From contig NZ_SWKN01000006.1 in the NCBI RefSeq assembly GCF_005871185.1, forward strand, positions 1,342,451 to 1,406,450: DNA of 64,000 nucleotides. Direction: 5' to 3'. The notes beneath the pieces are model-generated. The model saw only the letters and a program-made list of their open reading frames with translations. It was not told where the DNA came from and ran no database searches. The translations under genes and the position numbers were made by a program. Every line of letters begins with the position of its first letter. Position 1 is the stretch's first letter. Below, one piece after another: positions 1 through 64,000 of the stretch. Origin of the DNA: Limnobacter alexandrii. GTDB taxonomy: Bacteria; Pseudomonadota; Gammaproteobacteria; Burkholderiales; Burkholderiaceae_B.

Positions 1-9
1 ATAAAATCA

Positions 10-47
10 AGGACTTAGCGTGAGTGATCCGCTAGGTCCTTTTTTTA
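10..47 (+). terminator. Rho-independent terminator of an upstream gene outside the window
   Basis: An 11-bp stem (AGGACTTAGCG pairing with CGCTAGGTCCT, one G-T pair) is followed directly by a run of seven T. It lies before the first gene and reads on the plus strand, so it probably ends a transcript entering from the left. Confidence 0.8.
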
Positions 48-166
48 TTCCTTGGCTACATGTGGCACGGCGAGTGTCAGCATCGTGTGTTAGTGTCAGA
101 TAGTCGACATTGGCTAATTCTCATCTGTTCTACACTTTCTGAAACACTCAGAAATTGGAGACAGAG

Positions 167-2437
167 ATGGGACAATTTGCCACTTATTTTGCGCGATTGT
201 GCGCCCCCCTATTGCTGGCCGGTTGTTTGGGTGGTGATAACGCGCCACCCACCCCAGGGTCTCGAGTTCAGCCCGGGCAATCCAATGCTCGGTTTGATCA
301 ATTCAGTATTGCCAATCAGTGTTTCTCAGTGGCCACGGTCGATAATCGCTTTTTGAATGCAAGCGACAGCGCTTACCGTGTTGACGTTGCGCCATCTCCC
401 TTCTATTTCAAGCCCAGTCGTTTGGGTCAATATTTGCTGTTCGATAGCAACGCCAGTTTTTTCGGACTTTCCAATTCCAACCCCTTTAACCAAGCGCAGC
501 TAGTCCAGTTCCTTAGAACTGGTTCAGATTTCCTGTCAGGTCTCGGTGATGTCTCGGAAGTGATCGAGCCTTTGAAACCATTGAGTGATGGCGTACGCCA
601 GGCAGGTGAAGCGCTGGGTGATGCGATTGATCAACAAAGTGCTGAATCATCCAGTGACGTAACACCAACTCCTCAAACAGAACCCAGCTTTCTGACTGTG
701 TGGGAAATCATTCCCGCATCACGCGAGAATTCATTTCGTTTCAAGCAGGTGGTTACTCAGCAATTCTTGACGGTTCAAGATGCCGAATTGGGCTTGGTGA
801 GCAGCGAGGCCGACTCCAGTGTTTTTGTTCTGCAGCCTGCTTCAGGTTGCGCGGTATTTCCAGAAGCGGAATTGAATGCAAGGGGTACGCCTTTCAAAGG
901 AACAACTTCAAGTGGGGAAGTAGTTGGCTGGGTGGATACTCACATTCACATTGGCGGTAGCGAAGCCTTGGGTGGCAAGCTTGCGCATGGTCGCCCCTTT
1001 CATCCATTCGGAATCACCAAGGCCTTGAACAGTTGTCAAGCCGACCACGGCCCGCAAGGTACCTTGGGCGTATTGGACAATTTGCTGGCCACAGGCAGCC
1101 CGGTGAATCAGCATGCCACCGATGGTTGGCCAACTTTCAGTTATTGGCCCAACCCAAAATCGCAGACTCATCATCAAACCTATTACATGTGGATGAAGCG
1201 CGCCTGGATGGGTGGGCAGCGCATTATGGTGAACCACTTTGTGGCCAATGAGGTGATTTGCCAAGTGTGGCCTTTGAAGGAGCATGACTGCGATGAAATG
1301 GAAAGCGTGAAATTGCAACGCCAGTTGCTGCTGGATTTGGAGGAATACGTTGACGCACAAGAAGGCGGCCCGGGCAAAGGTTGGTTTCGCATTGTTTATG
1401 ACAGTGCCACGGCGCGCGGTGTGATTGCGGATGGCAAGCTGGCTGTGGTGATGGGGATTGAAAACGAGAAGCTGTTTAACTGCGGCGAGTTCATGGGAAT
1501 GCCGGAGTGTACTGAGCAACAGGTACTGGAGCGTTTGGATGAATTTTATGCGTTGGGAATTCGCAGCGTGTTTCCGCTCCATATTTTTGACAATGCATTT
1601 GGCGGTACTGAAATTAGTCGGTTTACGAAAGACGCTGCATTGATGCAAGTGTTTAACGCCGGGAATGTGTGGGAAACAGGACACCCGTTTGCCAGCACCA
1701 CCTGCGAAGAAATTGACGCGGCCGAGCCTTCGACGGTGGACAGCAAAGACTATGGTTTGTTTGAATTGGCTTTGTTGCAATTGATGAATATTCCACCCAC
1801 GCCGGAGGCTGTGCCCGGGCGGGAATGTCAGCGCAATGCGCGTGGTCTGACCAAGCTGGGTGATTTCTTGATTGATGCACTTGCAAAAAAGGGTGTGATT
1901 GTTGAAACGGATCACATGGGGGCTTTGTCGCGTAAACGTGTATTGGCCATGATGAAAGAACGCGGCCTGCCGGTGGTCTCCGGACACTCGGGCACTATCA
2001 GTGCTGCGCGTGACAGCCAAGGTATTGTGGATTTGGGAGGATTGATTTCAAACCTGCCTGACAAACCTTCGCCAACCGCGGTGGAGTACATTCAAAAACT
2101 GTCCGCTTTGTATCCGCCCGGCAAAGCACCTGCCAGCGGCTTCGGTTCAGACATCAATGGCATTCACCAGCAGGCAGACCCACGCCCGGATGCGAGCGAG
2201 ACGCCTTTGGTATACCCCTTCAAGTCACCGATGGGCGATGTGGTGTTTGATCGCCAGAAAACCGGAGAGAGGGTTTACGACTTGAACACCGATGGTGTGG
2301 CGCATTATGGTTTGTATCCGGACTACATTGCAGACATGATGTTGCAGCCGGGCGGCAAGCCAGCGGTGGCCACGCTGTTCAGGTCGGCCGAGGCCTATTT
2401 GCAGTTGTGGGAAAAGGTCGAGAAATTCAAACAGTAA
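167..2437 (+). CDS. Peptidase M19 (membrane dipeptidase)-like lipoprotein
   Basis: A 756-residue exported protein. The ATG at 167 is preferred over the in-frame TTG at 155 because GGAG lies 6 bases before it. The N terminus is a lipoprotein signal ending in LLLAGC, so the protein is probably membrane-anchored. The C-terminal two thirds look like a metal-dependent TIM-barrel hydrolase of the renal-dipeptidase (M19) type: DTHIH at residues 257-261, then GIENEK, FPLHIFDNAFGG, ETDHMG, SGHSG and GFGSDING, which supply the expected Asp, His and Glu metal ligands in order. About 230 residues before the DTHIH motif are Ser/Pro/Gln-rich with no domain I recognise, making the protein much longer than a typical M19 enzyme (about 350-400). 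Substrate unknown; the metallohydrolase assignment is good, dipeptidase activity is inference. Confidence 0.75.
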   Translation: MGQFATYFARLCAPLLLAGCLGGDNAPPTPGSRVQPGQSNARFDQFSIANQCFSVATVDNRFLNASDSAYRVDVAPSPFYFKPSRLGQYLLFDSNASFFGLSNSNPFNQAQLVQFLRTGSDFLSGLGDVSEVIEPLKPLSDGVRQAGEALGDAIDQQSAESSSDVTPTPQTEPSFLTVWEIIPASRENSFRFKQVVTQQFLTVQDAELGLVSSEADSSVFVLQPASGCAVFPEAELNARGTPFKGTTSSGEVVGWVDTHIHIGGSEALGGKLAHGRPFHPFGITKALNSCQADHGPQGTLGVLDNLLATGSPVNQHATDGWPTFSYWPNPKSQTHHQTYYMWMKRAWMGGQRIMVNHFVANEVICQVWPLKEHDCDEMESVKLQRQLLLDLEEYVDAQEGGPGKGWFRIVYDSATARGVIADGKLAVVMGIENEKLFNCGEFMGMPECTEQQVLERLDEFYALGIRSVFPLHIFDNAFGGTEISRFTKDAALMQVFNAGNVWETGHPFASTTCEEIDAAEPSTVDSKDYGLFELALLQLMNIPPTPEAVPGRECQRNARGLTKLGDFLIDALAKKGVIVETDHMGALSRKRVLAMMKERGLPVVSGHSGTISAARDSQGIVDLGGLISNLPDKPSPTAVEYIQKLSALYPPGKAPASGFGSDINGIHQQADPRPDASETPLVYPFKSPMGDVVFDRQKTGERVYDLNTDGVAHYGLYPDYIADMMLQPGGKPAVATLFRSAEAYLQLWEKVEKFKQ

Positions 2438-2516
2438 GCCATTCCTGCATGTGGCGAGAATTTCTCAGGTGCATGGTGTTATTTTGTTCTGGGACAACTT
2501 TGAACTTCATCCACTT

Positions 2517-2924
2517 ATGATTAAAGAAAATAACAGCCACAGCATCGTTATCGGATACATTCTCTGGATTTTCGGATTCATGGGGGCGCACCGTTTTTAT
2601 TATGGCCGTCCCATCTCCGGCATCATTTGGTTTTTCACACTTGGCCTATTTTTGATCGGCTGGATTGTGGATCTGTTTTTGATACCCGGTATGGACAAAA
2701 GCGCAGATCGTCGCTTTTTGCAGGGCCCCATCAATTACAACATTGCCTGGGTGCTACTCACCTTCTTGGGCGTTTTTGGTATTCATCGCTTTTATCAGCG
2801 CAAATGGATCACAGGTTTGATTTACCTGCTGACTGTGGGTTTATTCGGTGTTGGAATTATCTACGACTGGTGCACACTCAACGATCAAATCGATGAGCTG
2901 CACCGTGATGGTCGTTTGAATTAA
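2517..2924 (+). CDS. TM2-domain membrane protein with two TM2 units
   Basis: 135 residues from the ATG at 2517. An earlier in-frame start at 2451 would add a polar, unrelated leader. Two copies of a TM2-type unit are visible: GAHRFYYGR at residues 23-31 and GIHRFYQRKW at 88-97, each preceded and followed by hydrophobic helices, giving about four membrane segments. The motif matches the [GA]-x-HRFY signature of TM2 proteins. The role of this family in bacteria is unclear. The gene sits alone between the M19-like gene and a convergent SRPBCC gene; the ribosome site is weak. Confidence 0.75.
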   Translation: MIKENNSHSIVIGYILWIFGFMGAHRFYYGRPISGIIWFFTLGLFLIGWIVDLFLIPGMDKSADRRFLQGPINYNIAWVLLTFLGVFGIHRFYQRKWITGLIYLLTVGLFGVGIIYDWCTLNDQIDELHRDGRLN

Positions 2925-2930
2925 TGGAAT

Positions 2931-3431
2931 TTATTTCACGGTGCCGAAATGCTTTTCGGTGTCGCGAATGAATCCATCGAACAGGGCCAGTTTGGCGGCG
3001 GGGCTGATCAGCTTCAGGGGCAGCCCCAGCCCAAAGCGGCCAGCCATTGCAAATTTCCACACGAAATGGCAACCCTCTTCAGCGGGGGTAACTTCATACA
3101 ACTCGGCGAACTGCTTGAATGCGGGCGCATTGGCCTGTTCCACGTAGAATGCGTGGCGTCGTTCTGCTTCGTCCCAAATGAAGAAGCGTTCTTTCAGTTT
3201 GATGGTGTTGAAGTTCGCCGACACTTCGCGGGTGGTACCAACCCGGAATGGGCGTTCGCTGGTGTACTGGCCGTCTAGTGCTTTGCACCAGGTCAATGGT
3301 TTGTCTGCCACCAAGCCTGCCCATACCTCATCGGCGGTGGCGTCGAGGTGCATTGAATATTCGAAGCGAAGTGGGGCGGTGTCGAAAAACGATTCGTCAG
3401 TGACCTTGTCGAGGTCGAACCAAATGGCCAT
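2931..3431 (-). CDS. SRPBCC (START-like/polyketide cyclase fold) protein
   Basis: 166 residues with no signal peptide. The pattern FEYSMHLDATADEVWAGL near the N terminus, a central FFIWDEAERRHAFYVEQ stretch and a C-terminal long helix (LISPAAKLALFDGFI) fit the SRPBCC ligand-binding fold, whose members bind small hydrophobic ligands in a deep pocket. The upstream minus-strand sequence has AAGGAGACACAAC before the ATG, a good ribosome site. It converges on the TM2 gene with a 6-base gap. The ligand cannot be predicted. Confidence 0.75.
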   Translation of the reverse strand: MAIWFDLDKVTDESFFDTAPLRFEYSMHLDATADEVWAGLVADKPLTWCKALDGQYTSERPFRVGTTREVSANFNTIKLKERFFIWDEAERRHAFYVEQANAPAFKQFAELYEVTPAEEGCHFVWKFAMAGRFGLGLPLKLISPAAKLALFDGFIRDTEKHFGTVK

Positions 3432-3493
3432 GTTGTGTCTCCTTGTTTTGTCTTATGATTCTACTGAAAGCAGTTGTAGCAAAGGTAGCACCC

Positions 3494-3682
3494 ATGGCAA
3501 AACGAAACTCCTTGAAGCAGGTCGAAAGCGCTGATCAATTGAGCAATCTTGATGAGTTGGTGGTTGACAAGCGGTATGGCAAACGTGCAAAGGCAAAAAA
3601 GGCACGGCGGAATCGCCATTATGAAAAACAGTTTCTGCGCAATGCAGTAACTTCGGGGATTCTTTCCGAAGAAGCCTCCTGA
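3494..3682 (+). CDS. Small basic hypothetical protein
   Basis: 62 residues starting at MAKRNSLKQ. The ATG at 3494 is chosen over the upstream 3443 start because AAAGG precedes it and the upstream extension overlaps the promoter region of the divergent SRPBCC gene. The middle is very Lys/Arg-rich (KRYGKRAKAKKARRNRHYEKQF), which suggests a nucleic-acid or ribosome-associated protein, but I recognise no family. No signal peptide or membrane segment. It is directly followed by the TTCAT repeat array of the next gene. Confidence 0.6.
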   Translation: MAKRNSLKQVESADQLSNLDELVVDKRYGKRAKAKKARRNRHYEKQFLRNAVTSGILSEEAS

Positions 3683-3694
3683 CATCTGAATCTT

Positions 3695-3732
3695 TTCATC
3701 TTGTATTCATCTTCCCGTGGCGTGTTATTCAT
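3695..3732 (+). promoter_or_regulatory. Phased TTCAT direct repeats (candidate OmpR-family operator)
   Basis: TTCAT occurs at 3695-3699, 3706-3710 and 3728-3732, so starts are 11 and 22 bases apart, one and two helical turns. The same arrangement precedes the porin at 4430 and the secreted protein at 8116, flanking the two-component pair at 5646-7981. Direct repeats with 11-bp phasing are typical of OmpR/PhoB-type response-regulator sites. Assignment to the local regulator is inference. Confidence 0.55.
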
Positions 3733-3827
3733 GAAATGGCACGGTTTAGGTTAAGGCTTGGCAATCAAACTGGTTTCCATGCAGACACGTTGCTGCACTT
3801 AACCGAGAAACTCACAGGAGAAATACC

Positions 3828-4193
3828 ATGAAAAAGATTGTTGCTCTTTCACTTGCACTTGGCTTCAGCGGCGCAGTAATGGCCAGTGATTTAACTTTCG
3901 GCGATGGCACATACCATGTTGTGAAGGAATCCAAGCAGTCCAGCCTGACTCGAGCCGAAGTGCTTTCCAAGACCGAAAGCACAAACGTGGCCAATGCACT
4001 GGATGGTTCAGTGACCCCCAGCTATGCACCCAGCACCATGCTGAGCCGCTCGGATGTGATCCGAAAGATGGAAGGCTTTGAGTATGCAGATTTTGGTGAT
4101 GCGACGAACCCGACTCCTTGGGTGAAGACGCGGGACGACAACAGTAATTTTGCGCAGGACGAAAGCAGCAAGCCTGCAACCAAAACCAACTGA
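3828..4193 (+). CDS. Small secreted hypothetical protein
   Basis: 121 residues with a clean Sec signal peptide (MKKIVALSLALGFSGAVMA, cut before SDLTF). A strong AGGAG site lies 9 bases before the ATG. The mature part contains two similar segments, SLTRAEVLSKTE and LSRSDVIRKME, resembling the short LTRAEV helices of small DUF4148-type periplasmic proteins of Burkholderiales, but the match is weak. It is preceded by the TTCAT repeat array and followed by a strong terminator, so it is a single-gene transcript probably co-regulated with the porin next to it. Function unknown. Confidence 0.75.
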   Translation: MKKIVALSLALGFSGAVMASDLTFGDGTYHVVKESKQSSLTRAEVLSKTESTNVANALDGSVTPSYAPSTMLSRSDVIRKMEGFEYADFGDATNPTPWVKTRDDNSNFAQDESSKPATKTN

Positions 4194-4227
4194 GCTGTCG
4201 GTTTTCGCTTCCTTCATCTCACACCCC

Positions 4228-4277
4228 AGGACTTTCACCAAGTCCTATTTTAGGCCCGAGCAATCGGGCCTTTTTTT
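4228..4277 (+). terminator. Tandem hairpins ending in a Rho-independent terminator
   Basis: A first hairpin AGGACTT-tcacc-AAGTCCT (4228-4246) is followed by GGCCCGA-gcaa-TCGGGCC (4253-4270) and seven T (4271-4277). The second is a textbook terminator for the small secreted protein gene and insulates it from the porin promoter. Confidence 0.85.
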
Positions 4278-4321
4278 ATTCCAAGCTTTTATATTTCAAC
4301 ATTGTGATTAAAAATAAACTT

Positions 4322-4381
4322 TTCATTTTGTGTTCATGCTGAAGCAGCTTGATCTTCATCGGGTATTCAGTGACCGTTCAT
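4322..4381 (+). promoter_or_regulatory. Array of five phased TTCAT/TTCAG repeats upstream of the porin
   Basis: TTCAT starts at 4322, 4333, 4355 and 4377 with TTCAG at 4366; every interval is 11 or 22 bases. All units lie on one face of the helix, 50-110 bases before the porin ATG. This is the fullest copy of the repeat seen at 3695 and 7984. A Pho-box-like 7-4-7 layout can be read from the first two units. Confidence 0.6.
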
Positions 4382-4429
4382 CTTGACCGACAACAATGGG
4401 GCTCCACATAAGTAACCAAGGAGTACCCG

Positions 4430-5539
4430 ATGAAAACGAGTTCTTGTTCCGTGCTGGCCTTGTTGATGCTTGGCGCAATTTCGACCAGTACTCATGCAGG
4501 CCAAGTGAGAACCGATGGCCAGGACATCATTCTTTCCACCAAAGGTGGATTGAAGCTTGAAACGGAAGACAAAAAAGCAGGCTTTCAGATTGGAGGTCGA
4601 CTTCACTGGGATTACACCCAGGATGAGACAAACACTGCTGCCAACGGCAATCAAACCCTTGACGATTTCGATGCACGCCGTGCCCGGATCGCCTTGCGTG
4701 GGCACTTCAATGACTTTGAGTACAAGGCCGAATTCAATATTGCTGAATCAGGTAACAGCGGTGGAAGCGCTGAAGACTTGTATGTGAGGTACAAGGGATT
4801 TGGCGAAATGGCTAACCTGACGATTGGTAAACAGCGCGTGCCTTTTGGCATGGATGTTTTGACCAGTTCAAACGACATCTCTTTGCTTGAGCGTTCCGCG
4901 ATGACAGAGCGTTACACTCTCGGACGTTCTGCCGGTCTCAAGCTGAGCGGCCGTGGCATGGATAAAAAATTCACTTATGGCATCGGTGTTTTCGAGGCTG
5001 ATGGAGATGGTGCCAATGACTTCCAGGATCAGGCCACGGCAGGTCGAGTGACATTTGCTCCTGTTCTGACCAAGGAAAGTGTTCTTCATTTTGGTGCTGG
5101 CTACCAAACGATCGGTGCTGCCGATCCGCTAGATGAAACGGATACCATGAATTTTGAAGTGGCAGGTGCTTTTGGTCCTTTCCATGCGCAGGCGGAGTAT
5201 TACGACTCCGATGTTGGCCCACAGAACTTCAATGGTTATTACGCGCAAGTCGGGTACATCCTGAATGGAGGCGGTATGCGTCCATACAGTGATGGCGTCT
5301 TCAAGCGGGTAAAAGCCGTACCTGGTGGCACTTGGGAAGTGACTGCCCGCTATGAAGAGGGAGATGGCCGTTTCAACGATGTTGGTTTGGCCTTTATCGA
5401 CGCCCAGCAAACTGCGTTGGGTTTGAACTATTACATGAATGATTCCGTAAAAATCGGTGTGAGTTACATGGACGCTAAAAGTAACACCAACGCCGACAAT
5501 GGCAATGAGCTGCGCATGCGTTTGCAGTTCACCTACTAA
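4430..5539 (+). CDS. Phosphate-selective-type (OprO/OprP family) outer-membrane porin
   Basis: 369 residues; Sec signal peptide cut after STHA. AAGGAGTACCCG precedes the ATG. The opening STKGGLKLETEDKKAGFQIGGRLHWD and the DDFDARRARIALRG, YKAEFNIAESG and IGKQRVPFGMD blocks are the usual OprO/OprP signatures, and the chain ends in Phe-Thr-Tyr as beta-barrels do. The family forms outer-membrane channels, some selective for phosphate or polyphosphate; selectivity here cannot be read from sequence. The gene is followed by the histidine kinase and preceded by five phased TTCAT repeats, so control by that system is likely. Confidence 0.85.
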   Translation: MKTSSCSVLALLMLGAISTSTHAGQVRTDGQDIILSTKGGLKLETEDKKAGFQIGGRLHWDYTQDETNTAANGNQTLDDFDARRARIALRGHFNDFEYKAEFNIAESGNSGGSAEDLYVRYKGFGEMANLTIGKQRVPFGMDVLTSSNDISLLERSAMTERYTLGRSAGLKLSGRGMDKKFTYGIGVFEADGDGANDFQDQATAGRVTFAPVLTKESVLHFGAGYQTIGAADPLDETDTMNFEVAGAFGPFHAQAEYYDSDVGPQNFNGYYAQVGYILNGGGMRPYSDGVFKRVKAVPGGTWEVTARYEEGDGRFNDVGLAFIDAQQTALGLNYYMNDSVKIGVSYMDAKSNTNADNGNELRMRLQFTY

Positions 5540-5645
5540 GGCGCTACAGCAAAATGAACGCCAGATTAACAAGCCGAAAAGTCTGGTGTTTATCACCAAT
5601 AATCCCTAGCATCTGGATGTTGATTTGATGCCCAAGGGAATATTG

Positions 5646-7259
5646 ATGTTCAAAACCCGGATTCTGCTGGCCTTTGTGGCTTTGGCATTGGTGGCGATTG
5701 CCCAAGGGGTAATCGGGTACTTTGCCATGGTCACGGCCAGTCAGAATGTTCAAAAAGGGCGTGTGGCCAATGAGTTGTTGGTGGGCTACATGGACCTCTT
5801 GTCCAACAAGCAATTGTTGAGAACCCAGTTGACCAATGAGATGACCGGGCTTGAGTCTGATCCACAGCAAAGCCAGGTGTACTACTACAACATGATTCGT
5901 GCGCTGGACACGCTGGATCGGCTTGCTGATACGGCCAAGAGTTTGACTGAAGGCAGTCAGGTGCTTTTGCCAGAGCATGATGAACGCGGCCAAAGTCTGA
6001 TTATTCTGCGCAAAGGCGTGGATCAGTTGGGCTCTGTAATGACCGCTTCATCATGGAAATTTGAGGCAGTTACTCCACAGGCCAAACGCCAAAAACTGGA
6101 TCAGATCTTTGATGTGTCTGAAGGGCAAGACTTGCGGGTCGCCTTGACCCAGAGTATTGCGAGAGAGCGTTTGATCACTGCGCGTGACCGCGCTGCTGCT
6201 GATGTGTCGCTCAATTTCATGACCAATGTTGTGGTTACAGCAACCATTGCGTTGGCTGCATTCATGGTGCTGCTGGCATTTTATTTTGTAAGGTCCCTGA
6301 GCAAGCCTGTCGATCGATTGATCAAAGGGGCTGAAGCTTTGCAAGCTGGAAATTTGAGTTATCGCATACCCGCCTTCGGTCGTGATGAGTTCTCGCAGGT
6401 GGCCCGCAGCATGAATGACATGGCGCGTGAAATCGCGCGGTTGCGTACTAACGATCAACAGGCCCGTGAGCAACTTGAATTGCAGGTGAGTGAGCGTACC
6501 AACGAATTGCAGGAGGCCTTGCATCGTCTGGAAAAAATTGAGTTGCGCCGCCGTCAAATGTTTGCAGACATCAGCCATGAGCTCAAAACACCAACGACAG
6601 CCATTCGAGGCGAGGCTGAGATCAGTTTGCGCCACGGTGGAAACAAGGCTGGAGAATGTAGGGAAACCTTGGAGCGCATTGTTCAATATACACAGCAGTT
6701 GAATTACATCGTTGACGACATGCTGACCCTGGCACGAAGTGATATTGATGCGCTTGTGCTAGATCGCAGGGCAGTGGATGTTTCAATGTTGTGTCATGAG
6801 TCGATCGCTTATTTTCGACCTCAGATCAGCCATAAGGGTTGTGTCGTCGAGGCGCAAATTCAGAGCGACAGTCTGGTGTTGGGCGATGCGCAGCGTTTGA
6901 AGCAAGTATTGAACATCATTTTGGACAATGCCATTCAATATGGCGGTTCCAACGCAGTAATACGGATCAGCACTGCTTCGGTGGAGGACGCAGAAAATAT
7001 GCGTCGCTGTAAAGTGACGATTGAAGACAATGGGCCGGGTATTCCAGAAAATGAGTTGGCTCGGGTATTTGAACGTCACTATCGGGGCACCACCGCAAAG
7101 CTACTCAGGCCGGATGGCAGTGGTCTGGGTCTGCCACTTGCGGCCGCAATTGTACGAGCACACCACGGCACCATCGATATAAGCAGCGAAGAGAATAAAG
7201 GGTGTAGGGTCACGGTGAATTTGCCAGCCTTTGATTCAATGATTGAGGATGCAGTATGA
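5646..7259 (+). CDS. Sensor histidine kinase with HAMP domain
   Basis: 537 residues from the ATG at 5646 (AAGGG 8 bases upstream). Transmembrane helix at about 5-28, a roughly 165-residue mostly helical periplasmic sensor region, a second helix at about 193-217, then a HAMP domain, a short coiled linker, a HisKA domain with FADISHELKTP (phospho-accepting His311) and an HATPase domain with the N box DNAIQYG, G1 box DNGPGIP and G2 box GSGLGLPLA. All catalytic boxes are intact. The signal is unknown. Its stop overlaps the start of the response regulator (ATGA-type), so the two are translationally coupled. Neighbouring secreted and outer-membrane genes with TTCAT repeats are the probable targets. 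Confidence 0.9.
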   Translation: MFKTRILLAFVALALVAIAQGVIGYFAMVTASQNVQKGRVANELLVGYMDLLSNKQLLRTQLTNEMTGLESDPQQSQVYYYNMIRALDTLDRLADTAKSLTEGSQVLLPEHDERGQSLIILRKGVDQLGSVMTASSWKFEAVTPQAKRQKLDQIFDVSEGQDLRVALTQSIARERLITARDRAAADVSLNFMTNVVVTATIALAAFMVLLAFYFVRSLSKPVDRLIKGAEALQAGNLSYRIPAFGRDEFSQVARSMNDMAREIARLRTNDQQAREQLELQVSERTNELQEALHRLEKIELRRRQMFADISHELKTPTTAIRGEAEISLRHGGNKAGECRETLERIVQYTQQLNYIVDDMLTLARSDIDALVLDRRAVDVSMLCHESIAYFRPQISHKGCVVEAQIQSDSLVLGDAQRLKQVLNIILDNAIQYGGSNAVIRISTASVEDAENMRRCKVTIEDNGPGIPENELARVFERHYRGTTAKLLRPDGSGLGLPLAAAIVRAHHGTIDISSEENKGCRVTVNLPAFDSMIEDAV

Positions 7260-7981
7260 AGGTGTTGATTGTTGAAGACGATGCGCGCGTATCCGGCTTT
7301 CTGGAGCGAGGTTTGAAAGCTGAGGGTTATCGCCCACAAGTGGCAAACAACGCCAGCTCGGGTATTTCAATGGCCAAGGCACTACAAAAAGAAGTGCGCG
7401 AAAACTTCGAAAGTGCGGTGCTGATACTGGACGTGATGTTGCCCGATGGTTCAGGGCTGGATGTTTGCCAAACCTTGCGTGCTGAAGGATTTTCCTTGCC
7501 CATCTTGATGCTGACGGCCTTGAATTCAGTGGAAGACCGCGTTGCTGGACTTCGCATGGGTGCAGATGATTACCTGGGCAAGCCTTTTGCATTCGATGAA
7601 ATCCTGGCCCGACTGGAAGCCTTGGGGCGTCGGGTTGGAAATGCGGCACCCAAGCAAGTCAGAAAGAATCTGGAGGTGGCTGATTTGAATCTGGATCTTG
7701 AGAAAATGCGTTTGTCCAGAGCCGGTCGCGAGATTCAATTGACCGCCAAAGAGCTGGCTTTGGTTGAGTTGTTGATGAGTGCACCGGGGCGCTTGTTCAG
7801 CCGTGAGCGGATTCTTTCCAATGTGTGGGGTGTGAACGAGGATCCGCTGACCAATGTGGTGGATGTGTACATTCGCCGCCTGCGTGCCAAGATTGATCTG
7901 GAGGGCATGCCACCCCTGATTCATACCCAGCGCGGCCTGGGCTATCGCTTGGAATCGCTGTCAGGCACTGATTCGCAGTGA
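7256..7981 (+). CDS. OmpR/PhoB-family response regulator
   Basis: 241 residues, overlapping the kinase gene by 4 bases. The receiver domain has VEDDARV with the acidic pair, phospho-accepting Asp59 in LILDVMLPDG, Thr in LMLTA and Lys in LGKPF. The receiver is about 7 residues longer than usual between the acidic pair and Asp59. The C-terminal half is a winged helix of the OmpR type (LTAKELALVELLM, FSRERILSNVWG, NVVDVYIRRLRAKID, IHTQRGLGYRL). The stop codon is immediately followed by two TTCAT units of the regulatory repeat, suggesting it controls the next gene and the upstream porin. Confidence 0.92.
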   Translation: MKVLIVEDDARVSGFLERGLKAEGYRPQVANNASSGISMAKALQKEVRENFESAVLILDVMLPDGSGLDVCQTLRAEGFSLPILMLTALNSVEDRVAGLRMGADDYLGKPFAFDEILARLEALGRRVGNAAPKQVRKNLEVADLNLDLEKMRLSRAGREIQLTAKELALVELLMSAPGRLFSRERILSNVWGVNEDPLTNVVDVYIRRLRAKIDLEGMPPLIHTQRGLGYRLESLSGTDSQ

Positions 7982-7983
7982 TG

Positions 7984-8069
7984 TTCATCTGGCGTTCATC
8001 TTGAATGCCAGAATGATTCATTGAGCAAGGAAGCTCCAGTTCATTTTGATCTCTCAAACTTGTGTTCAT
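7984..8069 (+). promoter_or_regulatory. Phased TTCAT repeats between the response regulator and the next gene
   Basis: TTCAT starts at 7984, 7995 and 8017 (11 then 22 bases apart), with further less well phased copies at 8040 and 8065. They begin right after the regulator stop codon and precede the secreted SnoaL-like gene at 8116. Same design as at 3695-3732 and 4322-4381. Confidence 0.55.
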
Positions 8070-8115
8070 GAAAAGCAACTGTTGTTTTTCGAGTTTGAAC
8101 CTCAAGGAGATCGTG

Positions 8116-8679
8116 ATGAAAAAATCAAGTTTTGTACAAGCCGCAATGTTGACTGCTGGTGTTGCATTAAGCGGCGCTGCGTTCGCGAATACTGCGGTGG
8201 TCAACAGCAATATCACTGAAGCTGAAGTGCTGAAAGCCCAACAAATGTGGGGCAACGCAGTTGTCCAGATTTCCAAAGACTTTGAATCAGGTGGCCTGGA
8301 CAAAGCCAAGAAAACCGCACAGGCCGCGCTGGATGCTGCTTATGCCTATGACATGGGCCCTGTTTTGTTCAAGCCTACTCTGGCCGCACTCCCACAGAAT
8401 ATTCGCAGCACTGAAGAGGGTGCATTGGCTTACTTCGTGGGTGGTAACAAACAGTTCCCCAACGACTCCGGATTTGCCTTGAAAGGTTGGAGAAATGTGG
8501 AATCCAAAAACGCTGTTATTCACCTGAACGGCAATACCGCACTGACCATGGGTAATGTCAGCTTTACTGACAAGAACGGCAAAGTAACCACAGTCGATAA
8601 GACCTGGGGTTACGTGAAGGACAGCGCTGGCAACGTGAAGATTGTGCTCCACCACTCATCACTGCCTTACACCAACTAA
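8116..8679 (+). CDS. Secreted SnoaL/NTF2-like protein
   Basis: 187 residues from the ATG at 8116 with AAGGAG 8 bases before it; an earlier in-frame ATG at 8062 lies inside the repeat array and is rejected. Sec signal peptide cut after GAAFA. The mature part starts ITEAEVLKAQQMWGNAVVQISKDFE and ends in beta-rich segments (NVSFTDKNGKVTTVDKTWGYVKD...IVLHHSSLPY), the layout of a SnoaL/DUF4440-like cone-shaped fold. Similar exported proteins are sometimes labelled phosphoribosyl-AMP cyclohydrolase in databases; I see nothing here supporting that activity. Probably under the neighbouring two-component system. Confidence 0.7.
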   Translation: MKKSSFVQAAMLTAGVALSGAAFANTAVVNSNITEAEVLKAQQMWGNAVVQISKDFESGGLDKAKKTAQAALDAAYAYDMGPVLFKPTLAALPQNIRSTEEGALAYFVGGNKQFPNDSGFALKGWRNVESKNAVIHLNGNTALTMGNVSFTDKNGKVTTVDKTWGYVKDSAGNVKIVLHHSSLPYTN

Positions 8680-8689
8680 ATTCCACGAT

Positions 8690-8714
8690 GGCCGACGTTT
8701 GAGTCGGCCGTTTT
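8690..8714 (+). terminator. Terminator or attenuator hairpin
   Basis: A 7-bp GC-rich stem GGCCGAC/GTCGGCC with a 6-base loop is followed by GTTTT. It sits between the SnoaL-like gene and the DUF3034 gene. The T run is short, so it may only partly stop transcription and allow read-through into the next two genes. Confidence 0.55.
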
Positions 8715-8739
8715 CTCCGTTCTCATGGAAGCATTTGTG

Positions 8740-9657
8740 ATGAACCAACAACAATCAAAATGGATCAAGGCTGCAGTGTTGAGCACTGCTGTTTTTTGTG
8801 CCCCTGTTTGGGCAAGCACCGGCAAGCTGGTCTTGACTGGTGGTGTCAGCACGGTTGAAGGTGCTGGCGGTGGCGGTATTACCCCCTGGGCTTTTATTGG
8901 TACACAGGCCACTGAAAATGAATTGGGTTTTGCAACGAATCTGACCCAGGTTGAAACACAGGATTATTCGCTGACCACTTACGGTGCAACCGTGGGCTGG
9001 AATGAACGCGTGGAGTTTTCTCTGGGTGAGCAGGTGCTTGATACGGGTATCACCGGAACAGCCCTGACCGGCGCGGGTTTGGACTTGAAACAGCAGATTA
9101 TCGGTGTGAAGGTTCGAGTGTTTGGTGACGGCGTATTGGACACCGACACCTGGTACCCCCAAGTGGCAGTGGGTGTGCAGCACAAATCGCTGGATGCCGC
9201 CGCTTTGGAGCCGACCCTGACTTCATTGGGTGCAGACGACAGCGGCACTGATTTCTATGTTTCTGCAACCAAACTTTTCCTGAAACAGGGCGTGCTGGTC
9301 AACGGTACTTTGCGAGCCACCAAGGCCAACCAGAACGGCTTGCTGGGCTTCGGTTCAAACACAGACGACAGTTATGAGCTGATGCCTGAAATATCCGTGG
9401 CCAAGTTGTTGAATCACAACCTCGCAATTGGTGCTGAATACCGAATGATGCCGAACAATCTGGAGGCAGCAGGTCGGAACGCCGGCCTGGGCGCTGGCTT
9501 GCGTGCAGACGATTGGATTGATGTGTTCGTAGCCTGGGCACCCACCAAAAACCTGTCGTTGACTGCGGCCTATGTTGACCTTGGCCGAATTGTGCCCGCC
9601 ACAACAGATGGCCGCAGCCAAACAGGCTTCTATTTGTCCGCTCAACTTGCATTTTGA
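8740..9657 (+). CDS. DUF3034-family outer-membrane-type protein
   Basis: 305 residues from the ATG at 8740 (GGAAG upstream); signal peptide cut after APVWA. The mature protein begins TGKLVLTGGVSTVEGAGGGGITPWAFIG, the typical opening of DUF3034 proteins, and consists of alternating beta segments ending in YLSAQLAF with a C-terminal Phe, as for outer-membrane beta-barrels. No biochemical role is established. It is 12 bases before the exported truncated hemoglobin gene, so the two are very likely one operon. Confidence 0.8.
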   Translation: MNQQQSKWIKAAVLSTAVFCAPVWASTGKLVLTGGVSTVEGAGGGGITPWAFIGTQATENELGFATNLTQVETQDYSLTTYGATVGWNERVEFSLGEQVLDTGITGTALTGAGLDLKQQIIGVKVRVFGDGVLDTDTWYPQVAVGVQHKSLDAAALEPTLTSLGADDSGTDFYVSATKLFLKQGVLVNGTLRATKANQNGLLGFGSNTDDSYELMPEISVAKLLNHNLAIGAEYRMMPNNLEAAGRNAGLGAGLRADDWIDVFVAWAPTKNLSLTAAYVDLGRIVPATTDGRSQTGFYLSAQLAF

Positions 9658-9669
9658 GGAAAGACCATC

Positions 9670-10107
9670 ATGATGAAATCAATTCGAACTAATGCAGCCG
9701 CTCTGGCTGTAGCCATGTGTTTATCGGTCTCTGCGCAGGCCAGTTCTGACAAAACCTTGTACGAGCAACTGGGCGGTAAGGAAAGTATCCGCATGGTCAT
9801 GGATGACTTTGTGGTGCGTTTGAAAGCCGATCCGCGAATTGGCGATCAGTTTGCGGCAACAAACGCAGACCGTTTGGCTTCCCAACTAACAGACCAGGTG
9901 TGTGAAGCCACCGGCGGGCCTTGTAAGTATGTAGGTGCCGACATGAAAACTGCACATGAAGACATGGTGATTACCAAAGCCCACTTCAATGCCTTGGTGG
10001 AGGTGCTTCAGACCAGCATGAATGCGCACAGCGTTCCGTTTGATATTCAGCTGGAAGTGCTCAGCATGTTAGCACCCATGCACCGGGATGTGATTACGGT
10101 TCGATAG
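9670..10107 (+). CDS. Exported group 1 truncated hemoglobin
   Basis: 145 residues with a signal peptide cut after SAQA, so the globin is predicted to work in the periplasm. The TrHb1 pattern is clear: YEQLGGKESIRMVMDDF, KADPRIGDQF, TGGPCKY and MKTAHEDMVITKAHF, with proximal heme His96 (F8). The distal B10 position, Tyr in mycobacterial trHbN, aligns with Val48 here, which would change ligand binding. Cys78 and Cys85 in the mature part could pair in the periplasm. Transcribed with the DUF3034 gene. Likely roles of such proteins are NO or O2 handling or electron transfer; no direct evidence here. Confidence 0.85.
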   Translation: MMKSIRTNAAALAVAMCLSVSAQASSDKTLYEQLGGKESIRMVMDDFVVRLKADPRIGDQFAATNADRLASQLTDQVCEATGGPCKYVGADMKTAHEDMVITKAHFNALVEVLQTSMNAHSVPFDIQLEVLSMLAPMHRDVITVR

Positions 10108-10153
10108 GCTTGATCAGGTCGTCGGAATCAATTCTGTTTTTTCCCACTCCACT

Positions 10154-10174
10154 CACCCCGTACCCTACGGGGTG
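10154..10174. repeat. Perfect inverted repeat after the globin gene
   Basis: CACCCCGTA-ccc-TACGGGGTG forms a 9-bp perfect stem with a 3-base loop 47 bases after the globin stop. There is no T run after it on either strand, so it may be an RNA-stabilising hairpin or a protein site rather than an intrinsic terminator. Confidence 0.45.
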
Positions 10175-10265
10175 AAACTTCACTTAATCTTAGTCAGCAA
10201 GTCCTCCAGCAGATAGCGTCCACACATAAATGTTAGCAACCTGACGCACGTTTCTGCCGATGGGG

Positions 10266-10291
10266 TATATTGCTTTGAATAGTCCAATATA
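10266..10291. promoter_or_regulatory. Inverted repeat upstream of the DUF1348 gene
   Basis: TATATTG and CAATATA are separated by 12 bases, about 63 bases before the start codon at 10354. It could be an operator or part of a promoter. No regulator can be assigned. Confidence 0.3.
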
Positions 10292-10353
10292 AATCAAAAC
10301 CTATCAATCATTGCCTGCGCACCTTTAGCAATCAACTGTGTATGGAGCAGGAA

Positions 10354-10827
10354 ATGAGTACAGAAACCAGACCACCCTTACCCCCATTCGATCTTGAGTC
10401 AGCGGCCAAGAAGGCTAGGGCTGCAGAGAATGCGTGGAACACCAGAGACCCAGTGGCAGTGTCCATGGCTTACACCGAAGATTCGAAATGGCGCAATCGC
10501 AGTGAAATATTTCATGGCAGGGCGGCGATTGTCGATTTTCTGACCCGAAAGTGGGCGCATGAAAATGGCTACAGATTGATCAAGGAAGTGTGGGCTTGTT
10601 CAGGCAATCGCATTGCGGTTCGATTTGCTTATGAATGGCATGACACTGCTGGAAACTGGTTTCGAAGTTACGGGAATGAAAATTGGGAGTTTGATTCAAG
10701 GGGGTTGATGCAAGCGCGCCATGCCAGCATTAACGACATTCCGATCAGTGAGTCAGACCGCTTGTTTCACTGGCCACAAGGCCCGAGACCAGCCGACCAC
10801 CCTGGGCTTAGTGATCTCGGGCTGTAA
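10354..10827 (+). CDS. DUF1348 family NTF2/SnoaL-like protein
   Basis: 157 residues from the ATG at 10354, which has GGAG 6 bases upstream; another in-frame ATG at 10342 contains that site. No signal peptide. The sequence carries the DUF1348 hallmarks [30 protein letters not shown] and [11 protein letters not shown], and ends with [12 protein letters not shown]. These proteins have a cone-like ligand-binding fold with unknown substrate. Its end overlaps the end of the MocR gene on the other strand by 20 bases. Confidence 0.8.
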
Positions 10828-12232
10828 ATTTGTTTTGCTGCTGAGCGCTGGATGGCGGATAGCTGTTGAGCGTTTCAGCGACGATTCTTAAAGTTTGCTC
10901 AATGCGCTCGTCACTCAAATTGCCACCCAGAGAAAGCCGCACGGCGTTGGGTGTGCTGCCCTCCAGGCAGAACATGTCAGCGCTGGCAATGGCGATGCCG
11001 CGGTTGAGCAGGCGCCCGCAGAACGCAGACTGATTCCATACCGAGGGGAGATTCAACCACAAATGAAAACCCTCGGAATTCGTCTCGATTTTAAAGTCAC
11101 CCAGTATTCGCTTGGCGATCAGTTGCCTTCGCTGACTCATCATACGAATGCTATCCAGGCACATTTGCGCAGTGCCATCAAGAATCCACTGGGTGGCCAG
11201 TGCGGTACACATCGGGCTGGCCATGATTTGGGTGGCCCGCAATGATGACGCGATTCGTTTTGACTCCAGTTCGGTGGGGCACACCAGAAATGCAATTCGA
11301 AGACCTGCACTGCATGTTTTGGACAAGCCATTGATGTAGTAAGTCAACTCTGGTGCAAGACTGGCCAACGACGGGGGTGGGGTGCGCATCAGTTTGCTGT
11401 AGGGGTCGTCTTCAATGATTTTCAAACCAAAGTGTCGAGCGACCTCCACCAGTTCATGTCTGCGTGTTTCGCTGATGGTTCGCGTGGTTGGGTTCTGGAT
11501 GGTCGGGTTCAAATACAGGGCACGAACTTTATTGACTCTGCAATGCGCCTCCAAGGCATCGGGCAGAATGCCTTCGCCATCGCTGGGTATACCCAGTGTT
11601 CGGATGCCTAGTAATCCTGCCATGGCTTTCACGCCCGGGTAGGTGATTGTTTCAGCGCACAGCGTGTTGCCAGCGCCGACCAAGGCTGTCATCAGGCCTG
11701 CCAGTGTGGCCTGAATGCCTGGCGTGACCAGGACGGTTCTTCCCTGGTGATGTGGGCTGATGCCGTTTAACCAAGTACTGGCGGCCAGTTGATCCTCTTC
11801 GCTTCCGCCGAAGTCCTGATACCTTGTTAGCCTGTGAAAATTTCCTTGTTCGGTCACATGCCTTGCACCGTGACGCATGCGGGCAAGAATCTCCTGTTCT
11901 TGTGGTTCCGGTGCCATGTTCATGGTCATTTCAATCAGCGTGGGTTCTGCTTCAAGCTGGTTTGAGTTTCGAATTCTGACATAACTGCCCACGCCAGCCT
12001 TGGAGGTAATCAAGCCGCGGTGTTGGGCCTCCTGATAGGCTCGGGCGACTGTGGTGTAGTCCAAGTCCAGTCCCTTTGCCAATTCCCGAATGGGTGGTAA
12101 CCGGTCATCCAGTTTCAGGATCCCTTGCTGTATTTCCAGTTCAATAGTCTCGGCGATCGCCATGTAGGCCGGCTTGTCGCAGTTTGACAGCGCCTTGTTC
12201 CATTCTTCCAAAAGAGTCGATTTACTTCGCAT
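10808..12232 (-). CDS. MocR/PdxR-type transcriptional regulator (GntR domain plus aminotransferase domain)
   Basis: 474 residues from the ATG at 12232; a GTG 15 bases upstream is an alternative. Residues about 15-85 form a GntR winged helix ([45 protein letters not shown]). The rest is a fold-type I aminotransferase domain with the pyridoxal-phosphate lysine in [13 protein letters not shown] and the [11 protein letters not shown] and EDDPYSKL blocks, so it probably senses a metabolite through PLP. It is transcribed away from nitB-nitH across a 281-base gap with three GGTGCAW repeats, making it the obvious candidate regulator of that cluster. Known Nit1C clusters elsewhere use other regulators, so this is inference. 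Confidence 0.88.
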
Positions 12233-12263
12233 GTGCACCCGCCCCACCTGTCGGTTTCAAATG

Positions 12264-12310
12264 GGTGCAAGCAACTTGCGCGCCCGGTGCATCGCACTTT
12301 TCAGGTGCAA
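12264..12310 (+). promoter_or_regulatory. Three GGTGCAW repeats in the MocR-nitB divergent region
   Basis: GGTGCAA at 12264-12270, GGTGCAT at 12286-12292 and GGTGCAA at 12304-12310 lie on the same strand, just upstream of the MocR start; the middle one also forms the inverted repeat GTGC-atc-GCAC. Direct repeats are typical of MocR operators. A candidate site for autoregulation and for control of nitB-nitH. Confidence 0.45.
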
Positions 12311-12513
12311 CGTTTTGGCCATGTTCTGCGGTGAAAAGTTTCAGTTTGAATAATCAAACACGCTGGAAAGTCGCATGAAATGGATTTGATTGCACATTGA
12401 TTGGATTGGCAATGGGTGAATTGGTACAGGCGTTGCGACTAATTCTGTGTGCGCCGGCACAGTGCAGATCACTTTCACGGTGCCGATTTGTTGATGACTC
12501 TGGAGATCATGAA

Positions 12514-12996
12514 ATGCCTAAAGTAAATCACCCCGCTCATGTTGATGGCGATTATTTTGTCGATTACGAAGAAAAAGTATTTGAGGATGTGAAGGCTGAG
12601 CCGGGCCAAAAAGCGCTGGTGACTTTTCACACGGTGGCGTTTGAAGGTTCGATTGGATTTGTGAACTTGTTGCAGGCCACACGCTTGCAGCGCAAGGGTT
12701 TCGAAACCTCAGTATTGCTCTACGGCCCTGGCGTTACTTTGGGTGTTCAGCGCGGATTCCCCACCTTGGGAAATGAGGCTTTCCCGGGTCACTTGAATTT
12801 CAACAACCAGATCAAGAAGTTCATGGGTGAAGGCGGCAAGGTGTACGCATGCCGCTTTGCCTTGCAGGCCTTGTATGGGCATGGTGAACCATCCTTGATT
12901 GAAGGCATTCGACCAATCAACCCTCTGGATGTGATGGATTTGGTGTTGATTCACAAGCGCGACAGCGCTGTGATTATTGATACCTGGACATTGTAA
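12514..12996 (+). CDS. nitB: NitB, MSMEG_0572-family nitrogen-starvation protein of the Nit1C cluster
   Basis: 160 residues from the ATG at 12514 (GGAG 9 bases upstream). The conserved opening [27 protein letters not shown], the block [23 protein letters not shown] and the segment [22 protein letters not shown] match the first gene of Nit1C clusters. It resembles DsrE-like small proteins in size and layout. Biochemical role unknown. It opens a run of seven plus-strand genes in the canonical order nitB-C-D-E-F-G-H. Confidence 0.88.
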
Positions 12997-13060
12997 ACAA
13001 GCAGTGGGGTCGCCTTGTTGGCGGCCCTGCCAGTTGTAAGTTGAAGTGGAGAATGTGTGC

Positions 13061-14017
13061 ATGACGGAATCCAGAATAATTCGTGCAGCAGCAGCGCAGA
13101 TCGCGCCTGATTTGCAGAATCCGGGTCAAACAATCCAACGGGTTTGCCAAACCATGGAGGAGGCTGCAGCCAGGGGCGTACAAATTATTGTGTTCCCGGA
13201 AACGTTTGTGCCTTATTACCCTTATTTCTCGTTTGTTTCGCCACCGGTACAGCAAGGCAAGGAACACTTGCGGCTTTATGAGCATGCGGTAACTGTGCCC
13301 GGTTCCGAAACCGATGCAGTGTCAGCCATGGCCGCCAAGCACAACATGGTGGTTGTTTTGGGTGTGAATGAGCGAGACCACGGCACGCTATACAACGCAC
13401 AAATTATTTTCGACAGCACTGGAGAAATTCTTTTGAAGCGCCGAAAAATTACACCGACTTACCACGAGCGAATGGTGTGGGGGCAGGGCGATGCATCGGG
13501 TTTGAAAGTGGTTGAGTCTGGCGCAGGCCGTGTGGGTGCACTGGCATGTTGGGAACACTACAACCCTTTGGCCAGATATTGCCTGATGGCCCAGCACGAG
13601 GAAATTCACTGTGCTCAGTTTCCTGGCTCATTGGTGGGACAAGTGTTTGCCGATCAAATGGAGGTGACCATCCGCCACCACGCATTGGAATCAGGCTGTT
13701 TTGTCATCAACAGCACTGCGTGGCTTTCCGAAGAGCAAATTCAAAGTATTTCTCAAGACAGTGTCTTGCAAAAAGGCCTGCGTGGCGGTTGTTTCACTGG
13801 GATCGTCAGCCCGGAAGGCAAGTTGCTGGGCGAGCCGCTGACCGAGGGTGAGGGGCTGGTGGTGGCTGACCTGGACATGGCGCTGGTGACCAAGCGAAAA
13901 CGGATGATGGACTCCGTGGGACATTATGCACGCCCCGAGTTGTTGAGCTTGATGGTCCGGGACGAGGCCTCGAGCCCCATGCGAAAAATTTCGGGGGTGC
14001 AGCATGCTGAGTACTGA
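13061..14017 (+). CDS. nitC: NitC, Nit6803-type nitrilase
   Basis: 318 residues from the ATG at 13061 (GGAG 9 bases upstream). The carbon-nitrogen hydrolase triad is intact: Glu47 in [13 protein letters not shown], Lys129 in [15 protein letters not shown] and nucleophile Cys163 in [10 protein letters not shown]. Nitrilases of this clade hydrolyse nitriles to acids and ammonia. In pseudomonads the Nit1C cluster carrying this enzyme is needed for growth on cyanide as nitrogen source, so a nitrile or cyanide-derived compound is the likely substrate. Its last 14 bases overlap the radical SAM gene. Confidence 0.93.
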
Positions 14018-15080
14018 TCTTCAAACATATGGCTTGAGGCTGGAAGACCCCTCCGTGGGTGCACCAAGTCGGCGAGGTGGGGCGGGCCCTTCTGATCACA
14101 AGGCGGTGGTGGTCGATGGTCAAACAGTGATGATTCCGGTTCACACTCACACCGCGTGGGACTCGCCATTCATCGCAAGCAAACCCGACGCGAATGGTAA
14201 AAGCGAGCTTCGTAAAAATGGCATTCCAATCGCTGTGATTGATTTTCCAAGGCAGCCAAAATTTTATGGCCTGACCACCGCAGACGGAATTCCTTACGAA
14301 CAAATTGCCACAATGCACAGCAGCGACGTGTTGGCCACCACAGTGCTGCAAACCTGCATTCGCTACCAAAGCAGAAACAAAACATGCAAGTTCTGTTCGA
14401 TCGGGCAGTCTTTGGCTGCCGGGCGAACTATTGAGCGCAAAACACCGCAGCAGTTGGCAGAAGTAGCAAAGGCTGCAGTTGAACTGGACGGTGTGAAACA
14501 CATGGTGATGACCACGGGTACACCCGCTACGCCGGATCGGGGCGCTGCAATCATGGTTGAAAGTGTGTTGGCTGTGAAGGCGGCGGTGGATTTGCCGATT
14601 CAAGTCCAAATTGAACCGCCCGACAGATTTGAGTGGTTTGAAGAATTGAAGCGAAGTGGAGCAGACACCTTGGGTATGCACCTTGAGGTAATTACTGACA
14701 GCGTGCGGCAAGCCATCATGCCCGGCAAAGCCACTGTGCCAGTGAGTTATTACATGCAGGCTTTTGATGCAGCGGTGAAGGTGTTTGGCCGTGGGCAGGT
14801 GAGTACTTACATTATCGCAGGGTTGGGCGATTCACAGTCTGGCATTGTCGACATGTGCCGTGATCTGATACGGCGTGGTGTTTATCCCTTTGTGGTTCCC
14901 TTTGTGCCCATTGGTGGCACCCCTTTGGAAAGTCATCCTGTCCCCAGTTCGGAATTCATGCTCGAGGTGCTGAAACCGGTGGGTCAGATGTTGCGTGATG
15001 CTGATTTGTTGTCCAAGGACATGAAGGCTGGTTGCGGAAAATGTGGTGCGTGTTCAACGCTGAAAAAATTTGAAACTTGA
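14004..15080 (+). CDS. nitD: NitD, MSMEG_0568-family radical SAM protein
   Basis: 358 residues, overlapping nitC by 14 bases. The radical SAM cluster motif is a variant, C118-x9-C128-x2-C131 ([16 protein letters not shown]), instead of the usual CX3CX2C spacing. The TIM-barrel landmarks follow: [28 protein letters not shown] and [11 protein letters not shown]. The C terminus ends in GCGKCGAC (Cys344, 347, 350), which could hold an auxiliary iron-sulfur cluster. The reaction is not known, but the protein is a fixed member of Nit1C clusters and is presumed to act with the nitrilase and the GNAT and AIR-synthase-like partners. Confidence 0.9.
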
Positions 15081-15101
15081 TGCCAAGTATGAGGCGATTC
15101 C

Positions 15102-15653
15102 ATGTTTATTACCGGAATGAAAATTGAGGAATTCAACTACAGCGAGTGCCACATCAAACTCGCTGTAGATGACTGGTCACTGCGTGAAGCGCAGAGACTT
15201 CGCAACGATGTTTTTGTGGTGGAACAAGGTATTTTTCAAACCAGTGACCATGATGTATTTGACAGCGAGGCTTACACATTAGTAGCCACCATCGGCTTGC
15301 TGGGCATTCCCGATGCAGTGGTTGGAACAGTGCGAATTCATGAGCAGTCACCCGGTGTGTGGGTAGGCTCTCGCCTTGCAGTCGATAAGGCTTATCGATC
15401 GGTTAAAGGCCTTGGGAAGGCACTGATTGCAATGGCCGTGTGCAGTGCCAAGGCGCAAGGCTGCAGGGTTTTTTATGCGAATGTTCAGCTACAGAATGTG
15501 GGCTTGTTCCAAAAGCTGGGTTGGCGGGCTTTGGGCCATATCAATGTGCACGGTGTAGGGCATATGTTCATGCAGGCTGATCTTGAGGCGTATCCACACT
15601 CTCACGATCCAGGCTGTGGCTTTGTTCACATGTTCGCTGAGAGGCGTGTATGA
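15102..15653 (+). CDS. nitE: NitE, GNAT-family N-acetyltransferase of the Nit1C cluster
   Basis: 183 residues from the ATG at 15102 (GAGG upstream); MKIEE at 15117 is a second possible start. WSLREAQRLRNDVFVVEQGIF is the usual GNAT N-terminal block; VGSRLAVDKAYRSVKGLGKALIAMA contains the acetyl-CoA-binding loop in a divergent form (V-K-G-L-G-K); and YANVQLQNVGLFQKLGWRALG is the C-terminal motif. Cys and His are plentiful at the C terminus (SHDPGCGFVH). Acceptor unknown. The stop overlaps the start of nitF by 4 bases. Confidence 0.88.
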   Translation: MFITGMKIEEFNYSECHIKLAVDDWSLREAQRLRNDVFVVEQGIFQTSDHDVFDSEAYTLVATIGLLGIPDAVVGTVRIHEQSPGVWVGSRLAVDKAYRSVKGLGKALIAMAVCSAKAQGCRVFYANVQLQNVGLFQKLGWRALGHINVHGVGHMFMQADLEAYPHSHDPGCGFVHMFAERRV

Positions 15654-16666
15654 GTGGGCTTCAAACCTTGGTGCAAACCATTCGAGAAAGCAAAGGGATG
15701 GCTCACAAAAAAGACATTGCGATCGCAATGGGCGCGTTGGCTGGTGCGCAACCCTGCGATTCCTCATGCCTGGTGGGTGATGACTGTGCGGTGTTTAAGT
15801 CGGCAGATGGGTCTTATCTGCTGTTTGCGATTGAAGGATTCATGAACGAGTTTGTTCAGGAAGATCCCTGGTTTTCAGGCTATTGCGGTGTCATGGTGAA
15901 TGTCAGTGACATCGCGGCCATGGGCGGCCGACCCACAGCGGTTGTTGATGCAGTGTGGACAGCCGATTCAAGCCAATTGGAAAAAATTCTTCAAGGTATG
16001 GCCGCTGCATCGGCAAGGTACAAAGTGCCGATTGTGGGTGGGCACACGAATGCCAGGAATAAACAATCTCAGCTTGCTGTGTCAATTATTGGCTCTGCTA
16101 ACGCGGTATTGAGCAGTTTCGATGCCAAGCCGGGTGATGTTTTGATGAGTGTGATTGATTTGAGGGGTCACTACCACGGGTCAGGGAACAACTGGAATGC
16201 CAGTACCGAAGCACCCGTCGAACGATTGCGGGCCGATCTGGAATTACTTGCCCAGGTGGCAGAGCGTGGATTGGCAGTGGCCTGTAAAGACATCAGTATG
16301 GCTGGGCCTTTGGGTACCACTTTGATGATGCTGGAATGTTCAGCGTGTGGGGCCGAAATTTGGCCTTGTGCATTCCCGAGCCCAAAAGGAGTGCCAGTTG
16401 AACGCTGGATGCAAACGTTCCCTAGTTTTGGATTTGTATTCAGTGTCCCACCCAGTTCTGTTGAGTCAATGAAGCAACTTTTCGGTAGCAGAGACTTGCT
16501 GTGCTACGAGGTGGGGCACGTGACAGCAGACTCCCGGGTTTGGTTGAATCACGAGGATGAACGAGAGCTGCTGTGGGATTTTTCAGATAGGTCGTTATTG
16601 GGTTGCAGCCAGTTGAACAAGAGCAATCATGAGTTTGGAGATGCACATGCCTGTGGTTCGATTTGA
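15650..16666 (+). CDS. nitF: NitF, sll0787-type AIR synthase (PurM)-like protein
   Basis: 338 residues, coupled to nitE by an ATGA overlap. PurM/HypE/SelD superfamily landmarks are present: GDDCAVF near residue 43, VMVNVSDIAAMGGRPTAVVD, IVGGHTNARN and ACKDISMAGPLGTTLMMLE. These proteins bind ATP and use it to activate amide or carboxylate groups. The true substrate in the Nit1C pathway is not established. Its last 20 bases overlap nitG. Confidence 0.9.
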   Translation: MSGLQTLVQTIRESKGMAHKKDIAIAMGALAGAQPCDSSCLVGDDCAVFKSADGSYLLFAIEGFMNEFVQEDPWFSGYCGVMVNVSDIAAMGGRPTAVVDAVWTADSSQLEKILQGMAAASARYKVPIVGGHTNARNKQSQLAVSIIGSANAVLSSFDAKPGDVLMSVIDLRGHYHGSGNNWNASTEAPVERLRADLELLAQVAERGLAVACKDISMAGPLGTTLMMLECSACGAEIWPCAFPSPKGVPVERWMQTFPSFGFVFSVPPSSVESMKQLFGSRDLLCYEVGHVTADSRVWLNHEDERELLWDFSDRSLLGCSQLNKSNHEFGDAHACGSI

Positions 16667-16931
16667 TGTGATGTGGCCAGACTCTTCGGTGATGAAGTGT
16701 CAATCGCCATCCTCGATTATTCGGAATTTTCTGCATGAAGGGCAAAAGATTTCGTTGAGCGAGTTTTTAAAAGTTTCTGAGCTTGGCTTGAATTTAGCCA
16801 GCGATCGTGTGCGTGAAAAATATGGTTTCGCATGTTCCGCAGCATCTGATCAACTGGAAATTATTCAGGCCAAGGCAAGCAGATTTCAGAACTGGCCAGC
16901 CGCTACGGTGCAAGTCATCCGAATGGATTGA
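16647..16931 (+). CDS. nitG: NitG, MSMEG_0570-family small protein
   Basis: 94 residues starting MPVVRFDVMWPDSS; the ATG at 16647 has GGAG 6 bases upstream and fits the family N terminus, whereas ATGs at 16629 and 16641 are in the same frame but less suited. SPSSIIRNFLHEGQKISLSEFL and REKYGFACSAASDQL are the recognisable blocks. No catalytic motif or signal peptide. A constant, uncharacterised member of Nit1C clusters. It overlaps nitF by 20 bases and ends 11 bases before nitH. Confidence 0.85.
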   Translation: MPVVRFDVMWPDSSVMKCQSPSSIIRNFLHEGQKISLSEFLKVSELGLNLASDRVREKYGFACSAASDQLEIIQAKASRFQNWPAATVQVIRMD

Positions 16932-16942
16932 AGGAAAAGACC

Positions 16943-18214
16943 ATGAGTTATGAATCGGGTAAATTGAAAGAACATTATTCCGTTGTTGTGATTGGAGGTG
17001 GGCAAGCCGGGTTGTCAATGAGTTACCTCCTGACGCGCAAAGAAATTGACCATGTGGTGCTGGAAAGAAACCAGATTGGCCACAGCTGGCGCAATCAGCG
17101 TTGGGACAGCTTTTGTTTGGTAACCCCAAATTGGCAATGCAATTTGCCCGACTTTCCTTACGCTGGGCCGGAACCAAAAGGCTTCATGAAGAAAGCGGAC
17201 ATTGTTGCTTATCTGGAGGCATTTGCTGCCTCGTTTCACCCCCCGGTATTTGAAGGTGTTGCAGTCAAACAGTTGCGCAAGTTAAGCGACGGTTTGTTTG
17301 AAATTCAAAGTACGCATCGCACCTTGACGGCCAAGCAGGTTGTTGTTGCCGTGGGCGGCTATCACAAGCCGAGAATTCCGAGGTTGTCAGAAAAGGTGCC
17401 TGCACACATTCAGCAAATTCATTCTTCGGAATACCGAAATCCTGCTCAGTTTCCAGAGGGCAATGTTCTGATCATTGGCTCTGGCCAAAGTGGTTGCCAG
17501 ATAGCCGAAGATTTTCATTTGGCAGGTCGCCGTGTTCACTTGTCGGTGGGCAGTGCGCCCCGTGTGGCTCGACGGTATCGCGGTCGGGATGTGGTGGAAT
17601 GGCTGACTGACATGGGGCATTACGACATGCCCGTGGAATTGCATCCGCAGAAAGAGGCGGTTCGTGCCAAAGCCAACCATTACGTGACAGGGCGGGATGG
17701 TGGGCGAGACATTGATCTGCGAATGCGGGCCAAAGAAGGCATGCAGCTTCATGGCCGATTGGCTGATTGCGTGGATGGGGTGATGGAATTTGCAGACGAC
17801 CTGGCAAAGAATTTGGACAATGCAGACCAAAGCAGTGAGAACATCAAGAACATGATTGATGGTTTCATCGCCCAGAATGGGATTTCAGCGCCAGAAGAGG
17901 CTCGGTATGTTCCCGTGTGGAGGCCAGAAGGAGGATGTTCCCGTATTGATTTGCTTGCAGAAAATATCACGGGAATTGTATGGTCAGTCGGTTTTGAAAG
18001 CTCCTTCGACTGGATCGATTTGCCGATTTTTAACGGCAAAGGTTATCCGAATCATTACCGGGGAGTTAGCCGGGAACCCGGTGTGTATTTTCTTGGCTTG
18101 CCATGGTTACACACTTGGGGTTCCGGGCGCTTCTCGGGCGTAGCGCGTGATTCGGCGTTTCTGCTCGGGGAAATCGAACGGCAATTCCAGACTGTGCTTG
18201 AAGGCGTTAATTAA
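16943..18214 (+). CDS. nitH: NitH, MSMEG_0569-family FAD-dependent monooxygenase-like oxidoreductase
   Basis: 423 residues from the ATG at 16943 (AAGGAAA upstream). Two Rossmann motifs are visible: VVVIGGGQAGLSMSYLL near residue 16 for FAD and VLIIGSGQSGCQIAEDF near residue 175 for NAD(P)H, as in flavin-containing monooxygenases. WSVGFESSFDWIDLP and FLGLPWLHTWGSGRFSGVARD close the chain. In the Nit1C context an oxidation of a nitrogen compound before or after nitrilase action is likely. Last gene of the cluster; its end overlaps the convergent thioesterase gene by 8 bases. Confidence 0.92.
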   Translation: MSYESGKLKEHYSVVVIGGGQAGLSMSYLLTRKEIDHVVLERNQIGHSWRNQRWDSFCLVTPNWQCNLPDFPYAGPEPKGFMKKADIVAYLEAFAASFHPPVFEGVAVKQLRKLSDGLFEIQSTHRTLTAKQVVVAVGGYHKPRIPRLSEKVPAHIQQIHSSEYRNPAQFPEGNVLIIGSGQSGCQIAEDFHLAGRRVHLSVGSAPRVARRYRGRDVVEWLTDMGHYDMPVELHPQKEAVRAKANHYVTGRDGGRDIDLRMRAKEGMQLHGRLADCVDGVMEFADDLAKNLDNADQSSENIKNMIDGFIAQNGISAPEEARYVPVWRPEGGCSRIDLLAENITGIVWSVGFESSFDWIDLPIFNGKGYPNHYRGVSREPGVYFLGLPWLHTWGSGRFSGVARDSAFLLGEIERQFQTVLEGVN

Positions 18215-18698
18215 CCGCCCGGTAAGCCTCAACAAAACGCGAGGGTTGCTTTTTGGGGCGACCGGTTTTCATATCGATACAAACCCATTGTGTGTGCCCC
18301 TGCATCACGGTGGTTTGGTCGCTTTCGCGCACAAACTGGTACTGGCGCGTCATGTCGGCTTTGCCTTCGTTGTGGCTGATCCAGGTGGCTACCCACAGGG
18401 TGTCGCCAGCAAAGGTGGGGCGCTTGTATTCCATGTGATGCTGGCGGGCCACACAGCCATATCCCAGTTCAACAAAGTCTTGAAAGGTCAGCCCAAGTTG
18501 CCGAGAATGCAAGGCTGCAACAGCCTGCATCCACACCAAATAAATGGTGTTGTTGGTGTGATTGAATTCATCCAGATGTTCAGGCTGAACTGTGACCTGT
18601 GCGACGAATTGTGGTGTGTTGTTCCACACGGTCGAATTAGTCTCTTGAATTGAAATGCCGTGAAGGTCGCTTTGTTTGAAGATGTTGGAGTTGTTCAT
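18207..18698 (-). CDS. Acyl-CoA thioesterase of the 4-hydroxybenzoyl-CoA (hotdog) type
   Basis: 163 residues. VQPEHLDEFNHTNNTIYLVWMQ is the catalytic helix region of hotdog thioesterases (usually D-x-x-GHVNN-x-x-Y; here the acidic residue is retained but GHVNN is NHTNN). HMEYKRPTFAGDTLWVATWI and TTVMQGHTQWVCIDMKTGRPKK follow. No signal peptide, so cytoplasmic. Substrate not predictable. Tail-to-tail overlap with nitH; nothing links it functionally to that cluster. Confidence 0.8.
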   Translation of the reverse strand: MNNSNIFKQSDLHGISIQETNSTVWNNTPQFVAQVTVQPEHLDEFNHTNNTIYLVWMQAVAALHSRQLGLTFQDFVELGYGCVARQHHMEYKRPTFAGDTLWVATWISHNEGKADMTRQYQFVRESDQTTVMQGHTQWVCIDMKTGRPKKQPSRFVEAYRAVN

Positions 18699-18745
18699 GA
18701 AGTGGGTGGTGCCATAAAAGTATCTTTGTAGTGCCCTAAGCTACT

Positions 18746-18770
18746 CGGCATACTACAAGTGAGTATGCCG
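18746..18770. repeat. Perfect 9-bp inverted repeat between thioesterase and TonB receptor genes
   Basis: CGGCATACT-acaagtg-AGTATGCCG is a perfect stem with a 7-base loop, 48 bases upstream of the thioesterase start on the minus strand. No T run follows on either strand. It may be an operator for the thioesterase gene or an end-of-transcript hairpin for the receptor gene. Confidence 0.4.
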
Positions 18771-18882
18771 AATATATAAGGTTTAGTCGTCTTTCAATAG
18801 CCTGACTCACACGATCATAAGCTGTTCGATTTATATGAGCTCCAATTAATTTTCTGGTAGGGAAGCGGGATCAAGGTTCTGC

Positions 18883-21003
18883 TTAGAAATCCACCGACGC
18901 CGACACAACAAACGTACGCGGTGCAGCAACCGTTGCGAATGATCCACTGAACAACCAATAGTTCTCATCAGTCAGGTTTTCGATGTTGGCGCGCAGAACC
19001 ATGGGTTTGTTGCCCAAGTTGGTTCGGTACTGTGCACCAATGTCGTAACGGGTCCAGCCGTCGGTGCGCAAGTTGTTCGCTGCGTTCACCGCCATTTCTG
19101 AAGTATTGATCACACGTCCGTTCACACTGGCTTTCGGCAGCCAGGGCAGGTCGTAATCCAGCCCCAGGCTGAAGGTTTGACGTGGCACACTGGGTGCCTC
19201 GTTGCCTTGGTTCACGCCGCCGGCAGTGCTGGTCAATTCTGCATCGTTGAACAGTGCGCTGGCCATGCCACGCAAGCCTGGCACTACCTCGCCATAAGCG
19301 GCCAGTTCAAGCCCTCGGTTGCGTTGTTCGCCATCGTATCCCGATGTGTTGGTTGCCGCATTGGTTTGCAAGTTGGGGCGGGAAATTTCGAACACCGAGG
19401 CTGTGGTAATTACATTGCCCCAATCTTTCTTCACACCAATTTCGAATTGTGGCGATTTGAACGGTGCAAGTATTTCACCGGCATTTGCAAAGGCGGGGCC
19501 GACAATTGTGCCGCGTGTCAGGCCTTCGGTGTAGTTGCTGTAAATCGAGGTACTGGGTGTGGCCTTGAACACCACGCCCACCAACGGTGAAATAGAACTG
19601 GCGCTGTAGGAGCTGGTGACTGCGCCGGTGGTGCTGTTGAAACTGTCTTGTTCAACGGTTTGGTCCCGTGCGCCCAAGGTGAGCAACAAACGCTCATCCA
19701 TGAACGCCATCGTGTCGGAGATCACATAGCTGAACAAGGTGCTTTCGCCTGTTTTACTGGGGCCGCGCCGTGGCGCACCCACTGGTGGCAGAGGCGTGGG
19801 GTTGTACAAATTCGAAGGCACGTTTGCGCTGGCTGAAACGAACACATTGCCGCTTTCCTGTTCCAGCAAACTGGCGCCAATATTCACCGTGTGTTTCACA
19901 CTGGCTGTATTGAATTTGATGCGTGCACCGGCATCGTAACTGGAAGTTTTTGTGTACGAATCAAAATAAGTGCCGCGCACTGTGAAATTGCCCTGTTCAT
20001 CCAGATCACCTCCTGTTACCGGAAACAACTGTGTTGCATCGCCGCTGCGGTAGCCCATGCCGCCGTACACCGTCACTTGCTCATTCACATCAAACTCCAG
20101 CTTGGTGGCCAGGGTGGAGTCTTCGAGCTCAAGCGGATTGCCAGGGTAAAAATTCAAATCGCCGGGCGGTGGAGCAGGTACAAAAGCCAGCGTGGCTGGA
20201 ATACCGATTTGCGGACGCACGGCGTCAATGTCTTCGCGTTGATCAAATGCATCCAGCGACCAGCGCAGTTTGTCGCCGCGATAATCCAGACCAATCGCAG
20301 CAAGGCCCAGGGCGGCATCCCCATTTTTGATGCTGCCTTCGCCGTCGCGCAGCACGCCGTTGAATCGCACACCCCATTCATTGTTGTTGCCAAAGCGGCG
20401 ACCCACATCAAGGTGTGCACCCACCTGGCCTTCGCTTTGAATGCTGGTTTCAAGGCGGGTGAGTGGTACGTCGCTTGCCCGTTTGGTGACCACATTAATA
20501 CCACCACCCACACTGCCATTCGGCGCAATGCCGTTAACCAAGGCACCGGGGCCTTTCAGCAATTCCACACGCTCCAGAATTTCGATGGGCAGTCGGCTTG
20601 ACGACACCAAGCCGTACAAACCATTCAAGCCCACATCGCCGCTGGGCACGTTGAAGCCGCGAATTTGAAAGTCTTCACCAAAGCCGCCTGTGCTGGTCAG
20701 TACGCGTACCGAGGCATCGTTTTCCAGCACGTCTTTCAGCGTGCGAGCCTGTTGGTTGTCCATCAGGGTCGAGGTGAAATTGGTGGTGCTGAATGGAATG
20801 TCCAGCACATCGTTGCTGCCCAGAATACCCACATTACCCTGGCGGGACACCTGCCCGCCCGCATACGGCACCGTGCCGTTGGTGTCAGCCTGCTGCGGTT
20901 CAGCAGACACTTTGACTTCGGGAAGGGCGGTGTTTTGTGCCCAGGCAGAGGACAGGCTGGCCAAGCCGATGGCCAGCACGGTGGTTTTGAGTTTGAAGGG
21001 CAT
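18883..21003 (-). CDS. TonB-dependent siderophore receptor
   Basis: 706 residues from the ATG at 21003; the signal peptide is cut after SSAWA. A plug domain with DVLENDASVRVLTSTGGFGEDFQIRGFNV and RVELLKGPGALVNGIAPNGSVGGGINVVTKRA precedes a 22-stranded-type barrel ending SASVDF. This is the layout of ferric-siderophore receptors energised by TonB. It is clearly a paralog of the receptor at 40161: both share the YAGGQV opening of the mature chain and the same plug order. A Fur box lies 43 bases upstream, so it should be expressed under iron limitation. Siderophore unknown. Confidence 0.9.
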   Translation of the reverse strand: MPFKLKTTVLAIGLASLSSAWAQNTALPEVKVSAEPQQADTNGTVPYAGGQVSRQGNVGILGSNDVLDIPFSTTNFTSTLMDNQQARTLKDVLENDASVRVLTSTGGFGEDFQIRGFNVPSGDVGLNGLYGLVSSSRLPIEILERVELLKGPGALVNGIAPNGSVGGGINVVTKRASDVPLTRLETSIQSEGQVGAHLDVGRRFGNNNEWGVRFNGVLRDGEGSIKNGDAALGLAAIGLDYRGDKLRWSLDAFDQREDIDAVRPQIGIPATLAFVPAPPPGDLNFYPGNPLELEDSTLATKLEFDVNEQVTVYGGMGYRSGDATQLFPVTGGDLDEQGNFTVRGTYFDSYTKTSSYDAGARIKFNTASVKHTVNIGASLLEQESGNVFVSASANVPSNLYNPTPLPPVGAPRRGPSKTGESTLFSYVISDTMAFMDERLLLTLGARDQTVEQDSFNSTTGAVTSSYSASSISPLVGVVFKATPSTSIYSNYTEGLTRGTIVGPAFANAGEILAPFKSPQFEIGVKKDWGNVITTASVFEISRPNLQTNAATNTSGYDGEQRNRGLELAAYGEVVPGLRGMASALFNDAELTSTAGGVNQGNEAPSVPRQTFSLGLDYDLPWLPKASVNGRVINTSEMAVNAANNLRTDGWTRYDIGAQYRTNLGNKPMVLRANIENLTDENYWLFSGSFATVAAPRTFVVSASVDF

Positions 21004-21045
21004 GTTGAATTCCAGAGAAGATGGACGCAAATATGATCAATTTGT

Positions 21046-21064
21046 AATGATAATCATTATCAAA
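21046..21064 (-). promoter_or_regulatory. Fur box upstream of the TonB receptor
   Basis: AATGATAATCATTATCAAA contains the perfect 7-1-7 palindrome TGATAAT-C-ATTATCA (21048-21062) and matches the classical 19-bp Fur consensus at nearly all positions. It lies 43-61 bases before the receptor start. It could also affect the divergent transporter operon, whose start is 180 bases away. Confidence 0.88.
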
Positions 21065-21243
21065 TAAAGAGGAGTGGGGTGGGTGTGATTCCGCTCAAAT
21101 AAATAAAAATAAGTATCATTTACATATTTGTAGGTTTTGGTGATCCGGAAAAATCATTCACTTTATGAATTAAATGTGGTGTTGTTGAGGCGTCAATCTC
21201 TGTTAAGGTGAAAACCAAATTCAAGAAAAACAGAGGAAAGTTG

Positions 21244-22848
21244 ATGAGCGACAGCAAAGATTTGATGACGCCAGACGGTGCCGTTAATCCGATTGATACG
21301 GATTACAAGGTGGGTCAGGACAACATCGTGATGAAGGTGGGTCCATTCGGTCTGGACATTCACAACCGGGTTTTTGCAATCTCCGGACTGGCCGTGGTGG
21401 CATTTGTCATTCTCACCCTGGCGTTTCAGAATGAAGTGGCTCCACTGTTTACTTCCATGCGCGACTGGCTGACCTCAAACCTGGACTGGTTTTTTCTGAG
21501 TGCCGCCAATGTCTTCATTCTTGTGTGCCTTGGCATCGCAATTTCGCCATTGGGAAAGGTGAGGCTGGGCGGCACCGAGGCCAAACCCGACTACACCTAC
21601 CTGGGCTGGTTTTCCATGCTGTTTGCCGCTGGCATGGGCATTGGTTTGATGTTTTATGGTGTGTCCGAGCCCTTGTCGCATTACACAAGTTCGGTGGGCG
21701 GTACCGACTGGGCACCTTTGGGCGGCGCGGAAGGTGATACGGCAGCAGCAACCCGCTTGGGCATGGCGGCCACTATTTTTCACTGGGGTTTGCACCCTTG
21801 GGGCATTTACGCGATCATCGCTTTGGGTTTGGCAATCTTTTCATTTAATAAAGGATTGCCGCTCACCATTCGTTCAATTTTTTATCCCTTGCTGGGCGAG
21901 CGTGTGTGGGGTTGGCCTGGTCACGTCATCGATATTCTGGCAATTCTTGCCACCTTGTTCGGTTTGGCCACATCGCTTGGGTTTGGGGCATCGCAAGCTG
22001 CTGCGGGCCTTAACTTTCTGTTCGACTTTCCCGCCAATGACACCAGCAAGGTGTTGTTGATCATTGGCATTACGGCCATTGCGCTTGTGTCGGTGGTTGC
22101 CGGTCTGGATGCGGGTGTGAAGCGCCTTTCAGAGATCAACATGCTGCTGGCCGTTACGCTGCTGTTGTTCGTCATTATTGTGGGCCCAACGCTTCTGATC
22201 CTGACCGGTGTGCTGGACAATCTCCTTGCCTACATTCAATACCTGCCCGCGCTGTCGAATCCGGTGGGCCGTGAGGATGCCAATTTCACGCAGGGCTGGA
22301 CCGCCTTTTACTGGGCCTGGTGGATTTCCTGGTCGCCATTTGTGGGCATGTTCATTGCGCGGGTTTCCCGAGGGCGCTCAGTGCGTGAATTCATCGTATC
22401 CGTGTTGCTGGTGCCCTCGCTGGCCTGTGTGCTCTGGATGTCGGTGTTTGGTGGTGTGGCCATTGAACAGGTGGTCAGTGAAGGTTATCAGGCGGCTGCC
22501 GAAGCAGAATTGCCTTTGCAGTTGTTCATGATGCTGGAGGCACTGCCACTGGCGCAAATTACTTCATTCGTGGCCATCGTGTTGGTGATTGTGTTTTTTG
22601 TCACCTCGTCTGACTCGGGCTCCTTGGTGATCGATGTCATTTCAGCGGGCGGCAAGGTTGATGCGCCAACCCCTCAGCGCGTATTCTGGTGTGTGTTCGA
22701 AGGCTTGGTAGCAATTGCCTTGATTTTGGGTGGCGGCCTGGCTGCCTTGCAGGCGATGTCGGTGTCCACCGGGTTTCCGTTCACCATTGTGTTGCTGGTT
22801 GCCACTGTGGCGGTGATCAAAGGCTTGGCCAGCGAGCCACGAGCCTGA
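21244..22848 (+). CDS. BCCT-family betaine/carnitine/choline transporter
   Basis: 534 residues from the ATG at 21244 (AGGAAAG upstream). About 12 membrane helices. The glycine-rich GMGIGLMFYGVSEPLSHY and the signature WTAFYWAWWISWSPFVGMFIARVSRGR of BCCT carriers are both present. The GMGIG form is typical of sodium-coupled betaine-type members. It should import a quaternary ammonium compound for osmoprotection or as nutrient. First gene of a four-gene run with a DUF294 protein, an exonuclease and a porin. Confidence 0.9.
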   Translation: MSDSKDLMTPDGAVNPIDTDYKVGQDNIVMKVGPFGLDIHNRVFAISGLAVVAFVILTLAFQNEVAPLFTSMRDWLTSNLDWFFLSAANVFILVCLGIAISPLGKVRLGGTEAKPDYTYLGWFSMLFAAGMGIGLMFYGVSEPLSHYTSSVGGTDWAPLGGAEGDTAAATRLGMAATIFHWGLHPWGIYAIIALGLAIFSFNKGLPLTIRSIFYPLLGERVWGWPGHVIDILAILATLFGLATSLGFGASQAAAGLNFLFDFPANDTSKVLLIIGITAIALVSVVAGLDAGVKRLSEINMLLAVTLLLFVIIVGPTLLILTGVLDNLLAYIQYLPALSNPVGREDANFTQGWTAFYWAWWISWSPFVGMFIARVSRGRSVREFIVSVLLVPSLACVLWMSVFGGVAIEQVVSEGYQAAAEAELPLQLFMMLEALPLAQITSFVAIVLVIVFFVTSSDSGSLVIDVISAGGKVDAPTPQRVFWCVFEGLVAIALILGGGLAALQAMSVSTGFPFTIVLLVATVAVIKGLASEPRA

Positions 22849-22858
22849 TGGATTGTCC

Positions 22859-24718
22859 ATGAACGTTGAGCAACAGGAAATCACTGAATTTTTTCAGAAG
22901 CATGCGCCCTTGAATACATTGAACGAGGCGCAGCTTCAGCTGGTGCTTGGCAACCTCGAGATCAGCTATTTCAAGGCAGGTTCTCCAATTCTGAATTTTG
23001 ATGAACCCTCGAATTACTGGTTTGTAATTCGCAGTGGTGCAGTGGAGGTATTCAGGCGGGACGGGCAGTTGTACAACCGGCTTTGCGAAGGCGGATACTT
23101 TGGCGAGTTCGGTTTGTTGCGCGGAAAAAAAGTGCGTTTTCCGGCCAAGGCATTGGAAGACACGCTGTGTTACATGATTCCTGCGCCTGTGTTCACAAGC
23201 CTGTTTGAGCAATGCGAGGCGTTCGCCGATTACGTTGAAATTGAAGACCACACCCGCTTGAAGCAGGCCGTGTCGCGAAGCCATCAAAACAATGTGCTGT
23301 TCACCGCAAACATCGATCAACTGCTGACAGCAGCGCCCTTGTGCCTGCCCGCGACAACAAGCGTGCAGGATGCCGCATTGCAAATGGGGCAGGGTAGCCA
23401 CACCGCTTTGCTGGTTCAGGATGAATCCAACGCTTTGATTGGCATTGTGACCGATCAGGATTTTCGGGATCGGGTGGTGGCCAAAGGTTTGCCTTACAGC
23501 ACTCCTTTGGGTCAAATCATGACCCCAAGCCCTCAAACAGTGAAACACAATCAATTGGTATTCGAGGCCATGATGCTGATGTTACGCCACAACATGCAGC
23601 ACTTGCCTGTGCTGAAAAATGGCGAGGCTCTTGGTGTTGTGTCGCAGTCGGACTTGGTGAAGTATCAGTCGCGGAACAGTTTGTTTTTGGTGAACAGTAT
23701 TTTCAATGCAGGGTCAGTGGAAGAATTGGCCGCTTTGAAAAAAGATGTTCAAGACGCTTTTGTTCGCATGGTGCAAGAGGATGCCAATTCGCGCATGGTG
23801 GGCAGTGCCATGGCTGCGATTGGTCGAAGTTTCAAACAGAAATTGCTGGAACTGGCTGTGCAGCAATTCGGGCAACCCCCAGTGCCTTGCTGTTTTCTGG
23901 CATTGGGTTCCATGGCCAGAGAAGAGCAGTTGATTGTGACTGATCAGGACAATGCATTGGTATTGGCCGACACCTACAAGGCCGAGTTGCATGGTGAGTA
24001 CTTCGAGAAGCTGGCCAATTTTGTGTGCGATGGATTGAATGCCTGTGGCTACGATTACTGCACCGGAAAAATCATGGCGAGCAACCCGCAATGGCGAATG
24101 CCGCTGGCGGCGTGGAAGCAAACCTTCACCGACTGGATAGAGAACCCCAGCCCCGAGGGCTTGCTCAACAGCAATGTGTTTTTTGATCTGGATGGTGTGT
24201 GGGGTGAAACTGCATTTGCAAATCAACTGAATCAACTGATTCGAAGCAAAGGCGCCTCTTCATATCGTTTTTTGTCCTCGATGGCACGCAACGCTTTGTT
24301 GCGAACACCCCCTTTGGGCTTCTTCAAAGATTTCGTGATGGAGACCGATGGCAGTCAAACAAAAACCATCAACATGAAACGCCGTGGCACGGCACCCTTG
24401 GCTGATTTGATTCGGGTGCATGCCTTGTCTGTGGGCAGCTTGTCGCGCAATTCATTTGCACGGCTTGCCGACATTGAAAAGGCGGGAATTCTGGTCAAAG
24501 GCCAGGTGGCCAATATCCGCGATTCTATGGAATTGATTTCCATGGTGCGCATTCGCCACCAGGCGCTTAGCGTGGATGCTGGCAAAGCTCCGGACAACAA
24601 TGTGGACCCGAAACAGTTGTCGGATTTTGAGCGGAAAAACCTGAAAGACGCATTCCAGATTCTCAGCGATGCGCAAACCTTTTTGAAGTTTCGCTACCAA
24701 TCCAGTCGTGGTCAGTGA
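22859..24718 (+). CDS. cNMP-binding, CBS and DUF294 nucleotidyltransferase-like protein
   Basis: 619 residues from the ATG at 22859, 10 bases after the transporter. Order of domains: cyclic-nucleotide-binding beta-barrel (about 15-125, with GAVEVFRRDG and GGYFGEFGLLRG), two CBS domains (about 150-275, VTDQDFRDRVVAKG and VVSQSDLVKYQ), then a DUF294 nucleotidyltransferase-like domain (GSMAREEQLIVTDQDNALV near residue 350, with the G-S and D-x-D pattern) and a helical DUF294 C-terminal domain. Known relatives sit beside solute transporters and are thought to signal to them. Its end overlaps the possible GTG start of the exonuclease gene. Confidence 0.85.
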   Translation: MNVEQQEITEFFQKHAPLNTLNEAQLQLVLGNLEISYFKAGSPILNFDEPSNYWFVIRSGAVEVFRRDGQLYNRLCEGGYFGEFGLLRGKKVRFPAKALEDTLCYMIPAPVFTSLFEQCEAFADYVEIEDHTRLKQAVSRSHQNNVLFTANIDQLLTAAPLCLPATTSVQDAALQMGQGSHTALLVQDESNALIGIVTDQDFRDRVVAKGLPYSTPLGQIMTPSPQTVKHNQLVFEAMMLMLRHNMQHLPVLKNGEALGVVSQSDLVKYQSRNSLFLVNSIFNAGSVEELAALKKDVQDAFVRMVQEDANSRMVGSAMAAIGRSFKQKLLELAVQQFGQPPVPCCFLALGSMAREEQLIVTDQDNALVLADTYKAELHGEYFEKLANFVCDGLNACGYDYCTGKIMASNPQWRMPLAAWKQTFTDWIENPSPEGLLNSNVFFDLDGVWGETAFANQLNQLIRSKGASSYRFLSSMARNALLRTPPLGFFKDFVMETDGSQTKTINMKRRGTAPLADLIRVHALSVGSLSRNSFARLADIEKAGILVKGQVANIRDSMELISMVRIRHQALSVDAGKAPDNNVDPKQLSDFERKNLKDAFQILSDAQTFLKFRYQSSRGQ

Positions 24719-24723
24719 TCGCC

Positions 24724-25470
24724 ATGATGCCTTTGCCAAAGCTGAATGATTTACTCAAACCTGCAGAGCAACAACCCTGGCGAAAGCAGTTTGAGCATGC
24801 TGCCAATTCTGCCCAGCACCCGGCTTTGCAGTCGTTCTACAAGGGCCTGTTGCTTGAAGAGGATGTGCCCTTGGGCGAGGCCCCCATGCTGGCACTGGAT
24901 TTTGAAACAACCGGTTTGAACCCGGAGTACGACGACATCATCAGCATTGGTGCGATTCCCATGGATTCCCGCCGGATTTTTCTGGGACAAAGCCGCTATT
25001 GGGTTTTGAAACCAGCCTCGAAACTGAGGGCAGACACAATACCGATTCATGGCATTACCCATTCCGATATTGCGCAAGCCCCCGATTTGATGGATGTGTT
25101 GCCGTGCCTGCTCGAGATGATGACGAACCGTGTGGTGGTGGCCCACTGCGCAGGCATTGAGTCGAGTTTTCTAAGCGCTGCGCTTCAATACCGGATCGGC
25201 GAGGGCATCGTATTTCCGGCCATCGACACCATGGGCATCGAACGGCATTTTTCAAACAATCAGCACTTGGGTCTCTTTGCCCGCATGTTCAGAAAAAACC
25301 AGGCGGGTTCCTTGCGCCTTGCCGATGTACGCAGCCAATACAAGCTTCCTTTTTACAGACCACACAACGCCTTGCTGGATGCGTTGGCCTGCGCCGAATT
25401 GCTACAGGCACAGATTCAATACCATGGCCTTGACGCACGCCCGGTCAGCCAGATTTTGCCATTGAGATAA
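24724..25470 (+). CDS. DnaQ-like 3'-5' exonuclease (DEDDh)
   Basis: 248 residues from the ATG at 24724; GTG 24715 and ATG 24727 are alternative starts. Exo I: LDFETTGLNPEYDDIISIGAI with Asp59 and Glu61. Exo II: VVVAHCAGIESSFL. Exo III: YRPHNALLDALACAELL with His and Asp five residues apart, the DEDDh form. Related to the DNA polymerase III epsilon subunit, but an accessory version with a roughly 55-residue N-terminal extension. The recurrent pairing of such exonucleases with DUF294 proteins and transporters suggests a signalling or nucleotide-turnover role rather than proofreading (inference). Confidence 0.87.
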   Translation: MMPLPKLNDLLKPAEQQPWRKQFEHAANSAQHPALQSFYKGLLLEEDVPLGEAPMLALDFETTGLNPEYDDIISIGAIPMDSRRIFLGQSRYWVLKPASKLRADTIPIHGITHSDIAQAPDLMDVLPCLLEMMTNRVVVAHCAGIESSFLSAALQYRIGEGIVFPAIDTMGIERHFSNNQHLGLFARMFRKNQAGSLRLADVRSQYKLPFYRPHNALLDALACAELLQAQIQYHGLDARPVSQILPLR

Positions 25471-25484
25471 GGAGAACAACACCA

Positions 25485-26849
25485 ATGACCACCTCTTTAA
25501 AGCCGATACGCTGTGCAGCTGCACTGATGTGTTTGTCCCTGAGTTTGCCTGCGGTGGCCCAGGAAAGTGCCGCCGAGTTGAAAGAGCGGATCCGAGTACT
25601 TGAAGCACAGCTTGAAGAAAGCAAACGTGCCTTGGCCAAGGCTGAGCAAGAAAATAAGGTGGCTGAAACCGCCTCGACTGAGCCCGACACCGACATGGCT
25701 TTTGACCTGGCGGGTGGCCGATTGAAAGTGGGCGGCGCGGTGCGCGTGAATTACACCGCAGGCACTTACCCGAAAGACACTGGAGGCGGTGAAAGCAGCC
25801 GTGCCTTCCCCGATGGTGGCAATGTGGGGTTGGACACTGCACGCATTAATCTGGATTACGAGAACGGCAACGTGCTGGGCAAGTTCGAGTATCGCTTTTA
25901 CGATGGCTATGGTGGATTTGGAACGGGCTATCACATGTTGCACACCGCCTGGTTGGGCTACAACTATGCCAACGGCAGCCAGGTGCAAGTGGGCGTGAAC
26001 AGGGTGCCGTTTGGTCCCGGTCCCTATGGCGTTTCGCAAAGTTTTTTCTTCGATCAGCACTACTATGTGGGCCTGTCTGATGACATGGACTTGGGCGTGA
26101 AGTATTCATGGACCACAGGCGACTGGAAATGGGACGCCGGGTATTACCTGCAGGATGAAGGCTCTTACAAAGGCGGATCCAAAAAAGCAGACCGCTATTC
26201 CTATGATGTGATTACCGACGGTGCGGGCAATGGTTATGCCGAAGAAAACCAGTTGAACCTGAGGGGGATTTACTCCACCAAGCTGGCCGGTATTGATTCT
26301 GATTTGGGTTTCTCGACCCAGTATGGCCAGCTTCGCGGCGAGGGTGTCAATGCCCTGGGCAATCCAACGCAAGATGGCGACATGTCGGCCTATTCACTGC
26401 ACATGGTGAACAAGTGGAACAACTTCACCTTGGCCACACAGGGCACCTATTATGACTACGATGTACAGCAGGCGGGGGTGCCCAATCAGGGCGAGATTTT
26501 GATGGGAGCATTTGCATTTCCCACCGCTGTAGCGCAGAAAGCATTCATACCGGCAGTGTCACTAAGTTATTACCTGGAAACACCCTCGATTGGCTGGTTG
26601 AACTATGTGATTCCGTTTGCAGAATACAGCTCGATCGTGAAGGATGAAGCCGGTTTCAACGACAGCGAGCTGTACACCATTGGTGCGGCGTTTGGCACTG
26701 CTGGGGGCTGGTACACCTATGCGGAATATGCCACCAGCAACGGCAACGATTTTATTGGCGGTGACGGTGGTTTCAACAGCCGCTTTGGTGCTAACCCGGA
26801 CCAGAAGCGAAACCACCGGTTCAACATCAATTTTGGATACTACTTTTAA
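25485..26849 (+). CDS. Outer-membrane porin with N-terminal coiled coil
   Basis: 454 residues; signal peptide cut after PAVAQ; AAGGAG before the ATG. Residues about 27-62 form a heptad-rich coiled coil (SAAELKERIRVLEAQLEESK), which in related porins makes trimers or binds peptidoglycan. The rest is a beta-barrel: RLKVGGAVRVNYTAG, ARINLDYENGNVLGKFEYRFYDG, VQVGVNRVPFGPGPYG and the C-terminal INFGYYF. Probably the outer-membrane entry route for the substrate of the BCCT carrier in the same operon (inference). Its stop codon directly abuts the stop of the convergent hydratase gene. Confidence 0.82.
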   Translation: MTTSLKPIRCAAALMCLSLSLPAVAQESAAELKERIRVLEAQLEESKRALAKAEQENKVAETASTEPDTDMAFDLAGGRLKVGGAVRVNYTAGTYPKDTGGGESSRAFPDGGNVGLDTARINLDYENGNVLGKFEYRFYDGYGGFGTGYHMLHTAWLGYNYANGSQVQVGVNRVPFGPGPYGVSQSFFFDQHYYVGLSDDMDLGVKYSWTTGDWKWDAGYYLQDEGSYKGGSKKADRYSYDVITDGAGNGYAEENQLNLRGIYSTKLAGIDSDLGFSTQYGQLRGEGVNALGNPTQDGDMSAYSLHMVNKWNNFTLATQGTYYDYDVQQAGVPNQGEILMGAFAFPTAVAQKAFIPAVSLSYYLETPSIGWLNYVIPFAEYSSIVKDEAGFNDSELYTIGAAFGTAGGWYTYAEYATSNGNDFIGGDGGFNSRFGANPDQKRNHRFNINFGYYF

Positions 26850-27959
26850 TCAAAGGTCCTCGAGCGGATGCCTTCCTTGGAATCTTGGTGTCAGAATGTC
26901 TTCGATCACAGCGTGGTCGATTTCGCGCAACGATGCCGGTTTCCACTTCGGAGACTTGTCTTTGTCCACCAACAGCGCACGCACACCCTCTGGGAAATCA
27001 GGGTGTGCGCAGCAACCCACTGATGCCTGATATTCCAGCCTGAGTACGTCGGCCAAATCGGCGTTGGCATGGCGTTCCATGAGTTCATACGACAAGGCCG
27101 CCGAGGTGGGTGAGCCGTGTGCATACGCCTGTGCGGCTTTGGCCAGCCAGGGTTCAGAATGGGTTTGCATGACCCGCAATTCGGTGTCGATGTCGTAAAG
27201 GTTGTTGTGGTTCATTACATCGTCGATTGCTTCAGCATGCGTGTGTAATAAGGGCTCTATGGGCTGCGTGGCGAATGACTTCAGCAATGCAGTCAGCAAT
27301 TCGCTGTCTGCGTTTCTATTGCCTTGCCAAGTGGTTTCTTCAATTGCTTTCAGCACTTCGGAAAACTGACCGTGTTCAATCACCGCGTCTGCCCAATCAC
27401 CAATCATGGCATCACCTGCATTGATCATGGCGCCAGTCAATGCCAGGAATAAACCGGTTCGTTTGGGCATACGGTGTAAAAACCAGGTGCCTGCAACATC
27501 CGGGTACAAACCGATGTGAATTTCCGGCATGGCGATTCGTGCGTTGGGGCTGACCACGCGGTGCGATGCACCCACCATCAGGCCCACGCCGCCGCCCATT
27601 ACAATGCCGTGCGCCCAACACAACATCGGTTTCGGGTAGGTGTGAATGCGGTAGTCCAGGCGGTATTCACGTTCGAAAAATGCTTCTGCTTCGGGTGGTA
27701 CCACACCTGCTTCGACCCGCTTGCTGGCGTGGTGCAAACTCACCACGTCGCCACCGGCACAAAAAGCTTTGTCGCCCGCTGCGCTCAGTATCACGCCTGC
27801 GATTGAGTCGTCTTCGGCCCACGCCTTTAACTGCGGATCGAGCAGGTCGATCATCGGCAGCGTGAGTGCATTCAGGGCGGCTGGGTTGTTCAATACGGCA
27901 TGGCCAAATACATGGCCACTGGCGGTTTTGAAGGTGCTGAAGAGTACAGGTGCGGACAT
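26850..27959 (-). CDS. Enoyl-CoA hydratase/isomerase family, 3-hydroxyisobutyryl-CoA hydrolase-like
   Basis: 369 residues from the ATG at 27959 (MSAPVLFSTF). An upstream start at 28043 would run into the katG terminator and is rejected. Crotonase-fold blocks LNNPAALNALTLPMIDLL, DKAFCAGGDVVSLH, MLCWAHGIVMGGGVGLMVGASHRV and MPEIHIGLYPDVAGTWFL, with the extra C-terminal region typical of 3-hydroxyisobutyryl-CoA hydrolases (valine breakdown). Length fits that subgroup. A plain hydratase activity cannot be excluded. Confidence 0.85.
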   Translation of the reverse strand: MSAPVLFSTFKTASGHVFGHAVLNNPAALNALTLPMIDLLDPQLKAWAEDDSIAGVILSAAGDKAFCAGGDVVSLHHASKRVEAGVVPPEAEAFFEREYRLDYRIHTYPKPMLCWAHGIVMGGGVGLMVGASHRVVSPNARIAMPEIHIGLYPDVAGTWFLHRMPKRTGLFLALTGAMINAGDAMIGDWADAVIEHGQFSEVLKAIEETTWQGNRNADSELLTALLKSFATQPIEPLLHTHAEAIDDVMNHNNLYDIDTELRVMQTHSEPWLAKAAQAYAHGSPTSAALSYELMERHANADLADVLRLEYQASVGCCAHPDFPEGVRALLVDKDKSPKWKPASLREIDHAVIEDILTPRFQGRHPLEDL

Positions 27960-28021
27960 GCTGGTAAAGCCAGGTGAGTTGAAACAGGACTGCAAAAGAT
28001 ACACCCATTCCGAGTGCAAAT

Positions 28022-28057
28022 AAAAAAAGCCCGGTGTTTTCACACCGGGCTTTTTTA
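28022..28057 (-). terminator. Terminator of katG
   Basis: AAAAAAAGCCCGGTGT-tttc-ACACCGGGCTTTTTT: a 9-bp GC-rich core stem flanked by A and T runs, just past the katG stop on the minus strand. The symmetry would allow function in both directions. Confidence 0.88.
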
Positions 28058-28070
28058 CTGTTGGATCAAA

Positions 28071-30305
<2,235 letters not shown>

Positions 30306-30443
30306 TTATTAACTGCTCAATTGAGTGTAGGGGGCTAAATCCTATCAATCAAGTTGTTTTTATAAATTTGCTCTATAGGCACTGACAATTGATATTTTCG
30401 ACCGCCCGCATGTCTTCCATATTAATCCTGAAAAAAAAGTCGG

Positions 30444-31358
30444 TCACTCCTCCTCAAATGAATCATATTTTTCAGACAGGAAGTCAATCAATGCGCGCAC
30501 GGCGGGCAGCATGCCGCGCCTGGAAGGAAACACCACATGAATGATTTCCCGCCGGGGCGACCATTCAGGAAGCAATTTGATGAGTTGTCCCTTGGCCACC
30601 TGCTCGGGCACCATCAGGTTTGGCAACTGAACCACGCCCACCCCAGCCATGGCGCTGGCGCGCAGGGCAGTCATGTCGGTGGTGACAAGCCGGGGTGAAA
30701 AAGGCACCACCACCCGTTCGCCATTGGCATGCGTCAGGCACCATTCAAAACTGGTTTGCACATGGCCTTGGGTTTGCCCCAAGCCAAGGCTGGGCCATTC
30801 GAGTAAATCCTTGGGGTGTTTCGGCACGCCCATTTTTCGGACCAGACGCGGCGAGGCCACCAGGCAAAGCCCCCGGTCGGACAACACTTTGAGCACGAGG
30901 TCGCTGCTGTCCAGGGGCAAGGGCCGAACACGTATGGCGAGGTCAACGCCTTCTGCAACCACATCCACCCGTCTGTTGCTGGCCTCCATGTGCACAGTCA
31001 CTTTCGGATACTTCACCAGAAACTCGGCCAGCATGTCGCCAATGTGAGCATGCAGTAAGGCAATGGGGCAGGTCATGCGGATCAGGCCACGTGGCTCGGA
31101 ATGATTCTGCTCGATCAGTTCCTGGGCGCTTTCTGCCTCGATCAACATGGCTTTGCAGTGCTGGTAGTAGGTTTTGCCAATTTCGGTGATGTGCAGTTTG
31201 CGCGTGGACCGATAAATCAACTGGGTATTCAGGCGTTTTTCCAGTTCGGCTATGCGCCGGCTGACTTTCGATTTCGGCACACCCAAGGCACGCGCAGCCG
31301 CCGAGAAGCCATGGTGTTCAACCACCTTGGCAAAGTAATACAAGTCGTTAAGATCCAT
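30444..31358 (-). CDS. LysR-family transcriptional regulator
   Basis: 304 residues. N-terminal helix-turn-helix (LYYFAKVVEHHGFSAAARALGVPKSKVSRRIAELEKRL) and a substrate-binding domain of the LysR type. Divergent from ycaC and pirin across 123 bases, an arrangement common in proteobacteria where such a regulator controls the hydrolase-pirin pair. It reads in the same direction as katG, but a 160-base gap separates them, so co-transcription is uncertain. Confidence 0.9.
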   Translation of the reverse strand: MDLNDLYYFAKVVEHHGFSAAARALGVPKSKVSRRIAELEKRLNTQLIYRSTRKLHITEIGKTYYQHCKAMLIEAESAQELIEQNHSEPRGLIRMTCPIALLHAHIGDMLAEFLVKYPKVTVHMEASNRRVDVVAEGVDLAIRVRPLPLDSSDLVLKVLSDRGLCLVASPRLVRKMGVPKHPKDLLEWPSLGLGQTQGHVQTSFEWCLTHANGERVVVPFSPRLVTTDMTALRASAMAGVGVVQLPNLMVPEQVAKGQLIKLLPEWSPRREIIHVVFPSRRGMLPAVRALIDFLSEKYDSFEEE

Positions 31359-31413
31359 GGGTATTGTCCTTTAGCGTTCTACTGGCGAAACAATCTGTTG
31401 AATTTTTGATGTC

Positions 31414-31423
31414 TTATCGATAA
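31414..31423. promoter_or_regulatory. TTATCGATAA palindrome between the LysR gene and ycaC
   Basis: A perfect 10-bp palindrome centred in the 123-base divergent region, about 60 bases from each start codon. Position and symmetry fit a LysR recognition site, but no experimental consensus is known to me for this regulator. Confidence 0.35.
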
Positions 31424-31481
31424 CTGTTCACTTTGCTAGCATATTGCCATTATTCACTGTCAATATGTAAAGGAAACAATC

Positions 31482-32102
31482 ATGAGCAAGCCTTACGTTC
31501 GCCTTGATAAAAACAATGCTGCAGTGCTGTTGGTCGATCACCAGGCTGGCCTGCTTTCGCTGGTGCGGGACATCGACCCCGATCGTTTCAAAAACAATGT
31601 GTTGGCATTGGCTGACCTGTCGAAATATTTCAACTTGCCCACCATTTTGACCACCAGTTTCGAAACTGGCCCGAACGGCCCGCTGGTGCCCGAACTGAAA
31701 GAAATTTTCCCCGATGCGCCTTACATTGCCCGCTCTGGACAAATCAACGCATGGGACAACGAAGAATTTTTGGCGGCGGTTAAAGCCACTGGCAAAAAGC
31801 AGTTGATTATTGCCGGTGTGGTGACTGAGGTGTGTGTGGCATTTCCCACCTTGTCTGCCTTGGCCGAGGGCTATGAGGTGTTTGTGGTCACCGACGCATC
31901 GGGCACATTCAATGAGCTGACCCGCGATTCCGCCTGGGAGCGCATGACAGCCGCCGGCGCACAACTGATGACCTGGTTTGGCGTGGCCTGTGAATTGCAC
32001 CGCGACTGGCGCAATGACATTGAAGGTTTGGGTGCGCTGTTCTCGAATCACATTCCGGACTACCGCAACCTGATTACCAGCTACACAGCACTGACGAAGT
32101 AA
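31482..32102 (+). CDS. ycaC: YcaC-type isochorismatase-family hydrolase
   Basis: 206 residues, very similar throughout to Escherichia coli YcaC (VRLDKN, AAVLLVDHQAGLLSLVRDI, TTSFETGPNGPLVPEL, INAWDNE, GVVTEVCVAFP, CELHRDWRNDIEGL). Catalytic Asp19 and nucleophile Cys118 are in place. YcaC forms ring-shaped multimers; its natural substrate is unresolved. AAAGGAAAC lies before the ATG. First gene of a two-gene unit with the pirin gene 24 bases downstream, divergent from the LysR regulator. Confidence 0.93.
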   Translation: MSKPYVRLDKNNAAVLLVDHQAGLLSLVRDIDPDRFKNNVLALADLSKYFNLPTILTTSFETGPNGPLVPELKEIFPDAPYIARSGQINAWDNEEFLAAVKATGKKQLIIAGVVTEVCVAFPTLSALAEGYEVFVVTDASGTFNELTRDSAWERMTAAGAQLMTWFGVACELHRDWRNDIEGLGALFSNHIPDYRNLITSYTALTK

Positions 32103-32125
32103 GCGCAAAGCGGTATGATTTTGGA

Positions 32126-32992
32126 ATGAATCCAATCAAACGCATTGAACTTCGAAGCGCCGATTTGGGCGAAGGCATGTTGGTGAAACGTGCCTTGCCC
32201 AGTCGCCATCAGCGCATGGTGGGGGCGTGGTGTTTTCTGGACCATGCAGGCCCAGTGAACTTTGCGCCCGGCAAAGGCATGCATGTGGGTGCCCACCCGC
32301 ACACTGCTTTGCAAACTTTCACCTGGCTGATTGATGGTGAAGTGCTGCACAAAGACAGCTTGGGCAATGAGTTGATTATTCGCCCAGGCCAGGTGAATTT
32401 AATGACGGCAGGCCGAGGTATTGTGCATACCGAGGATTCGGTGGTGAACGGTGGCCGCTTGCATGCTGCGCAATTGTGGATTGCATTGCCTGAAGCCCTG
32501 GCCGATTGCGATCCTGATTTTGCGCATTATTCCGAGTTGCCGGTTTGGCATTGCGACGGTGTTCAGTTCACACTGTTGGCGGGCAGCTATGGCGATGTGC
32601 AGGCACCCACTGCAGTGCATTCGCCCATGCTGGGCATGGATTTGTTCAGCTTGACTGGTGGTGCAGTCACTCTCGATTTGAATCCTGAATTTGAGTACGG
32701 ATTTTTGCCATTGACTGGGCAGGTGAGTGTGCAAGGCGAAACCTACACACCTGAAGAATTCGCTTACCTTGAGAAAGGTTCAGAAGGCCTAGAGATAATA
32801 CTTGGCGCCGATACGCGCGTGTTGTTGCTGGGCGGCGAGCCGTTCAAGCAGCCCGTGCAAATGTGGTGGAATTTTGTGGGTCACAGCAAAGAAGCCATTG
32901 CCCAGGCCCAGCGGGCTTGGGAGCAGGGCGATGCGCGTTTTGGTGATGTGGGAGAAGCTCCGCGTTTGAAAGCCCCGACCTTGCCCTGGTAA
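32126..32992 (+). CDS. Pirin family protein
   Basis: 288 residues of bicupin type. The metal ligands of pirins are present: His57 and His59 in HVGAHPHTALQTFTW, His101 and Glu103 in GRGIVHTEDS. The C-terminal cupin ends with MWWNFVGHSKEAI. Bacterial pirins bind iron and some act as quercetin dioxygenases or modulators of metabolic enzymes. Pairing with ycaC suggests a joint stress-linked role. Confidence 0.92.
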   Translation: MNPIKRIELRSADLGEGMLVKRALPSRHQRMVGAWCFLDHAGPVNFAPGKGMHVGAHPHTALQTFTWLIDGEVLHKDSLGNELIIRPGQVNLMTAGRGIVHTEDSVVNGGRLHAAQLWIALPEALADCDPDFAHYSELPVWHCDGVQFTLLAGSYGDVQAPTAVHSPMLGMDLFSLTGGAVTLDLNPEFEYGFLPLTGQVSVQGETYTPEEFAYLEKGSEGLEIILGADTRVLLLGGEPFKQPVQMWWNFVGHSKEAIAQAQRAWEQGDARFGDVGEAPRLKAPTLPW

Positions 32993-33097
32993 TAAATCAT
33001 TTTTCAGGGTTATCCATGAGCCGGGCTGGCTGTTCGCATTTGAGCCACCATGCTGAAGTCGATTACAGTAGAAGAATCGACTGACACGGAGTGCCCC

Positions 33098-34261
33098 ATG
33101 GATTTTTCCCTGACCCCTGCGCTGAAATCACTTCAAGACGAGGTGAGAACTTTCATCGCAGAACAAATCATTCCACTTGAAAAAGACGCACGCCAAACAG
33201 CGCACGGTCCCACCGAAGCGCTGCGCGAAGAATTGGTGAGTTTGGCCCGCAGTGCCAGTTTGCTGACCCCCCATGCATCCGTGGAATTGGGTGGTCGGGG
33301 CTGGAGCCACATTCAAAAAGCAATTGCGTTTGAAGAGGCGGGCTACTCCACCTTAGGCCCCACGGCCATGAATATTCATGCGCCCGATGAAGGCAATATT
33401 CACTTGCTGGAAGTAGTGGCCACGGATTCGCAAAAAGAGCGCTGGTTAAAACCCATGGTGCAGGGAAAAATTCGCTCGTGTTTTGCCATGACCGAGCCTG
33501 CACCTGGCGCTGGTGCTGACCCTTCGATGATGCAAACCACCGCTGTGAAGGACGGCGACCACTATGTGATTAACGGCGACAAATGGTTTATCACCGGGGC
33601 GGAAGGCGCAAGCTTCGCCATCATCATGGCGAAGATGGAAGACGGCAGCGCCACCATGTTTTTAAGCGACATGAACGCCCCCGGCATTGAGTATGTGCGC
33701 ACCATGGACGCGATGGATGCCTGCTTCACTGGTGGACACGGAGTGTTGAAGTTCAACAATTTGCGTGTGCCTGCCACCGATGTATTGGGTGAAATTGGCA
33801 AGGGTTTTCGGTATGCGCAAGTGCGCCTTGCGCCCGCCCGTTTAACCCATTGCATGCGCTGGTTGGGGCAAGCCCGCCGCACGCACGACATTGCACTGGA
33901 CTATGCCCGAAAGCGGCAGGCCTTTGGTGTGCAACTGGGTGCGCATGAAGGGGTCAGTTTTATGTTGGCCGACAATGAAATGGATTTGCACACTGCGCGT
34001 TTGCACATTTGGCACACCGCCTGGATGCTGGACCAGGGCGAGCGTTGTAATTTTGAATCCAGCCGTGCCAAGGTGGTGTGCTCAGAGGCCGAATGGCGTG
34101 TGGTGGATCGCAGTGTGCAAATTCTGGGTGGGCAGGGTGTGACCGGCGAAACCATTGTGAGCCGAATTTTCACCGACATGCGCGCCTTCAGGATTTACGA
34201 CGGCCCCAGTGAAGTGCACCGATTCAGCATGGGCAAAAAATTGATTGCGGGGTTGCATTGA
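33098..34261 (+). CDS. Acyl-CoA dehydrogenase (LvaC-like)
   Basis: 387 residues from the ATG at 33098 (GGAG upstream). Acyl-CoA dehydrogenase signatures: CFAMTEPAPGAGADPSMMQT, GDKWFITGAEGA, RKRQAFGVQLGAHEGVSFMLADNEMDL and VDRSVQILGGQGVTGE...IYDGPSEVHRFSMGK. It heads a five-gene operon also encoding an SDR, an APH-family kinase, a DUF6285 protein and a histidine phosphatase. In the levulinic-acid (lva) pathway of Pseudomonas putida the homologous enzyme (LvaC) acts on a phosphorylated 4-hydroxyacyl-CoA, and the ACAD10/11 proteins of animals fuse the same kinase and dehydrogenase. That activity is my inference. Confidence 0.9.
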   Translation: MDFSLTPALKSLQDEVRTFIAEQIIPLEKDARQTAHGPTEALREELVSLARSASLLTPHASVELGGRGWSHIQKAIAFEEAGYSTLGPTAMNIHAPDEGNIHLLEVVATDSQKERWLKPMVQGKIRSCFAMTEPAPGAGADPSMMQTTAVKDGDHYVINGDKWFITGAEGASFAIIMAKMEDGSATMFLSDMNAPGIEYVRTMDAMDACFTGGHGVLKFNNLRVPATDVLGEIGKGFRYAQVRLAPARLTHCMRWLGQARRTHDIALDYARKRQAFGVQLGAHEGVSFMLADNEMDLHTARLHIWHTAWMLDQGERCNFESSRAKVVCSEAEWRVVDRSVQILGGQGVTGETIVSRIFTDMRAFRIYDGPSEVHRFSMGKKLIAGLH

Positions 34262-34262
34262 A

Positions 34263-35036
34263 ATGAACCACACAGATTTGTTTTCAATGCAGGGCAAGCT
34301 GGTGCTGGTGACAGGTGCTTCCAGCGGGCTGGGCAAGCATTTTGCACATGTACTGGTGCAGGCCGGTGCAACCGTGTTGCTGAGCGCACGCAGCGTGGAC
34401 AAGTTGCAGCAGGTGCTTGCCCAAATTCAGGCAGAGGGCGGCAAGGCATTTGCGGTGGCCATGGATGTGAGTAGCTCAGCTTCGGTAAACAATGCCATGG
34501 CACACCTGGTTCAAATGTACGGAGTGCCCGATGTGCTGGTGAACAATGCAGGGCAATCGATTGCCAAACCCATGCTGGAGCAGACCGAAGCGGACTGGGA
34601 CCAAATACTGGACACCAATTTGAAAGGTTGCTGGCTTGTGGCCACTGAACTTGCGCGTGCACTGGCTGCAGCGGGTAAACCGGGTGCCATTGTGAACATC
34701 GCCTCCATTTTGGGCGAGCGGGTGGGGGGCTCAGTGGGGCCGTATGCCATTTCAAAAGCTGGTTTGGTGCAGGCCACCAAGGCCATGGCGCTTGAACTGG
34801 CCCGCTACAACATTCGTGTGAATGCCATTTTGCCTGGCTATGTGGCCACCGACATGAACAGCGATTTTTTGCACAGCGAACTGGGCGACAAATTGCGCAA
34901 GAGAATTCCCTCCCGGCAGTTTTGTGAACTCAGCGATTTGACCGGGCCACTGCTGTTGCTTGCTTCGAATGCAGGTGCAGGCATGACTGGCGCGTGTGTT
35001 GCAGTGGACCGTGGCCATTTGGTCAGCGCATTGTAG
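34263..35036 (+). CDS. Short-chain dehydrogenase/reductase (LvaD-like by context)
   Basis: 257 residues, starting 1 base after the acyl-CoA dehydrogenase stop. Cofactor motif TGASSGLG at 17-24, NNAGQ, and the catalytic pair Tyr161/Lys165 in GPYAISKAG with an upstream Ser in NIASILGE. A classical SDR, probably NAD(P)-dependent. In the lva pathway an SDR reduces the 4-keto acyl-CoA to 4-hydroxyacyl-CoA; the tight coupling to the dehydrogenase and kinase genes supports a similar step here. Confidence 0.9.
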   Translation: MNHTDLFSMQGKLVLVTGASSGLGKHFAHVLVQAGATVLLSARSVDKLQQVLAQIQAEGGKAFAVAMDVSSSASVNNAMAHLVQMYGVPDVLVNNAGQSIAKPMLEQTEADWDQILDTNLKGCWLVATELARALAAAGKPGAIVNIASILGERVGGSVGPYAISKAGLVQATKAMALELARYNIRVNAILPGYVATDMNSDFLHSELGDKLRKRIPSRQFCELSDLTGPLLLLASNAGAGMTGACVAVDRGHLVSAL

Positions 35037-35045
35037 GGCGGTGGA

Positions 35046-36068
35046 ATGAACGAAACACAGAAGGCATCACTACAAGGTTTTTTGGCCACAGCACTGGCTG
35101 CGGACACTGTGAAAATCGTGAAAGCCGCACTGCTTTCAGGCGGTGCCGTGCAAGAGAATTGGGCGCTTGATTTGCAGGTGAGTGGTGGAGAATATTCCGG
35201 GCTGCTGAATACCGTGTTGCGCTGTGATTCACCCACCGCAGGTGTGGCGATTAGCCATGGTCGTGCTCAAGAATTTGCATTGTTGCAAACCGTGTTCAAT
35301 GCCGGGGTGGCTGTGCCTCAACCGCTGTGCCTGTGCACAGACACCGCAGTGTTTGGCCGCCCGTTTTTTATAATGCGAAGAGTAGGTGGTACGGCGGCGG
35401 GTCATGTGCTTGTGAAAAACCTTGCTTATGCGCCGGATCGCACCGAGCTTGCACGCCGCCTTGGGCGAGAATTGGCACGCATTCATTCGGTAAAGCCACC
35501 TGTTGATGCGCTTGGCTTTTTGCATGCTTACACCGAGTCGCCTGCGCAGTACCGAATCAACACCCACCGTGCTTTTCTGGATCAACACCACACCGCCTAC
35601 CCAGCTTTGGAGTGGGGTTTGCGCTGGCTGGAACGGCACGCGCCACCGCGCAATTTGATCGCATTGGCACATGGTGATTTTCGCACTGGCAATTACATGG
35701 TGGATGAGCAAGGCCTGACCGGTATTCTGGATTGGGAATTTGCCGGGTGGAGCGATCCGCTGGAGGACATTGGCTGGTTTTGCGCCAAGTGCTGGCGTTT
35801 TGGTCAAAACGATTTGCAGGCTGGCGGCATCGGCGAGCGTGCGCATTTTTACGAAGGTTATGAAGCAGAGTCGGGTCGCAATATTGATCGCGATCAAATT
35901 CATTACTGGGAAGTGATGGCCCATGTGCGTTGGGCTGTAGTGGCCATTGAACAGGCGCAGCGCTTTACTTCGGGTCAGGAAAACTCTTTGCTGCTGGCCT
36001 TGACCGGACACATTGTGCCTGAACTGGAATGGGAAATTTTGAACATGACGGAGCACAACCATGCGTGA
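35046..36068 (+). CDS. APH-family phosphotransferase (LvaA/ACAD10-type kinase)
   Basis: 340 residues. Kinase landmarks: an ATP-binding N lobe, LIALAHGDFRTGNYMVDEQ with the catalytic Asp and Asn, and GILDWEFAGWSDPLEDIGWFC with the metal-binding Asp. This subfamily is related to the kinase domain of ACAD10/11 and to LvaA, which phosphorylates the 4-hydroxyl of 4-hydroxyacyl-CoA so that it can be eliminated. Third gene of the operon; its end overlaps the DUF6285 gene by 8 bases. Confidence 0.88.
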   Translation: MNETQKASLQGFLATALAADTVKIVKAALLSGGAVQENWALDLQVSGGEYSGLLNTVLRCDSPTAGVAISHGRAQEFALLQTVFNAGVAVPQPLCLCTDTAVFGRPFFIMRRVGGTAAGHVLVKNLAYAPDRTELARRLGRELARIHSVKPPVDALGFLHAYTESPAQYRINTHRAFLDQHHTAYPALEWGLRWLERHAPPRNLIALAHGDFRTGNYMVDEQGLTGILDWEFAGWSDPLEDIGWFCAKCWRFGQNDLQAGGIGERAHFYEGYEAESGRNIDRDQIHYWEVMAHVRWAVVAIEQAQRFTSGQENSLLLALTGHIVPELEWEILNMTEHNHA

Positions 36069-36435
36069 ACAACCCACCGGTGAATCGCTGTTGCAATGCG
36101 CCCGCGATGTGTTGAAAAACAATGTGCTGCCCATGCTGCAGGGCGACGCCAAGCGAGACGTGTTGATGGTGATGAACGCGATGTCCATTGCGCAGCGTGA
36201 ACTGCAGCAAGGTACGGCACCTGATGAACGCGAACAGCAGGCGCTTGCGCAATTGCTGGGGGAACCTGTGTTTGATGTGGCGCAGGCCAATCGTGAACTT
36301 GCGGCTCGCATTCGTGCAGGGGTTGCAGACCCGGAAAGCACTGAACGTGCGGCGGTGCTGAATCATTTGCGTGAAGTGGGCAAAAGCCGCTTGTTGGCCA
36401 GCAACCCCAAAGTATTGAAAGGCGAATCCGCATGA
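36061..36435 (+). CDS. DUF6285 protein (LvaB-like partner of the kinase)
   Basis: 124 residues, all helical in appearance (ESLLQCARDVLKNNVLPML, RDVLMVMNAMSIAQRELQQG). It follows the kinase directly, overlapping by 8 bases, as lvaB follows lvaA in Pseudomonas, where the small protein is needed for full kinase activity. No catalytic motif seen. Its stop overlaps the next start by 4 bases. Confidence 0.85.
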   Translation: MREQPTGESLLQCARDVLKNNVLPMLQGDAKRDVLMVMNAMSIAQRELQQGTAPDEREQQALAQLLGEPVFDVAQANRELAARIRAGVADPESTERAAVLNHLREVGKSRLLASNPKVLKGESA

Positions 36436-37106
36436 GTACCTTGGTGTTGATGCGGCACGGCCAGGCTTCCTTTGGCGCGGCGCGCTACGATGCATTGTCG
36501 GAAGTGGGGCAGGCGCAGGCACGTGCCACCGGGCAGTGGATGAAAGCGCATGGCGTTACACCGGACAAAGTGTTTCATGGCCCCCGTCAAAGGCAGGCGC
36601 AGTCTGCCTCTTTGCTGTTGAGTGAAGCTGGTTTCAATTCACCTGCGTTAGAAAACCCGGCGCTCGACGAGTTTGCCGAAGGCGAAGAAATTTTCAATGC
36701 TGCAGAACAATTCTTGGGTCGGTCCATGGCCTTGAATGCAGGGCGCGAACGAATCGAGATATTGCGCGATTACGATGCAACTTGCCGTGCCTGGGGCAAT
36801 GGTGAGCTGGAAATTCCCGGGCGACTCAGCCTGGTGGATTTTCGTGAACGTCTTGGCGATTGGCTGAATGATTGCACCAGTGGACAACAAGCCTCGGGAC
36901 AAACCCAACTGGTTGTGACTTCGGCGGGGTCGATCGCCGCGCTGGTGTGTGAAGTGATGAACCTTCCCAACGCCAGTTGGTACAGCCTGTTGCGCGTCAT
37001 TCGAAATGCATCGCTCACTGAAGTGTTGTATTCGAAGGGCAAATTGAGCTTGTTAAGTTTCAATGGCGCAAGCCACTTGCCCCCGCATTTGAGCACGTCA
37101 ATGTAA
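36432..37106 (+). CDS. Histidine phosphatase family protein
   Basis: 224 residues, coupled to the DUF6285 gene by an ATGA overlap. The phosphohistidine motif LMRHGQASFG (Arg8, His9) opens the protein; the second half has VVTSAGSIAALVCEVM, where the usual catalytic His in this loop is replaced by Ser, an oddity. In the operon it could reset or edit a phosphorylated acyl intermediate made by the kinase; this is inference. No acyl-CoA ligase follows; the next gene is convergent. Confidence 0.82.
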   Translation: MSTLVLMRHGQASFGAARYDALSEVGQAQARATGQWMKAHGVTPDKVFHGPRQRQAQSASLLLSEAGFNSPALENPALDEFAEGEEIFNAAEQFLGRSMALNAGRERIEILRDYDATCRAWGNGELEIPGRLSLVDFRERLGDWLNDCTSGQQASGQTQLVVTSAGSIAALVCEVMNLPNASWYSLLRVIRNASLTEVLYSKGKLSLLSFNGASHLPPHLSTSM

Positions 37107-37129
37107 ATTCATTGTTGCGTGTCTTTGTT

Positions 37130-37516
37130 TTAGTCTGCCTGCTCACCCCCCGCTGCATTGCCATGGCTGACAAGCTCCCGTGCAGGTCGCACTTCAATGG
37201 AGCCATAACGGGCAGGTGGAATTTTCTCGGCCAATTCAATGGCTTCGTTCAGGTCTTTGGCTTCCAGCATGTAAAAACCGGCGAGTTGCTCTTTGGTCTC
37301 GGCAAAAGGACCATCTGTGGTGTGCGTCTTGCCGTTTCGAACCCGAACCGTGGTTGCAGTGTTCACGGGTAACAAAGGGCTGCCCGTGATGAAATGCCCA
37401 TTGCGGCTCAAATTTTCGACACAGGCGATGCATTCGTTGTTCAGCGAATCCCATTCTTGCTGCGACATGCGGTTCATGATGTTTTCGTCGTAGTACACCA
37501 ATGCCAGGTATTTCAT
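37130..37516 (-). CDS. YciI/DGPF-domain protein 1 of the ECF42 cassette
   Basis: 128 residues from the ATG at 37516, overlapping the preceding DGPF gene by 4 bases. Begins MKYLALVYYDE and contains TTDGPFAETKEQLAGFYMLEAKDLNEAIELAEKIP, the DGPF signature of YCII-related proteins, with a dimeric alpha-beta fold. DGPF proteins are the hallmark partners of ECF42 sigma factors, whose gene lies 1.3 kb upstream on the same strand. Enzymatic role unknown. Last gene of the cassette. Confidence 0.9.
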   Translation of the reverse strand: MKYLALVYYDENIMNRMSQQEWDSLNNECIACVENLSRNGHFITGSPLLPVNTATTVRVRNGKTHTTDGPFAETKEQLAGFYMLEAKDLNEAIELAEKIPPARYGSIEVRPARELVSHGNAAGGEQAD

Positions 37517-37893
37517 GTTGGGTCTCCGTAGCGAGAGTCTTCGCGAAGTGATTCTTCGATTGGTCGCACCTCGATTGTGCCCAATCGTGCAGATGGCCAT
37601 CGAGCCGCAATTCGCAAGGCCTCGTTAAAATCATGGGCTTCGATCAGAAAGATTCCACCCAACTGTTCTTTGGTTTCGATGAACGGGCCATCGGTGGTGA
37701 TCAGCCGGTGATCCCTGATTCGCACCAGTACCCCATGCTTGGCACTTTGCAGGGCGTGTGTTGCAATCAGGTGACCACTGGCTTTCAATGAATCTACATA
37801 GGCCAAGGTTTCCTGTCGCAAAGCCAGCCACTCCTGGTGCGGCATGGCTTTGAACAGGGCTTCTTCCTCATGGGCAAGGCACAGGTACTTCAT
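37513..37893 (-). CDS. YciI/DGPF-domain protein 2 of the ECF42 cassette
   Basis: 126 residues, paralogous to the adjacent DGPF gene (MKYLCLAHEEE opening and TTDGPFIETKEQLGGIFLIEAHDFNEALRIAARWP). Overlaps both neighbours by 4 bases, so translation of the three genes is coupled. Tandem DGPF genes beside an ECF42 sigma factor are common. Confidence 0.9.
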   Translation of the reverse strand: MKYLCLAHEEEALFKAMPHQEWLALRQETLAYVDSLKASGHLIATHALQSAKHGVLVRIRDHRLITTDGPFIETKEQLGGIFLIEAHDFNEALRIAARWPSARLGTIEVRPIEESLREDSRYGDPT

Positions 37894-38315
37894 TGCACAT
37901 CACCCTGAAAGTTGATCATCCATGGAATACCGAAACGATCCACCCACATGCCGAAACGTTCTGCCCAGAATGTTCGTTCGAGTTTCATGGTGATGGTGCC
38001 GTTATGTGACAAGGTGTCATAAATTTTTTCTGCATCGGTTGCATTGTCCACCGTAATTTGAACGTGCATGCCTTGCGGTTTGGTGTACATGCCCGGTGGC
38101 GCATCGCAGGCCATCAAAGTCCAGGGGCCGATTTTCAATTGGGCGTGCAGAACCTTCCCATGCCAGTGATCGGGGACATAATTCTCCGCATCGCTGCCTT
38201 CAAAATACATGCAGCATTCAATTTCGCCGTCCAGTGCATCCGCATACGCGGCCATCGCCTCCTCGCAATTGCCGTCAAAGTTCAAATAAGAACACATGAT
38301 TTCAGGTCGTTTCAT
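37890..38315 (-). CDS. VOC-family PhnB-like protein
   Basis: 141 residues from the ATG at 38315. CSYLNFDGNCEEAMAAYADALDGEIECCMYFEG and the C-terminal WAERFGMWVDRFGIPWMINFQ are PhnB/3-demethylubiquinone-9 methyltransferase-like VOC signatures. Metal ligands are not obvious, as in many PhnB-like proteins. It overlaps the downstream DGPF gene by 4 bases, placing it in the ECF42-linked operon. Confidence 0.88.
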   Translation of the reverse strand: MKRPEIMCSYLNFDGNCEEAMAAYADALDGEIECCMYFEGSDAENYVPDHWHGKVLHAQLKIGPWTLMACDAPPGMYTKPQGMHVQITVDNATDAEKIYDTLSHNGTITMKLERTFWAERFGMWVDRFGIPWMINFQGDVQ

Positions 38316-38329
38316 GATCGACTCCTTCT

Positions 38330-38746
38330 TCAAGGTTGGGCATCGAAAATGGCTTTGCCAGATTCGGGATCGAAGGGGGAGGAGTAATGCTCGTGCGCAA
38401 TTTTCCATTCACCGTTCTGGTGTCGCATGCACACTGTGGCCCGCATCCATCCGATATTTTCCTTGCCGAAATCTTGCACCGATCCGCATCGGGACAGGTA
38501 ATGGCACAGCGCCAGGTCTCCTGAAGTGTGAATGGCCAGTTGGTGAATCTCCATGATGATGCCGCCACCACACAGTTCCATGCAGTACTTCCAGTGGTCC
38601 GTGTAATCGGCTTTTCCAACGATGTGCAGCGCTTTGACTGCGTCAAACGACACAATGTCATCGCTGTAGTGGCTCATGATCCTGTCCAGGTTTTCATCGA
38701 CTACAGCTTGCTGCCAGCTATCCAGTACTGCCTTGATTGCGTTCAT
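38330..38746 (-). CDS. SnoaL/DUF4440-like NTF2-fold protein, first gene of the ECF42-linked operon
   Basis: 138 residues from the ATG at 38746, which has AAAGGAG 6 bases upstream; a GTG at 38752 is within that spacing and is rejected. AIKAVLDSWQQAVVDENLDRIMSHYSDDIVSFDAV and GEWKIAHEHYSSPF are typical of the calcium/calmodulin kinase association-domain/SnoaL-like family. The putative ECF42 promoter at 38790-38816 would start transcription about 35 bases before this gene. Confidence 0.86.
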   Translation of the reverse strand: MNAIKAVLDSWQQAVVDENLDRIMSHYSDDIVSFDAVKALHIVGKADYTDHWKYCMELCGGGIIMEIHQLAIHTSGDLALCHYLSRCGSVQDFGKENIGWMRATVCMRHQNGEWKIAHEHYSSPFDPESGKAIFDAQP

Positions 38747-38789
38747 GCTCACTCCTTTGTGGTTCCTTGGGTTGGTGCTTCATGAATTA

Positions 38790-38816
38790 GTCGAACGGCC
38801 AATCTGCAAATCGACA
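38790..38816 (-). promoter_or_regulatory. Putative ECF42-type promoter
   Basis: Read on the minus strand: TGTCGA (38816-38811), a 17-base spacer, then CGAC (38793-38790). As I recall, ECF42 sigma factors recognise a conserved TGTCGA at -35 and CGA/TC near -10. It lies between the sigma gene and the operon of its usual partner proteins, about 45 bases before the first start codon. Confidence 0.65.
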
Positions 38817-38836
38817 ATCGATCAAAAATTTTTTAT

Positions 38837-40078
38837 TTACTCTTTCAAAGCGTTGATGCGATTTTGTAGAAAACGTTGCTCCGGTCCTTGCCGGGTCAGT
38901 CGAAGTGCGGCCTGGTAGGCGTCTGTGGCCTCGTTGAGTCTGCCCAAACGTCGGCACAAGTCCGCGCGAGTGGCGTGCGCCAGGTGGTACTCGGTCAACT
39001 GACCTTGCGCAAGCAATTCGTCCACCAGTGCAAGGCCTGCTTCGGGGCCGTCGCGCATGGCCACTGCCACAGCGCGGTTCAGTGCAGCCACCGGTGAGTG
39101 GGTGTGTTCCAGCAGGGCGTCGTACAGCCCCACAATTTGTATCCAGTCTGTTTCCTCGGCGCTTGGCGACTCAGCATGCACCGCACTGATCGCAGCTTGC
39201 AGGGTGTAGGCACCGAAGCGTCGCGTGGCCAACGCCGCCAGAACCAGCTCGCTGCCTTCCCTGATCTGGGCCTGATTCCACAATTTGCGATTCTGGTTTG
39301 CCAGCAGAATCAAGTCGCCTTCAGGGGTGCTGCGTGCTGTGCGGCGCGAGTCGTTGATCAGCATCAACGCCAGCAGACCCATCGCTTCGGGTTCAGGCAA
39401 TAATTCCACCAGCAAACGCCCCAGTCGAATGGCTTCACTGCTCAGTTCCTGGCGAATCAAGGCATCGCCAGCTGAAGCGGAGTAGCCTTCATTGAAGACC
39501 AGATAGATCACTTGTAAAACCGCATGCAGACGCTCCTGAAGTTGCTCTGCTTGTGGCACTTCGTAGGGAATTTTGGCATCGCGGATTTTTGTTTTGGCAC
39601 GAACAATTCGTTGGGCCATTGTGGATGTGGTGCTGAGAAATGCGCTGGCTACCTCTTCTGTCGAAAGACCGCACACCTCGCGCAGGGTGAGTGCAAGCTG
39701 CGCCTCGGGTGACAGGCTTGGGTGGCAACAAACAAAAATCAGTCGAAGGCGGTCGTCTTCGATGCTGTCATCCGCGTAATCCGGTTCATGGTGCAATTCT
39801 TCTGCCAGTGTGTCGGCGACCTCTTCATACGAGGTATCAAATTTTGCGCGCCGACGAATCTGGTCAATGGCTTTGAATCGGGCTGTTGAAACCATCCAGG
39901 CGCGGGGGTTTGCCGGTATGCCATCGCGCTCCCATTGCTGAATCGCAATTGAAAAGGCCTCTTGCATCGCTTCTTCAGCCAAATCAAAGTCGCCGAGCAA
40001 GCGAATGAGTGTGGCCAGAATTCGCCGTGATTCCTGCCGGTAAAACGTGTGAAGCCATGGTTGAAGGTCGGTCGTCAT
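38837..40078 (-). CDS. ECF42-group RNA polymerase sigma factor with C-terminal helical extension (DUF6596)
   Basis: 413 residues, about twice a plain ECF sigma factor. Residues about 5-85 carry sigma-2 (LLGDFDLAEEAMQEAFSIAIQQW, PRAWMVSTARFKAIDQIRRR), about 110-165 sigma-4 (LTLREVCGLSTEEVASAFLSTTSTMAQRIVRAKTKI). The remaining roughly 240 residues form the conserved TPR-like extension of ECF42 members (IYLVFNEGYSASAGD, LNRAVAVAMRDGPEAGL, AHATRADLCRRLGRLNEATDAYQAAL), which is needed for activity in the studied cases. No anti-sigma gene is seen. The start codon is 28 bases from a perfect Fur box shared with the divergent receptor gene, so iron control is possible. Confidence 0.93.
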   Translation of the reverse strand: MTTDLQPWLHTFYRQESRRILATLIRLLGDFDLAEEAMQEAFSIAIQQWERDGIPANPRAWMVSTARFKAIDQIRRRAKFDTSYEEVADTLAEELHHEPDYADDSIEDDRLRLIFVCCHPSLSPEAQLALTLREVCGLSTEEVASAFLSTTSTMAQRIVRAKTKIRDAKIPYEVPQAEQLQERLHAVLQVIYLVFNEGYSASAGDALIRQELSSEAIRLGRLLVELLPEPEAMGLLALMLINDSRRTARSTPEGDLILLANQNRKLWNQAQIREGSELVLAALATRRFGAYTLQAAISAVHAESPSAEETDWIQIVGLYDALLEHTHSPVAALNRAVAVAMRDGPEAGLALVDELLAQGQLTEYHLAHATRADLCRRLGRLNEATDAYQAALRLTRQGPEQRFLQNRINALKE

Positions 40079-40105
40079 TGCATTGAATTAACATTGATTA
40101 ATACA

Positions 40106-40124
40106 AATGATAATAATTATCATT
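40106..40124. promoter_or_regulatory. Perfect 19-bp Fur box between sigma factor and TonB receptor genes
   Basis: AATGATAATAATTATCATT is a perfect 9-1-9 palindrome matching the classical Fur consensus. It lies 28 bases from the sigma start (minus strand) and 37 bases from the receptor start (plus strand), in an 82-base divergent region, so one Fur dimer pair could repress both promoters. Confidence 0.9.
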
Positions 40125-40160
40125 ATAATCGTTGAATCTTCCCCTTTCTCTTATCTTCTC

Positions 40161-42308
40161 ATGAACTTTATCGAACCCAAATTAAACGTCTTGACCGTGG
40201 CGGTGTTGACTGCCTTGTCCTTTCCAGTATTTGCCCAAACCACTGAGTTGTCTTCCGTTCAGGTCAATGCCAGTGCCGATGCCTCAGCCGAGGGCCTTGC
40301 ACCGGAATACGCAGGTGGCCAGGTGGCCAAAGGCGGCCGTGTGGGTTTGTTGGGTACCCAATCGAACATGGACACGCCTTTTAACCTGACCAGCTACACT
40401 TCAAAGTTGATTCAAGACCAGCAAGCGGCCAATGTGGGCGAAGTGCTGCTGAACGACCCGGCGGTGCGTGTTGCGCGCGGCTTTGGCAACTTCCAGCAAG
40501 TGTATTTGGTGCGCGGTTTGCCGATTTTTTCAGACGACATGTCGTACAACGGTTTGTATGGTTTGTTGCCACGCCAGTACCTGGCAGCGGAATTGATTGA
40601 GCGTGTGGAAGTGTTGCGCGGTGCGAATGCGTTTTTGAACGGCGCTGCGCCCGGTGGCACAGGTTTGGGTGGTGCCATCAACGTGGTGCCCAAACGTGCG
40701 CCCAACTACGACATCAATCAGGCCACACTGGGTATTCAGGACGGCGGAGAGGCTTATCTTGCAGGCGACTTTGCGCGCCGCTTCAACGACGGTTCGACTG
40801 GCGTGCGAGCGACCATTGCCAAACGCGACGGCGACACCAATGTTGAAGGGGAATCGCGTGAGCTGACCTTGTTCGCATTGGGTGCAGATTTCCGCAGCGA
40901 CAAACTTCGAATTTCCGCAGACCTGGGTTACCAAGAGCACAATTTGCAGGCCTCGCAGCCCAATATCACGATTGCAGCGGATGAGGCCATTCCGCCCACA
41001 CCGCGCGCTGACCGGAGCATTGCACAGCCTTGGACCTTCTCCAATTCAGAAGACACTTTTGGCACTGTGCGCGTTGAATATGACTTCAACGACACTGTGA
41101 CTGCTTGGCTGGCTGGTGGTATTCGGGAAGGTGTAGAGGCTGGCAATTTTGCCAACCCAACGGTGGATGAGCCCAATGGCGACTATGATGCCAACCGGTT
41201 TGCGAATGTGCGTGAAGATTCTGTTCAAACCGCCGAAGCCGGATTGCGTTTCAAGTTCAACACCGGTGCAGTGAAGCACACCGTGAGTACCTCGGCCATG
41301 ATTTATGAGTTGGAGTCAAAAAACGCCTTCAATTTTTATGACAGCTTTTCAGGCAACATCTACAATCCACAGCCTGTGCCAGAGCCCACGGTGGTGACGT
41401 TTCCAGGCGGTAGTTTCAACAGCCCTTTTGTTACAGAAACCAGCAAAAACTCCAGCTTTGCAATTGCAGATTCAATGGCCTTCTTGAATGAAAAATTGTT
41501 GCTGACTTTGGGCGCGCGGCATCAGGAAATCGAAGCGATGAGTTTTAATGCGGCGGACGGTTCACAGTCAGCCAGCTACTCGGAAAGCGCCACCACACCG
41601 GTTGCCGGCGTGGTGTTCAAGATTAACCCGCAGTATTCGGTGTATGCCAATTACATTGAGGGTTTGGTGAAAGGCGAAACTGCGCCGCAGACTGCAAACG
41701 GCCAGGCCGTGACCAACGCAGGCACCGTATTCAAACCTTTCAAAACCGAGCAAGTTGAGTTGGGTGTGAAATACGACGGTGGCAACGTCGGTGGCTCGGT
41801 GTCGGTGTTTCAAAGCGAGAAGCCCAGTTACGGCATTGACAGCACCAACACCTTCTCTCAAATTGGTGACCAAACCAATGAGGGTCTGGAAATTATGGCG
41901 TTTGGCAAAGCCAGCAAAACCGTCACGGTGCTGGGCGGCTTGAGCGTGTTGAACACCGATGTCGATGGGCAGGATGCAATTGGCGCACCTTCTGCACAGG
42001 CCAATGTGGGCCTGGAATGGAGCCCTGAGCAGGTGCAGGGACTGGCGTTTGAAACCCGCGCAATTTACACCAGCAGCCAGTACGCTGATGCAGCCAATAC
42101 GCAGGAGGTGCCTTCATGGACTCGTCTGGATTTGGGTGTGCGTTATGTGATGCCGGTGGGCAATGATCAGGCACTCACACTTCGTGCACGTTTGGACAAC
42201 GTGACGGATCGCAACTACTGGGCATCCGCAGGTGGCTTTCCAGGCTCCGGCTACTTGACCATTGGCAACCCGCGTACCCTGACTGTGTCGGCTTCGCTCG
42301 ACTTTTAA
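40161..42308 (+). CDS. TonB-dependent siderophore receptor
   Basis: 715 residues from the ATG at 40161 (MNFIEPKLN, signal peptide cut after FPVFAQ). An upstream in-frame start at 40107 would translate the Fur box into a run of Ile and is rejected; the ribosome site for 40161 is weak. Plug: VGEVLLNDPAVRVARGFGNFQQVYLVRG and RVEVLRGANAFLNGAAPGGTGLGGAINVVPKRA; barrel ends in SASLDF. A paralog of the receptor at 18883. The Fur box indicates iron-starvation expression. The last 4 bases overlap the mscS gene on the other strand. Confidence 0.9.
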   Translation: MNFIEPKLNVLTVAVLTALSFPVFAQTTELSSVQVNASADASAEGLAPEYAGGQVAKGGRVGLLGTQSNMDTPFNLTSYTSKLIQDQQAANVGEVLLNDPAVRVARGFGNFQQVYLVRGLPIFSDDMSYNGLYGLLPRQYLAAELIERVEVLRGANAFLNGAAPGGTGLGGAINVVPKRAPNYDINQATLGIQDGGEAYLAGDFARRFNDGSTGVRATIAKRDGDTNVEGESRELTLFALGADFRSDKLRISADLGYQEHNLQASQPNITIAADEAIPPTPRADRSIAQPWTFSNSEDTFGTVRVEYDFNDTVTAWLAGGIREGVEAGNFANPTVDEPNGDYDANRFANVREDSVQTAEAGLRFKFNTGAVKHTVSTSAMIYELESKNAFNFYDSFSGNIYNPQPVPEPTVVTFPGGSFNSPFVTETSKNSSFAIADSMAFLNEKLLLTLGARHQEIEAMSFNAADGSQSASYSESATTPVAGVVFKINPQYSVYANYIEGLVKGETAPQTANGQAVTNAGTVFKPFKTEQVELGVKYDGGNVGGSVSVFQSEKPSYGIDSTNTFSQIGDQTNEGLEIMAFGKASKTVTVLGGLSVLNTDVDGQDAIGAPSAQANVGLEWSPEQVQGLAFETRAIYTSSQYADAANTQEVPSWTRLDLGVRYVMPVGNDQALTLRARLDNVTDRNYWASAGGFPGSGYLTIGNPRTLTVSASLDF

Positions 42309-43212
42309 TCTGACTTGACCATACGCACATCGAGTTGCCCTGAACGCACATGCAGGTCGCGTTGCGGGAAAGGGATCTCGATGTTGTGTTTGCGAAGTTC
42401 AGTTTCAATTTCCCACAAAAACAAAGCCTGCGTGCGTTTGGGTCGTGACATCAGTTCATTGCCCACCCAAAGTACCAATTCAAAATTCAAACTGTTGTCA
42501 CCAAACTCAACCAGCCAAACTTCAGGCTTGCGGGTGGGGTTGTCAGTAATCGCGCCTTCAACGCGATTGGCTGCATCCAGTGCAGCTTGTCGCACCTGTT
42601 CCTTTTCGCAACCATAGGCCACGCCGAACGGAACATGAATTCGCCGAAACTTTTCACTGAAACTCCAGTTGATGACTTGCCCATTGATGAATTCAGAATT
42701 GGGCACAATGATGTCCACATTGTCGCGTGTCGTGATGCGAGTAAAGCGCAAGCCTATTTCATTGACAACGCCAGTGGCACCCGAGGACATTTCCACGAAG
42801 TCGCCGATCTTCAGGCTGCGCTCCACAATCAGAATGATGCCCGACATGAAGTTGCTGAAAATATTCTGCAACCCAAAGCCAATACCTACACCGATTGCAC
42901 CGCCCAGGAAGGCCAGACCACTCAAGTTAAAGCCGATGTAGGACAGACCCATCAATGTGCCCACAACCCAGATGGTGTAGCGAAGCAGTCTGCCCAGCAG
43001 GTACATCGTTGACTCATCAATGCCTTTGTAGGTTTTGCCTTTGGTGGTGCGTTGAATGATTTTTTCGACTGTGGCGGCCCCCCACCAAGCCAGCACAATG
43101 ATGAACAAGAGCCCACAATGCTGGCCATTGAAAATGTACTTTCTTCGGAATTGAACAGAGGCGTGGTTAGCCACTGGTAAGCCAGTGACAAGAACTCGGG
43201 CATGGATTCCAT
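42305..43212 (-). CDS. MscS-family mechanosensitive channel, frameshifted near the 5' end
   Basis: The intact frame covers the pore helix (GGAIGVGIGFGLQNIFSNFMSGIILIVERSLKIGDFVE), the beta domain (TRITTRDNVDIIVPNSEFINGQVINWSF) and the C-terminal domain of MscS. The natural N terminus, MESMPEFLSLAYQWLT starting at 43212 with AGGAAAG before it, is in another frame and joins the rest only if one G is added to the minus-strand GGG at 43112-43114 (restoring ...ASIVG-LLFIIVLAWWG). So the gene as given has a one-base deletion after about 33 codons: either a real inactivation or a homopolymer sequencing error. The product would release solutes on hypo-osmotic shock. It converges on the TonB receptor gene. 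Confidence 0.8.
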
Positions 43213-43406
43213 GACTTTCCTGTTTTGTTAATGGACACATTATTTTTAGTTTTAACATCGAAAAGGCCTCGAATACTTGGCTGTGGAGCATATTGCGCTG
43301 CAAGGTTGACCCTCGCTCGTGATTCATTCAAGATGTAACTGCTCAGTCACATCTGTGTTGCTGTACCCCATTGCGCCCGCTTCGCACGCCTTACTGGAAC
43401 AACACA

Positions 43407-44516
43407 ATGCTCACCCGTTTTCTGCCTGTTTCGCTGGTCTTGGCCAGCCTGTTTGCTGTTAGCCAAGCCCAAGCCCAGGTCAAAGGCCCGGAAATTCCAC
43501 CGAACTTGATTGGAGATGTGTCGCGGCAACTGATGAAAGAAATGAAGCCGTTGGACAAGCCGCTTCACATCAAGATTTGCATTTTCGATATTTTGGGCAA
43601 GGCTGGGCCCGTGTTCAGCGTGGCTCAAGACATTGCATTGGAAGCACGCAAGTGGAATGTGTTTGCTGAGCTGATTCCCCACACCAATGAAACTGTGGCC
43701 ACCGAATCGTTTCGTACCGGGCAATGTGAGGCTGTGGGTATTACCACGCTGCGGGCACGCCTGTTCAATCAGTTCATGGGCAGTTTTGATGCGGTGGGTG
43801 CGCTGCCATCGTACGATCATGTCAAAACTGCATTGCAGGTGTTGATGGGCAGCGATGCCTTGTACGACTTGTCGATTCAAGGCAAATACCAAGTGGTGGG
43901 CATGGCCCCGCTGGGTGCAGCGTATGTCATGGTCAACGATCGTTCAATTGATTCCATCGAGAAAGCCGCTGGCAAAAAAGTGGCAGTGATGGATTGGGAC
44001 AAAAGCCAGGCCAAAATGATTCAGCAGTTGGGTGCGCAGGCCGTGCCCAGCGATATTACAAATTTCGCACAAAAATTCAACAACGGTGTGGTGGATATTG
44101 TGGCTGCGCCCGCTGTGGCTTTTGCACCGCTTGAGTTGTATCGTGGGCTGGGCACCAAGGGTGGTGTGTACAAAATGCCGCTCTTGAATGTGACCGGTTC
44201 AGCGATTATTAACCGCACGCGGTTGGAAAAAGAAATTCCAGACCTGGATGATCGCTTGAAGAAGATGCGCAAGTTTGGCTTGGGCTTTATTGACCAGGCG
44301 CTGGACGCAGTGAGATTGATTGAAAAGCAGGTGCCCGCCAAATACTGGATGAATGTAACGCCTGCGGATCAGGAAAAATACAATGTGATGATGCAGCAGG
44401 CGCGTGTGCAGCTCACGCAAGAGGGTGTGTACGACAAACGCATGATGAGCCTGCTGAAAAAAGTACGTTGCCACCACACACCCAGTGCTGCGGAATGCAG
44501 CACGAATGTGGAATGA
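43407..44516 (+). CDS. Putative periplasmic solute-binding protein (DUF6091-like)
   Basis: 369 residues from the ATG at 43407; signal peptide cut after AQAQ. KPLHIKICIFDILGKAGPVFSVAQDIALEARKWNVFAELIPHTNETVATESFRTGQCEAVGIT has the layout of TRAP/DctP-type binding proteins, but the family I associate with it (putative solute-binding, DUF6091) has no known ligand. No transporter membrane genes are adjacent. Two Cys pairs are plausible in the periplasm. Divergent from mscS, convergent with the DUF3089 gene. Confidence 0.65.
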   Translation: MLTRFLPVSLVLASLFAVSQAQAQVKGPEIPPNLIGDVSRQLMKEMKPLDKPLHIKICIFDILGKAGPVFSVAQDIALEARKWNVFAELIPHTNETVATESFRTGQCEAVGITTLRARLFNQFMGSFDAVGALPSYDHVKTALQVLMGSDALYDLSIQGKYQVVGMAPLGAAYVMVNDRSIDSIEKAAGKKVAVMDWDKSQAKMIQQLGAQAVPSDITNFAQKFNNGVVDIVAAPAVAFAPLELYRGLGTKGGVYKMPLLNVTGSAIINRTRLEKEIPDLDDRLKKMRKFGLGFIDQALDAVRLIEKQVPAKYWMNVTPADQEKYNVMMQQARVQLTQEGVYDKRMMSLLKKVRCHHTPSAAECSTNVE

Positions 44517-44537
44517 GCCGATGCACACTGTGCTTCC

Positions 44538-45800
44538 TTACTGCCTGAGGTAACTGGCCGCTTGGCGCTGGGCCAGGCGAATCAAATCACCTTGTGCAAT
44601 CGATACATCAATCAGGTGAAAGCCCCAGTTCATGCCACCAATGAATTCACCGGGATAGTCGTCTGCACGGGGATCGTCGGGGTCTGCAACAATGCTTGCT
44701 TCAAGATAACTGACGCCATTGGGCCCCACCTTGCATTCCCCTTTGATTTGCCCTGGCATGGAATAGTAGGGCGTGGGAATGGTCAGGTTGCTGATCGGAT
44801 TGGCATACGGCCCACCGGGTCCACGGGGTATCAGCAACAGCCTGAACACTGGGGGCTGTTGGCGTGGAATGATGGGGAACAAATCCGACTGACCACCCGC
44901 CAATGCTGCCGGGTTGGTGCACAGCGCTTGTGTGCCTTCCTCGCTGCTCAAGCCAAAACGTGGGTCTTCAAGCTGCGGGTCTCCGGCACGATAGGTGACA
45001 AAAGCCACCACACAGCCCAACTGGCTGCCACTTCGGCAAGCGGGTACTTTCTGGAAAGAAGCACCCACATCTCGACCTGTGGGCACCAGCACATTGGTGC
45101 CGGGTATGTGGGCAGAAATGAAACGACTCATCAGCTCGGGCCGGGTTTCAATTTCTTCAGCAATCAGTCTGCGCAAAATACCTGAACCCTGTGAATGACC
45201 GACCAGAATGAATCCACGTCCTTCACTTTGGTTGGCGATGTATTCCTTGAAGGCGTCCAGCACATCGGCATAGGCCACCTCGCCCGCATTGGGCGCAATG
45301 TCGATGCCACCCAGTGCGCCTGTGAAAGTGGTCAGGCCCAGCGCGGTCAAGGTGCGTTGCCGGTACACCGGTGCAAATTGGCGGCACACTTCGCCGTATC
45401 GGCCAAATTGAAGGGCGGTGGTTTGTTGCTCTTGCAGATCGTCATTCAAATCTGAATTACCCGCCAGGTCGATACTGGTTGTGGGGTACACGTAAAAGCA
45501 ATCTACCTGGGGTGCCGTGGCGGGTGTATAGCTGAGCGTTGTGGCAGTGGCATCGGCGGCCACCGCAGTGCTGTCAAAGTTGCCGTTACACACGTTGCTG
45601 GTCCCCATCAAGTCGGGGTGACACAACCAATTGCTGGTGCCGGTGTAGATCGTGCTTTGATAGCCCGGAAACGGGTTGGTGGTGTTGGCGGCACTCGCGC
45701 CCACGCGTGTGCCTGAACTGTTTGTGCTGCTGGAGTCGCCGCCACAGGCAGACAACATCAGTGAAACCACTGCTGTACTCATCAAAAACCTGTAATTCAC
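44538..45800 (-). CDS. DUF3089 lipoprotein, alpha/beta hydrolase-like
   Basis: 420 residues; lipobox MLSACGG puts the acylated Cys at about residue 19. DCFYVYPTTSIDLAGNSDLNDD and RQFAPVYRQRTL are the DUF3089 openings; GRGFILVGHSQGSGILRRLI contains the nucleophile elbow G-H-S-Q-G of serine hydrolases, and a late His in NWGFHLIDV could complete a triad. Probably an envelope-bound esterase or lipase. The start overlaps the ceramidase stop by 4 bases, so the two are coupled and may act on the same lipid class. Confidence 0.83.
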   Translation of the reverse strand: MNYRFLMSTAVVSLMLSACGGDSSSTNSSGTRVGASAANTTNPFPGYQSTIYTGTSNWLCHPDLMGTSNVCNGNFDSTAVAADATATTLSYTPATAPQVDCFYVYPTTSIDLAGNSDLNDDLQEQQTTALQFGRYGEVCRQFAPVYRQRTLTALGLTTFTGALGGIDIAPNAGEVAYADVLDAFKEYIANQSEGRGFILVGHSQGSGILRRLIAEEIETRPELMSRFISAHIPGTNVLVPTGRDVGASFQKVPACRSGSQLGCVVAFVTYRAGDPQLEDPRFGLSSEEGTQALCTNPAALAGGQSDLFPIIPRQQPPVFRLLLIPRGPGGPYANPISNLTIPTPYYSMPGQIKGECKVGPNGVSYLEASIVADPDDPRADDYPGEFIGGMNWGFHLIDVSIAQGDLIRLAQRQAASYLRQ

Positions 45801-48247
45801 AATGTTCTCCCGTCACTGCATGTGGCCCCGGTGGCCGTTACATCAAATGCTTCGCTGACACCTTCAAACTCTTGAGGTGATCCTGCTGGCACTGCCACAC
45901 CACGGTGTTTGATTCGGTACTTGCCAGCGGGCGTGTTGGCCGGAATTTTCCATTCCGCCAAGGCGGTGGACACAAAGCCGGGCAGGGGCACAGGGCTGAG
46001 GTAAGGTGTGGGCTCGAAAGGTTGCCAGCGGAACAGAAGTTCGGGCGCGCGGTCGTGGGTGAAACTTTCCCATTCACCTTTCGCATTCATTCGCTCCACT
46101 TCGACAATCGCCAATCCCCGGGTTTTCATATTGCGGGGGTGCGCGCTTTGAAATTGAGCCGTCACGGTGTTGCCAGCAGCCACCGTGGGTGTGGGTTGTG
46201 CCAGTACATCACCAAATGCAGCACCAGGTGCCTGATCAAATGGCACATAGGGTGGGCGCGGAATCGGGTTGCTGGTCACCGTGCGGGGTGGGCCAGCGGG
46301 CGGCTGGTTTTGCAGCGCCAAAGACATTGCCAACCTGCGGCTTTCCTGTTGCACGGCAGCCAGGGTCCAGGGCCCAAACTGTGTGGAAGCGCCTTCGTAC
46401 TGCTGAATGGAATATTCTTCGCGTGTGGTCAGGTAGTTCACAAAGTCGTTGCTCAAACCACTGATGATCACCTGATCAATACCCTGCGGCTCCAACACTT
46501 CCAGCACTGTTTGGCGAATGCGTCGTCCGGCCATGGTGGTGATTTCCCAAGGCAAGCCCAATACGGCTACATTGCCAATGGTGAACAACTGGAATGGCAG
46601 CACATTGTTGCTGAAGTTCAGGGGTGGGCCAAGCACAAACAGCACCGGTTTTTCAGCTTGGCAGCTTAAGCTGGTGCCCACCGGTATGGCGTCAAAAGGC
46701 AGATCGTTCAAATTACACAGCACTGCGGTGGCCAACACTTCCGGTGGCAGCTTGCCTGCGGCCAGCGCAGCCAGGTCGCGGGTGAGGCGGGCCGGGTCGG
46801 TGCGGCCGTTGCAGCTTGCACCTTCCACGGTGGGGCCGGGGCCATCTTCTGCACCTGCACCAAACGACACACCCATGGCGGCGGTGCAGGTTTTCTTCAC
46901 CGCACTGTTCAGCGATTCCGGGTGGCGCAGTGAATTCAACACCACAGGGTCGGTAATTTCAACCTCGTCCATCTTCACGTGAAATTGTGCAAAGTTCACG
47001 CCACCCCTCACCATCTGGTTGGCATCGCGGTACAAGGTCAAGGCTTTCGCAAGCTGTTTGCTGCCGTTGATTTCAACCGCTTTCAATTCGTCGGTAGAAC
47101 CGCCGCGTTCTTCAAATGGTTTGTCCTTGAAAAAAATATTGGGGCTGCTGTCGCCTTCGTCGGTTTGCGCGAATGCAGCGACGAAGGTGTCTCTTCCAGC
47201 AGGTGCTTCATACTGCGTGCCCATCAATTTTTCAAACGCCAGTGCCGCCCAACCTTTGTTGTCGGAAGAAATCAAAGGGTTGGTATTGCCCGTGGTGGTG
47301 GGGTGTACACCAAACCAGTTGATTTGCCCAATCGGTGTGCCATCGGCACGGCGCAGTTTCAAAAGCGCCATTTCCTTGTTCACATTCTGGCTTTCACCGC
47401 GCTGGTTCAAATACTGGTTGCGTTCTTCTTGCGGGTTTTGGTCGTAAGCAATCGCAGAGCGATTCACGTTGGCATTGAGCAGTTCACCGTTATTGACCAA
47501 TAAGCGACCTGGTTCCGGGTTGGCTTGCAGGTTGGCGTGTGCGCGGCGAATGGCCTCCACAATGCCATCGACAATGAAGTTGTAAACCTCTTCATCGTGC
47601 CCCAGCCGGAAGGCATTGAATGCGGTGAAGTGTGCGTAGCCGCCCGGCCCGGCATGGGTGTGGGTGGCATTCAGCATGATGTTTTGTTCGTTGTAAAAGC
47701 CGGCCAATTCCGTGTCGGCGGCCACCTTGTTCAGCACCCCTTGGCGCACAGCATGGAAAATCATGCCCAGGTCGTTGACCACATACACCAAGCGTTTGCC
47801 GTTGCAGGGGGAACCAATCACATAGGCGCGTGAAAACTGGCGTGTGTGTAATCCAAGGCTTGCATGGGTGGGGCTTTCATAACCCATCATCACGGAACCC
47901 GCTGCGGGGCCGGTAATGTCGACAATGCCTGTCCCCATGGTAAACGCAGTGTTGTTTTTGCAAGCGCCACTGTTCAAACCTGTGCTGGGTTGAATGTTGC
48001 TGTTGGGCGTACTGGCCGGGGTAATCGAGGGTCTGTCTTGCCCCTCACCAATCAATAAGTTTGGATCGGTCAGCGCGCACTGCAAACCCGCAGTATCAAC
48101 AAACTCATTGTTGCCGGGGTTTTCATTCGGATTGGTGCGGCCATCGCTGACAGCCGGGTTGTTGCTGTTGCCCAGGCAGCCTGCCAGTGAGGCCAAAGCT
48201 GTCAGGTAAATCAGGGCGAAAACAGCGCGGTGCAGGGTGCTTTTCAT
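45797..48247 (-). CDS. Neutral/alkaline ceramidase lipoprotein
   Basis: 816 residues; lipobox SLAGCLG. Neutral ceramidase blocks: GTGIVDITGPAAGSVMMGYESPTHASLGLHTRQFSRAYVI, MLNATHTHAGPGGYAHF (zinc ligands), NWFGVHPTT, the nucleophile motif TDEGDSSPN (normally NxGDVSPN) and GLPWEITTMAGRRI. A C-terminal immunoglobulin-like domain ends the chain. These enzymes hydrolyse the N-acyl bond of ceramides. An N-terminal Asn/Pro-rich linker of about 60 residues follows the lipid anchor. It is upstream of, and coupled to, the DUF3089 gene. Host or environmental sphingolipids are possible substrates. Confidence 0.92.
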   Translation of the reverse strand: MKSTLHRAVFALIYLTALASLAGCLGNSNNPAVSDGRTNPNENPGNNEFVDTAGLQCALTDPNLLIGEGQDRPSITPASTPNSNIQPSTGLNSGACKNNTAFTMGTGIVDITGPAAGSVMMGYESPTHASLGLHTRQFSRAYVIGSPCNGKRLVYVVNDLGMIFHAVRQGVLNKVAADTELAGFYNEQNIMLNATHTHAGPGGYAHFTAFNAFRLGHDEEVYNFIVDGIVEAIRRAHANLQANPEPGRLLVNNGELLNANVNRSAIAYDQNPQEERNQYLNQRGESQNVNKEMALLKLRRADGTPIGQINWFGVHPTTTGNTNPLISSDNKGWAALAFEKLMGTQYEAPAGRDTFVAAFAQTDEGDSSPNIFFKDKPFEERGGSTDELKAVEINGSKQLAKALTLYRDANQMVRGGVNFAQFHVKMDEVEITDPVVLNSLRHPESLNSAVKKTCTAAMGVSFGAGAEDGPGPTVEGASCNGRTDPARLTRDLAALAAGKLPPEVLATAVLCNLNDLPFDAIPVGTSLSCQAEKPVLFVLGPPLNFSNNVLPFQLFTIGNVAVLGLPWEITTMAGRRIRQTVLEVLEPQGIDQVIISGLSNDFVNYLTTREEYSIQQYEGASTQFGPWTLAAVQQESRRLAMSLALQNQPPAGPPRTVTSNPIPRPPYVPFDQAPGAAFGDVLAQPTPTVAAGNTVTAQFQSAHPRNMKTRGLAIVEVERMNAKGEWESFTHDRAPELLFRWQPFEPTPYLSPVPLPGFVSTALAEWKIPANTPAGKYRIKHRGVAVPAGSPQEFEGVSEAFDVTATGATCSDGRTL

Positions 48248-48432
48248 TGGTGGGTGTTTTTCTGTGTGTGGTGTCTCCTTGGGTTCTTACTGCGCAGTTT
48301 GGTGCGCAGATTCAGCGGGGGCGGGCAAGCGTTGACCTATGTCGTGTAACCGACACTAGTCACTTTTGAATCCAATTTGGCAGGAGCACAGTAAAAACTT
48401 AAAAACCATAACCACCATTATAATTTTAAGAC

Positions 48433-49752
48433 ATGATCAAGACACCTCGCCATGTGGTGGCTCTTGCAGCTTTGGGGATGCTGCTGGCCGCCTGTACTTC
48501 AGAAGACAACCCTGCAATTTCCAGCAATTCAGTCACCGCGATTCAATCTGCCGGGCAAGCACAGGGCAATGCAAACGTCGCCCCGAACTCTGCTGTCGAA
48601 CACGATTGGTCTGCACCAATTGATGGATTAACACCTGCTCAACGAACCCGGTTTGAGCAGGGCAAAGCGATGTTCGAGAAAGTGTTCACACCCAGCAGTG
48701 GGCTTGGAGCGGTGTTCAATGCACAAAGCTGCGTGGAATGCCATGGGCAACCGGCGGTGGGCGGTACCGATGCCACCAAAACCATTCAGCGTTTTACCAC
48801 CTTGCTGGCGCCGCACTTTGCTGTGGGGCTGGTGACACAGGCCGATGGTGCGCCCCATGTGCATGCACGCTCGGTGGCCACTGAATTTCCCGATGAGGTG
48901 CCGGGTTGTGTGTTGGGTGGTGAGCGCGTTCCTCCACATGCCATGGCCAGCACCACGCGGGTAACCCCCCACCTGTTCGGTATCGGATTGCTGGAGAATA
49001 TTCCAGACAGCACCTTGATCGAAAATGGTTTGGCCAGCGCACAAGCCAATCCCGAAGTGAGCGGTCGCCCTGGTTTGATGTTTCCCGGCGGTGTCAACGA
49101 TTTGAATGCAGCAGACCAGTTGGTGGGCCGTTTGGGGGCACGCGGTTTTGTGGCCGATGTGCAATCATTCACACAAGGCGCATTTTCAACTGAACTGGGC
49201 ATTGCCACTTTCCACCCCTTGTTTGCCGCACCTGTGCGGCCCAAGGGCAACCTGGCCACAGCCGATTGCACACCCTTTGTGGGTGAGGCAGTCAGCCTTG
49301 CCGAAACCCAGGCCACGGCTGATTTTCAGCGCTGGCTGGCGCCACCCCCCAAGCCTGATTTAAAAGGCATTTCCTTGCGTGGCCAGCAGTTGTTCAACGA
49401 CATTCAATGCAGCAGTTGCCACACACCGATGATGAAAACATCGCCCATGGCGCCCGCACCCTTGAATGACCGGGAGGTGTGGTTGTATTCCGATTTGCTG
49501 CTGCACGACATGGGGCCGGCACTGGCCGACAATGCACCCGAAGGTTTGGGCTTGCCCAATGAATGGAAAACAGCGCCGTTGTGGGGTGTTGGTCAAACCG
49601 ACAAACCCTTGTTGCACGATGGCCGTGCTGGCCGGGATTTCGTCAAAGCCATCGATTTTCACGGCGGTGAAGCTGAGGGCGCAAAACGCCGCTTTCAGGA
49701 CTTAAGCCCTGAAGATCAAGCGGCGTTGATTGCATTTCTGAAAAAGCTCTAA
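48433..49752 (+). CDS. Di-heme oxidoreductase-like lipoprotein (DUF1111)
   Basis: 439 residues; lipobox LLAACTS puts the acylated Cys at 21. Two c-type heme motifs: CVECH (Cys100-His104) and CSSCH (Cys326-His330). FNAQSCVECHGQPAVGG, TPHLFGIGLLENIPD and KTAPLWGVGQTDKPLLHDGRA are DUF1111 signatures, a family distantly related to bacterial di-heme cytochrome c peroxidases. Probably a periplasm-facing redox protein. It diverges from the ceramidase gene over 185 bases. Confidence 0.87.
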   Translation: MIKTPRHVVALAALGMLLAACTSEDNPAISSNSVTAIQSAGQAQGNANVAPNSAVEHDWSAPIDGLTPAQRTRFEQGKAMFEKVFTPSSGLGAVFNAQSCVECHGQPAVGGTDATKTIQRFTTLLAPHFAVGLVTQADGAPHVHARSVATEFPDEVPGCVLGGERVPPHAMASTTRVTPHLFGIGLLENIPDSTLIENGLASAQANPEVSGRPGLMFPGGVNDLNAADQLVGRLGARGFVADVQSFTQGAFSTELGIATFHPLFAAPVRPKGNLATADCTPFVGEAVSLAETQATADFQRWLAPPPKPDLKGISLRGQQLFNDIQCSSCHTPMMKTSPMAPAPLNDREVWLYSDLLLHDMGPALADNAPEGLGLPNEWKTAPLWGVGQTDKPLLHDGRAGRDFVKAIDFHGGEAEGAKRRFQDLSPEDQAALIAFLKKL

Positions 49753-49758
49753 GGCGTA

Positions 49759-50361
49759 TTAGAAGGTGTTGTTGACCAACACTTCGTCAAGATTGAGCTG
49801 ACCAGGTTTTGGCCAGGGCGCTTTGGTGCCCTTGCCGATCGCCACCATAGGCCCCATGACATGGTCGGCAGGCAGGTTGATCAACTTGGCCACAGCTTCA
49901 ATGTCAAAGCCGATCATGGGGCAGGAGTCCAGACCAATGCCCTTGGCTGACAGCATCAGGGTTTGCATGGCCATGCCGATGGAGCGCTGTGCTTCGTCGC
50001 GTTGCAACCACTCGCGACCGTCGTGGAATGGGCCCATCCATCCGACTAGCAAATCGGCCACTTCCTTGGGTGCCTGCTCCCAGTAACGGGCGGGGTTTTT
50101 CTGCCAGGCCTTGGTGTCGGCGGTCATGATGACCAGCAAGGACGCGTCGGTGATTTGGGCCTGGTCATTGCCCAGTTTGCGCATTTCAGCCCGCAATGCT
50201 TTGTCGCGTACCACCACAAAACGCCAGTGCTGAATGTTGAAACTGGTGGGCGCCTGAATGGCTGCCTCAAAAAGCTTCTTTTCATCATCTGCCGAAATGA
50301 CATGTTCGGGATCAAAGGCCTTGATGGCTCGGCGTTGATAAATTGCGTCGAATAATTCCAT
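49759..50361 (-). CDS. Nitroreductase-family FMN oxidoreductase
   Basis: 200 residues with AAGGAG before the ATG. IYQRRAIKAFDPEH (FMN-binding Arg), QAPTSFNIQHWRFVVV, and GIGLDSCPMIGFDIEAV with a C-terminal GKGTKAPWPK are standard for the family. Typical reactions are NAD(P)H-dependent reduction of quinones or nitro compounds. Convergent with the di-heme gene, 6 bases apart. No special context. Confidence 0.92.
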   Translation of the reverse strand: MELFDAIYQRRAIKAFDPEHVISADDEKKLFEAAIQAPTSFNIQHWRFVVVRDKALRAEMRKLGNDQAQITDASLLVIMTADTKAWQKNPARYWEQAPKEVADLLVGWMGPFHDGREWLQRDEAQRSIGMAMQTLMLSAKGIGLDSCPMIGFDIEAVAKLINLPADHVMGPMVAIGKGTKAPWPKPGQLNLDEVLVNNTF

Positions 50362-50395
50362 GTACTGCTCCTTGTGTACTGCTTTAGAACTGCAT

Positions 50396-50429
50396 AAAAA
50401 AAGCCGGAACCCTGGAGGGGGATCCGGCC
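50396..50429 (-). terminator. Terminator of the catalase-like gene
   Basis: On the minus strand GCCGGAT...TTCCGGC is followed by seven T (A run at 50396-50402 on the plus strand). It lies 32 bases past the catalase-like stop, so it separates that gene from the nitroreductase gene. Confidence 0.82.
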
Positions 50430-50460
50430 AATAGTGTACAGGCTAAAAGGGGAACGTCGC

Positions 50461-51459
50461 TTATTTGGCCAAGCGACGCGCCTGTGACACTGCGTAGCTG
50501 CCTGCCCGTGCTGCAAGCAAAGGATCATCCGATCCTTCAATGCCGGTGGGCAATACCAGTGGGTTGAAATTGATGCCATCGCATGTGGATTTGTCGGTGA
50601 CTGCTGTTACCTTCAATCGACCAGCAATAACTTTTTTACGATCGTCGGGCCAGGCCACTGTGGCATTGTCCGTGGGGTCGCCGGCCTGAGCCAATTGCAG
50701 CACCATGTCGAATTCCACTGGAATTTGCGACACTCGGCCTTTCAGTTCGTCTTCAAGAAATACCTTTGGGTACGTTGCCAATTTGTCGTCAGCAATGAAT
50801 TCCTGGCCAGTTACAGGCACAAACATCCACTTTGCAAACTGGGTTTTGCCGGCAGCATTGGTGAATTTAAATGCGTTGGTGCTCCAGTAATTCACAGCGG
50901 CATAGCTGGCAGGTACGCCAGTTTTTGCAACCCATTCCATTTGGGGTTTGAAGTCGGGGTACTTGGCAGCAGCAGCCGCAATTTTTGCAGGGTCAGGTTT
51001 TTTGGTGGCAGGGTCGGGTTTGCGTGCTTCAAGGAAGGCCAGGAAAGCGTCGGGTGTGGCTGCGGTAAAGAAAGGCGCTGAAATGTTGGCCATCAGCCAC
51101 TGTTCGCCGTTGGGCAGGTCGAACTGAGCCGCCAGGCCACGCACGCCCTTGCCGTTTTCAGGTGCATTGGGATTGCCACCACCCACGGAGAAACGCAATG
51201 TGACTGGCACGGGTTTGCCAGAAAACACGGATGCCTTGGAAATGGCCGAGGCTGACTTGTTGCCCACAAATTCGCCTGCTGCACACACACCGCGTGCGCC
51301 AGAACGACGCGCTGCATGGGTGCCAAATACACCTTCCAGGCCGTCCACCAAGTTCACCGCATTGGCGGGTTCGCTGGGAATTGCGGTCTGAGCGACCGCT
51401 GCCTGTGTACCAAGGGCGGCCAGTGCCGCAACAACTGCAAAACCAATCGCTGTTCTCAT
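50461..51459 (-). CDS. Periplasmic catalase-like (catalase-related peroxidase) protein
   Basis: 332 residues from the ATG at 51459 (AAGG 9 bases upstream); signal peptide cut after AAVAQ. It is a short heme catalase relative: distal His48 in FGTHAARRSGARGVC, VTLRFSVGGGNPNAPENGKGVRGLAAQF, and a C-terminal RAGSYAVSQARR in which Tyr322 is the likely proximal heme ligand (R-x3-Y). Such mini-catalases act as peroxidases in the periplasm. Missing the catalase C-terminal domains, as expected. Own terminator downstream. Confidence 0.88.
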   Translation of the reverse strand: MRTAIGFAVVAALAALGTQAAVAQTAIPSEPANAVNLVDGLEGVFGTHAARRSGARGVCAAGEFVGNKSASAISKASVFSGKPVPVTLRFSVGGGNPNAPENGKGVRGLAAQFDLPNGEQWLMANISAPFFTAATPDAFLAFLEARKPDPATKKPDPAKIAAAAAKYPDFKPQMEWVAKTGVPASYAAVNYWSTNAFKFTNAAGKTQFAKWMFVPVTGQEFIADDKLATYPKVFLEDELKGRVSQIPVEFDMVLQLAQAGDPTDNATVAWPDDRKKVIAGRLKVTAVTDKSTCDGINFNPLVLPTGIEGSDDPLLAARAGSYAVSQARRLAK

Positions 51460-51574
51460 TTCCTGCATCCTTCTTGTGATGGTCATCAATCTCGCAACCC
51501 ACCCGGTTGTTCGGGTGGTCTACGCTATAGATCGCTGGTGCAGGAAGGAAGTTACAGTGTCACAAAAATATAAT

Positions 51575-52789
51575 TTATTGCGTGGGCAGCAAGTTCTTGA
51601 TCACTGACTCGGCCACACGCTGGTTCATGTAACGCGGTACGGCGTAAGTAAAGCGGGCCTCTGCAATCGCAGATTTGGCAACAGCCGGGATATCGGCGGC
51701 TTTTAATGCATCCAGTTGTGTGGGAATTCCAAATTTGGCATTCATTTCACGAATACGGGCGATGAAAGCGCGAGCCAAATGCACGTCGTCAGCGCCTTTG
51801 TCCCCAAGGCCACAAGCCCTGGCAAGAATGGCGAGGCGGTCGGCACAGTTGGGCAGGGAGTAATCCAGCACATGCGGCATCACAATGGCGTTGGCCAGGC
51901 CATGGGGGGTGTGGTACAAGGCGCCGAATTTGTGCGCAATGCCGTGCACATAACCCACGCCTGCTTGCGTAAATGCAATACCCGCCAGGTGTGAAGCACG
52001 TGCCATTTTTTGGCGAGCTTCCAGATTGCTGCCATCGGCCACAGCCGTTTCCAGATGCTTCATGATCAGCTGAGTTGCTTCGAGCGCTTTCTCGTCGGTT
52101 TTACGCGTGGCATTGCGTGAAACGAATGCCTCCACTGCGTGTGTTAGCGCGTCCATGCCCGTGGCTGAGGTAATGTGCGCGGGCAACCCAGTCATCAGAG
52201 ATCCATCAAGTGCGGCCGCAGTGGGTAGCAGGCGAATGTCCATGGCGGCCACTTTGCGCTTGTTTGCTGTGTCGCTGACCACAGCGGCAATGGTTACCTC
52301 AGCACCTGTCCCAGCCGTGGTGGGCACGGCGAACAGAGGAATCATGCCTTTGTGCACTCGCAGCAAACCGGTCAGCTTCAACACGGGTTTGTTGTTTTTT
52401 GCGCGCGCACCAATCATTTTTGCTGCGTCTATGGGGCTTCCGCCGCCCACGGCCAAAATGGCCTGGCAGCCGTTTTCCATCAACATGCGGTATCCGGCTT
52501 CAATTTGTTCAACTGTGGGGTTGGGCTCTACACCGTCATAAATCACGTACTTCACACCCTGGGTTTCAAGCTCGGCTTTCATTTTGTCCAGCACACCAAG
52601 CTTGACCAACACCGCATCGGTTACCACCAATACATTGCGATGACCTGCATCAGCCATGTGCCGAACCAGTTCAAGCGAGGAATTAGTCCCTTCGAACATG
52701 CGGGGCCATTTGAAAGGCATCAGTGCTGTAACCACTTTGAAAATGGCCATGTAAATGCGTAAAGCGAGCACTTCGAGTGCATGCAACAT
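51575..52789 (-). CDS. Iron-containing alcohol dehydrogenase
   Basis: 404 residues. AVGGGSPIDAAKMIGA is the cofactor-binding loop; VPTTAGTGAEVT, TGMDALTHAVEAF, GIAHKFGALYHTPHGLANAIVMPHV supply the Asp and His metal ligands of group III alcohol dehydrogenases. The N terminus has an extra roughly 30-residue hydrophobic stretch (LHALEVLALRIYMAIFKVVTALMPF), unusual for the family and possibly membrane-associating. Substrate unknown. The promoter region at 52790-52964 is shared with the TonB receptor. Confidence 0.9.
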   Translation of the reverse strand: MLHALEVLALRIYMAIFKVVTALMPFKWPRMFEGTNSSLELVRHMADAGHRNVLVVTDAVLVKLGVLDKMKAELETQGVKYVIYDGVEPNPTVEQIEAGYRMLMENGCQAILAVGGGSPIDAAKMIGARAKNNKPVLKLTGLLRVHKGMIPLFAVPTTAGTGAEVTIAAVVSDTANKRKVAAMDIRLLPTAAALDGSLMTGLPAHITSATGMDALTHAVEAFVSRNATRKTDEKALEATQLIMKHLETAVADGSNLEARQKMARASHLAGIAFTQAGVGYVHGIAHKFGALYHTPHGLANAIVMPHVLDYSLPNCADRLAILARACGLGDKGADDVHLARAFIARIREMNAKFGIPTQLDALKAADIPAVAKSAIAEARFTYAVPRYMNQRVAESVIKNLLPTQ

Positions 52790-52818
52790 GCGGGTGTCTC
52801 CTGATTCTTATTGGGGGT

Positions 52819-52830
52819 TAACAATTGTTA
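52819..52830. promoter_or_regulatory. 12-bp palindrome upstream of the alcohol dehydrogenase gene
   Basis: TAACAATTGTTA is a perfect palindrome 30 bases upstream of the dehydrogenase start in the divergent region. A possible operator; no regulator gene is nearby. Confidence 0.35.
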
Positions 52831-52964
52831 CTATGATTGTACAAAGAGTAGGCAGTGTAGAGGCAGAGGAAATATTCCACTTTTCTTGACGATCGGGAAA
52901 ATTTCACGAGCGCTTTACTTCATGCTTGCCGCACTGTTACCACCAACAATCAGAGACATATTTC

Positions 52965-54998
52965 ATGAAGCACCGTTGTACCCCCTTGATTGCCGCCCTG
53001 GCCACGCTTGGTTTTGCTGCCTCAGCCTTAGCTCAAACTGAAAATCTGGATGATTTCGTGGTGTCTGCCACCCGCGAAGCTCGTGATTCGTTTGAAGTAC
53101 CAGCCTCGGTCGACAAGATCAACCAGAACACGCTGGAGAAAGCAGCCAGCTTTCAGGTGAATTTGTCGGAAACGCTGACCCGTGTGCCAGGCTTGGTCAT
53201 CAACAACCGCAACAACTTTGCGCAAGACCTGCAAATTTCCATTCGTGGTTTTGGGGCGCGGGCCACTTCCGGGGTGCGCGGCGTGCGTTTGTTTTCTGAT
53301 GGCATTCCAGCCACCATGCCCGATGGTTCAGGGCAAATTTCGCATTTCAGCCTAAGCTCGACTGAATCCATTGAAGTGTTGCGCGGTCCTTTTTCGTCCC
53401 TGTATGGCAACTCTTCGGGTGGCGTTATTTTGCTGACCACCGAGAACCCGCGCGTGGGCACCGAGCTTGAGTTGAACCAGATTTTCGGCACCGACAGCAC
53501 ACGCAGAAGCGGCATCAAGCTGAACAAAGGCAATGAGGAAGTGGGCATTGTGATTGATGCGTCCACTTTCAGAACCGATGGCTACCGTGACCACAGCAAA
53601 GCGCGCCGAGACAATTTCAACAGCAAATTGGTGTGGAATTTAAGCAGCGACACACGGCTTAGCTGGGTGGTCAACTATGTAGATATTCCCCTTGCGCAAG
53701 ACCCGGCTGGCCTCACAGCTGCCCAACTGGCCAGCAACCGCAGACAGGCAGGCACGAATACGGTCGCCAACAACACCAACAAAACGGTGGAGCAAAGCCA
53801 AACCGGGATTGTGTTGGAACACAAATTCAGCCCCAGCACGAATGTGACCTTCAGCCCCTATTATGGCGACCGAAAAATTCGTCAGGTGTTGGCCAGCACA
53901 GCAGTAATCGATTTGAAAAACGAATACAGCGGCGCTGACCTTCGCTTTGGCCATCAAACCAGCCTGCTTGAGAAGCCGCTGTTTTTGAACGCTGGTTTGA
54001 CCGTGGGCGAACTGGAGCAGGCAAGGCTGGGCTTCTTCGGTGCCAGCACCACACCCAACCGGGACGAAGCCAACACCGCCAGCCAGTTCGACCAATACTT
54101 GCAGGCGGAGTATTTTTTCACCGACAAATTCAGTGTGTTGGGCGGTGTTCGAAATTCATCCATTGAAATTGAATCGAACGACCAGTTTTTGAGCAATGGC
54201 GACGGCAGTGGCAGCAAGAAGTACGACGAAGTCACCAGCAATATTGGTTTCACCTATCGGTTGCAGCCCAACATCAACACCTACATTTCTTATGGCGAGG
54301 GTTTCGAGACGCCCACCTTGTTGGAAACCGCCTATTTGTCTGTTGCGCCACCCAGCCCCAACTTCAACTCGCAATTGGAAGCTGCGAAAAGCGAGCAGCT
54401 TGAAGTGGGGGTGAAAGCCAAGTTTGGCGCCACGCGGGTGAATGCAGCGCTGTACACGGTTGATACCGAGAATGAAATCGTGGTGCTGTCTGCAAACGGC
54501 GGTGCCACCTCATTCCAGAATGCAGGCTCAACCAGTCGGGAAGGGGCTGAACTGGCCTTGCAGCACGCAATCAACAAGCAATGGCAGACCAATGTGGCAG
54601 TGAATTACATTCGTGCCACCTACGACACCTCGGTCAACAGCATTCAGGCCGGTAACAGCCTGCCCAGCATCCCGAAGAAAACCTTCTTCGGTGAATTGGT
54701 GTACAAACCCTCAAGCCTGTACGAGGCCGCCACTGAATTGCGCTATGTGGACAAACTGTTTGCCAACGATGCGAATGATGCCTTCGCACCTTCCTATTCC
54801 GTGGTGAACTTGCGCGCCAGCAAAGACTGGCCTTTGGACGGTGGCTGGAATGTACGCACCTACGCCCGTGTTGACAATGTGTTTGACAAGGAATACGTCG
54901 GCTCTGTAATTGTGAACCAGGGGGCAGGGCAGTTTTTTGAGCCTGCCAGCGAGCGCCAGTTTTTGTTGGGTGTGACCTTGGGTTTGAAGTGGAAATGA
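52965..54998 (+). CDS. TonB-dependent receptor
   Basis: 677 residues from the ATG at 52965; signal peptide cut after ASALAQ. TonB-box-like DDFVVSAT, plug blocks NLSETLTRVPGLVINNRNNFAQDLQISIRGFGARATSGVRGVRLFSDG and SIEVLRGPFSSLYGNSSGGVILLTTE, barrel ending in TLGLKWK, which lacks the usual aromatic last residue. Unlike the other two receptors I find no Fur box, so the ligand may not be an iron complex, or control differs. Confidence 0.87.
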   Translation: MKHRCTPLIAALATLGFAASALAQTENLDDFVVSATREARDSFEVPASVDKINQNTLEKAASFQVNLSETLTRVPGLVINNRNNFAQDLQISIRGFGARATSGVRGVRLFSDGIPATMPDGSGQISHFSLSSTESIEVLRGPFSSLYGNSSGGVILLTTENPRVGTELELNQIFGTDSTRRSGIKLNKGNEEVGIVIDASTFRTDGYRDHSKARRDNFNSKLVWNLSSDTRLSWVVNYVDIPLAQDPAGLTAAQLASNRRQAGTNTVANNTNKTVEQSQTGIVLEHKFSPSTNVTFSPYYGDRKIRQVLASTAVIDLKNEYSGADLRFGHQTSLLEKPLFLNAGLTVGELEQARLGFFGASTTPNRDEANTASQFDQYLQAEYFFTDKFSVLGGVRNSSIEIESNDQFLSNGDGSGSKKYDEVTSNIGFTYRLQPNINTYISYGEGFETPTLLETAYLSVAPPSPNFNSQLEAAKSEQLEVGVKAKFGATRVNAALYTVDTENEIVVLSANGGATSFQNAGSTSREGAELALQHAINKQWQTNVAVNYIRATYDTSVNSIQAGNSLPSIPKKTFFGELVYKPSSLYEAATELRYVDKLFANDANDAFAPSYSVVNLRASKDWPLDGGWNVRTYARVDNVFDKEYVGSVIVNQGAGQFFEPASERQFLLGVTLGLKWK

Positions 54999-55027
54999 TT
55001 TGGCATGTAACTGGCAGGTAACTTTAG

Positions 55028-55060
55028 AGCGCTCACACCACGCATGCTGGGGTGAGCGCT
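55028..55060. repeat. Hairpin after the TonB receptor gene
   Basis: AGCGCTCAC and GTGAGCGCT pair perfectly, extended by CCA/TGG around a 7-base loop. No T run follows, so it may be a Rho-dependent or RNA-stabilising stem, or an operator for the hydrolase gene that starts 45 bases later. Confidence 0.5.
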
Positions 55061-55104
55061 GTTAGAATCTGACACACATAATTTTCACAATCAGGTTCAC
55101 CGCC

Positions 55105-56208
55105 ATGTCCAACGCACTCAGCCTTCGTCGCATCAGCCACATGTCCAGCAATGGCTGGGATCGTTTGTTCAAATCAGAATCCATGGTGCGTGCAGGTTTA
55201 CAGCCGTTTGAAATTATTCACCAAAGCGGTATTCACAGCGTTCGCCACTACCTGCCCCTGACGGAAGAAAGCATTACCGTGGGCGATGAAACACTGCCGG
55301 TGAGCAAGAAGCGCAACACAATTCCGCTGGTGCTGATCGCCCCCTTGGCCGTGAACATGTTTGTGTACGACCTGCTGCCCGAGCGCAGTTTCGTGCGCTA
55401 CCTGATGGCGCAAGGTTTTGATGTGTACCTGATCGACTGGGGCAAACCCACGCGCAAACAGGCTGGGTTGACGCTTGAAAATTACATCAAGGAGTTTTTG
55501 CCCGCGTGCCTGAACGCGGTGCGTGAACACAGCGGCTCCAAAAAGCTGAACCTGCAGGGCTGGAGCATGGGTGGTGGCATGGCCTTGGCCTACACCGCCT
55601 TGTTCAAAGATGAAAACATCAACAAAGTGGTTACCTTTGGCACGCCGATCGACGGCCATGCCAATGGCGCAATTGGTCAGCAGTACAAGCGCCTTGCACA
55701 CCTTCTGAAATCGGCCCGCATCAACTTCCGCAAAGTGCCCGCCAAGTTGTTGTACACACCGGGTTGGGCCAACGTGATTGGTTTTAAATTGCTCGACCCT
55801 GTGGGCAGCCTGAAGGGTTACTGGAATCTGATCTCGCAATTGCACGACCGAGAATTTGTTGCTCAGCACGCCAACCAAGCTGCATTCATTGACAGCCTGG
55901 AAGCCTACCCCGGTGGTGCCCTGCGCGACTGGTTTGCCAGCATTTGGCTGGAAAATGAAACTGCGCATGGTCACTTCAAGGTGGGCAAGGCGGTTGCGAA
56001 TTTCAAAGACATTGCCTGCCCGGTGTTGGGCATTGCAGGCAAATCAGACAACCTGGCCAATGTGGCGTGTTGCAAGCCAATTACCAAGGTGGTGGGTTCT
56101 GAAAAATCAGAATTCTTCATCGGCCCGGGTGGTCACATTGGCATTATGAGCGGCAAGGAATCGCCCAATACCATTTGGGCGAAAACCGTGAGCTGGTTGA
56201 ACGGTTAA
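55105..56208 (+). CDS. PHA-synthase-like alpha/beta hydrolase with a serine nucleophile
   Basis: 367 residues. It aligns with class III polyhydroxyalkanoate synthases in NMFVYDLLPERSFVRYLMAQGFDVYLIDWGKP, LNLQGWSMGGGMALAYTALF, AGKSDNLANV and GPGGHIGIMSG. The elbow is G-W-S-M-G with Ser154, where true synthases have Cys (GYCxGG), so a hydrolase such as a depolymerase or lipase is more likely than a polymerase. No PhaE partner nearby. No signal peptide, thus cytoplasmic. Confidence 0.82.
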   Translation: MSNALSLRRISHMSSNGWDRLFKSESMVRAGLQPFEIIHQSGIHSVRHYLPLTEESITVGDETLPVSKKRNTIPLVLIAPLAVNMFVYDLLPERSFVRYLMAQGFDVYLIDWGKPTRKQAGLTLENYIKEFLPACLNAVREHSGSKKLNLQGWSMGGGMALAYTALFKDENINKVVTFGTPIDGHANGAIGQQYKRLAHLLKSARINFRKVPAKLLYTPGWANVIGFKLLDPVGSLKGYWNLISQLHDREFVAQHANQAAFIDSLEAYPGGALRDWFASIWLENETAHGHFKVGKAVANFKDIACPVLGIAGKSDNLANVACCKPITKVVGSEKSEFFIGPGGHIGIMSGKESPNTIWAKTVSWLNG

Positions 56209-56212
56209 CTTG

Positions 56213-57637
56213 TTATTTCAAGGGATACGCGTTGTTCGTGAACTTCAACACCATGAAGCCGTTGTCCTGGCAGGTTACCCAAATTTGATCGCTGCCCACA
56301 AAGCGGGGCGGCGAGCTGCACCAGTCAGTGCTTAGATCACCCCCAATCGCGCTGGTTGCGTGTTCAGAGCCTGCCAACTGTGCTTTTTTCTCCGACTGCG
56401 CAGGCGGGTTGTAATAGGCAATTTCCCTGGCTGCCAGCGGGTTGCGAATATCAAATACCCGCACACCGGATTGAAAATAGCCACATGCAATGGCGGTCGG
56501 GTTCACTTTTCTATCCACGCCGCAGTAGTGCCCCTCGTAGCCAAAACTTCCATTGTTCGCAGTGTCGGCCTCGCGAATGGCCGCGTTCTCTTCCGAATGA
56601 ATTGCCAGTTTCAGTTTGGAAACCACAACGGGAGCAGTCTCATCTGAAATATCAATAATTCGTGCAGCGCCGGCACCACCCTCGTCCACTGCGATCACAA
56701 ACGGTTTGCCGTTGTACGAAACAGGAATGGTGTGTTGGCTCAAGTCCCCATCCTCCCAGTACACGCTGCCAACCTCGGTCAACATGGGCACTGGGTCGCG
56801 GTTTTGAATGCTGCTGGTGTCCAGAATAATCACACCGGGCGGGGTAAGTGAAGTCAAATACATGCGGTTGCCGTCTTCACTCAATTCAAAGCCGTGGTTG
56901 CTGGGCGAGGCAATGGTGGCGTACAGAATTCTGGGGGAACTTGGATCGCTGGTGTCAATGGCAGTAATACTGCCCGGGTTCAACCCAGTGGCCCAATAAG
57001 TATTTCCATCGGGTGACCACGCGCCCTCATGGCCTATCAAGTTGGCGGGCAGGGTCAGGTTGGCCGCAAAAGAATTCAGCAAGACGGGGTTCGCACAATC
57101 AGTGCCAATGTCGTAAATGTCGAAAAAACCGGCACTAAGCACCGGCCCCACCGCCACACCGCCCAGCAAACCGCGTGCCTCATTCACTTTCAGTGATTCC
57201 CAAGGGCTTTGAAAAAATGCCGGGCTGGTGAGGTTGGTTGACAGCACCGGATTGGCCGGATCGCGCGCGTCGATTACCTGAACCCCTTGTGACACTTTGG
57301 TCGGAATGCCCGAGAATGTGGTGCCCATGTACGAACAGGTTTTGTAGGAGGGATTCACCCATGTGCTGCCCTCGCCCTGGTACTGCCCCACCAGTTCCAT
57401 ATTGCACCGGTAGCCTTGTTTGCTGCGTCCGCTTTCCCGGTCGGCCAGTGGCACTTGCCCCTGAATACCTGTTTCAGGCACCGAGCCGGCCCCGCATTGG
57501 GCGGGTTGCACGAAACTGGCACCCATCACTTCACTGGGTGTCGTTCTGCTTGAGTTTGTTGGTCCAACACCCTCTGAGCCGCATGCAGCCAACACAGCAG
57601 TACCAGCGAACAAAGCCGCGAATTTTGTGTATTGCAT
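56213..57637 (-). CDS. LVIVD-repeat beta-propeller lipoprotein
   Basis: 474 residues; lipobox VLAACGS. Repeats of the type VQVIDARDPANPVL, FDIYDIGTDCANPVLL, ITAIDTSDPSSPRIL, VIILDTSS, ARIIDISDETAPVVV and VRVFDIRNPLAAREI build a seven-blade-like propeller. These domains are usually scaffolds or binding modules on the cell surface. Several Cys suggest disulfides. Convergent with the hydrolase gene, 4 bases apart. Confidence 0.83.
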   Translation of the reverse strand: MQYTKFAALFAGTAVLAACGSEGVGPTNSSRTTPSEVMGASFVQPAQCGAGSVPETGIQGQVPLADRESGRSKQGYRCNMELVGQYQGEGSTWVNPSYKTCSYMGTTFSGIPTKVSQGVQVIDARDPANPVLSTNLTSPAFFQSPWESLKVNEARGLLGGVAVGPVLSAGFFDIYDIGTDCANPVLLNSFAANLTLPANLIGHEGAWSPDGNTYWATGLNPGSITAIDTSDPSSPRILYATIASPSNHGFELSEDGNRMYLTSLTPPGVIILDTSSIQNRDPVPMLTEVGSVYWEDGDLSQHTIPVSYNGKPFVIAVDEGGAGAARIIDISDETAPVVVSKLKLAIHSEENAAIREADTANNGSFGYEGHYCGVDRKVNPTAIACGYFQSGVRVFDIRNPLAAREIAYYNPPAQSEKKAQLAGSEHATSAIGGDLSTDWCSSPPRFVGSDQIWVTCQDNGFMVLKFTNNAYPLK

Positions 57638-57772
57638 TTTCCCTGTCTCCCCATCTGTTTTTTATTTATCCTGGGTTTGCGCACTTACTGATTTCTGACA
57701 GTTCACCATCTCCCTACAAATCTTCAGCGTTTGCCATTGAAAATATTCAGATCGGCATTGCAATATTGCGAT

Positions 57773-58468
57773 TCAATATTCCGCATTGATTTGTTCAAGC
57801 AGTTTGTTCATCAACGAGATTTCCGCGGCCTGCTCCCGAATGATGGATTTTGCCAAACCCTTGACCAGTAAAGATTCCCCGTTATTCACTGCAAAGCGTG
57901 CCATGGGAATGGCCGCTTCGTGATGCGCAATCATTGCTTCCAGAAATCGTCGTTCAAGATTTTGGCCTGTCATTGCTCTCATCTCGTTGAATTGATCCAC
58001 ATTTAACATTCCAGGCATTGCGCCTTTGCTTGCTTTGCATTGCGCGATGTACAGCAGGTCTTGCACATTGCTCACATTCTTTGCATCTTCAACCCAGGCC
58101 ATTGCGCCCTTGGCTGGTGGGGTTATTTGCTGGTTCCACGCATTGAGCCAGCCTTTCATTTGCCCCATTTCCAGAAGTTGTGCGGTCAATATGCCATTGG
58201 CCAGCAAATCCAGATTGGGCGACACCTTGCCCTTCACCAGCATGGCCATGGAAATGGCCTGGTCGTGGTGAATGATCATGCTTTGCGCAAAGCCAATGTC
58301 GATTGCGTTGGCTTGTGCGCCTGACTGGTTTGTTGTTGTTTCGGTTGTGCTGATTTCAAGCGCTGGTATGGCGCGGGTCAAAGCCAAACCAGCCGCCAGA
58401 CCAAACGAGAAAATAAAGACAGCGTAAAAAAGTTGTTGTTTCGACATAAGGCGCAAAGTGGATTTCAT
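57773..58468 (-). CDS. DUF305 membrane-anchored protein
   Basis: 231 residues with an uncleaved-looking N-terminal helix (YAVFIFSFGLAAGLALTRAI). Two DUF305 halves: FAQSMIIHHDQAISMAMLV and FLEAMIAHHEAAIPMARFA, each with the paired His typical of this ferritin-like helical domain, which may bind metals such as copper or iron. Function unproven. Located between the beta-propeller gene and the divergent dioxygenase gene. Confidence 0.88.
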   Translation of the reverse strand: MKSTLRLMSKQQLFYAVFIFSFGLAAGLALTRAIPALEISTTETTTNQSGAQANAIDIGFAQSMIIHHDQAISMAMLVKGKVSPNLDLLANGILTAQLLEMGQMKGWLNAWNQQITPPAKGAMAWVEDAKNVSNVQDLLYIAQCKASKGAMPGMLNVDQFNEMRAMTGQNLERRFLEAMIAHHEAAIPMARFAVNNGESLLVKGLAKSIIREQAAEISLMNKLLEQINAEY

Positions 58469-58559
58469 GGTTGTGTTTTCGTACTCAATCTCTTACTGAA
58501 GGGAACGTTCGTTTGGATGTAGTATCCAAGAAGCAGAGGGCAGTAGCGTGGGAGGTGGC

Positions 58560-59144
58560 ATGCTGAAATACCGACGAACAATTCTTCAGGCCAGTGCAGG
58601 GCTTTTGATTGCAGGCCCTATGCTTGCGCAACGCCATGTGTTGGCGCAAACACCCGAATGCACAGACAACCCCACACCTCGTCAAATTGAGGGTCCGTAT
58701 TACACCCCGCAAACGCCCCGCCGCAGCAATTTAACCGACGGTTTGCCCGGAGAAATTCTTCTACTCGAGGGCCGGGTGTTAAGCACAACATGCCAGCCTA
58801 TCCCAAACGCAATTGTGGATTTGTGGAGTTGCGACGCCAAGGGTGAATACGACAACGCAGGCTTCAAACTGCGTGGGCACCAAATCACAGATGCGCAAGG
58901 GCGGTTTCGTTTTGAAACCCTGATGCCCGGTTCATACGGCAATTCCAGTTTTCGGCGCACGCCGCATTTGCATGTGAAAGTGCAAGGCCCCGGCACACCC
59001 TTGTTGACCACTCAGCTTTATTTTCCGGATCAACCTTTGAACCAGCGCGACGGCTTTTTCAGCCCGGCTTTGCTGGTGAAGTGGACACGCAATCAATCAC
59101 AGGCTGTGTTCGATTTTGTATTGCCTGTTCAGGCGAAGGGATAG
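58560..59144 (+). CDS. Exported intradiol ring-cleavage dioxygenase-like protein
   Basis: 194 residues from the ATG at 58560. KYRRTILQASAGLLIAGP resembles a Tat-type signal peptide. The dioxygenase core is complete: EGPYYTPQTPRRSNLTDG, DLWSCDAKGEYDN and LMPGSYGN supply Tyr97 and Tyr126, and TPHLHVKV supplies His136 and His138, the four non-heme Fe(III) ligands of intradiol dioxygenases. Export is unusual for this enzyme class, which normally works in the cytoplasm on catechols. A siderophore-like or aromatic compound in the envelope is a possible substrate. Confidence 0.85.
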   Translation: MLKYRRTILQASAGLLIAGPMLAQRHVLAQTPECTDNPTPRQIEGPYYTPQTPRRSNLTDGLPGEILLLEGRVLSTTCQPIPNAIVDLWSCDAKGEYDNAGFKLRGHQITDAQGRFRFETLMPGSYGNSSFRRTPHLHVKVQGPGTPLLTTQLYFPDQPLNQRDGFFSPALLVKWTRNQSQAVFDFVLPVQAKG

Positions 59145-59149
59145 TTTCA

Positions 59150-59974
59150 ATGGCAGTACCCTCAACAATTGTATGTGCCCTGTGCATGGTTTTATTGGCC
59201 ACAGCCTGTGCAACACAAACCCCGCAGCAAACTGCCCCAACCGTGTGGTTAATGGGCGAGGTACACGACAACCCCCAGGCCCACCAGGCGCGTTACGAGA
59301 TCATCGCCAACAAGGTTGAAGCAGGCTGGCGACCCGCCATTGCCATGGAGCAATTTGATCGTGAACATCAGGGCCTGTTGCGAACTGCGCAAGATCAATG
59401 CAAGCAGGCAAGCTGTATTACATCGCAGCCTTGGGTCGAGGCATGGCAGTGGGAGTTCTACGAACCGCTGATTCAACTTGCACTGGACCATCAACTGCCC
59501 TTGTTGGCGGCCAATGTGTCAAGAGAGGATGCAAACCGCATCGTGAAAGGCGGGTACAGCGCTGCGCTAGACCCGGACACCATTGCGCAATATGCACTGA
59601 ACAAGCCCTTGCCGCAGTCGCTGGCCGAGCAGCATCGCCAAAATATTATTGAAGGGCATTGCAATATGCTGCCGCCACAGGTGGCCGAGAAAATGATTGC
59701 TGCACAAGTGGCCCGCGATGTGTGGATGGCCAAGGTGATCGAACAGCAAGCACAGCAACGTGATGTGGTTTTGATTGCAGGCAATGGCCATGTGCAAAAA
59801 GATGTCGGCGTGGCGCAGTGGTTGCCCGTTACACTACAACAAACAACAACCGTGTATGGGTTCATTGAAAATTCGCAGGCAGAGGGTTCCGGGCAGTTTG
59901 ATGTTCTGGCCAAAGTGCCATCGCATCCCCGCGAAGACCCCTGCGAGGCTTTCAAGGCCATGATGAAAAAATAA
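59150..59974 (+). CDS. ChaN-family lipoprotein
   Basis: 274 residues from the ATG at 59150; lipobox LLATAC puts the acylated Cys at 20. VWLMGEVHDNPQAHQARYEII contains the conserved GExH heme-contact motif of ChaN, and AIAMEQFDREHQ, PLLAANVSRE, VVLIAGNGHVQKDVGV match the family. ChaN binds heme and is iron-regulated in other bacteria. It lies 5 bases after the dioxygenase gene, so one transcript is likely. No Fur box seen at 58500. Confidence 0.9.
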   Translation: MAVPSTIVCALCMVLLATACATQTPQQTAPTVWLMGEVHDNPQAHQARYEIIANKVEAGWRPAIAMEQFDREHQGLLRTAQDQCKQASCITSQPWVEAWQWEFYEPLIQLALDHQLPLLAANVSREDANRIVKGGYSAALDPDTIAQYALNKPLPQSLAEQHRQNIIEGHCNMLPPQVAEKMIAAQVARDVWMAKVIEQQAQQRDVVLIAGNGHVQKDVGVAQWLPVTLQQTTTVYGFIENSQAEGSGQFDVLAKVPSHPREDPCEAFKAMMKK

Positions 59975-60000
59975 GCCACACACTGGCGGGAGACTCAAGG

Positions 60001-60669
60001 GTGGGAAAGTCTGTATTTGTTAATTGGGCTGGCGCTGCCATCGCCTGCGCAATCTTGTTGTGTTCAACACCGTTGAAAGCCAATGGGTTCGAAGACTTTG
60101 ACGATGCTGAATTGATCGATCACATTGCTGGCAGCGTGGCTCGCGGCTATGGTCGCATGCACGGTTATTCCGTTGATTTCAAATTGATTGGAAAGGAAAC
60201 GCCGCATCAGTCGCCTTTGCTGGTTCAATACAATTCGCGGTTGAAGCGATGCACATTTTTTATCAGCACTCGCGACAAAACCTGGCACAGCTTTGAGCAA
60301 TATCTTGAATTTTTTGATGGCTTGCCCAAACAGGTTGTTTACGAGGCCTTTTTTGCGCACGAGTCGGGCCATTGCGTGCAAATGAAAGAGCAAATCGATT
60401 TCGGGCCGGTGCGCCGCAGGCACCGCGAAGAATTGTATGCCGATGTATTTGCCCTGTCGCATGTTGAGCGCTATTTCCCCAAGCATCGCAAATCATTTCA
60501 AGAGGCCCAACTGAAAATGCGCCGTGCGGCGCTGGGTATTCAAAATGAATATGACTTTTACAAAGAGTTGTTGAGGTTGCATTACAGCCCCAACCTTCAA
60601 TCTGCACTCAAGATAAAAAATCCGCAGGACCGGGCCTATTCAATCGCCAAAGCAGTGGATCTGTTGTAA
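60001..60669 (+). CDS. Exported HESGH zinc-metallopeptidase-like protein of unknown family
   Basis: 222 residues from a GTG start with GGGAG upstream; signal peptide cut after LKANG or nearby. The segment YEAFFAHESGHCVQMKE holds a perfect HExxH zinc motif (His120, Glu121, His124), and REELYADVFALSHVERYF about 20 residues later offers Glu143/Glu144 and Asp148 as third ligand, as in many metallopeptidases. Otherwise I recognise no family. Follows ChaN by 26 bases and may share its transcript. Protease activity is inference from motif only. Confidence 0.7.
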   Translation: MGKSVFVNWAGAAIACAILLCSTPLKANGFEDFDDAELIDHIAGSVARGYGRMHGYSVDFKLIGKETPHQSPLLVQYNSRLKRCTFFISTRDKTWHSFEQYLEFFDGLPKQVVYEAFFAHESGHCVQMKEQIDFGPVRRRHREELYADVFALSHVERYFPKHRKSFQEAQLKMRRAALGIQNEYDFYKELLRLHYSPNLQSALKIKNPQDRAYSIAKAVDLL

Positions 60670-60676
60670 TAATTAC

Positions 60677-60688
60677 TTATCGTGATAA
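60677..60688 (+). promoter_or_regulatory. TTATC-GT-GATAA operator-like palindrome upstream of the dienelactone hydrolase gene
   Basis: A perfect inverted repeat TTATC/GATAA with 2-base spacer, 40 bases before the gene. The same half sites with a 2-base spacer occur in front of ohr (62254-62265, TTATC-GC-GATAA) and, degenerate, at 62199-62210. A common regulator, most likely OhrR, is suggested. Confidence 0.55.
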
Positions 60689-60728
60689 CAAACGAAGTTT
60701 AATTCCCAATGAAGCAGGAGTAGTGAGC

Positions 60729-61595
60729 ATGGATCAACTGAAATTTGGTTTGGCACAGAAAATCAATGAGACAACCGTCAGTCGCCGGGGCTTTTTGCTA
60801 ACCTCGCTGGCCGGTGGTTTTGCAGTGGCATCCGAGCCACTGTTTGCACAAGCCATAAAAACTGACACCCAGGGAATTACGGCAGGTGAGGTGAAGGTGC
60901 CTGTCAAAGACGGTCAAATTCCAGCCTACCGCGCGATGCCTGCCAAAGGCGGAAATTTTCCAGTAATTCTCGTGATCCAGGAAATTTTTGGTGTTCACGA
61001 ATACATTCAGGATATTTGTCGTCGGCTGGCCAAGCAGGGTTACTACGCGATCGCTCCCGCACTCTTTAGTCGTGAGGCCGATGTGTCCAATATGAGCCTC
61101 GATGCGATTTTGAAAGAAGTGGTGCCAGTGGTGCCAGACGCTCAGGTCATGAGCGACATTGACTCAACCGTTGCGTTTGTCAAAGCCAGTGGCAAGGCCA
61201 ATACAGCACGCCTGGGTATTGTGGGGTATTGCTGGGGTGGGCGCACCGTGTGGTTGTACGCCAACCACAATGTGAATGTGAAAGCTGGCGTTGCCTATTA
61301 CGGTTTGCTGGCGGGGCTGAAAGGGCCTAACAAGCCAGCGGACCCTGTGGATGTGGCTGCAAATCTGAAAGTGCCGGTATTGGGGCTGTATGCTGGTGAG
61401 GACAGTTTTGTACCCGATGAAGTCGTCGATCAAATGCGAAATGAGCTTGGAAAGAGCAGCAGTGGGTCTGAAATAGTGGTGTTTCCTGCGGTAAACCATG
61501 GTTTTCATGCCGACTACCGTCCTACCTATGACAGGCGAGCCGCCACTTATGCCTGGAAACTGACTTTGGACTGGTTCAAAGAGCGTGGTGTGTAA
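60729..61595 (+). CDS. Tat-exported dienelactone hydrolase-family protein
   Basis: 288 residues from the ATG at 60729, which has AGGAG 8 bases upstream; a GTG at 60723 is too close to that site. SRRGFLLTSLAGG is a twin-arginine signal. Dienelactone hydrolase core: LVIQEIFGVHEYIQDICRRLA, nucleophile Cys168 in GYCWGGR, Asp225 in AGEDSFVP and His257 in NHGFHADYR. Known members hydrolyse lactones or esters. It carries the TTATC/GATAA palindrome shared with ohr, so peroxide-stress control is possible. Intergenic 61596-61742 follows before ohrR. Confidence 0.88.
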   Translation: MDQLKFGLAQKINETTVSRRGFLLTSLAGGFAVASEPLFAQAIKTDTQGITAGEVKVPVKDGQIPAYRAMPAKGGNFPVILVIQEIFGVHEYIQDICRRLAKQGYYAIAPALFSREADVSNMSLDAILKEVVPVVPDAQVMSDIDSTVAFVKASGKANTARLGIVGYCWGGRTVWLYANHNVNVKAGVAYYGLLAGLKGPNKPADPVDVAANLKVPVLGLYAGEDSFVPDEVVDQMRNELGKSSSGSEIVVFPAVNHGFHADYRPTYDRRAATYAWKLTLDWFKERGV

Positions 61596-61618
61596 AAAAA
61601 CATCGGCTAGACGAGGTA

Positions 61619-61688
61619 GGTTTGAGTCAAATTGACTGTGTTTATTCAGGATTGTCTTGAATTGACTTAGACAAGGATGACTCAAACC
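61619..61688. repeat. Nested inverted repeats upstream of ohrR
   Basis: GGTTTGAGTCA (61619-61629) and TGACTCAAACC (61678-61688) are perfect 11-base inverted arms. Inside, TTGTCT (61652-61657) pairs with AGACAA (61669-61674), and ATTGAC appears twice. The region is between the hydrolase stop and the ohrR start and might be an operator for a dimeric regulator or a terminator-like stem. Confidence 0.45.
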
Positions 61689-61742
61689 GCTCAAGCGATT
61701 ACACTTGAAATACCCCAATCGTCTGGTTAAAACTCCAAGAAC

Positions 61743-62180
61743 ATGAAAACCGAGAATCCTTTAGCGCTAGACAACCAGCTTTGTTTCTCCCTCTACTCCA
61801 CCTCATTGGCGATTACCCAAGTCTACAAGCCACTGCTGCAACCTTTGGGTTTAACCTTTCCCCAGTATCTGGTCATGATGATTTTGTGGAAAGAAGACGG
61901 CGTCAGTTTGATCAATGTGGCTCGCCAATTGGGCCAGCAGCCCGGCGCGCTCACGCCTGTCATCAAACGTATGGCAGAGCAGGGACTGTTGACCCGCAAT
62001 CGCAGCGCAGACGATGAGCGACAGTTGCAAATCTACCTGACTGACGAAGGCAAGCGGATTCGCGACAAGGCGCTTGATGTCTATGCCTGTGTGGTTGAAC
62101 AATGCGGCATGAGTGTTCAGGAAATTCATCGTCTTAAATGCGAACTGGATGCCTTGCGGGAGCGTTTGCTCAAAGCCTGA
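61743..62180 (+). CDS. ohrR: OhrR, MarR-family organic-peroxide sensor
   Basis: 145 residues. NQLCFSLYSTSLAITQVYKPLL is the OhrR N-terminal helix with the peroxidatic Cys14 and partner Tyr residues (Tyr18, Tyr28). The winged helix (VSLINVARQLGQQPGALTPVIKRMAEQGLLTRNRSADDERQLQIYLT) follows. Extra Cys at 116, 121 and 133 suggest a two-Cys form that can make a disulfide on oxidation. It represses ohr until organic hydroperoxides oxidise it. The ohr gene lies 125 bases downstream in the same direction. Confidence 0.93.
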   Translation: MKTENPLALDNQLCFSLYSTSLAITQVYKPLLQPLGLTFPQYLVMMILWKEDGVSLINVARQLGQQPGALTPVIKRMAEQGLLTRNRSADDERQLQIYLTDEGKRIRDKALDVYACVVEQCGMSVQEIHRLKCELDALRERLLKA

Positions 62181-62198
62181 GTGCTTGATGTCGCTTGC

Positions 62199-62210
62199 TT
62201 ATTGCGATAA
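62199..62210 (+). promoter_or_regulatory. TTATT-GC-GATAA half-matching palindrome after ohrR
   Basis: Degenerate copy of the TTATC-NN-GATAA repeat, one mismatch in the left arm, 18 bases past the ohrR stop and 51 bases before the perfect copy. Two copies in the ohr promoter could give cooperative binding. Confidence 0.4.
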
Positions 62211-62249
62211 CCTTCTTGGAAGCGGATTTTTTGGAATAACAATTCTTTA

Positions 62250-62269
62250 ATAGTTATCGCGATAACTAT
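62250..62269 (+). promoter_or_regulatory. 20-bp perfect palindrome in the ohr promoter
   Basis: A perfect 20-bp palindrome, arms ATAGTTATCG and CGATAACTAT, whose core TTATC-GC-GATAA is shared with sites at 60677 and 62199. It sits 36 bases before the ohr start, a position for repression. OhrR is the obvious binder. Confidence 0.7.
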
Positions 62270-62304
62270 CTGTTTGTTCATTCACCCAATTACAGGAGAA
62301 ATTC

Positions 62305-62727
62305 ATGGAAGTTGTTTACTCTACCAAGGCCACATCCACGGGCGGTCGTGAAGGCGGTTCAGCCACAGACGATGGTCGTTTGAAAGTGCAATTGAGTACA
62401 CCCAAAGAGCTGGGCGGTGCAGGTGGCCCGGGCACCAACCCTGAGCAATTGTTCGCAGCCGGTTACTCAGCCTGCTTCATTGGTGCAATCAAGTTTGTGG
62501 CTGGTCAGGACAAAATCAAGTTGCCCTCTGAGCCCGAAATTACCGCAACTGTAGGCATTGGTGGCAACCCCAAAGGCGTCGGTTTTGCGATTACTGTGGA
62601 CATGAGCATCAAGCTGGAAGGCATGGACAAGGCCGCGGCCAATGCGCTGGTTGAAAAGGCCCACCAGGTGTGCCCCTACTCCAACGCAACCCGTAACAAT
62701 GTGGATGTAAAGTTGACCGTGGTGTAA
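62305..62727 (+). CDS. ohr: Organic hydroperoxide resistance protein Ohr
   Basis: 140 residues, the usual Ohr length. Catalytic Cys57 in AAGYSACFIGA and Cys123 in AHQVCPYSNATRNN are conserved, and Arg15 in GGREGG stabilises the thiolate in known members. Ohr reduces fatty-acid and other organic hydroperoxides with lipoylated proteins as electron donors, in the cytoplasm. AGGAG precedes the ATG. Preceded by ohrR and the perfect palindrome; followed by a terminator. Confidence 0.97.
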   Translation: MEVVYSTKATSTGGREGGSATDDGRLKVQLSTPKELGGAGGPGTNPEQLFAAGYSACFIGAIKFVAGQDKIKLPSEPEITATVGIGGNPKGVGFAITVDMSIKLEGMDKAAANALVEKAHQVCPYSNATRNNVDVKLTVV

Positions 62728-62754
62728 GCAAGCACAGCCACTGAACCGTTGACT

Positions 62755-62796
62755 AGCGGTGGGCTTTGGTGAAAGCCCGCCGCTTTTGTTTTTTTG
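62755..62796 (+). terminator. Terminator of ohr
   Basis: AGCGGTGGGCTTT-ggtg-AAAGCCCGCCGCT forms a 13-bp stem with one G-U pair, followed by TTTGTTTTTTT. A strong Rho-independent terminator after ohr. Confidence 0.9.
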
Positions 62797-62809
62797 CAGG
62801 GAATCATGA

Positions 62810-63799
62810 ATGCAGCACAACTATGCCAAACCCGCGTGGGTGAACAACGCCAAGGGCGAAGTACGATGCGCGGGGTTCGAACTGGAGTTTGCCGGACTTG
62901 ACCTTCAATCCGCAGCTGAAGCAGTGGCCAAAGCCTTCGAGGGCGAGGTCATTCAAGACACCCAGGCCGAGTGTCAGGTAAAACATCCCGAGTTTGGTCA
63001 TTTCAAAATTGAACTGGACTGGAGTTTTGCAAAGAACATGGCCCGCAAACGCCTTGAAGAACAAGGTGCCAACGAAGATGCCGTGCTGGCCTTGATGACG
63101 GACCTGGCTCGTCAAATTGTGCCTTTGGAGGTGGTTTGTCCGCCGGTTCCGGTCAACAGGCTTTCGGTGCTCGACGACATGGTGACAAATCTTCACGCTG
63201 CGGGGGCCCTGGGTACTTCCGATTCACTCATTTATGCGTTTGGTGTTCACATCAATGCCGAGTTGCCAGATCTGAAACCCGAGACCATCGTTCCCTATTT
63301 GCAAGCCTACTGCGTGTCTCAGCACTGGTTGATGAAGGCCCACAAAGTGGACACTTTGCGCCGTTTGACTCCCTACATTGACACCTATCCGAAACGGTAT
63401 GTGGAGCTGGTCATGGCTTATGGTGCCAATACACCCCTGGTGCAAATCATTGATGATTATCTGCTGCACAACCCCACACGAAATCGGGGCATGGATTTGT
63501 TGCCGCTGTTCAAGCAAATCGACGAAGCACGTGTGTCGGCCGCAGTCAGTGACGAGCGTGTGAATGCACGCCCGACCTTTCACTATCGATTGCCCAATTG
63601 TGAAATTGAAAACCCTGGCTGGAGCTTGACGAACAGCTGGAATATTTGGTGTGTGGTGGAACACCTGGCCGCTGACCCGGTCACACTGAAGTCCATGTGC
63701 GAGCAGTGGATGGACTACAACAAAAATTTAATCAATTTGAAGGAAGAGCCTTGGCACCAGGAACTGGCGCACATTCACGAAAACCTGTTGTCGGTGTAA
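62810..63799 (+). CDS. Amidoligase family protein
   Basis: 329 residues. GFELEFAG near residue 22 is the glutamate-rich opening of the amidoligase (ATP-grasp-like, PF12224-type) fold, with FKIELDWS following; RNRGMDLLPLFKQI and RPTFHYRLPNCEIENPGWSL are further family blocks. Amidoligases join carboxylates to amines using ATP. In many proteobacteria they sit beside a class I glutamine-amidotransferase-like gene, which is exactly what follows here, overlapping by 49 bases. Product unknown. Confidence 0.85.
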   Translation: MQHNYAKPAWVNNAKGEVRCAGFELEFAGLDLQSAAEAVAKAFEGEVIQDTQAECQVKHPEFGHFKIELDWSFAKNMARKRLEEQGANEDAVLALMTDLARQIVPLEVVCPPVPVNRLSVLDDMVTNLHAAGALGTSDSLIYAFGVHINAELPDLKPETIVPYLQAYCVSQHWLMKAHKVDTLRRLTPYIDTYPKRYVELVMAYGANTPLVQIIDDYLLHNPTRNRGMDLLPLFKQIDEARVSAAVSDERVNARPTFHYRLPNCEIENPGWSLTNSWNIWCVVEHLAADPVTLKSMCEQWMDYNKNLINLKEEPWHQELAHIHENLLSV

Positions 63800-64000
63800 C
63801 CGGCAATGCGAAGTGGTGGTCGCCCTCGTGGTTCAGCATTCGGCTGGCGGTGTGGTTGGCAGGAGGCCAGGCTCGACGCATCAGCGTGAAGCACAACTGG
63901 CCCATTTCGCAAATCGACGCCTTGATCGTGAGTGGCGGAGACGACATACACCCCTCCCTGTATGGCGAGGAGGAGGCGCCCAAAGCACACTATGATCCCG
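63751..64000 (+). CDS. Class I glutamine amidotransferase-like (gamma-glutamyl-GABA hydrolase/peptidase C26) protein, cut by the window end
   Basis: A third reading frame stays open from before 63751 to the end of the window. The translation KPVVGVTGNAKWWSPSW, then IDALIVSGGDDIHPSLYG, is the start of a peptidase C26/PuuD-like protein. I place the start at the TTG at 63751 because AAGGAAG lies 6 bases before it; no ATG is available upstream of the conserved PVVGVTG. It overlaps the amidoligase gene by 49 bases. The catalytic Cys would be beyond the window. Likely partner of the amidoligase in making or recycling a gamma-glutamyl-type compound. Confidence 0.75.
   Translation, partial: MAPGTGAHSRKPVVGVTGNAKWWSPSWFSIRLAVWLAGGQARRISVKHNWPISQIDALIVSGGDDIHPSLYGEEEAPKAHYDP

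Follow-up and report, generated by a model that had tools for sequence, protein, structure and literature searches.

Introduction

The described systems closest to the locus presented here use short direct repeats as operators. The tag of CreB (BlrA) is TTCAC-N6-TTCAC (PMC4689548, PMC3660660), and the box of Streptomyces PhoP is GTTCACC-N4-GTTCACC (PMC4832192). PhoB boxes are likewise reported as 11-bp direct repeats (PMC4415409), and Mycobacterium PhoP is reported to bind more tightly where three or four units are present (PMC4832192). As for iota-class carbonic anhydrases, the reason why their two subtypes almost never coexist has been called unclear (PMC8132391). The main text of the iota-class literature searched makes no mention of regulation (two-component system, response regulator or operon), and no carbonic anhydrase two-component system of the kind described below is apparent in the titles or abstracts of the literature searched.

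We analysed a window (the whole stretch of DNA under study) of 64,000 nucleotides from Limnobacter alexandrii. From the sequence, its TTCAT ladders very probably serve as operators for the response regulator encoded beside them, with carbonic anhydrase as the core output of a CO2, bicarbonate or pH switch of the cell envelope.

Genes and TTCAT ladders of the window

The features are as follows.

3695..3732, + strand: candidate operator ladder A, with TTCAT at 3695, 3706 and 3728 (0/11/33; steps 11, 22), 5' of the small secreted protein; kept in G004, G005, G006 and G014
3828..4193, + strand: small protein (121 aa) whose start resembles a signal peptide by eye
4322..4381, + strand: candidate operator ladder B, with units at 4322, 4333, 4355, 4366 (TTCAG) and 4377 (0/11/33/44/55; steps 11, 22, 11, 11)
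4392..4397, + strand: candidate -10 hexamer AACAAT, 10 nt past the final TTCAT of ladder B, a spacing shared by many of the clade's carbonic anhydrase promoters
4430..5539, + strand: outer-membrane porin, Porin_O_P (PF07396), by profile match
5554..5569, - strand: reverse two-unit site TTAATCTGGCGTTCAT between porin and kinase, a weak candidate for autoregulation
5646..7259, + strand: sensor histidine kinase with an N-terminal helical sensor (membrane helices predicted from sequence), HAMP, HisKA and HATPase_c
7256..7981, + strand: OmpR/PhoB-type response regulator of a carbonic-anhydrase-linked clade (profiles and tree)
7984..8069, + strand: candidate operator ladder C, with units at 7984, 7995, 8017 (0/11/33), 8040 (+56) and 8065 (steps 11, 22, 23, 25)
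8116..8679, + strand: iota-class carbonic anhydrase homolog (COG4337-type, metal-independent) with a signal-peptide-like start (by eye)
8740..9657, + strand: DUF3034 protein, directly 3' of the carbonic anhydrase

The receiver (PF00072) and winged-helix Trans_reg_C (PF00486) domains of the regulator both score above cut-off. Conserved residues include the aspartate D59 in the regulator and K55 and R164 in the sensor. The N-terminus of the kinase is predicted to form four helices (pLDDT 73.8, from a two-sequence alignment); this model has no PDB match below E 0.001, and its weak helical-bundle matches include chemoreceptor and NarQ sensors. The small protein has no match in Pfam or NCBIfam, and a second copy with its own ladder is found in G005, G006 and G014. 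TTAATCTGGCGTTCAT is only a weak candidate for an autoregulatory site because its entire surroundings are conserved too. An Rfam scan of the window gave no match; separately, a tRNA and one manganese riboswitch were matched in seven relative loci.

An earlier note on this DNA had reported TTCAT units in three promoter regions, and these are borne out by their positions, by chance tests and by conservation. The exact pair TTCAT-N6-TTCAT occurs 3 times in the 64 kb against 0.17 expected, and 0/100 dinucleotide shuffles contained three or more. The excess is weaker when one mismatch is allowed (12 versus 5.3 expected, with 1 shuffle getting to 12). The three promoters together hold 13 TTCAT units versus 2.1 expected under a first-order model, a count reached in 0/20,000 simulations. 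The entire genome holds 18 exact pairs: 12 fall within ORFs that were called mechanically, 3 lie at the edges of genes and 3 are those of the window, which alone have a third unit at +33. Chance or coding repeats are thus rejected on the shuffles, the simulations and the genome-wide placement of exact pairs.

The arrangement differs in part from its first description. Starts spaced by 11 or 22 bases hold for ladders A and B, but the last two units of ladder C are off the strict 11-bp phase. Five units in a row had been counted before the porin; five are indeed listed, but one is TTCAG and the slot at 4344 is skipped. The proposed two-unit consensus is too short: judged by conservation, the putative operator takes the form of a ladder with 3 to 6 steps and has core TTCAT units at 0, 11 and 33.

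Conservation and co-occurrence within the genus

The earlier note had suggested a search of the genome and its relatives, and had taken a lack of conservation in orthologous promoters as evidence against its reading. The repeats proved to be conserved. A +33 unit accompanies 26/26 exact pairs from the window and eight relative loci (24 TTCAT, 2 TTAAT); in promoter C of G004 and G014 the second unit is TTAAT, which places these outside the 26 pairs, and the ladder is still kept. Alignment of the orthologous promoters shows the unit letters kept and the flanks diverged. For ladders A and B in four species, unit positions are invariant at 40/40 sites versus 18/58 between units, a contrast that flatters since the unit positions were picked for reading TTCAT. 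In the alignments of promoter A (6 rows), promoter B (5 rows) and promoter C (5 rows), T is the last letter of both the 0 and the 11 unit throughout. Outside these alignments the sites were found by a TTCAT search, so that their last letter is no test of T versus C.

Within the window's own family the regulator is found in 8/250 genomes, each of which belongs to the window's genus. In this genus the ladder is present in 8/8 genomes with the regulator and 0/8 without (Fisher 7.8e-5; species not independent), so that the two co-occur in 8/16 genomes with none discordant. This supports the candidate regulon of the local OmpR-type regulator that had been proposed. TerC genes lie within these clusters in G005, G013, G014 and G872. 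Among the 16 TerC genes of the genus, the ladder stands 5' of exactly the 3 inside these clusters and is absent before the 13 others, including the second copies in G005 and G014. G013 carries the two-component system and TerC without a match to the window's enzyme.

The same counts bear on the alternative that PhoB binds the ladders as ordinary Pho boxes, the porin then being a phosphate-starvation gene. The shared 11-bp repeat and the Porin_O_P match of the porin agree with this, as do ladder matches outside the genus that precede pstS-like (L082) and phoX-type phosphatase-like (L085-L087) genes, judged from their translations. Such an origin is nevertheless highly improbable: PhoB is present in 16/16 genus genomes but the ladder is confined to the 8 that carry the local regulator, and PhoB boxes were rejected on this count. 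Moreover, the E. coli PhoB unit is CTGTCAT and the unit here TTCAT, the regulator scores 178.8 bits against the PhoB model TIGR02154 (cut-off 296.2), and the conserved target is a carbonic anhydrase.

A CreBC-type system reading a cre/blr tag with one base changed in each unit would keep an equal 11-bp step. We give this very little credence, since the regulator and the kinase stay below the cut-offs of the CreB model NF008296 (159.9 versus 273 bits) and the CreC model (139.9 versus 356) and the gene neighbours differ. The CreB tag was rejected on these cut-offs and on the orthologous units, which end in T and not C.

An iota-class carbonic anhydrase homolog beside the regulator

The third gene had been described as merely SnoaL-like. 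Its product (8116-8679) is instead an iota-class carbonic anhydrase homolog with putative CO2 hydration activity. It aligns to 7c5v_A over 170 residues (E 8.3e-60) and to 7c5x_A (E 8.9e-86). The LFKPT, AYFVG and HHSS segments are identical to those of 7c5v and hold the catalytic Thr, Tyr, His and Ser (residues mapped by motif). The model NF047901 gives 243 bits over 182/205 positions, below its cut-off of 350; the three other COG4337-type members that were scanned score 234 to 285. The COG4875 members found at these loci retain the His-His-Ser-Ser motif. The earlier note had missed carbonic anhydrase as a conserved target.

The regulator clade and its enzymes

The idea of a genus-only system was overturned by a match from another family in G391. 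A regulator of the clade occurs in 49/399 genomes of a second family. The clade (n=60, support 99/95, in a tree built without CreB) includes the window's regulator, with a kinase nearby and the enzyme adjacent, and the kinase aligns from its N-terminal part in 60/60 members. It extends over alpha- and betaproteobacteria and the gammaproteobacterium Rheinheimera.

A carbonic anhydrase lies near 44/49 regulator loci of the second family versus 1/80 control loci (p 1.2e-27), the controls being the best 80 loci of a longer match list from named genomes, mostly unrelated OmpR-type regulators with the window's near kin left out. The one control locus with a carbonic anhydrase, in Rheinheimera, falls within the regulator clade (99/95). 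No carbonic anhydrase was found near the regulator at 5/49 loci. Two of these have a ladder beside a carbonic anhydrase elsewhere (G894, and G185 with the ladder reverse-oriented); the other three are G857, G1008 and G1010. DUF3034 is near the carbonic anhydrase in 2/49 loci of this family as well. The same slot can hold a COG4337 iota-class enzyme, a COG4875 iota-class enzyme or, three times, a beta-class enzyme (L267, L275, L306). On a single regulator tree with 54 labelled rows, the enzyme type switches at least 6 times.

A ladder score of at least 13/15 is reached in 47/56 carbonic anhydrase promoters versus 1.3% of random windows from the same loci. The 56 include three beta-class promoters and L307, all low-scoring because their gene starts are mis-anchored or the gene is distant. 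Agrobacterium promoters are degenerate, at 12 to 13 of 15. Genome-wide, a ladder pattern that was shaped on these same loci is found in 21/49 regulator-bearing versus 11/350 other genomes (p 4.7e-14); in its strict form it was not found in the remaining 28/49. The match is beside a carbonic anhydrase in 20/21 regulator-bearing genomes versus 0/11 of the others with the pattern. Matches away from carbonic anhydrase are the only one in G883 and second ones in G890 and G747, the last of which adjoins another OmpR-type regulator. TTCAT ladders also lie beside a different OmpR-type regulator (L333, L335, L336, L345), which means that the motif is not confined to this system.

As the majority of sites are linked to the gene of the regulator, these statistics are inflated by shared ancestry. 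The repeats could in principle have been inherited with the cluster and be read by another factor or by none, linked but causally unrelated. This appears very unlikely given that unit letters are kept while flanks diverge. In G894 a ladder match stands directly 5' of the iota-class gene although this gene is unlinked to the regulator. The recruited TerC copies have the ladder and their paralogs lack it, and the three beta-class genes in the slot carry it too.

A model for the regulon

In the best reading of these sequences, a PhoB-like regulator would activate carbonic anhydrase and a few envelope genes. A periplasmic signal would cause the kinase to phosphorylate the regulator, whose DNA-binding domains would then line up in head-to-tail order along consecutive 11-bp units, with each TTCAT taking one subunit. 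PhoB sites are placed just before the -10 element. Here, the last unit precedes NNNAAT by N10 in 28/52 iota-class promoters; every other spacing occurs 0 to 4 times, except N21 (one unit further), which occurs 12 times. N10 was not found in 24/52, the window's promoter C included. The last unit of roughly half of the carbonic anhydrase promoters is thus followed, after 10 nt, by a -10-like hexamer. This position suggests that the regulator probably stands in for a -35 element and, like PhoB, activates transcription, activation being favoured over repression. Across the clade the core output would be carbonic anhydrase; the window's genome would add the porin and the small secreted protein, and other genomes TerC or DUF2490 genes.

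Since carbonic anhydrase would be the core output, the two-component pair is probably a switch for CO2, bicarbonate or pH, most likely serving their homeostasis in the cell envelope. The same regulator and operator might instead respond to metal status (manganese or zinc), with carbonic anhydrase and TerC as metal-sparing or metal-handling outputs. The window's enzyme is of the metal-independent type, TerC genes occur in the four clusters named above, and published reports connect TerC proteins with manganese handling (PMC10550928, PMC13274385). The best NCBIfam models for the regulator are also heavy-metal regulators, although TIGR01387 (208.7 bits) remains below its cut-off of 279.2. We consider a metal signal rather unlikely. 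Binding of manganese or zinc has been reported or speculated for COG4875 iota-class outputs, and beta-class outputs bind a metal (PMC8132391). As the outputs include such metal-binding types, metal sparing fails to explain the enzyme exchange. The domain profile scan recognised no metal-binding sensor domain.

Returning to the CO2, bicarbonate or pH switch, it is quite possible, though short of probable, that whichever carbonic anhydrase a lineage holds is controlled by a widespread and undescribed system with CO2, bicarbonate or periplasmic pH as its signal. If this is true, the two iota subtypes, which are reported to exclude each other, would be one part swapped in a fixed circuit. A promoter, a regulator and a sensor are now defined for testing what iota-class enzymes do, and the same set allows testing whether bacteria read CO2 or bicarbonate via a periplasmic kinase. 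Even if the signal differs, an unnamed clade of the OmpR family would have gained an operator code and a regulon that are new.

Comparison with known systems

The consensus had been called undescribed. This stands for its exact letters only, as TTCAT-N6-TTCAT, looked for in four spellings, was not found in the literature searched; the CreB/BlrA tag and the Streptomyces PhoP box resemble it. Because the operator resembles these and PhoB boxes, its DNA logic appears to be of a known kind, and the link to carbonic anhydrase is new relative to the literature searched. Described iota-class enzymes (COG4337: all2909 and Bn86287; COG4875: BteCA-iota) are the closest known relatives of the window's enzyme, which has the alignment and catalytic segments given above in common with 7c5v. 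As with CreB (BlrA) of E. coli and Aeromonas, there is an OmpR/PhoB-type regulator, 11-bp direct repeats with a TTCA core, and a target gene that adjoins the regulator-kinase pair. Unlike the CreB tag, the window's unit ends in T and not C and forms arrays of 3 to 6 steps, the putative targets are carbonic anhydrase and envelope genes, and the regulator is below the CreB cut-off. PhoB and the PhoP proteins of Streptomyces and Mycobacterium (CTGTCAT-N4, GTTCACC-N4) likewise have tandem head-to-tail 11-bp units and a site just before the -10 element. In contrast to these, the unit described here is TTCAT-N6, and its regulator, below the PhoB cut-off, accompanies a PhoB that is separately present in every genome of the genus.

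The ladder and its conservation

The exact pair TTCAT-N6-TTCAT occurs at only three places in the whole 64-kb window (forward-strand positions 3695, 4322 and 7984), with 0.17 expected, and three exact pairs were seen in none of 100 shuffles of the 64-kb sequence. The whole genome holds 18 exact pairs, 12 of them inside mechanically called ORFs, and the window's three are the only ones with a third TTCAT at +33. The pair that an earlier note proposed as a consensus is thus real, but it is better written as a ladder with units at 0, 11 and 33. Slot 22 is degenerate in the genus. The porin promoter has extra units at 44 and 55, and that of the third gene has one at 56. The features concerned are:

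3695-3732, forward strand, promoter A, ladder of the small secreted protein
4322-4381, forward strand, promoter B, ladder of the porin
5646-7259, sensor histidine kinase
7256-7981, OmpR/PhoB-type response regulator
7984-8069, forward strand, promoter C, ladder of the carbonic anhydrase homolog
8116-8679, carbonic anhydrase homolog (NCBIfam match and alignment to solved iota-class enzymes)

The regulator is encoded at 68% identity or more in 8 of the 16 genus genomes, and the exact three-unit ladder (24 sites) is found in the same eight; of those without the regulator, two are incomplete (85% and 65%). When the genome and its relatives were searched, the repeat proved to be kept in orthologous promoters, as the earlier note implied: across the window and eight loci of relatives, each of the 26 exact pairs is accompanied by a +33 unit (24 TTCAT, 2 TTAAT). 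Alignment of promoters A and B shows invariant units between diverged flanks; the second unit of promoter C reads TTAAT in 2 of 5 species. The recognition-helix region TNVVDVY[IV]RRLR is kept in 10/10 aligned regulators.

The whole cluster has apparently moved. In genome G014 (L050) it lies near an IS3-type integrase, read from translation, and a TerC gene. In G005 (L051, L058), one of the 24 sites is a promoter A copy on contig 38 that lacks the downstream small protein; this copy stays beside the gene that neighbours promoter A in the window. The clusters of G015 (L053) and G012 (L054) each encode a pair of regulator paralogs (79-80% and 68-69% identity); divergent from the first of these is a DUF2490 gene preceded by a ladder. 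In L053, a manganese riboswitch (RF00080, 17596-17710) precedes a GDT1-type transporter, about 1.6 kb past the cluster's porin gene.

The probable reader of the ladder

PhoB could be proposed as the reader of such a ladder. It is above its curated cut-off in 16/16 genus genomes and the pattern is in 8, and for this reason PhoB was rejected. The TerC genes offer a natural experiment in support of the local regulator. Of 16 found in the genus, only the three inside clusters (in G005, G014 and G013) have ladders, the G013 gene being different from the other two and upstream of kinase and regulator; no ladder lies from -500 bp to +200 bp of the open frame in the other 13, among which are the second copies of G005 and G014. 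From these sequence patterns, it is very probably the cluster's own regulator that reads the ladder.

Carbonic anhydrase as the probable output

The protein encoded at 8116-8679 has no Pfam match. It matches the NCBIfam metal-independent carbonic anhydrase model over nearly its whole length with 243 of 350 bits, below the strict cut-off. It also aligns to 7c5x and 7c5v, iota-class enzymes of solved structure, the latter of which we take to be the all2909 protein. Segments expected to hold the all2909 catalytic residues, mapped by motif, are identical in the window protein. Mutagenesis of all2909 found Thr106 and Tyr124 necessary and His197 and Ser199 important (PMC8132391). The window-type enzyme is present in seven genus genomes, all regulator-bearing; G013 has the regulator and TerC, with no match to the window enzyme. 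After a DUF3034 gene, on the same strand, 9670-10107 encodes a bacterial-like globin (PF01152) whose start looks signal-peptide-like by eye.

An order-wide search for the ladder pattern found nine non-genus genomes among 399 searched. Some of these matches look like Pho boxes. In G391, from another family, a ladder immediately follows a close regulator homolog, and in that family the regulator (E <= 1e-75) occurs in 49/399 genomes and 31/141 genera. All 49 neighbourhoods were fetched and compared with 80 loci of other OmpR-type regulators, which come from many phyla, are not genome-matched, run a little shorter (mean 14.3 vs 15.5 kb) and give only a rough base rate. Any carbonic anhydrase (threshold 1e-10) is near the regulator in 44/49 loci vs 1/80 controls. 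By type (E <= 1e-6), the iota-class subtype COG4337 is found in 30/49 vs 1/80, COG4875 in 11/49 vs 0/80, and the beta-class in 6/49 vs 0/80, three of these (L267, L275, L306) in the slot that follows the regulator. The L307 enzyme lies 7.8 kb away. A scanned COG4875 member matches PF08332 and the SgcJ/EcaC model, the annotation that bacterial iota-class enzymes are listed with (PMC8425729). The sole control with a carbonic anhydrase, from Rheinheimera (L105), falls by tree inside the regulator clade (60 regulators vs 80 others, support 99/95).

The system also occurs in named records. In three Agrobacterium plasmids examined, of seven Agrobacterium records matched, kinase and regulator are joined by a convergent gene whose "hypothetical protein" is the iota-class homolog (54 to 57% identity). 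Of two Variovorax records matched, a V. paradoxus plasmid has kinase, regulator, a ladder at 0/11/33/55 and the COG4875 type. Carbonic anhydrase is most probably the core output of the system.

Promoter spacing and unlinked sites

Up to about 420 bp upstream, 32/44 carbonic anhydrase genes have the exact pair on the gene's strand, and 37/44 on either strand. A ladder score (units 0, 11, 33) of at least 13 of 15 is reached by 47/56 carbonic anhydrase promoters; for 12,200 windows drawn at random from these loci, with true ladders left in, the rate is 1.3%. In 28/52 iota-class promoters, N10 and then NNNAAT come after the promoter-proximal unit, the placement expected of an activator replacing the -35 element. 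Other spacings from N4 to N21 account for 0 to 4 promoters each, except N21, one unit further, with 12. The N10 spacing is absent in 24/52, including promoter C.

A scan of these 399 genomes with a stricter pattern, shaped on loci already described, matched 21/49 regulator-bearing vs 11/350 other genomes. A match adjoins a carbonic anhydrase in 20/21 of the former vs 0/11 of the latter (18 + 11 loci tested together; G890, G940 and G185 from separate neighbourhood searches). In G894, whose regulator locus lacks a carbonic anhydrase, the ladder is on another contig, directly before an iota-class gene (L342; product 285 bits to NF047901); the G185 ladder, in reverse orientation, adjoins a beta-class gene. 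No carbonic anhydrase adjoins the only match of G883 or the second matches of G890 (contig 4) and G747 (contig 21). Since ladders also adjoin a different OmpR-type regulator, 30 to 35% identical to the window's (L333, L335, L336, L345), the ladder is not exclusive to the clade, which suggests related operators in that family too. The Arcobacter relatives L167, L173 and L182 have 11-bp-phased TTCAT near 1900-2000, before what reads as an ABC-transporter operon; in L167 it directly follows another kinase-regulator pair.

Sensor, proposed mechanism and known systems

The kinase aligns from its N-terminal part in 60/60 clade loci. Used as sensor-only queries, the window and G391 sensors match 46/49 and 49/49 loci, with 1 and 2 of 80 controls; these are L105, the clade member, and L106, which stands beside the clade in the tree. 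Conserved residues of the presumed periplasmic part include K55 and F155 (window numbering; 60/60), D162 (93%) and R164 (98%). The sensor's structure model is all helical, with no significant PDB match; a sensor of a small anion or pH is plausible.

Most likely, a signal would act through the kinase to yield phosphorylated regulator, which would assemble head-to-tail on the ladder and activate carbonic anhydrase; in the genome of the window it would activate the porin and small secreted protein as well. The chances are about even that the signal is CO2, bicarbonate or pH. In structural work, a relative forms tandem dimers on such repeats, and it binds more tightly to three or four units (PMC4832192). 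In the literature searched, mostly without subscription papers, no two-component regulator of a bacterial carbonic anhydrase was found. The description of the consensus as new in the earlier note holds for its exact letters, absent in four spellings from literature with little subscription content and hence weak proof of absence; the DNA logic of the ladder, however, is of a known kind, as in PhoB, PhoP and CreB.
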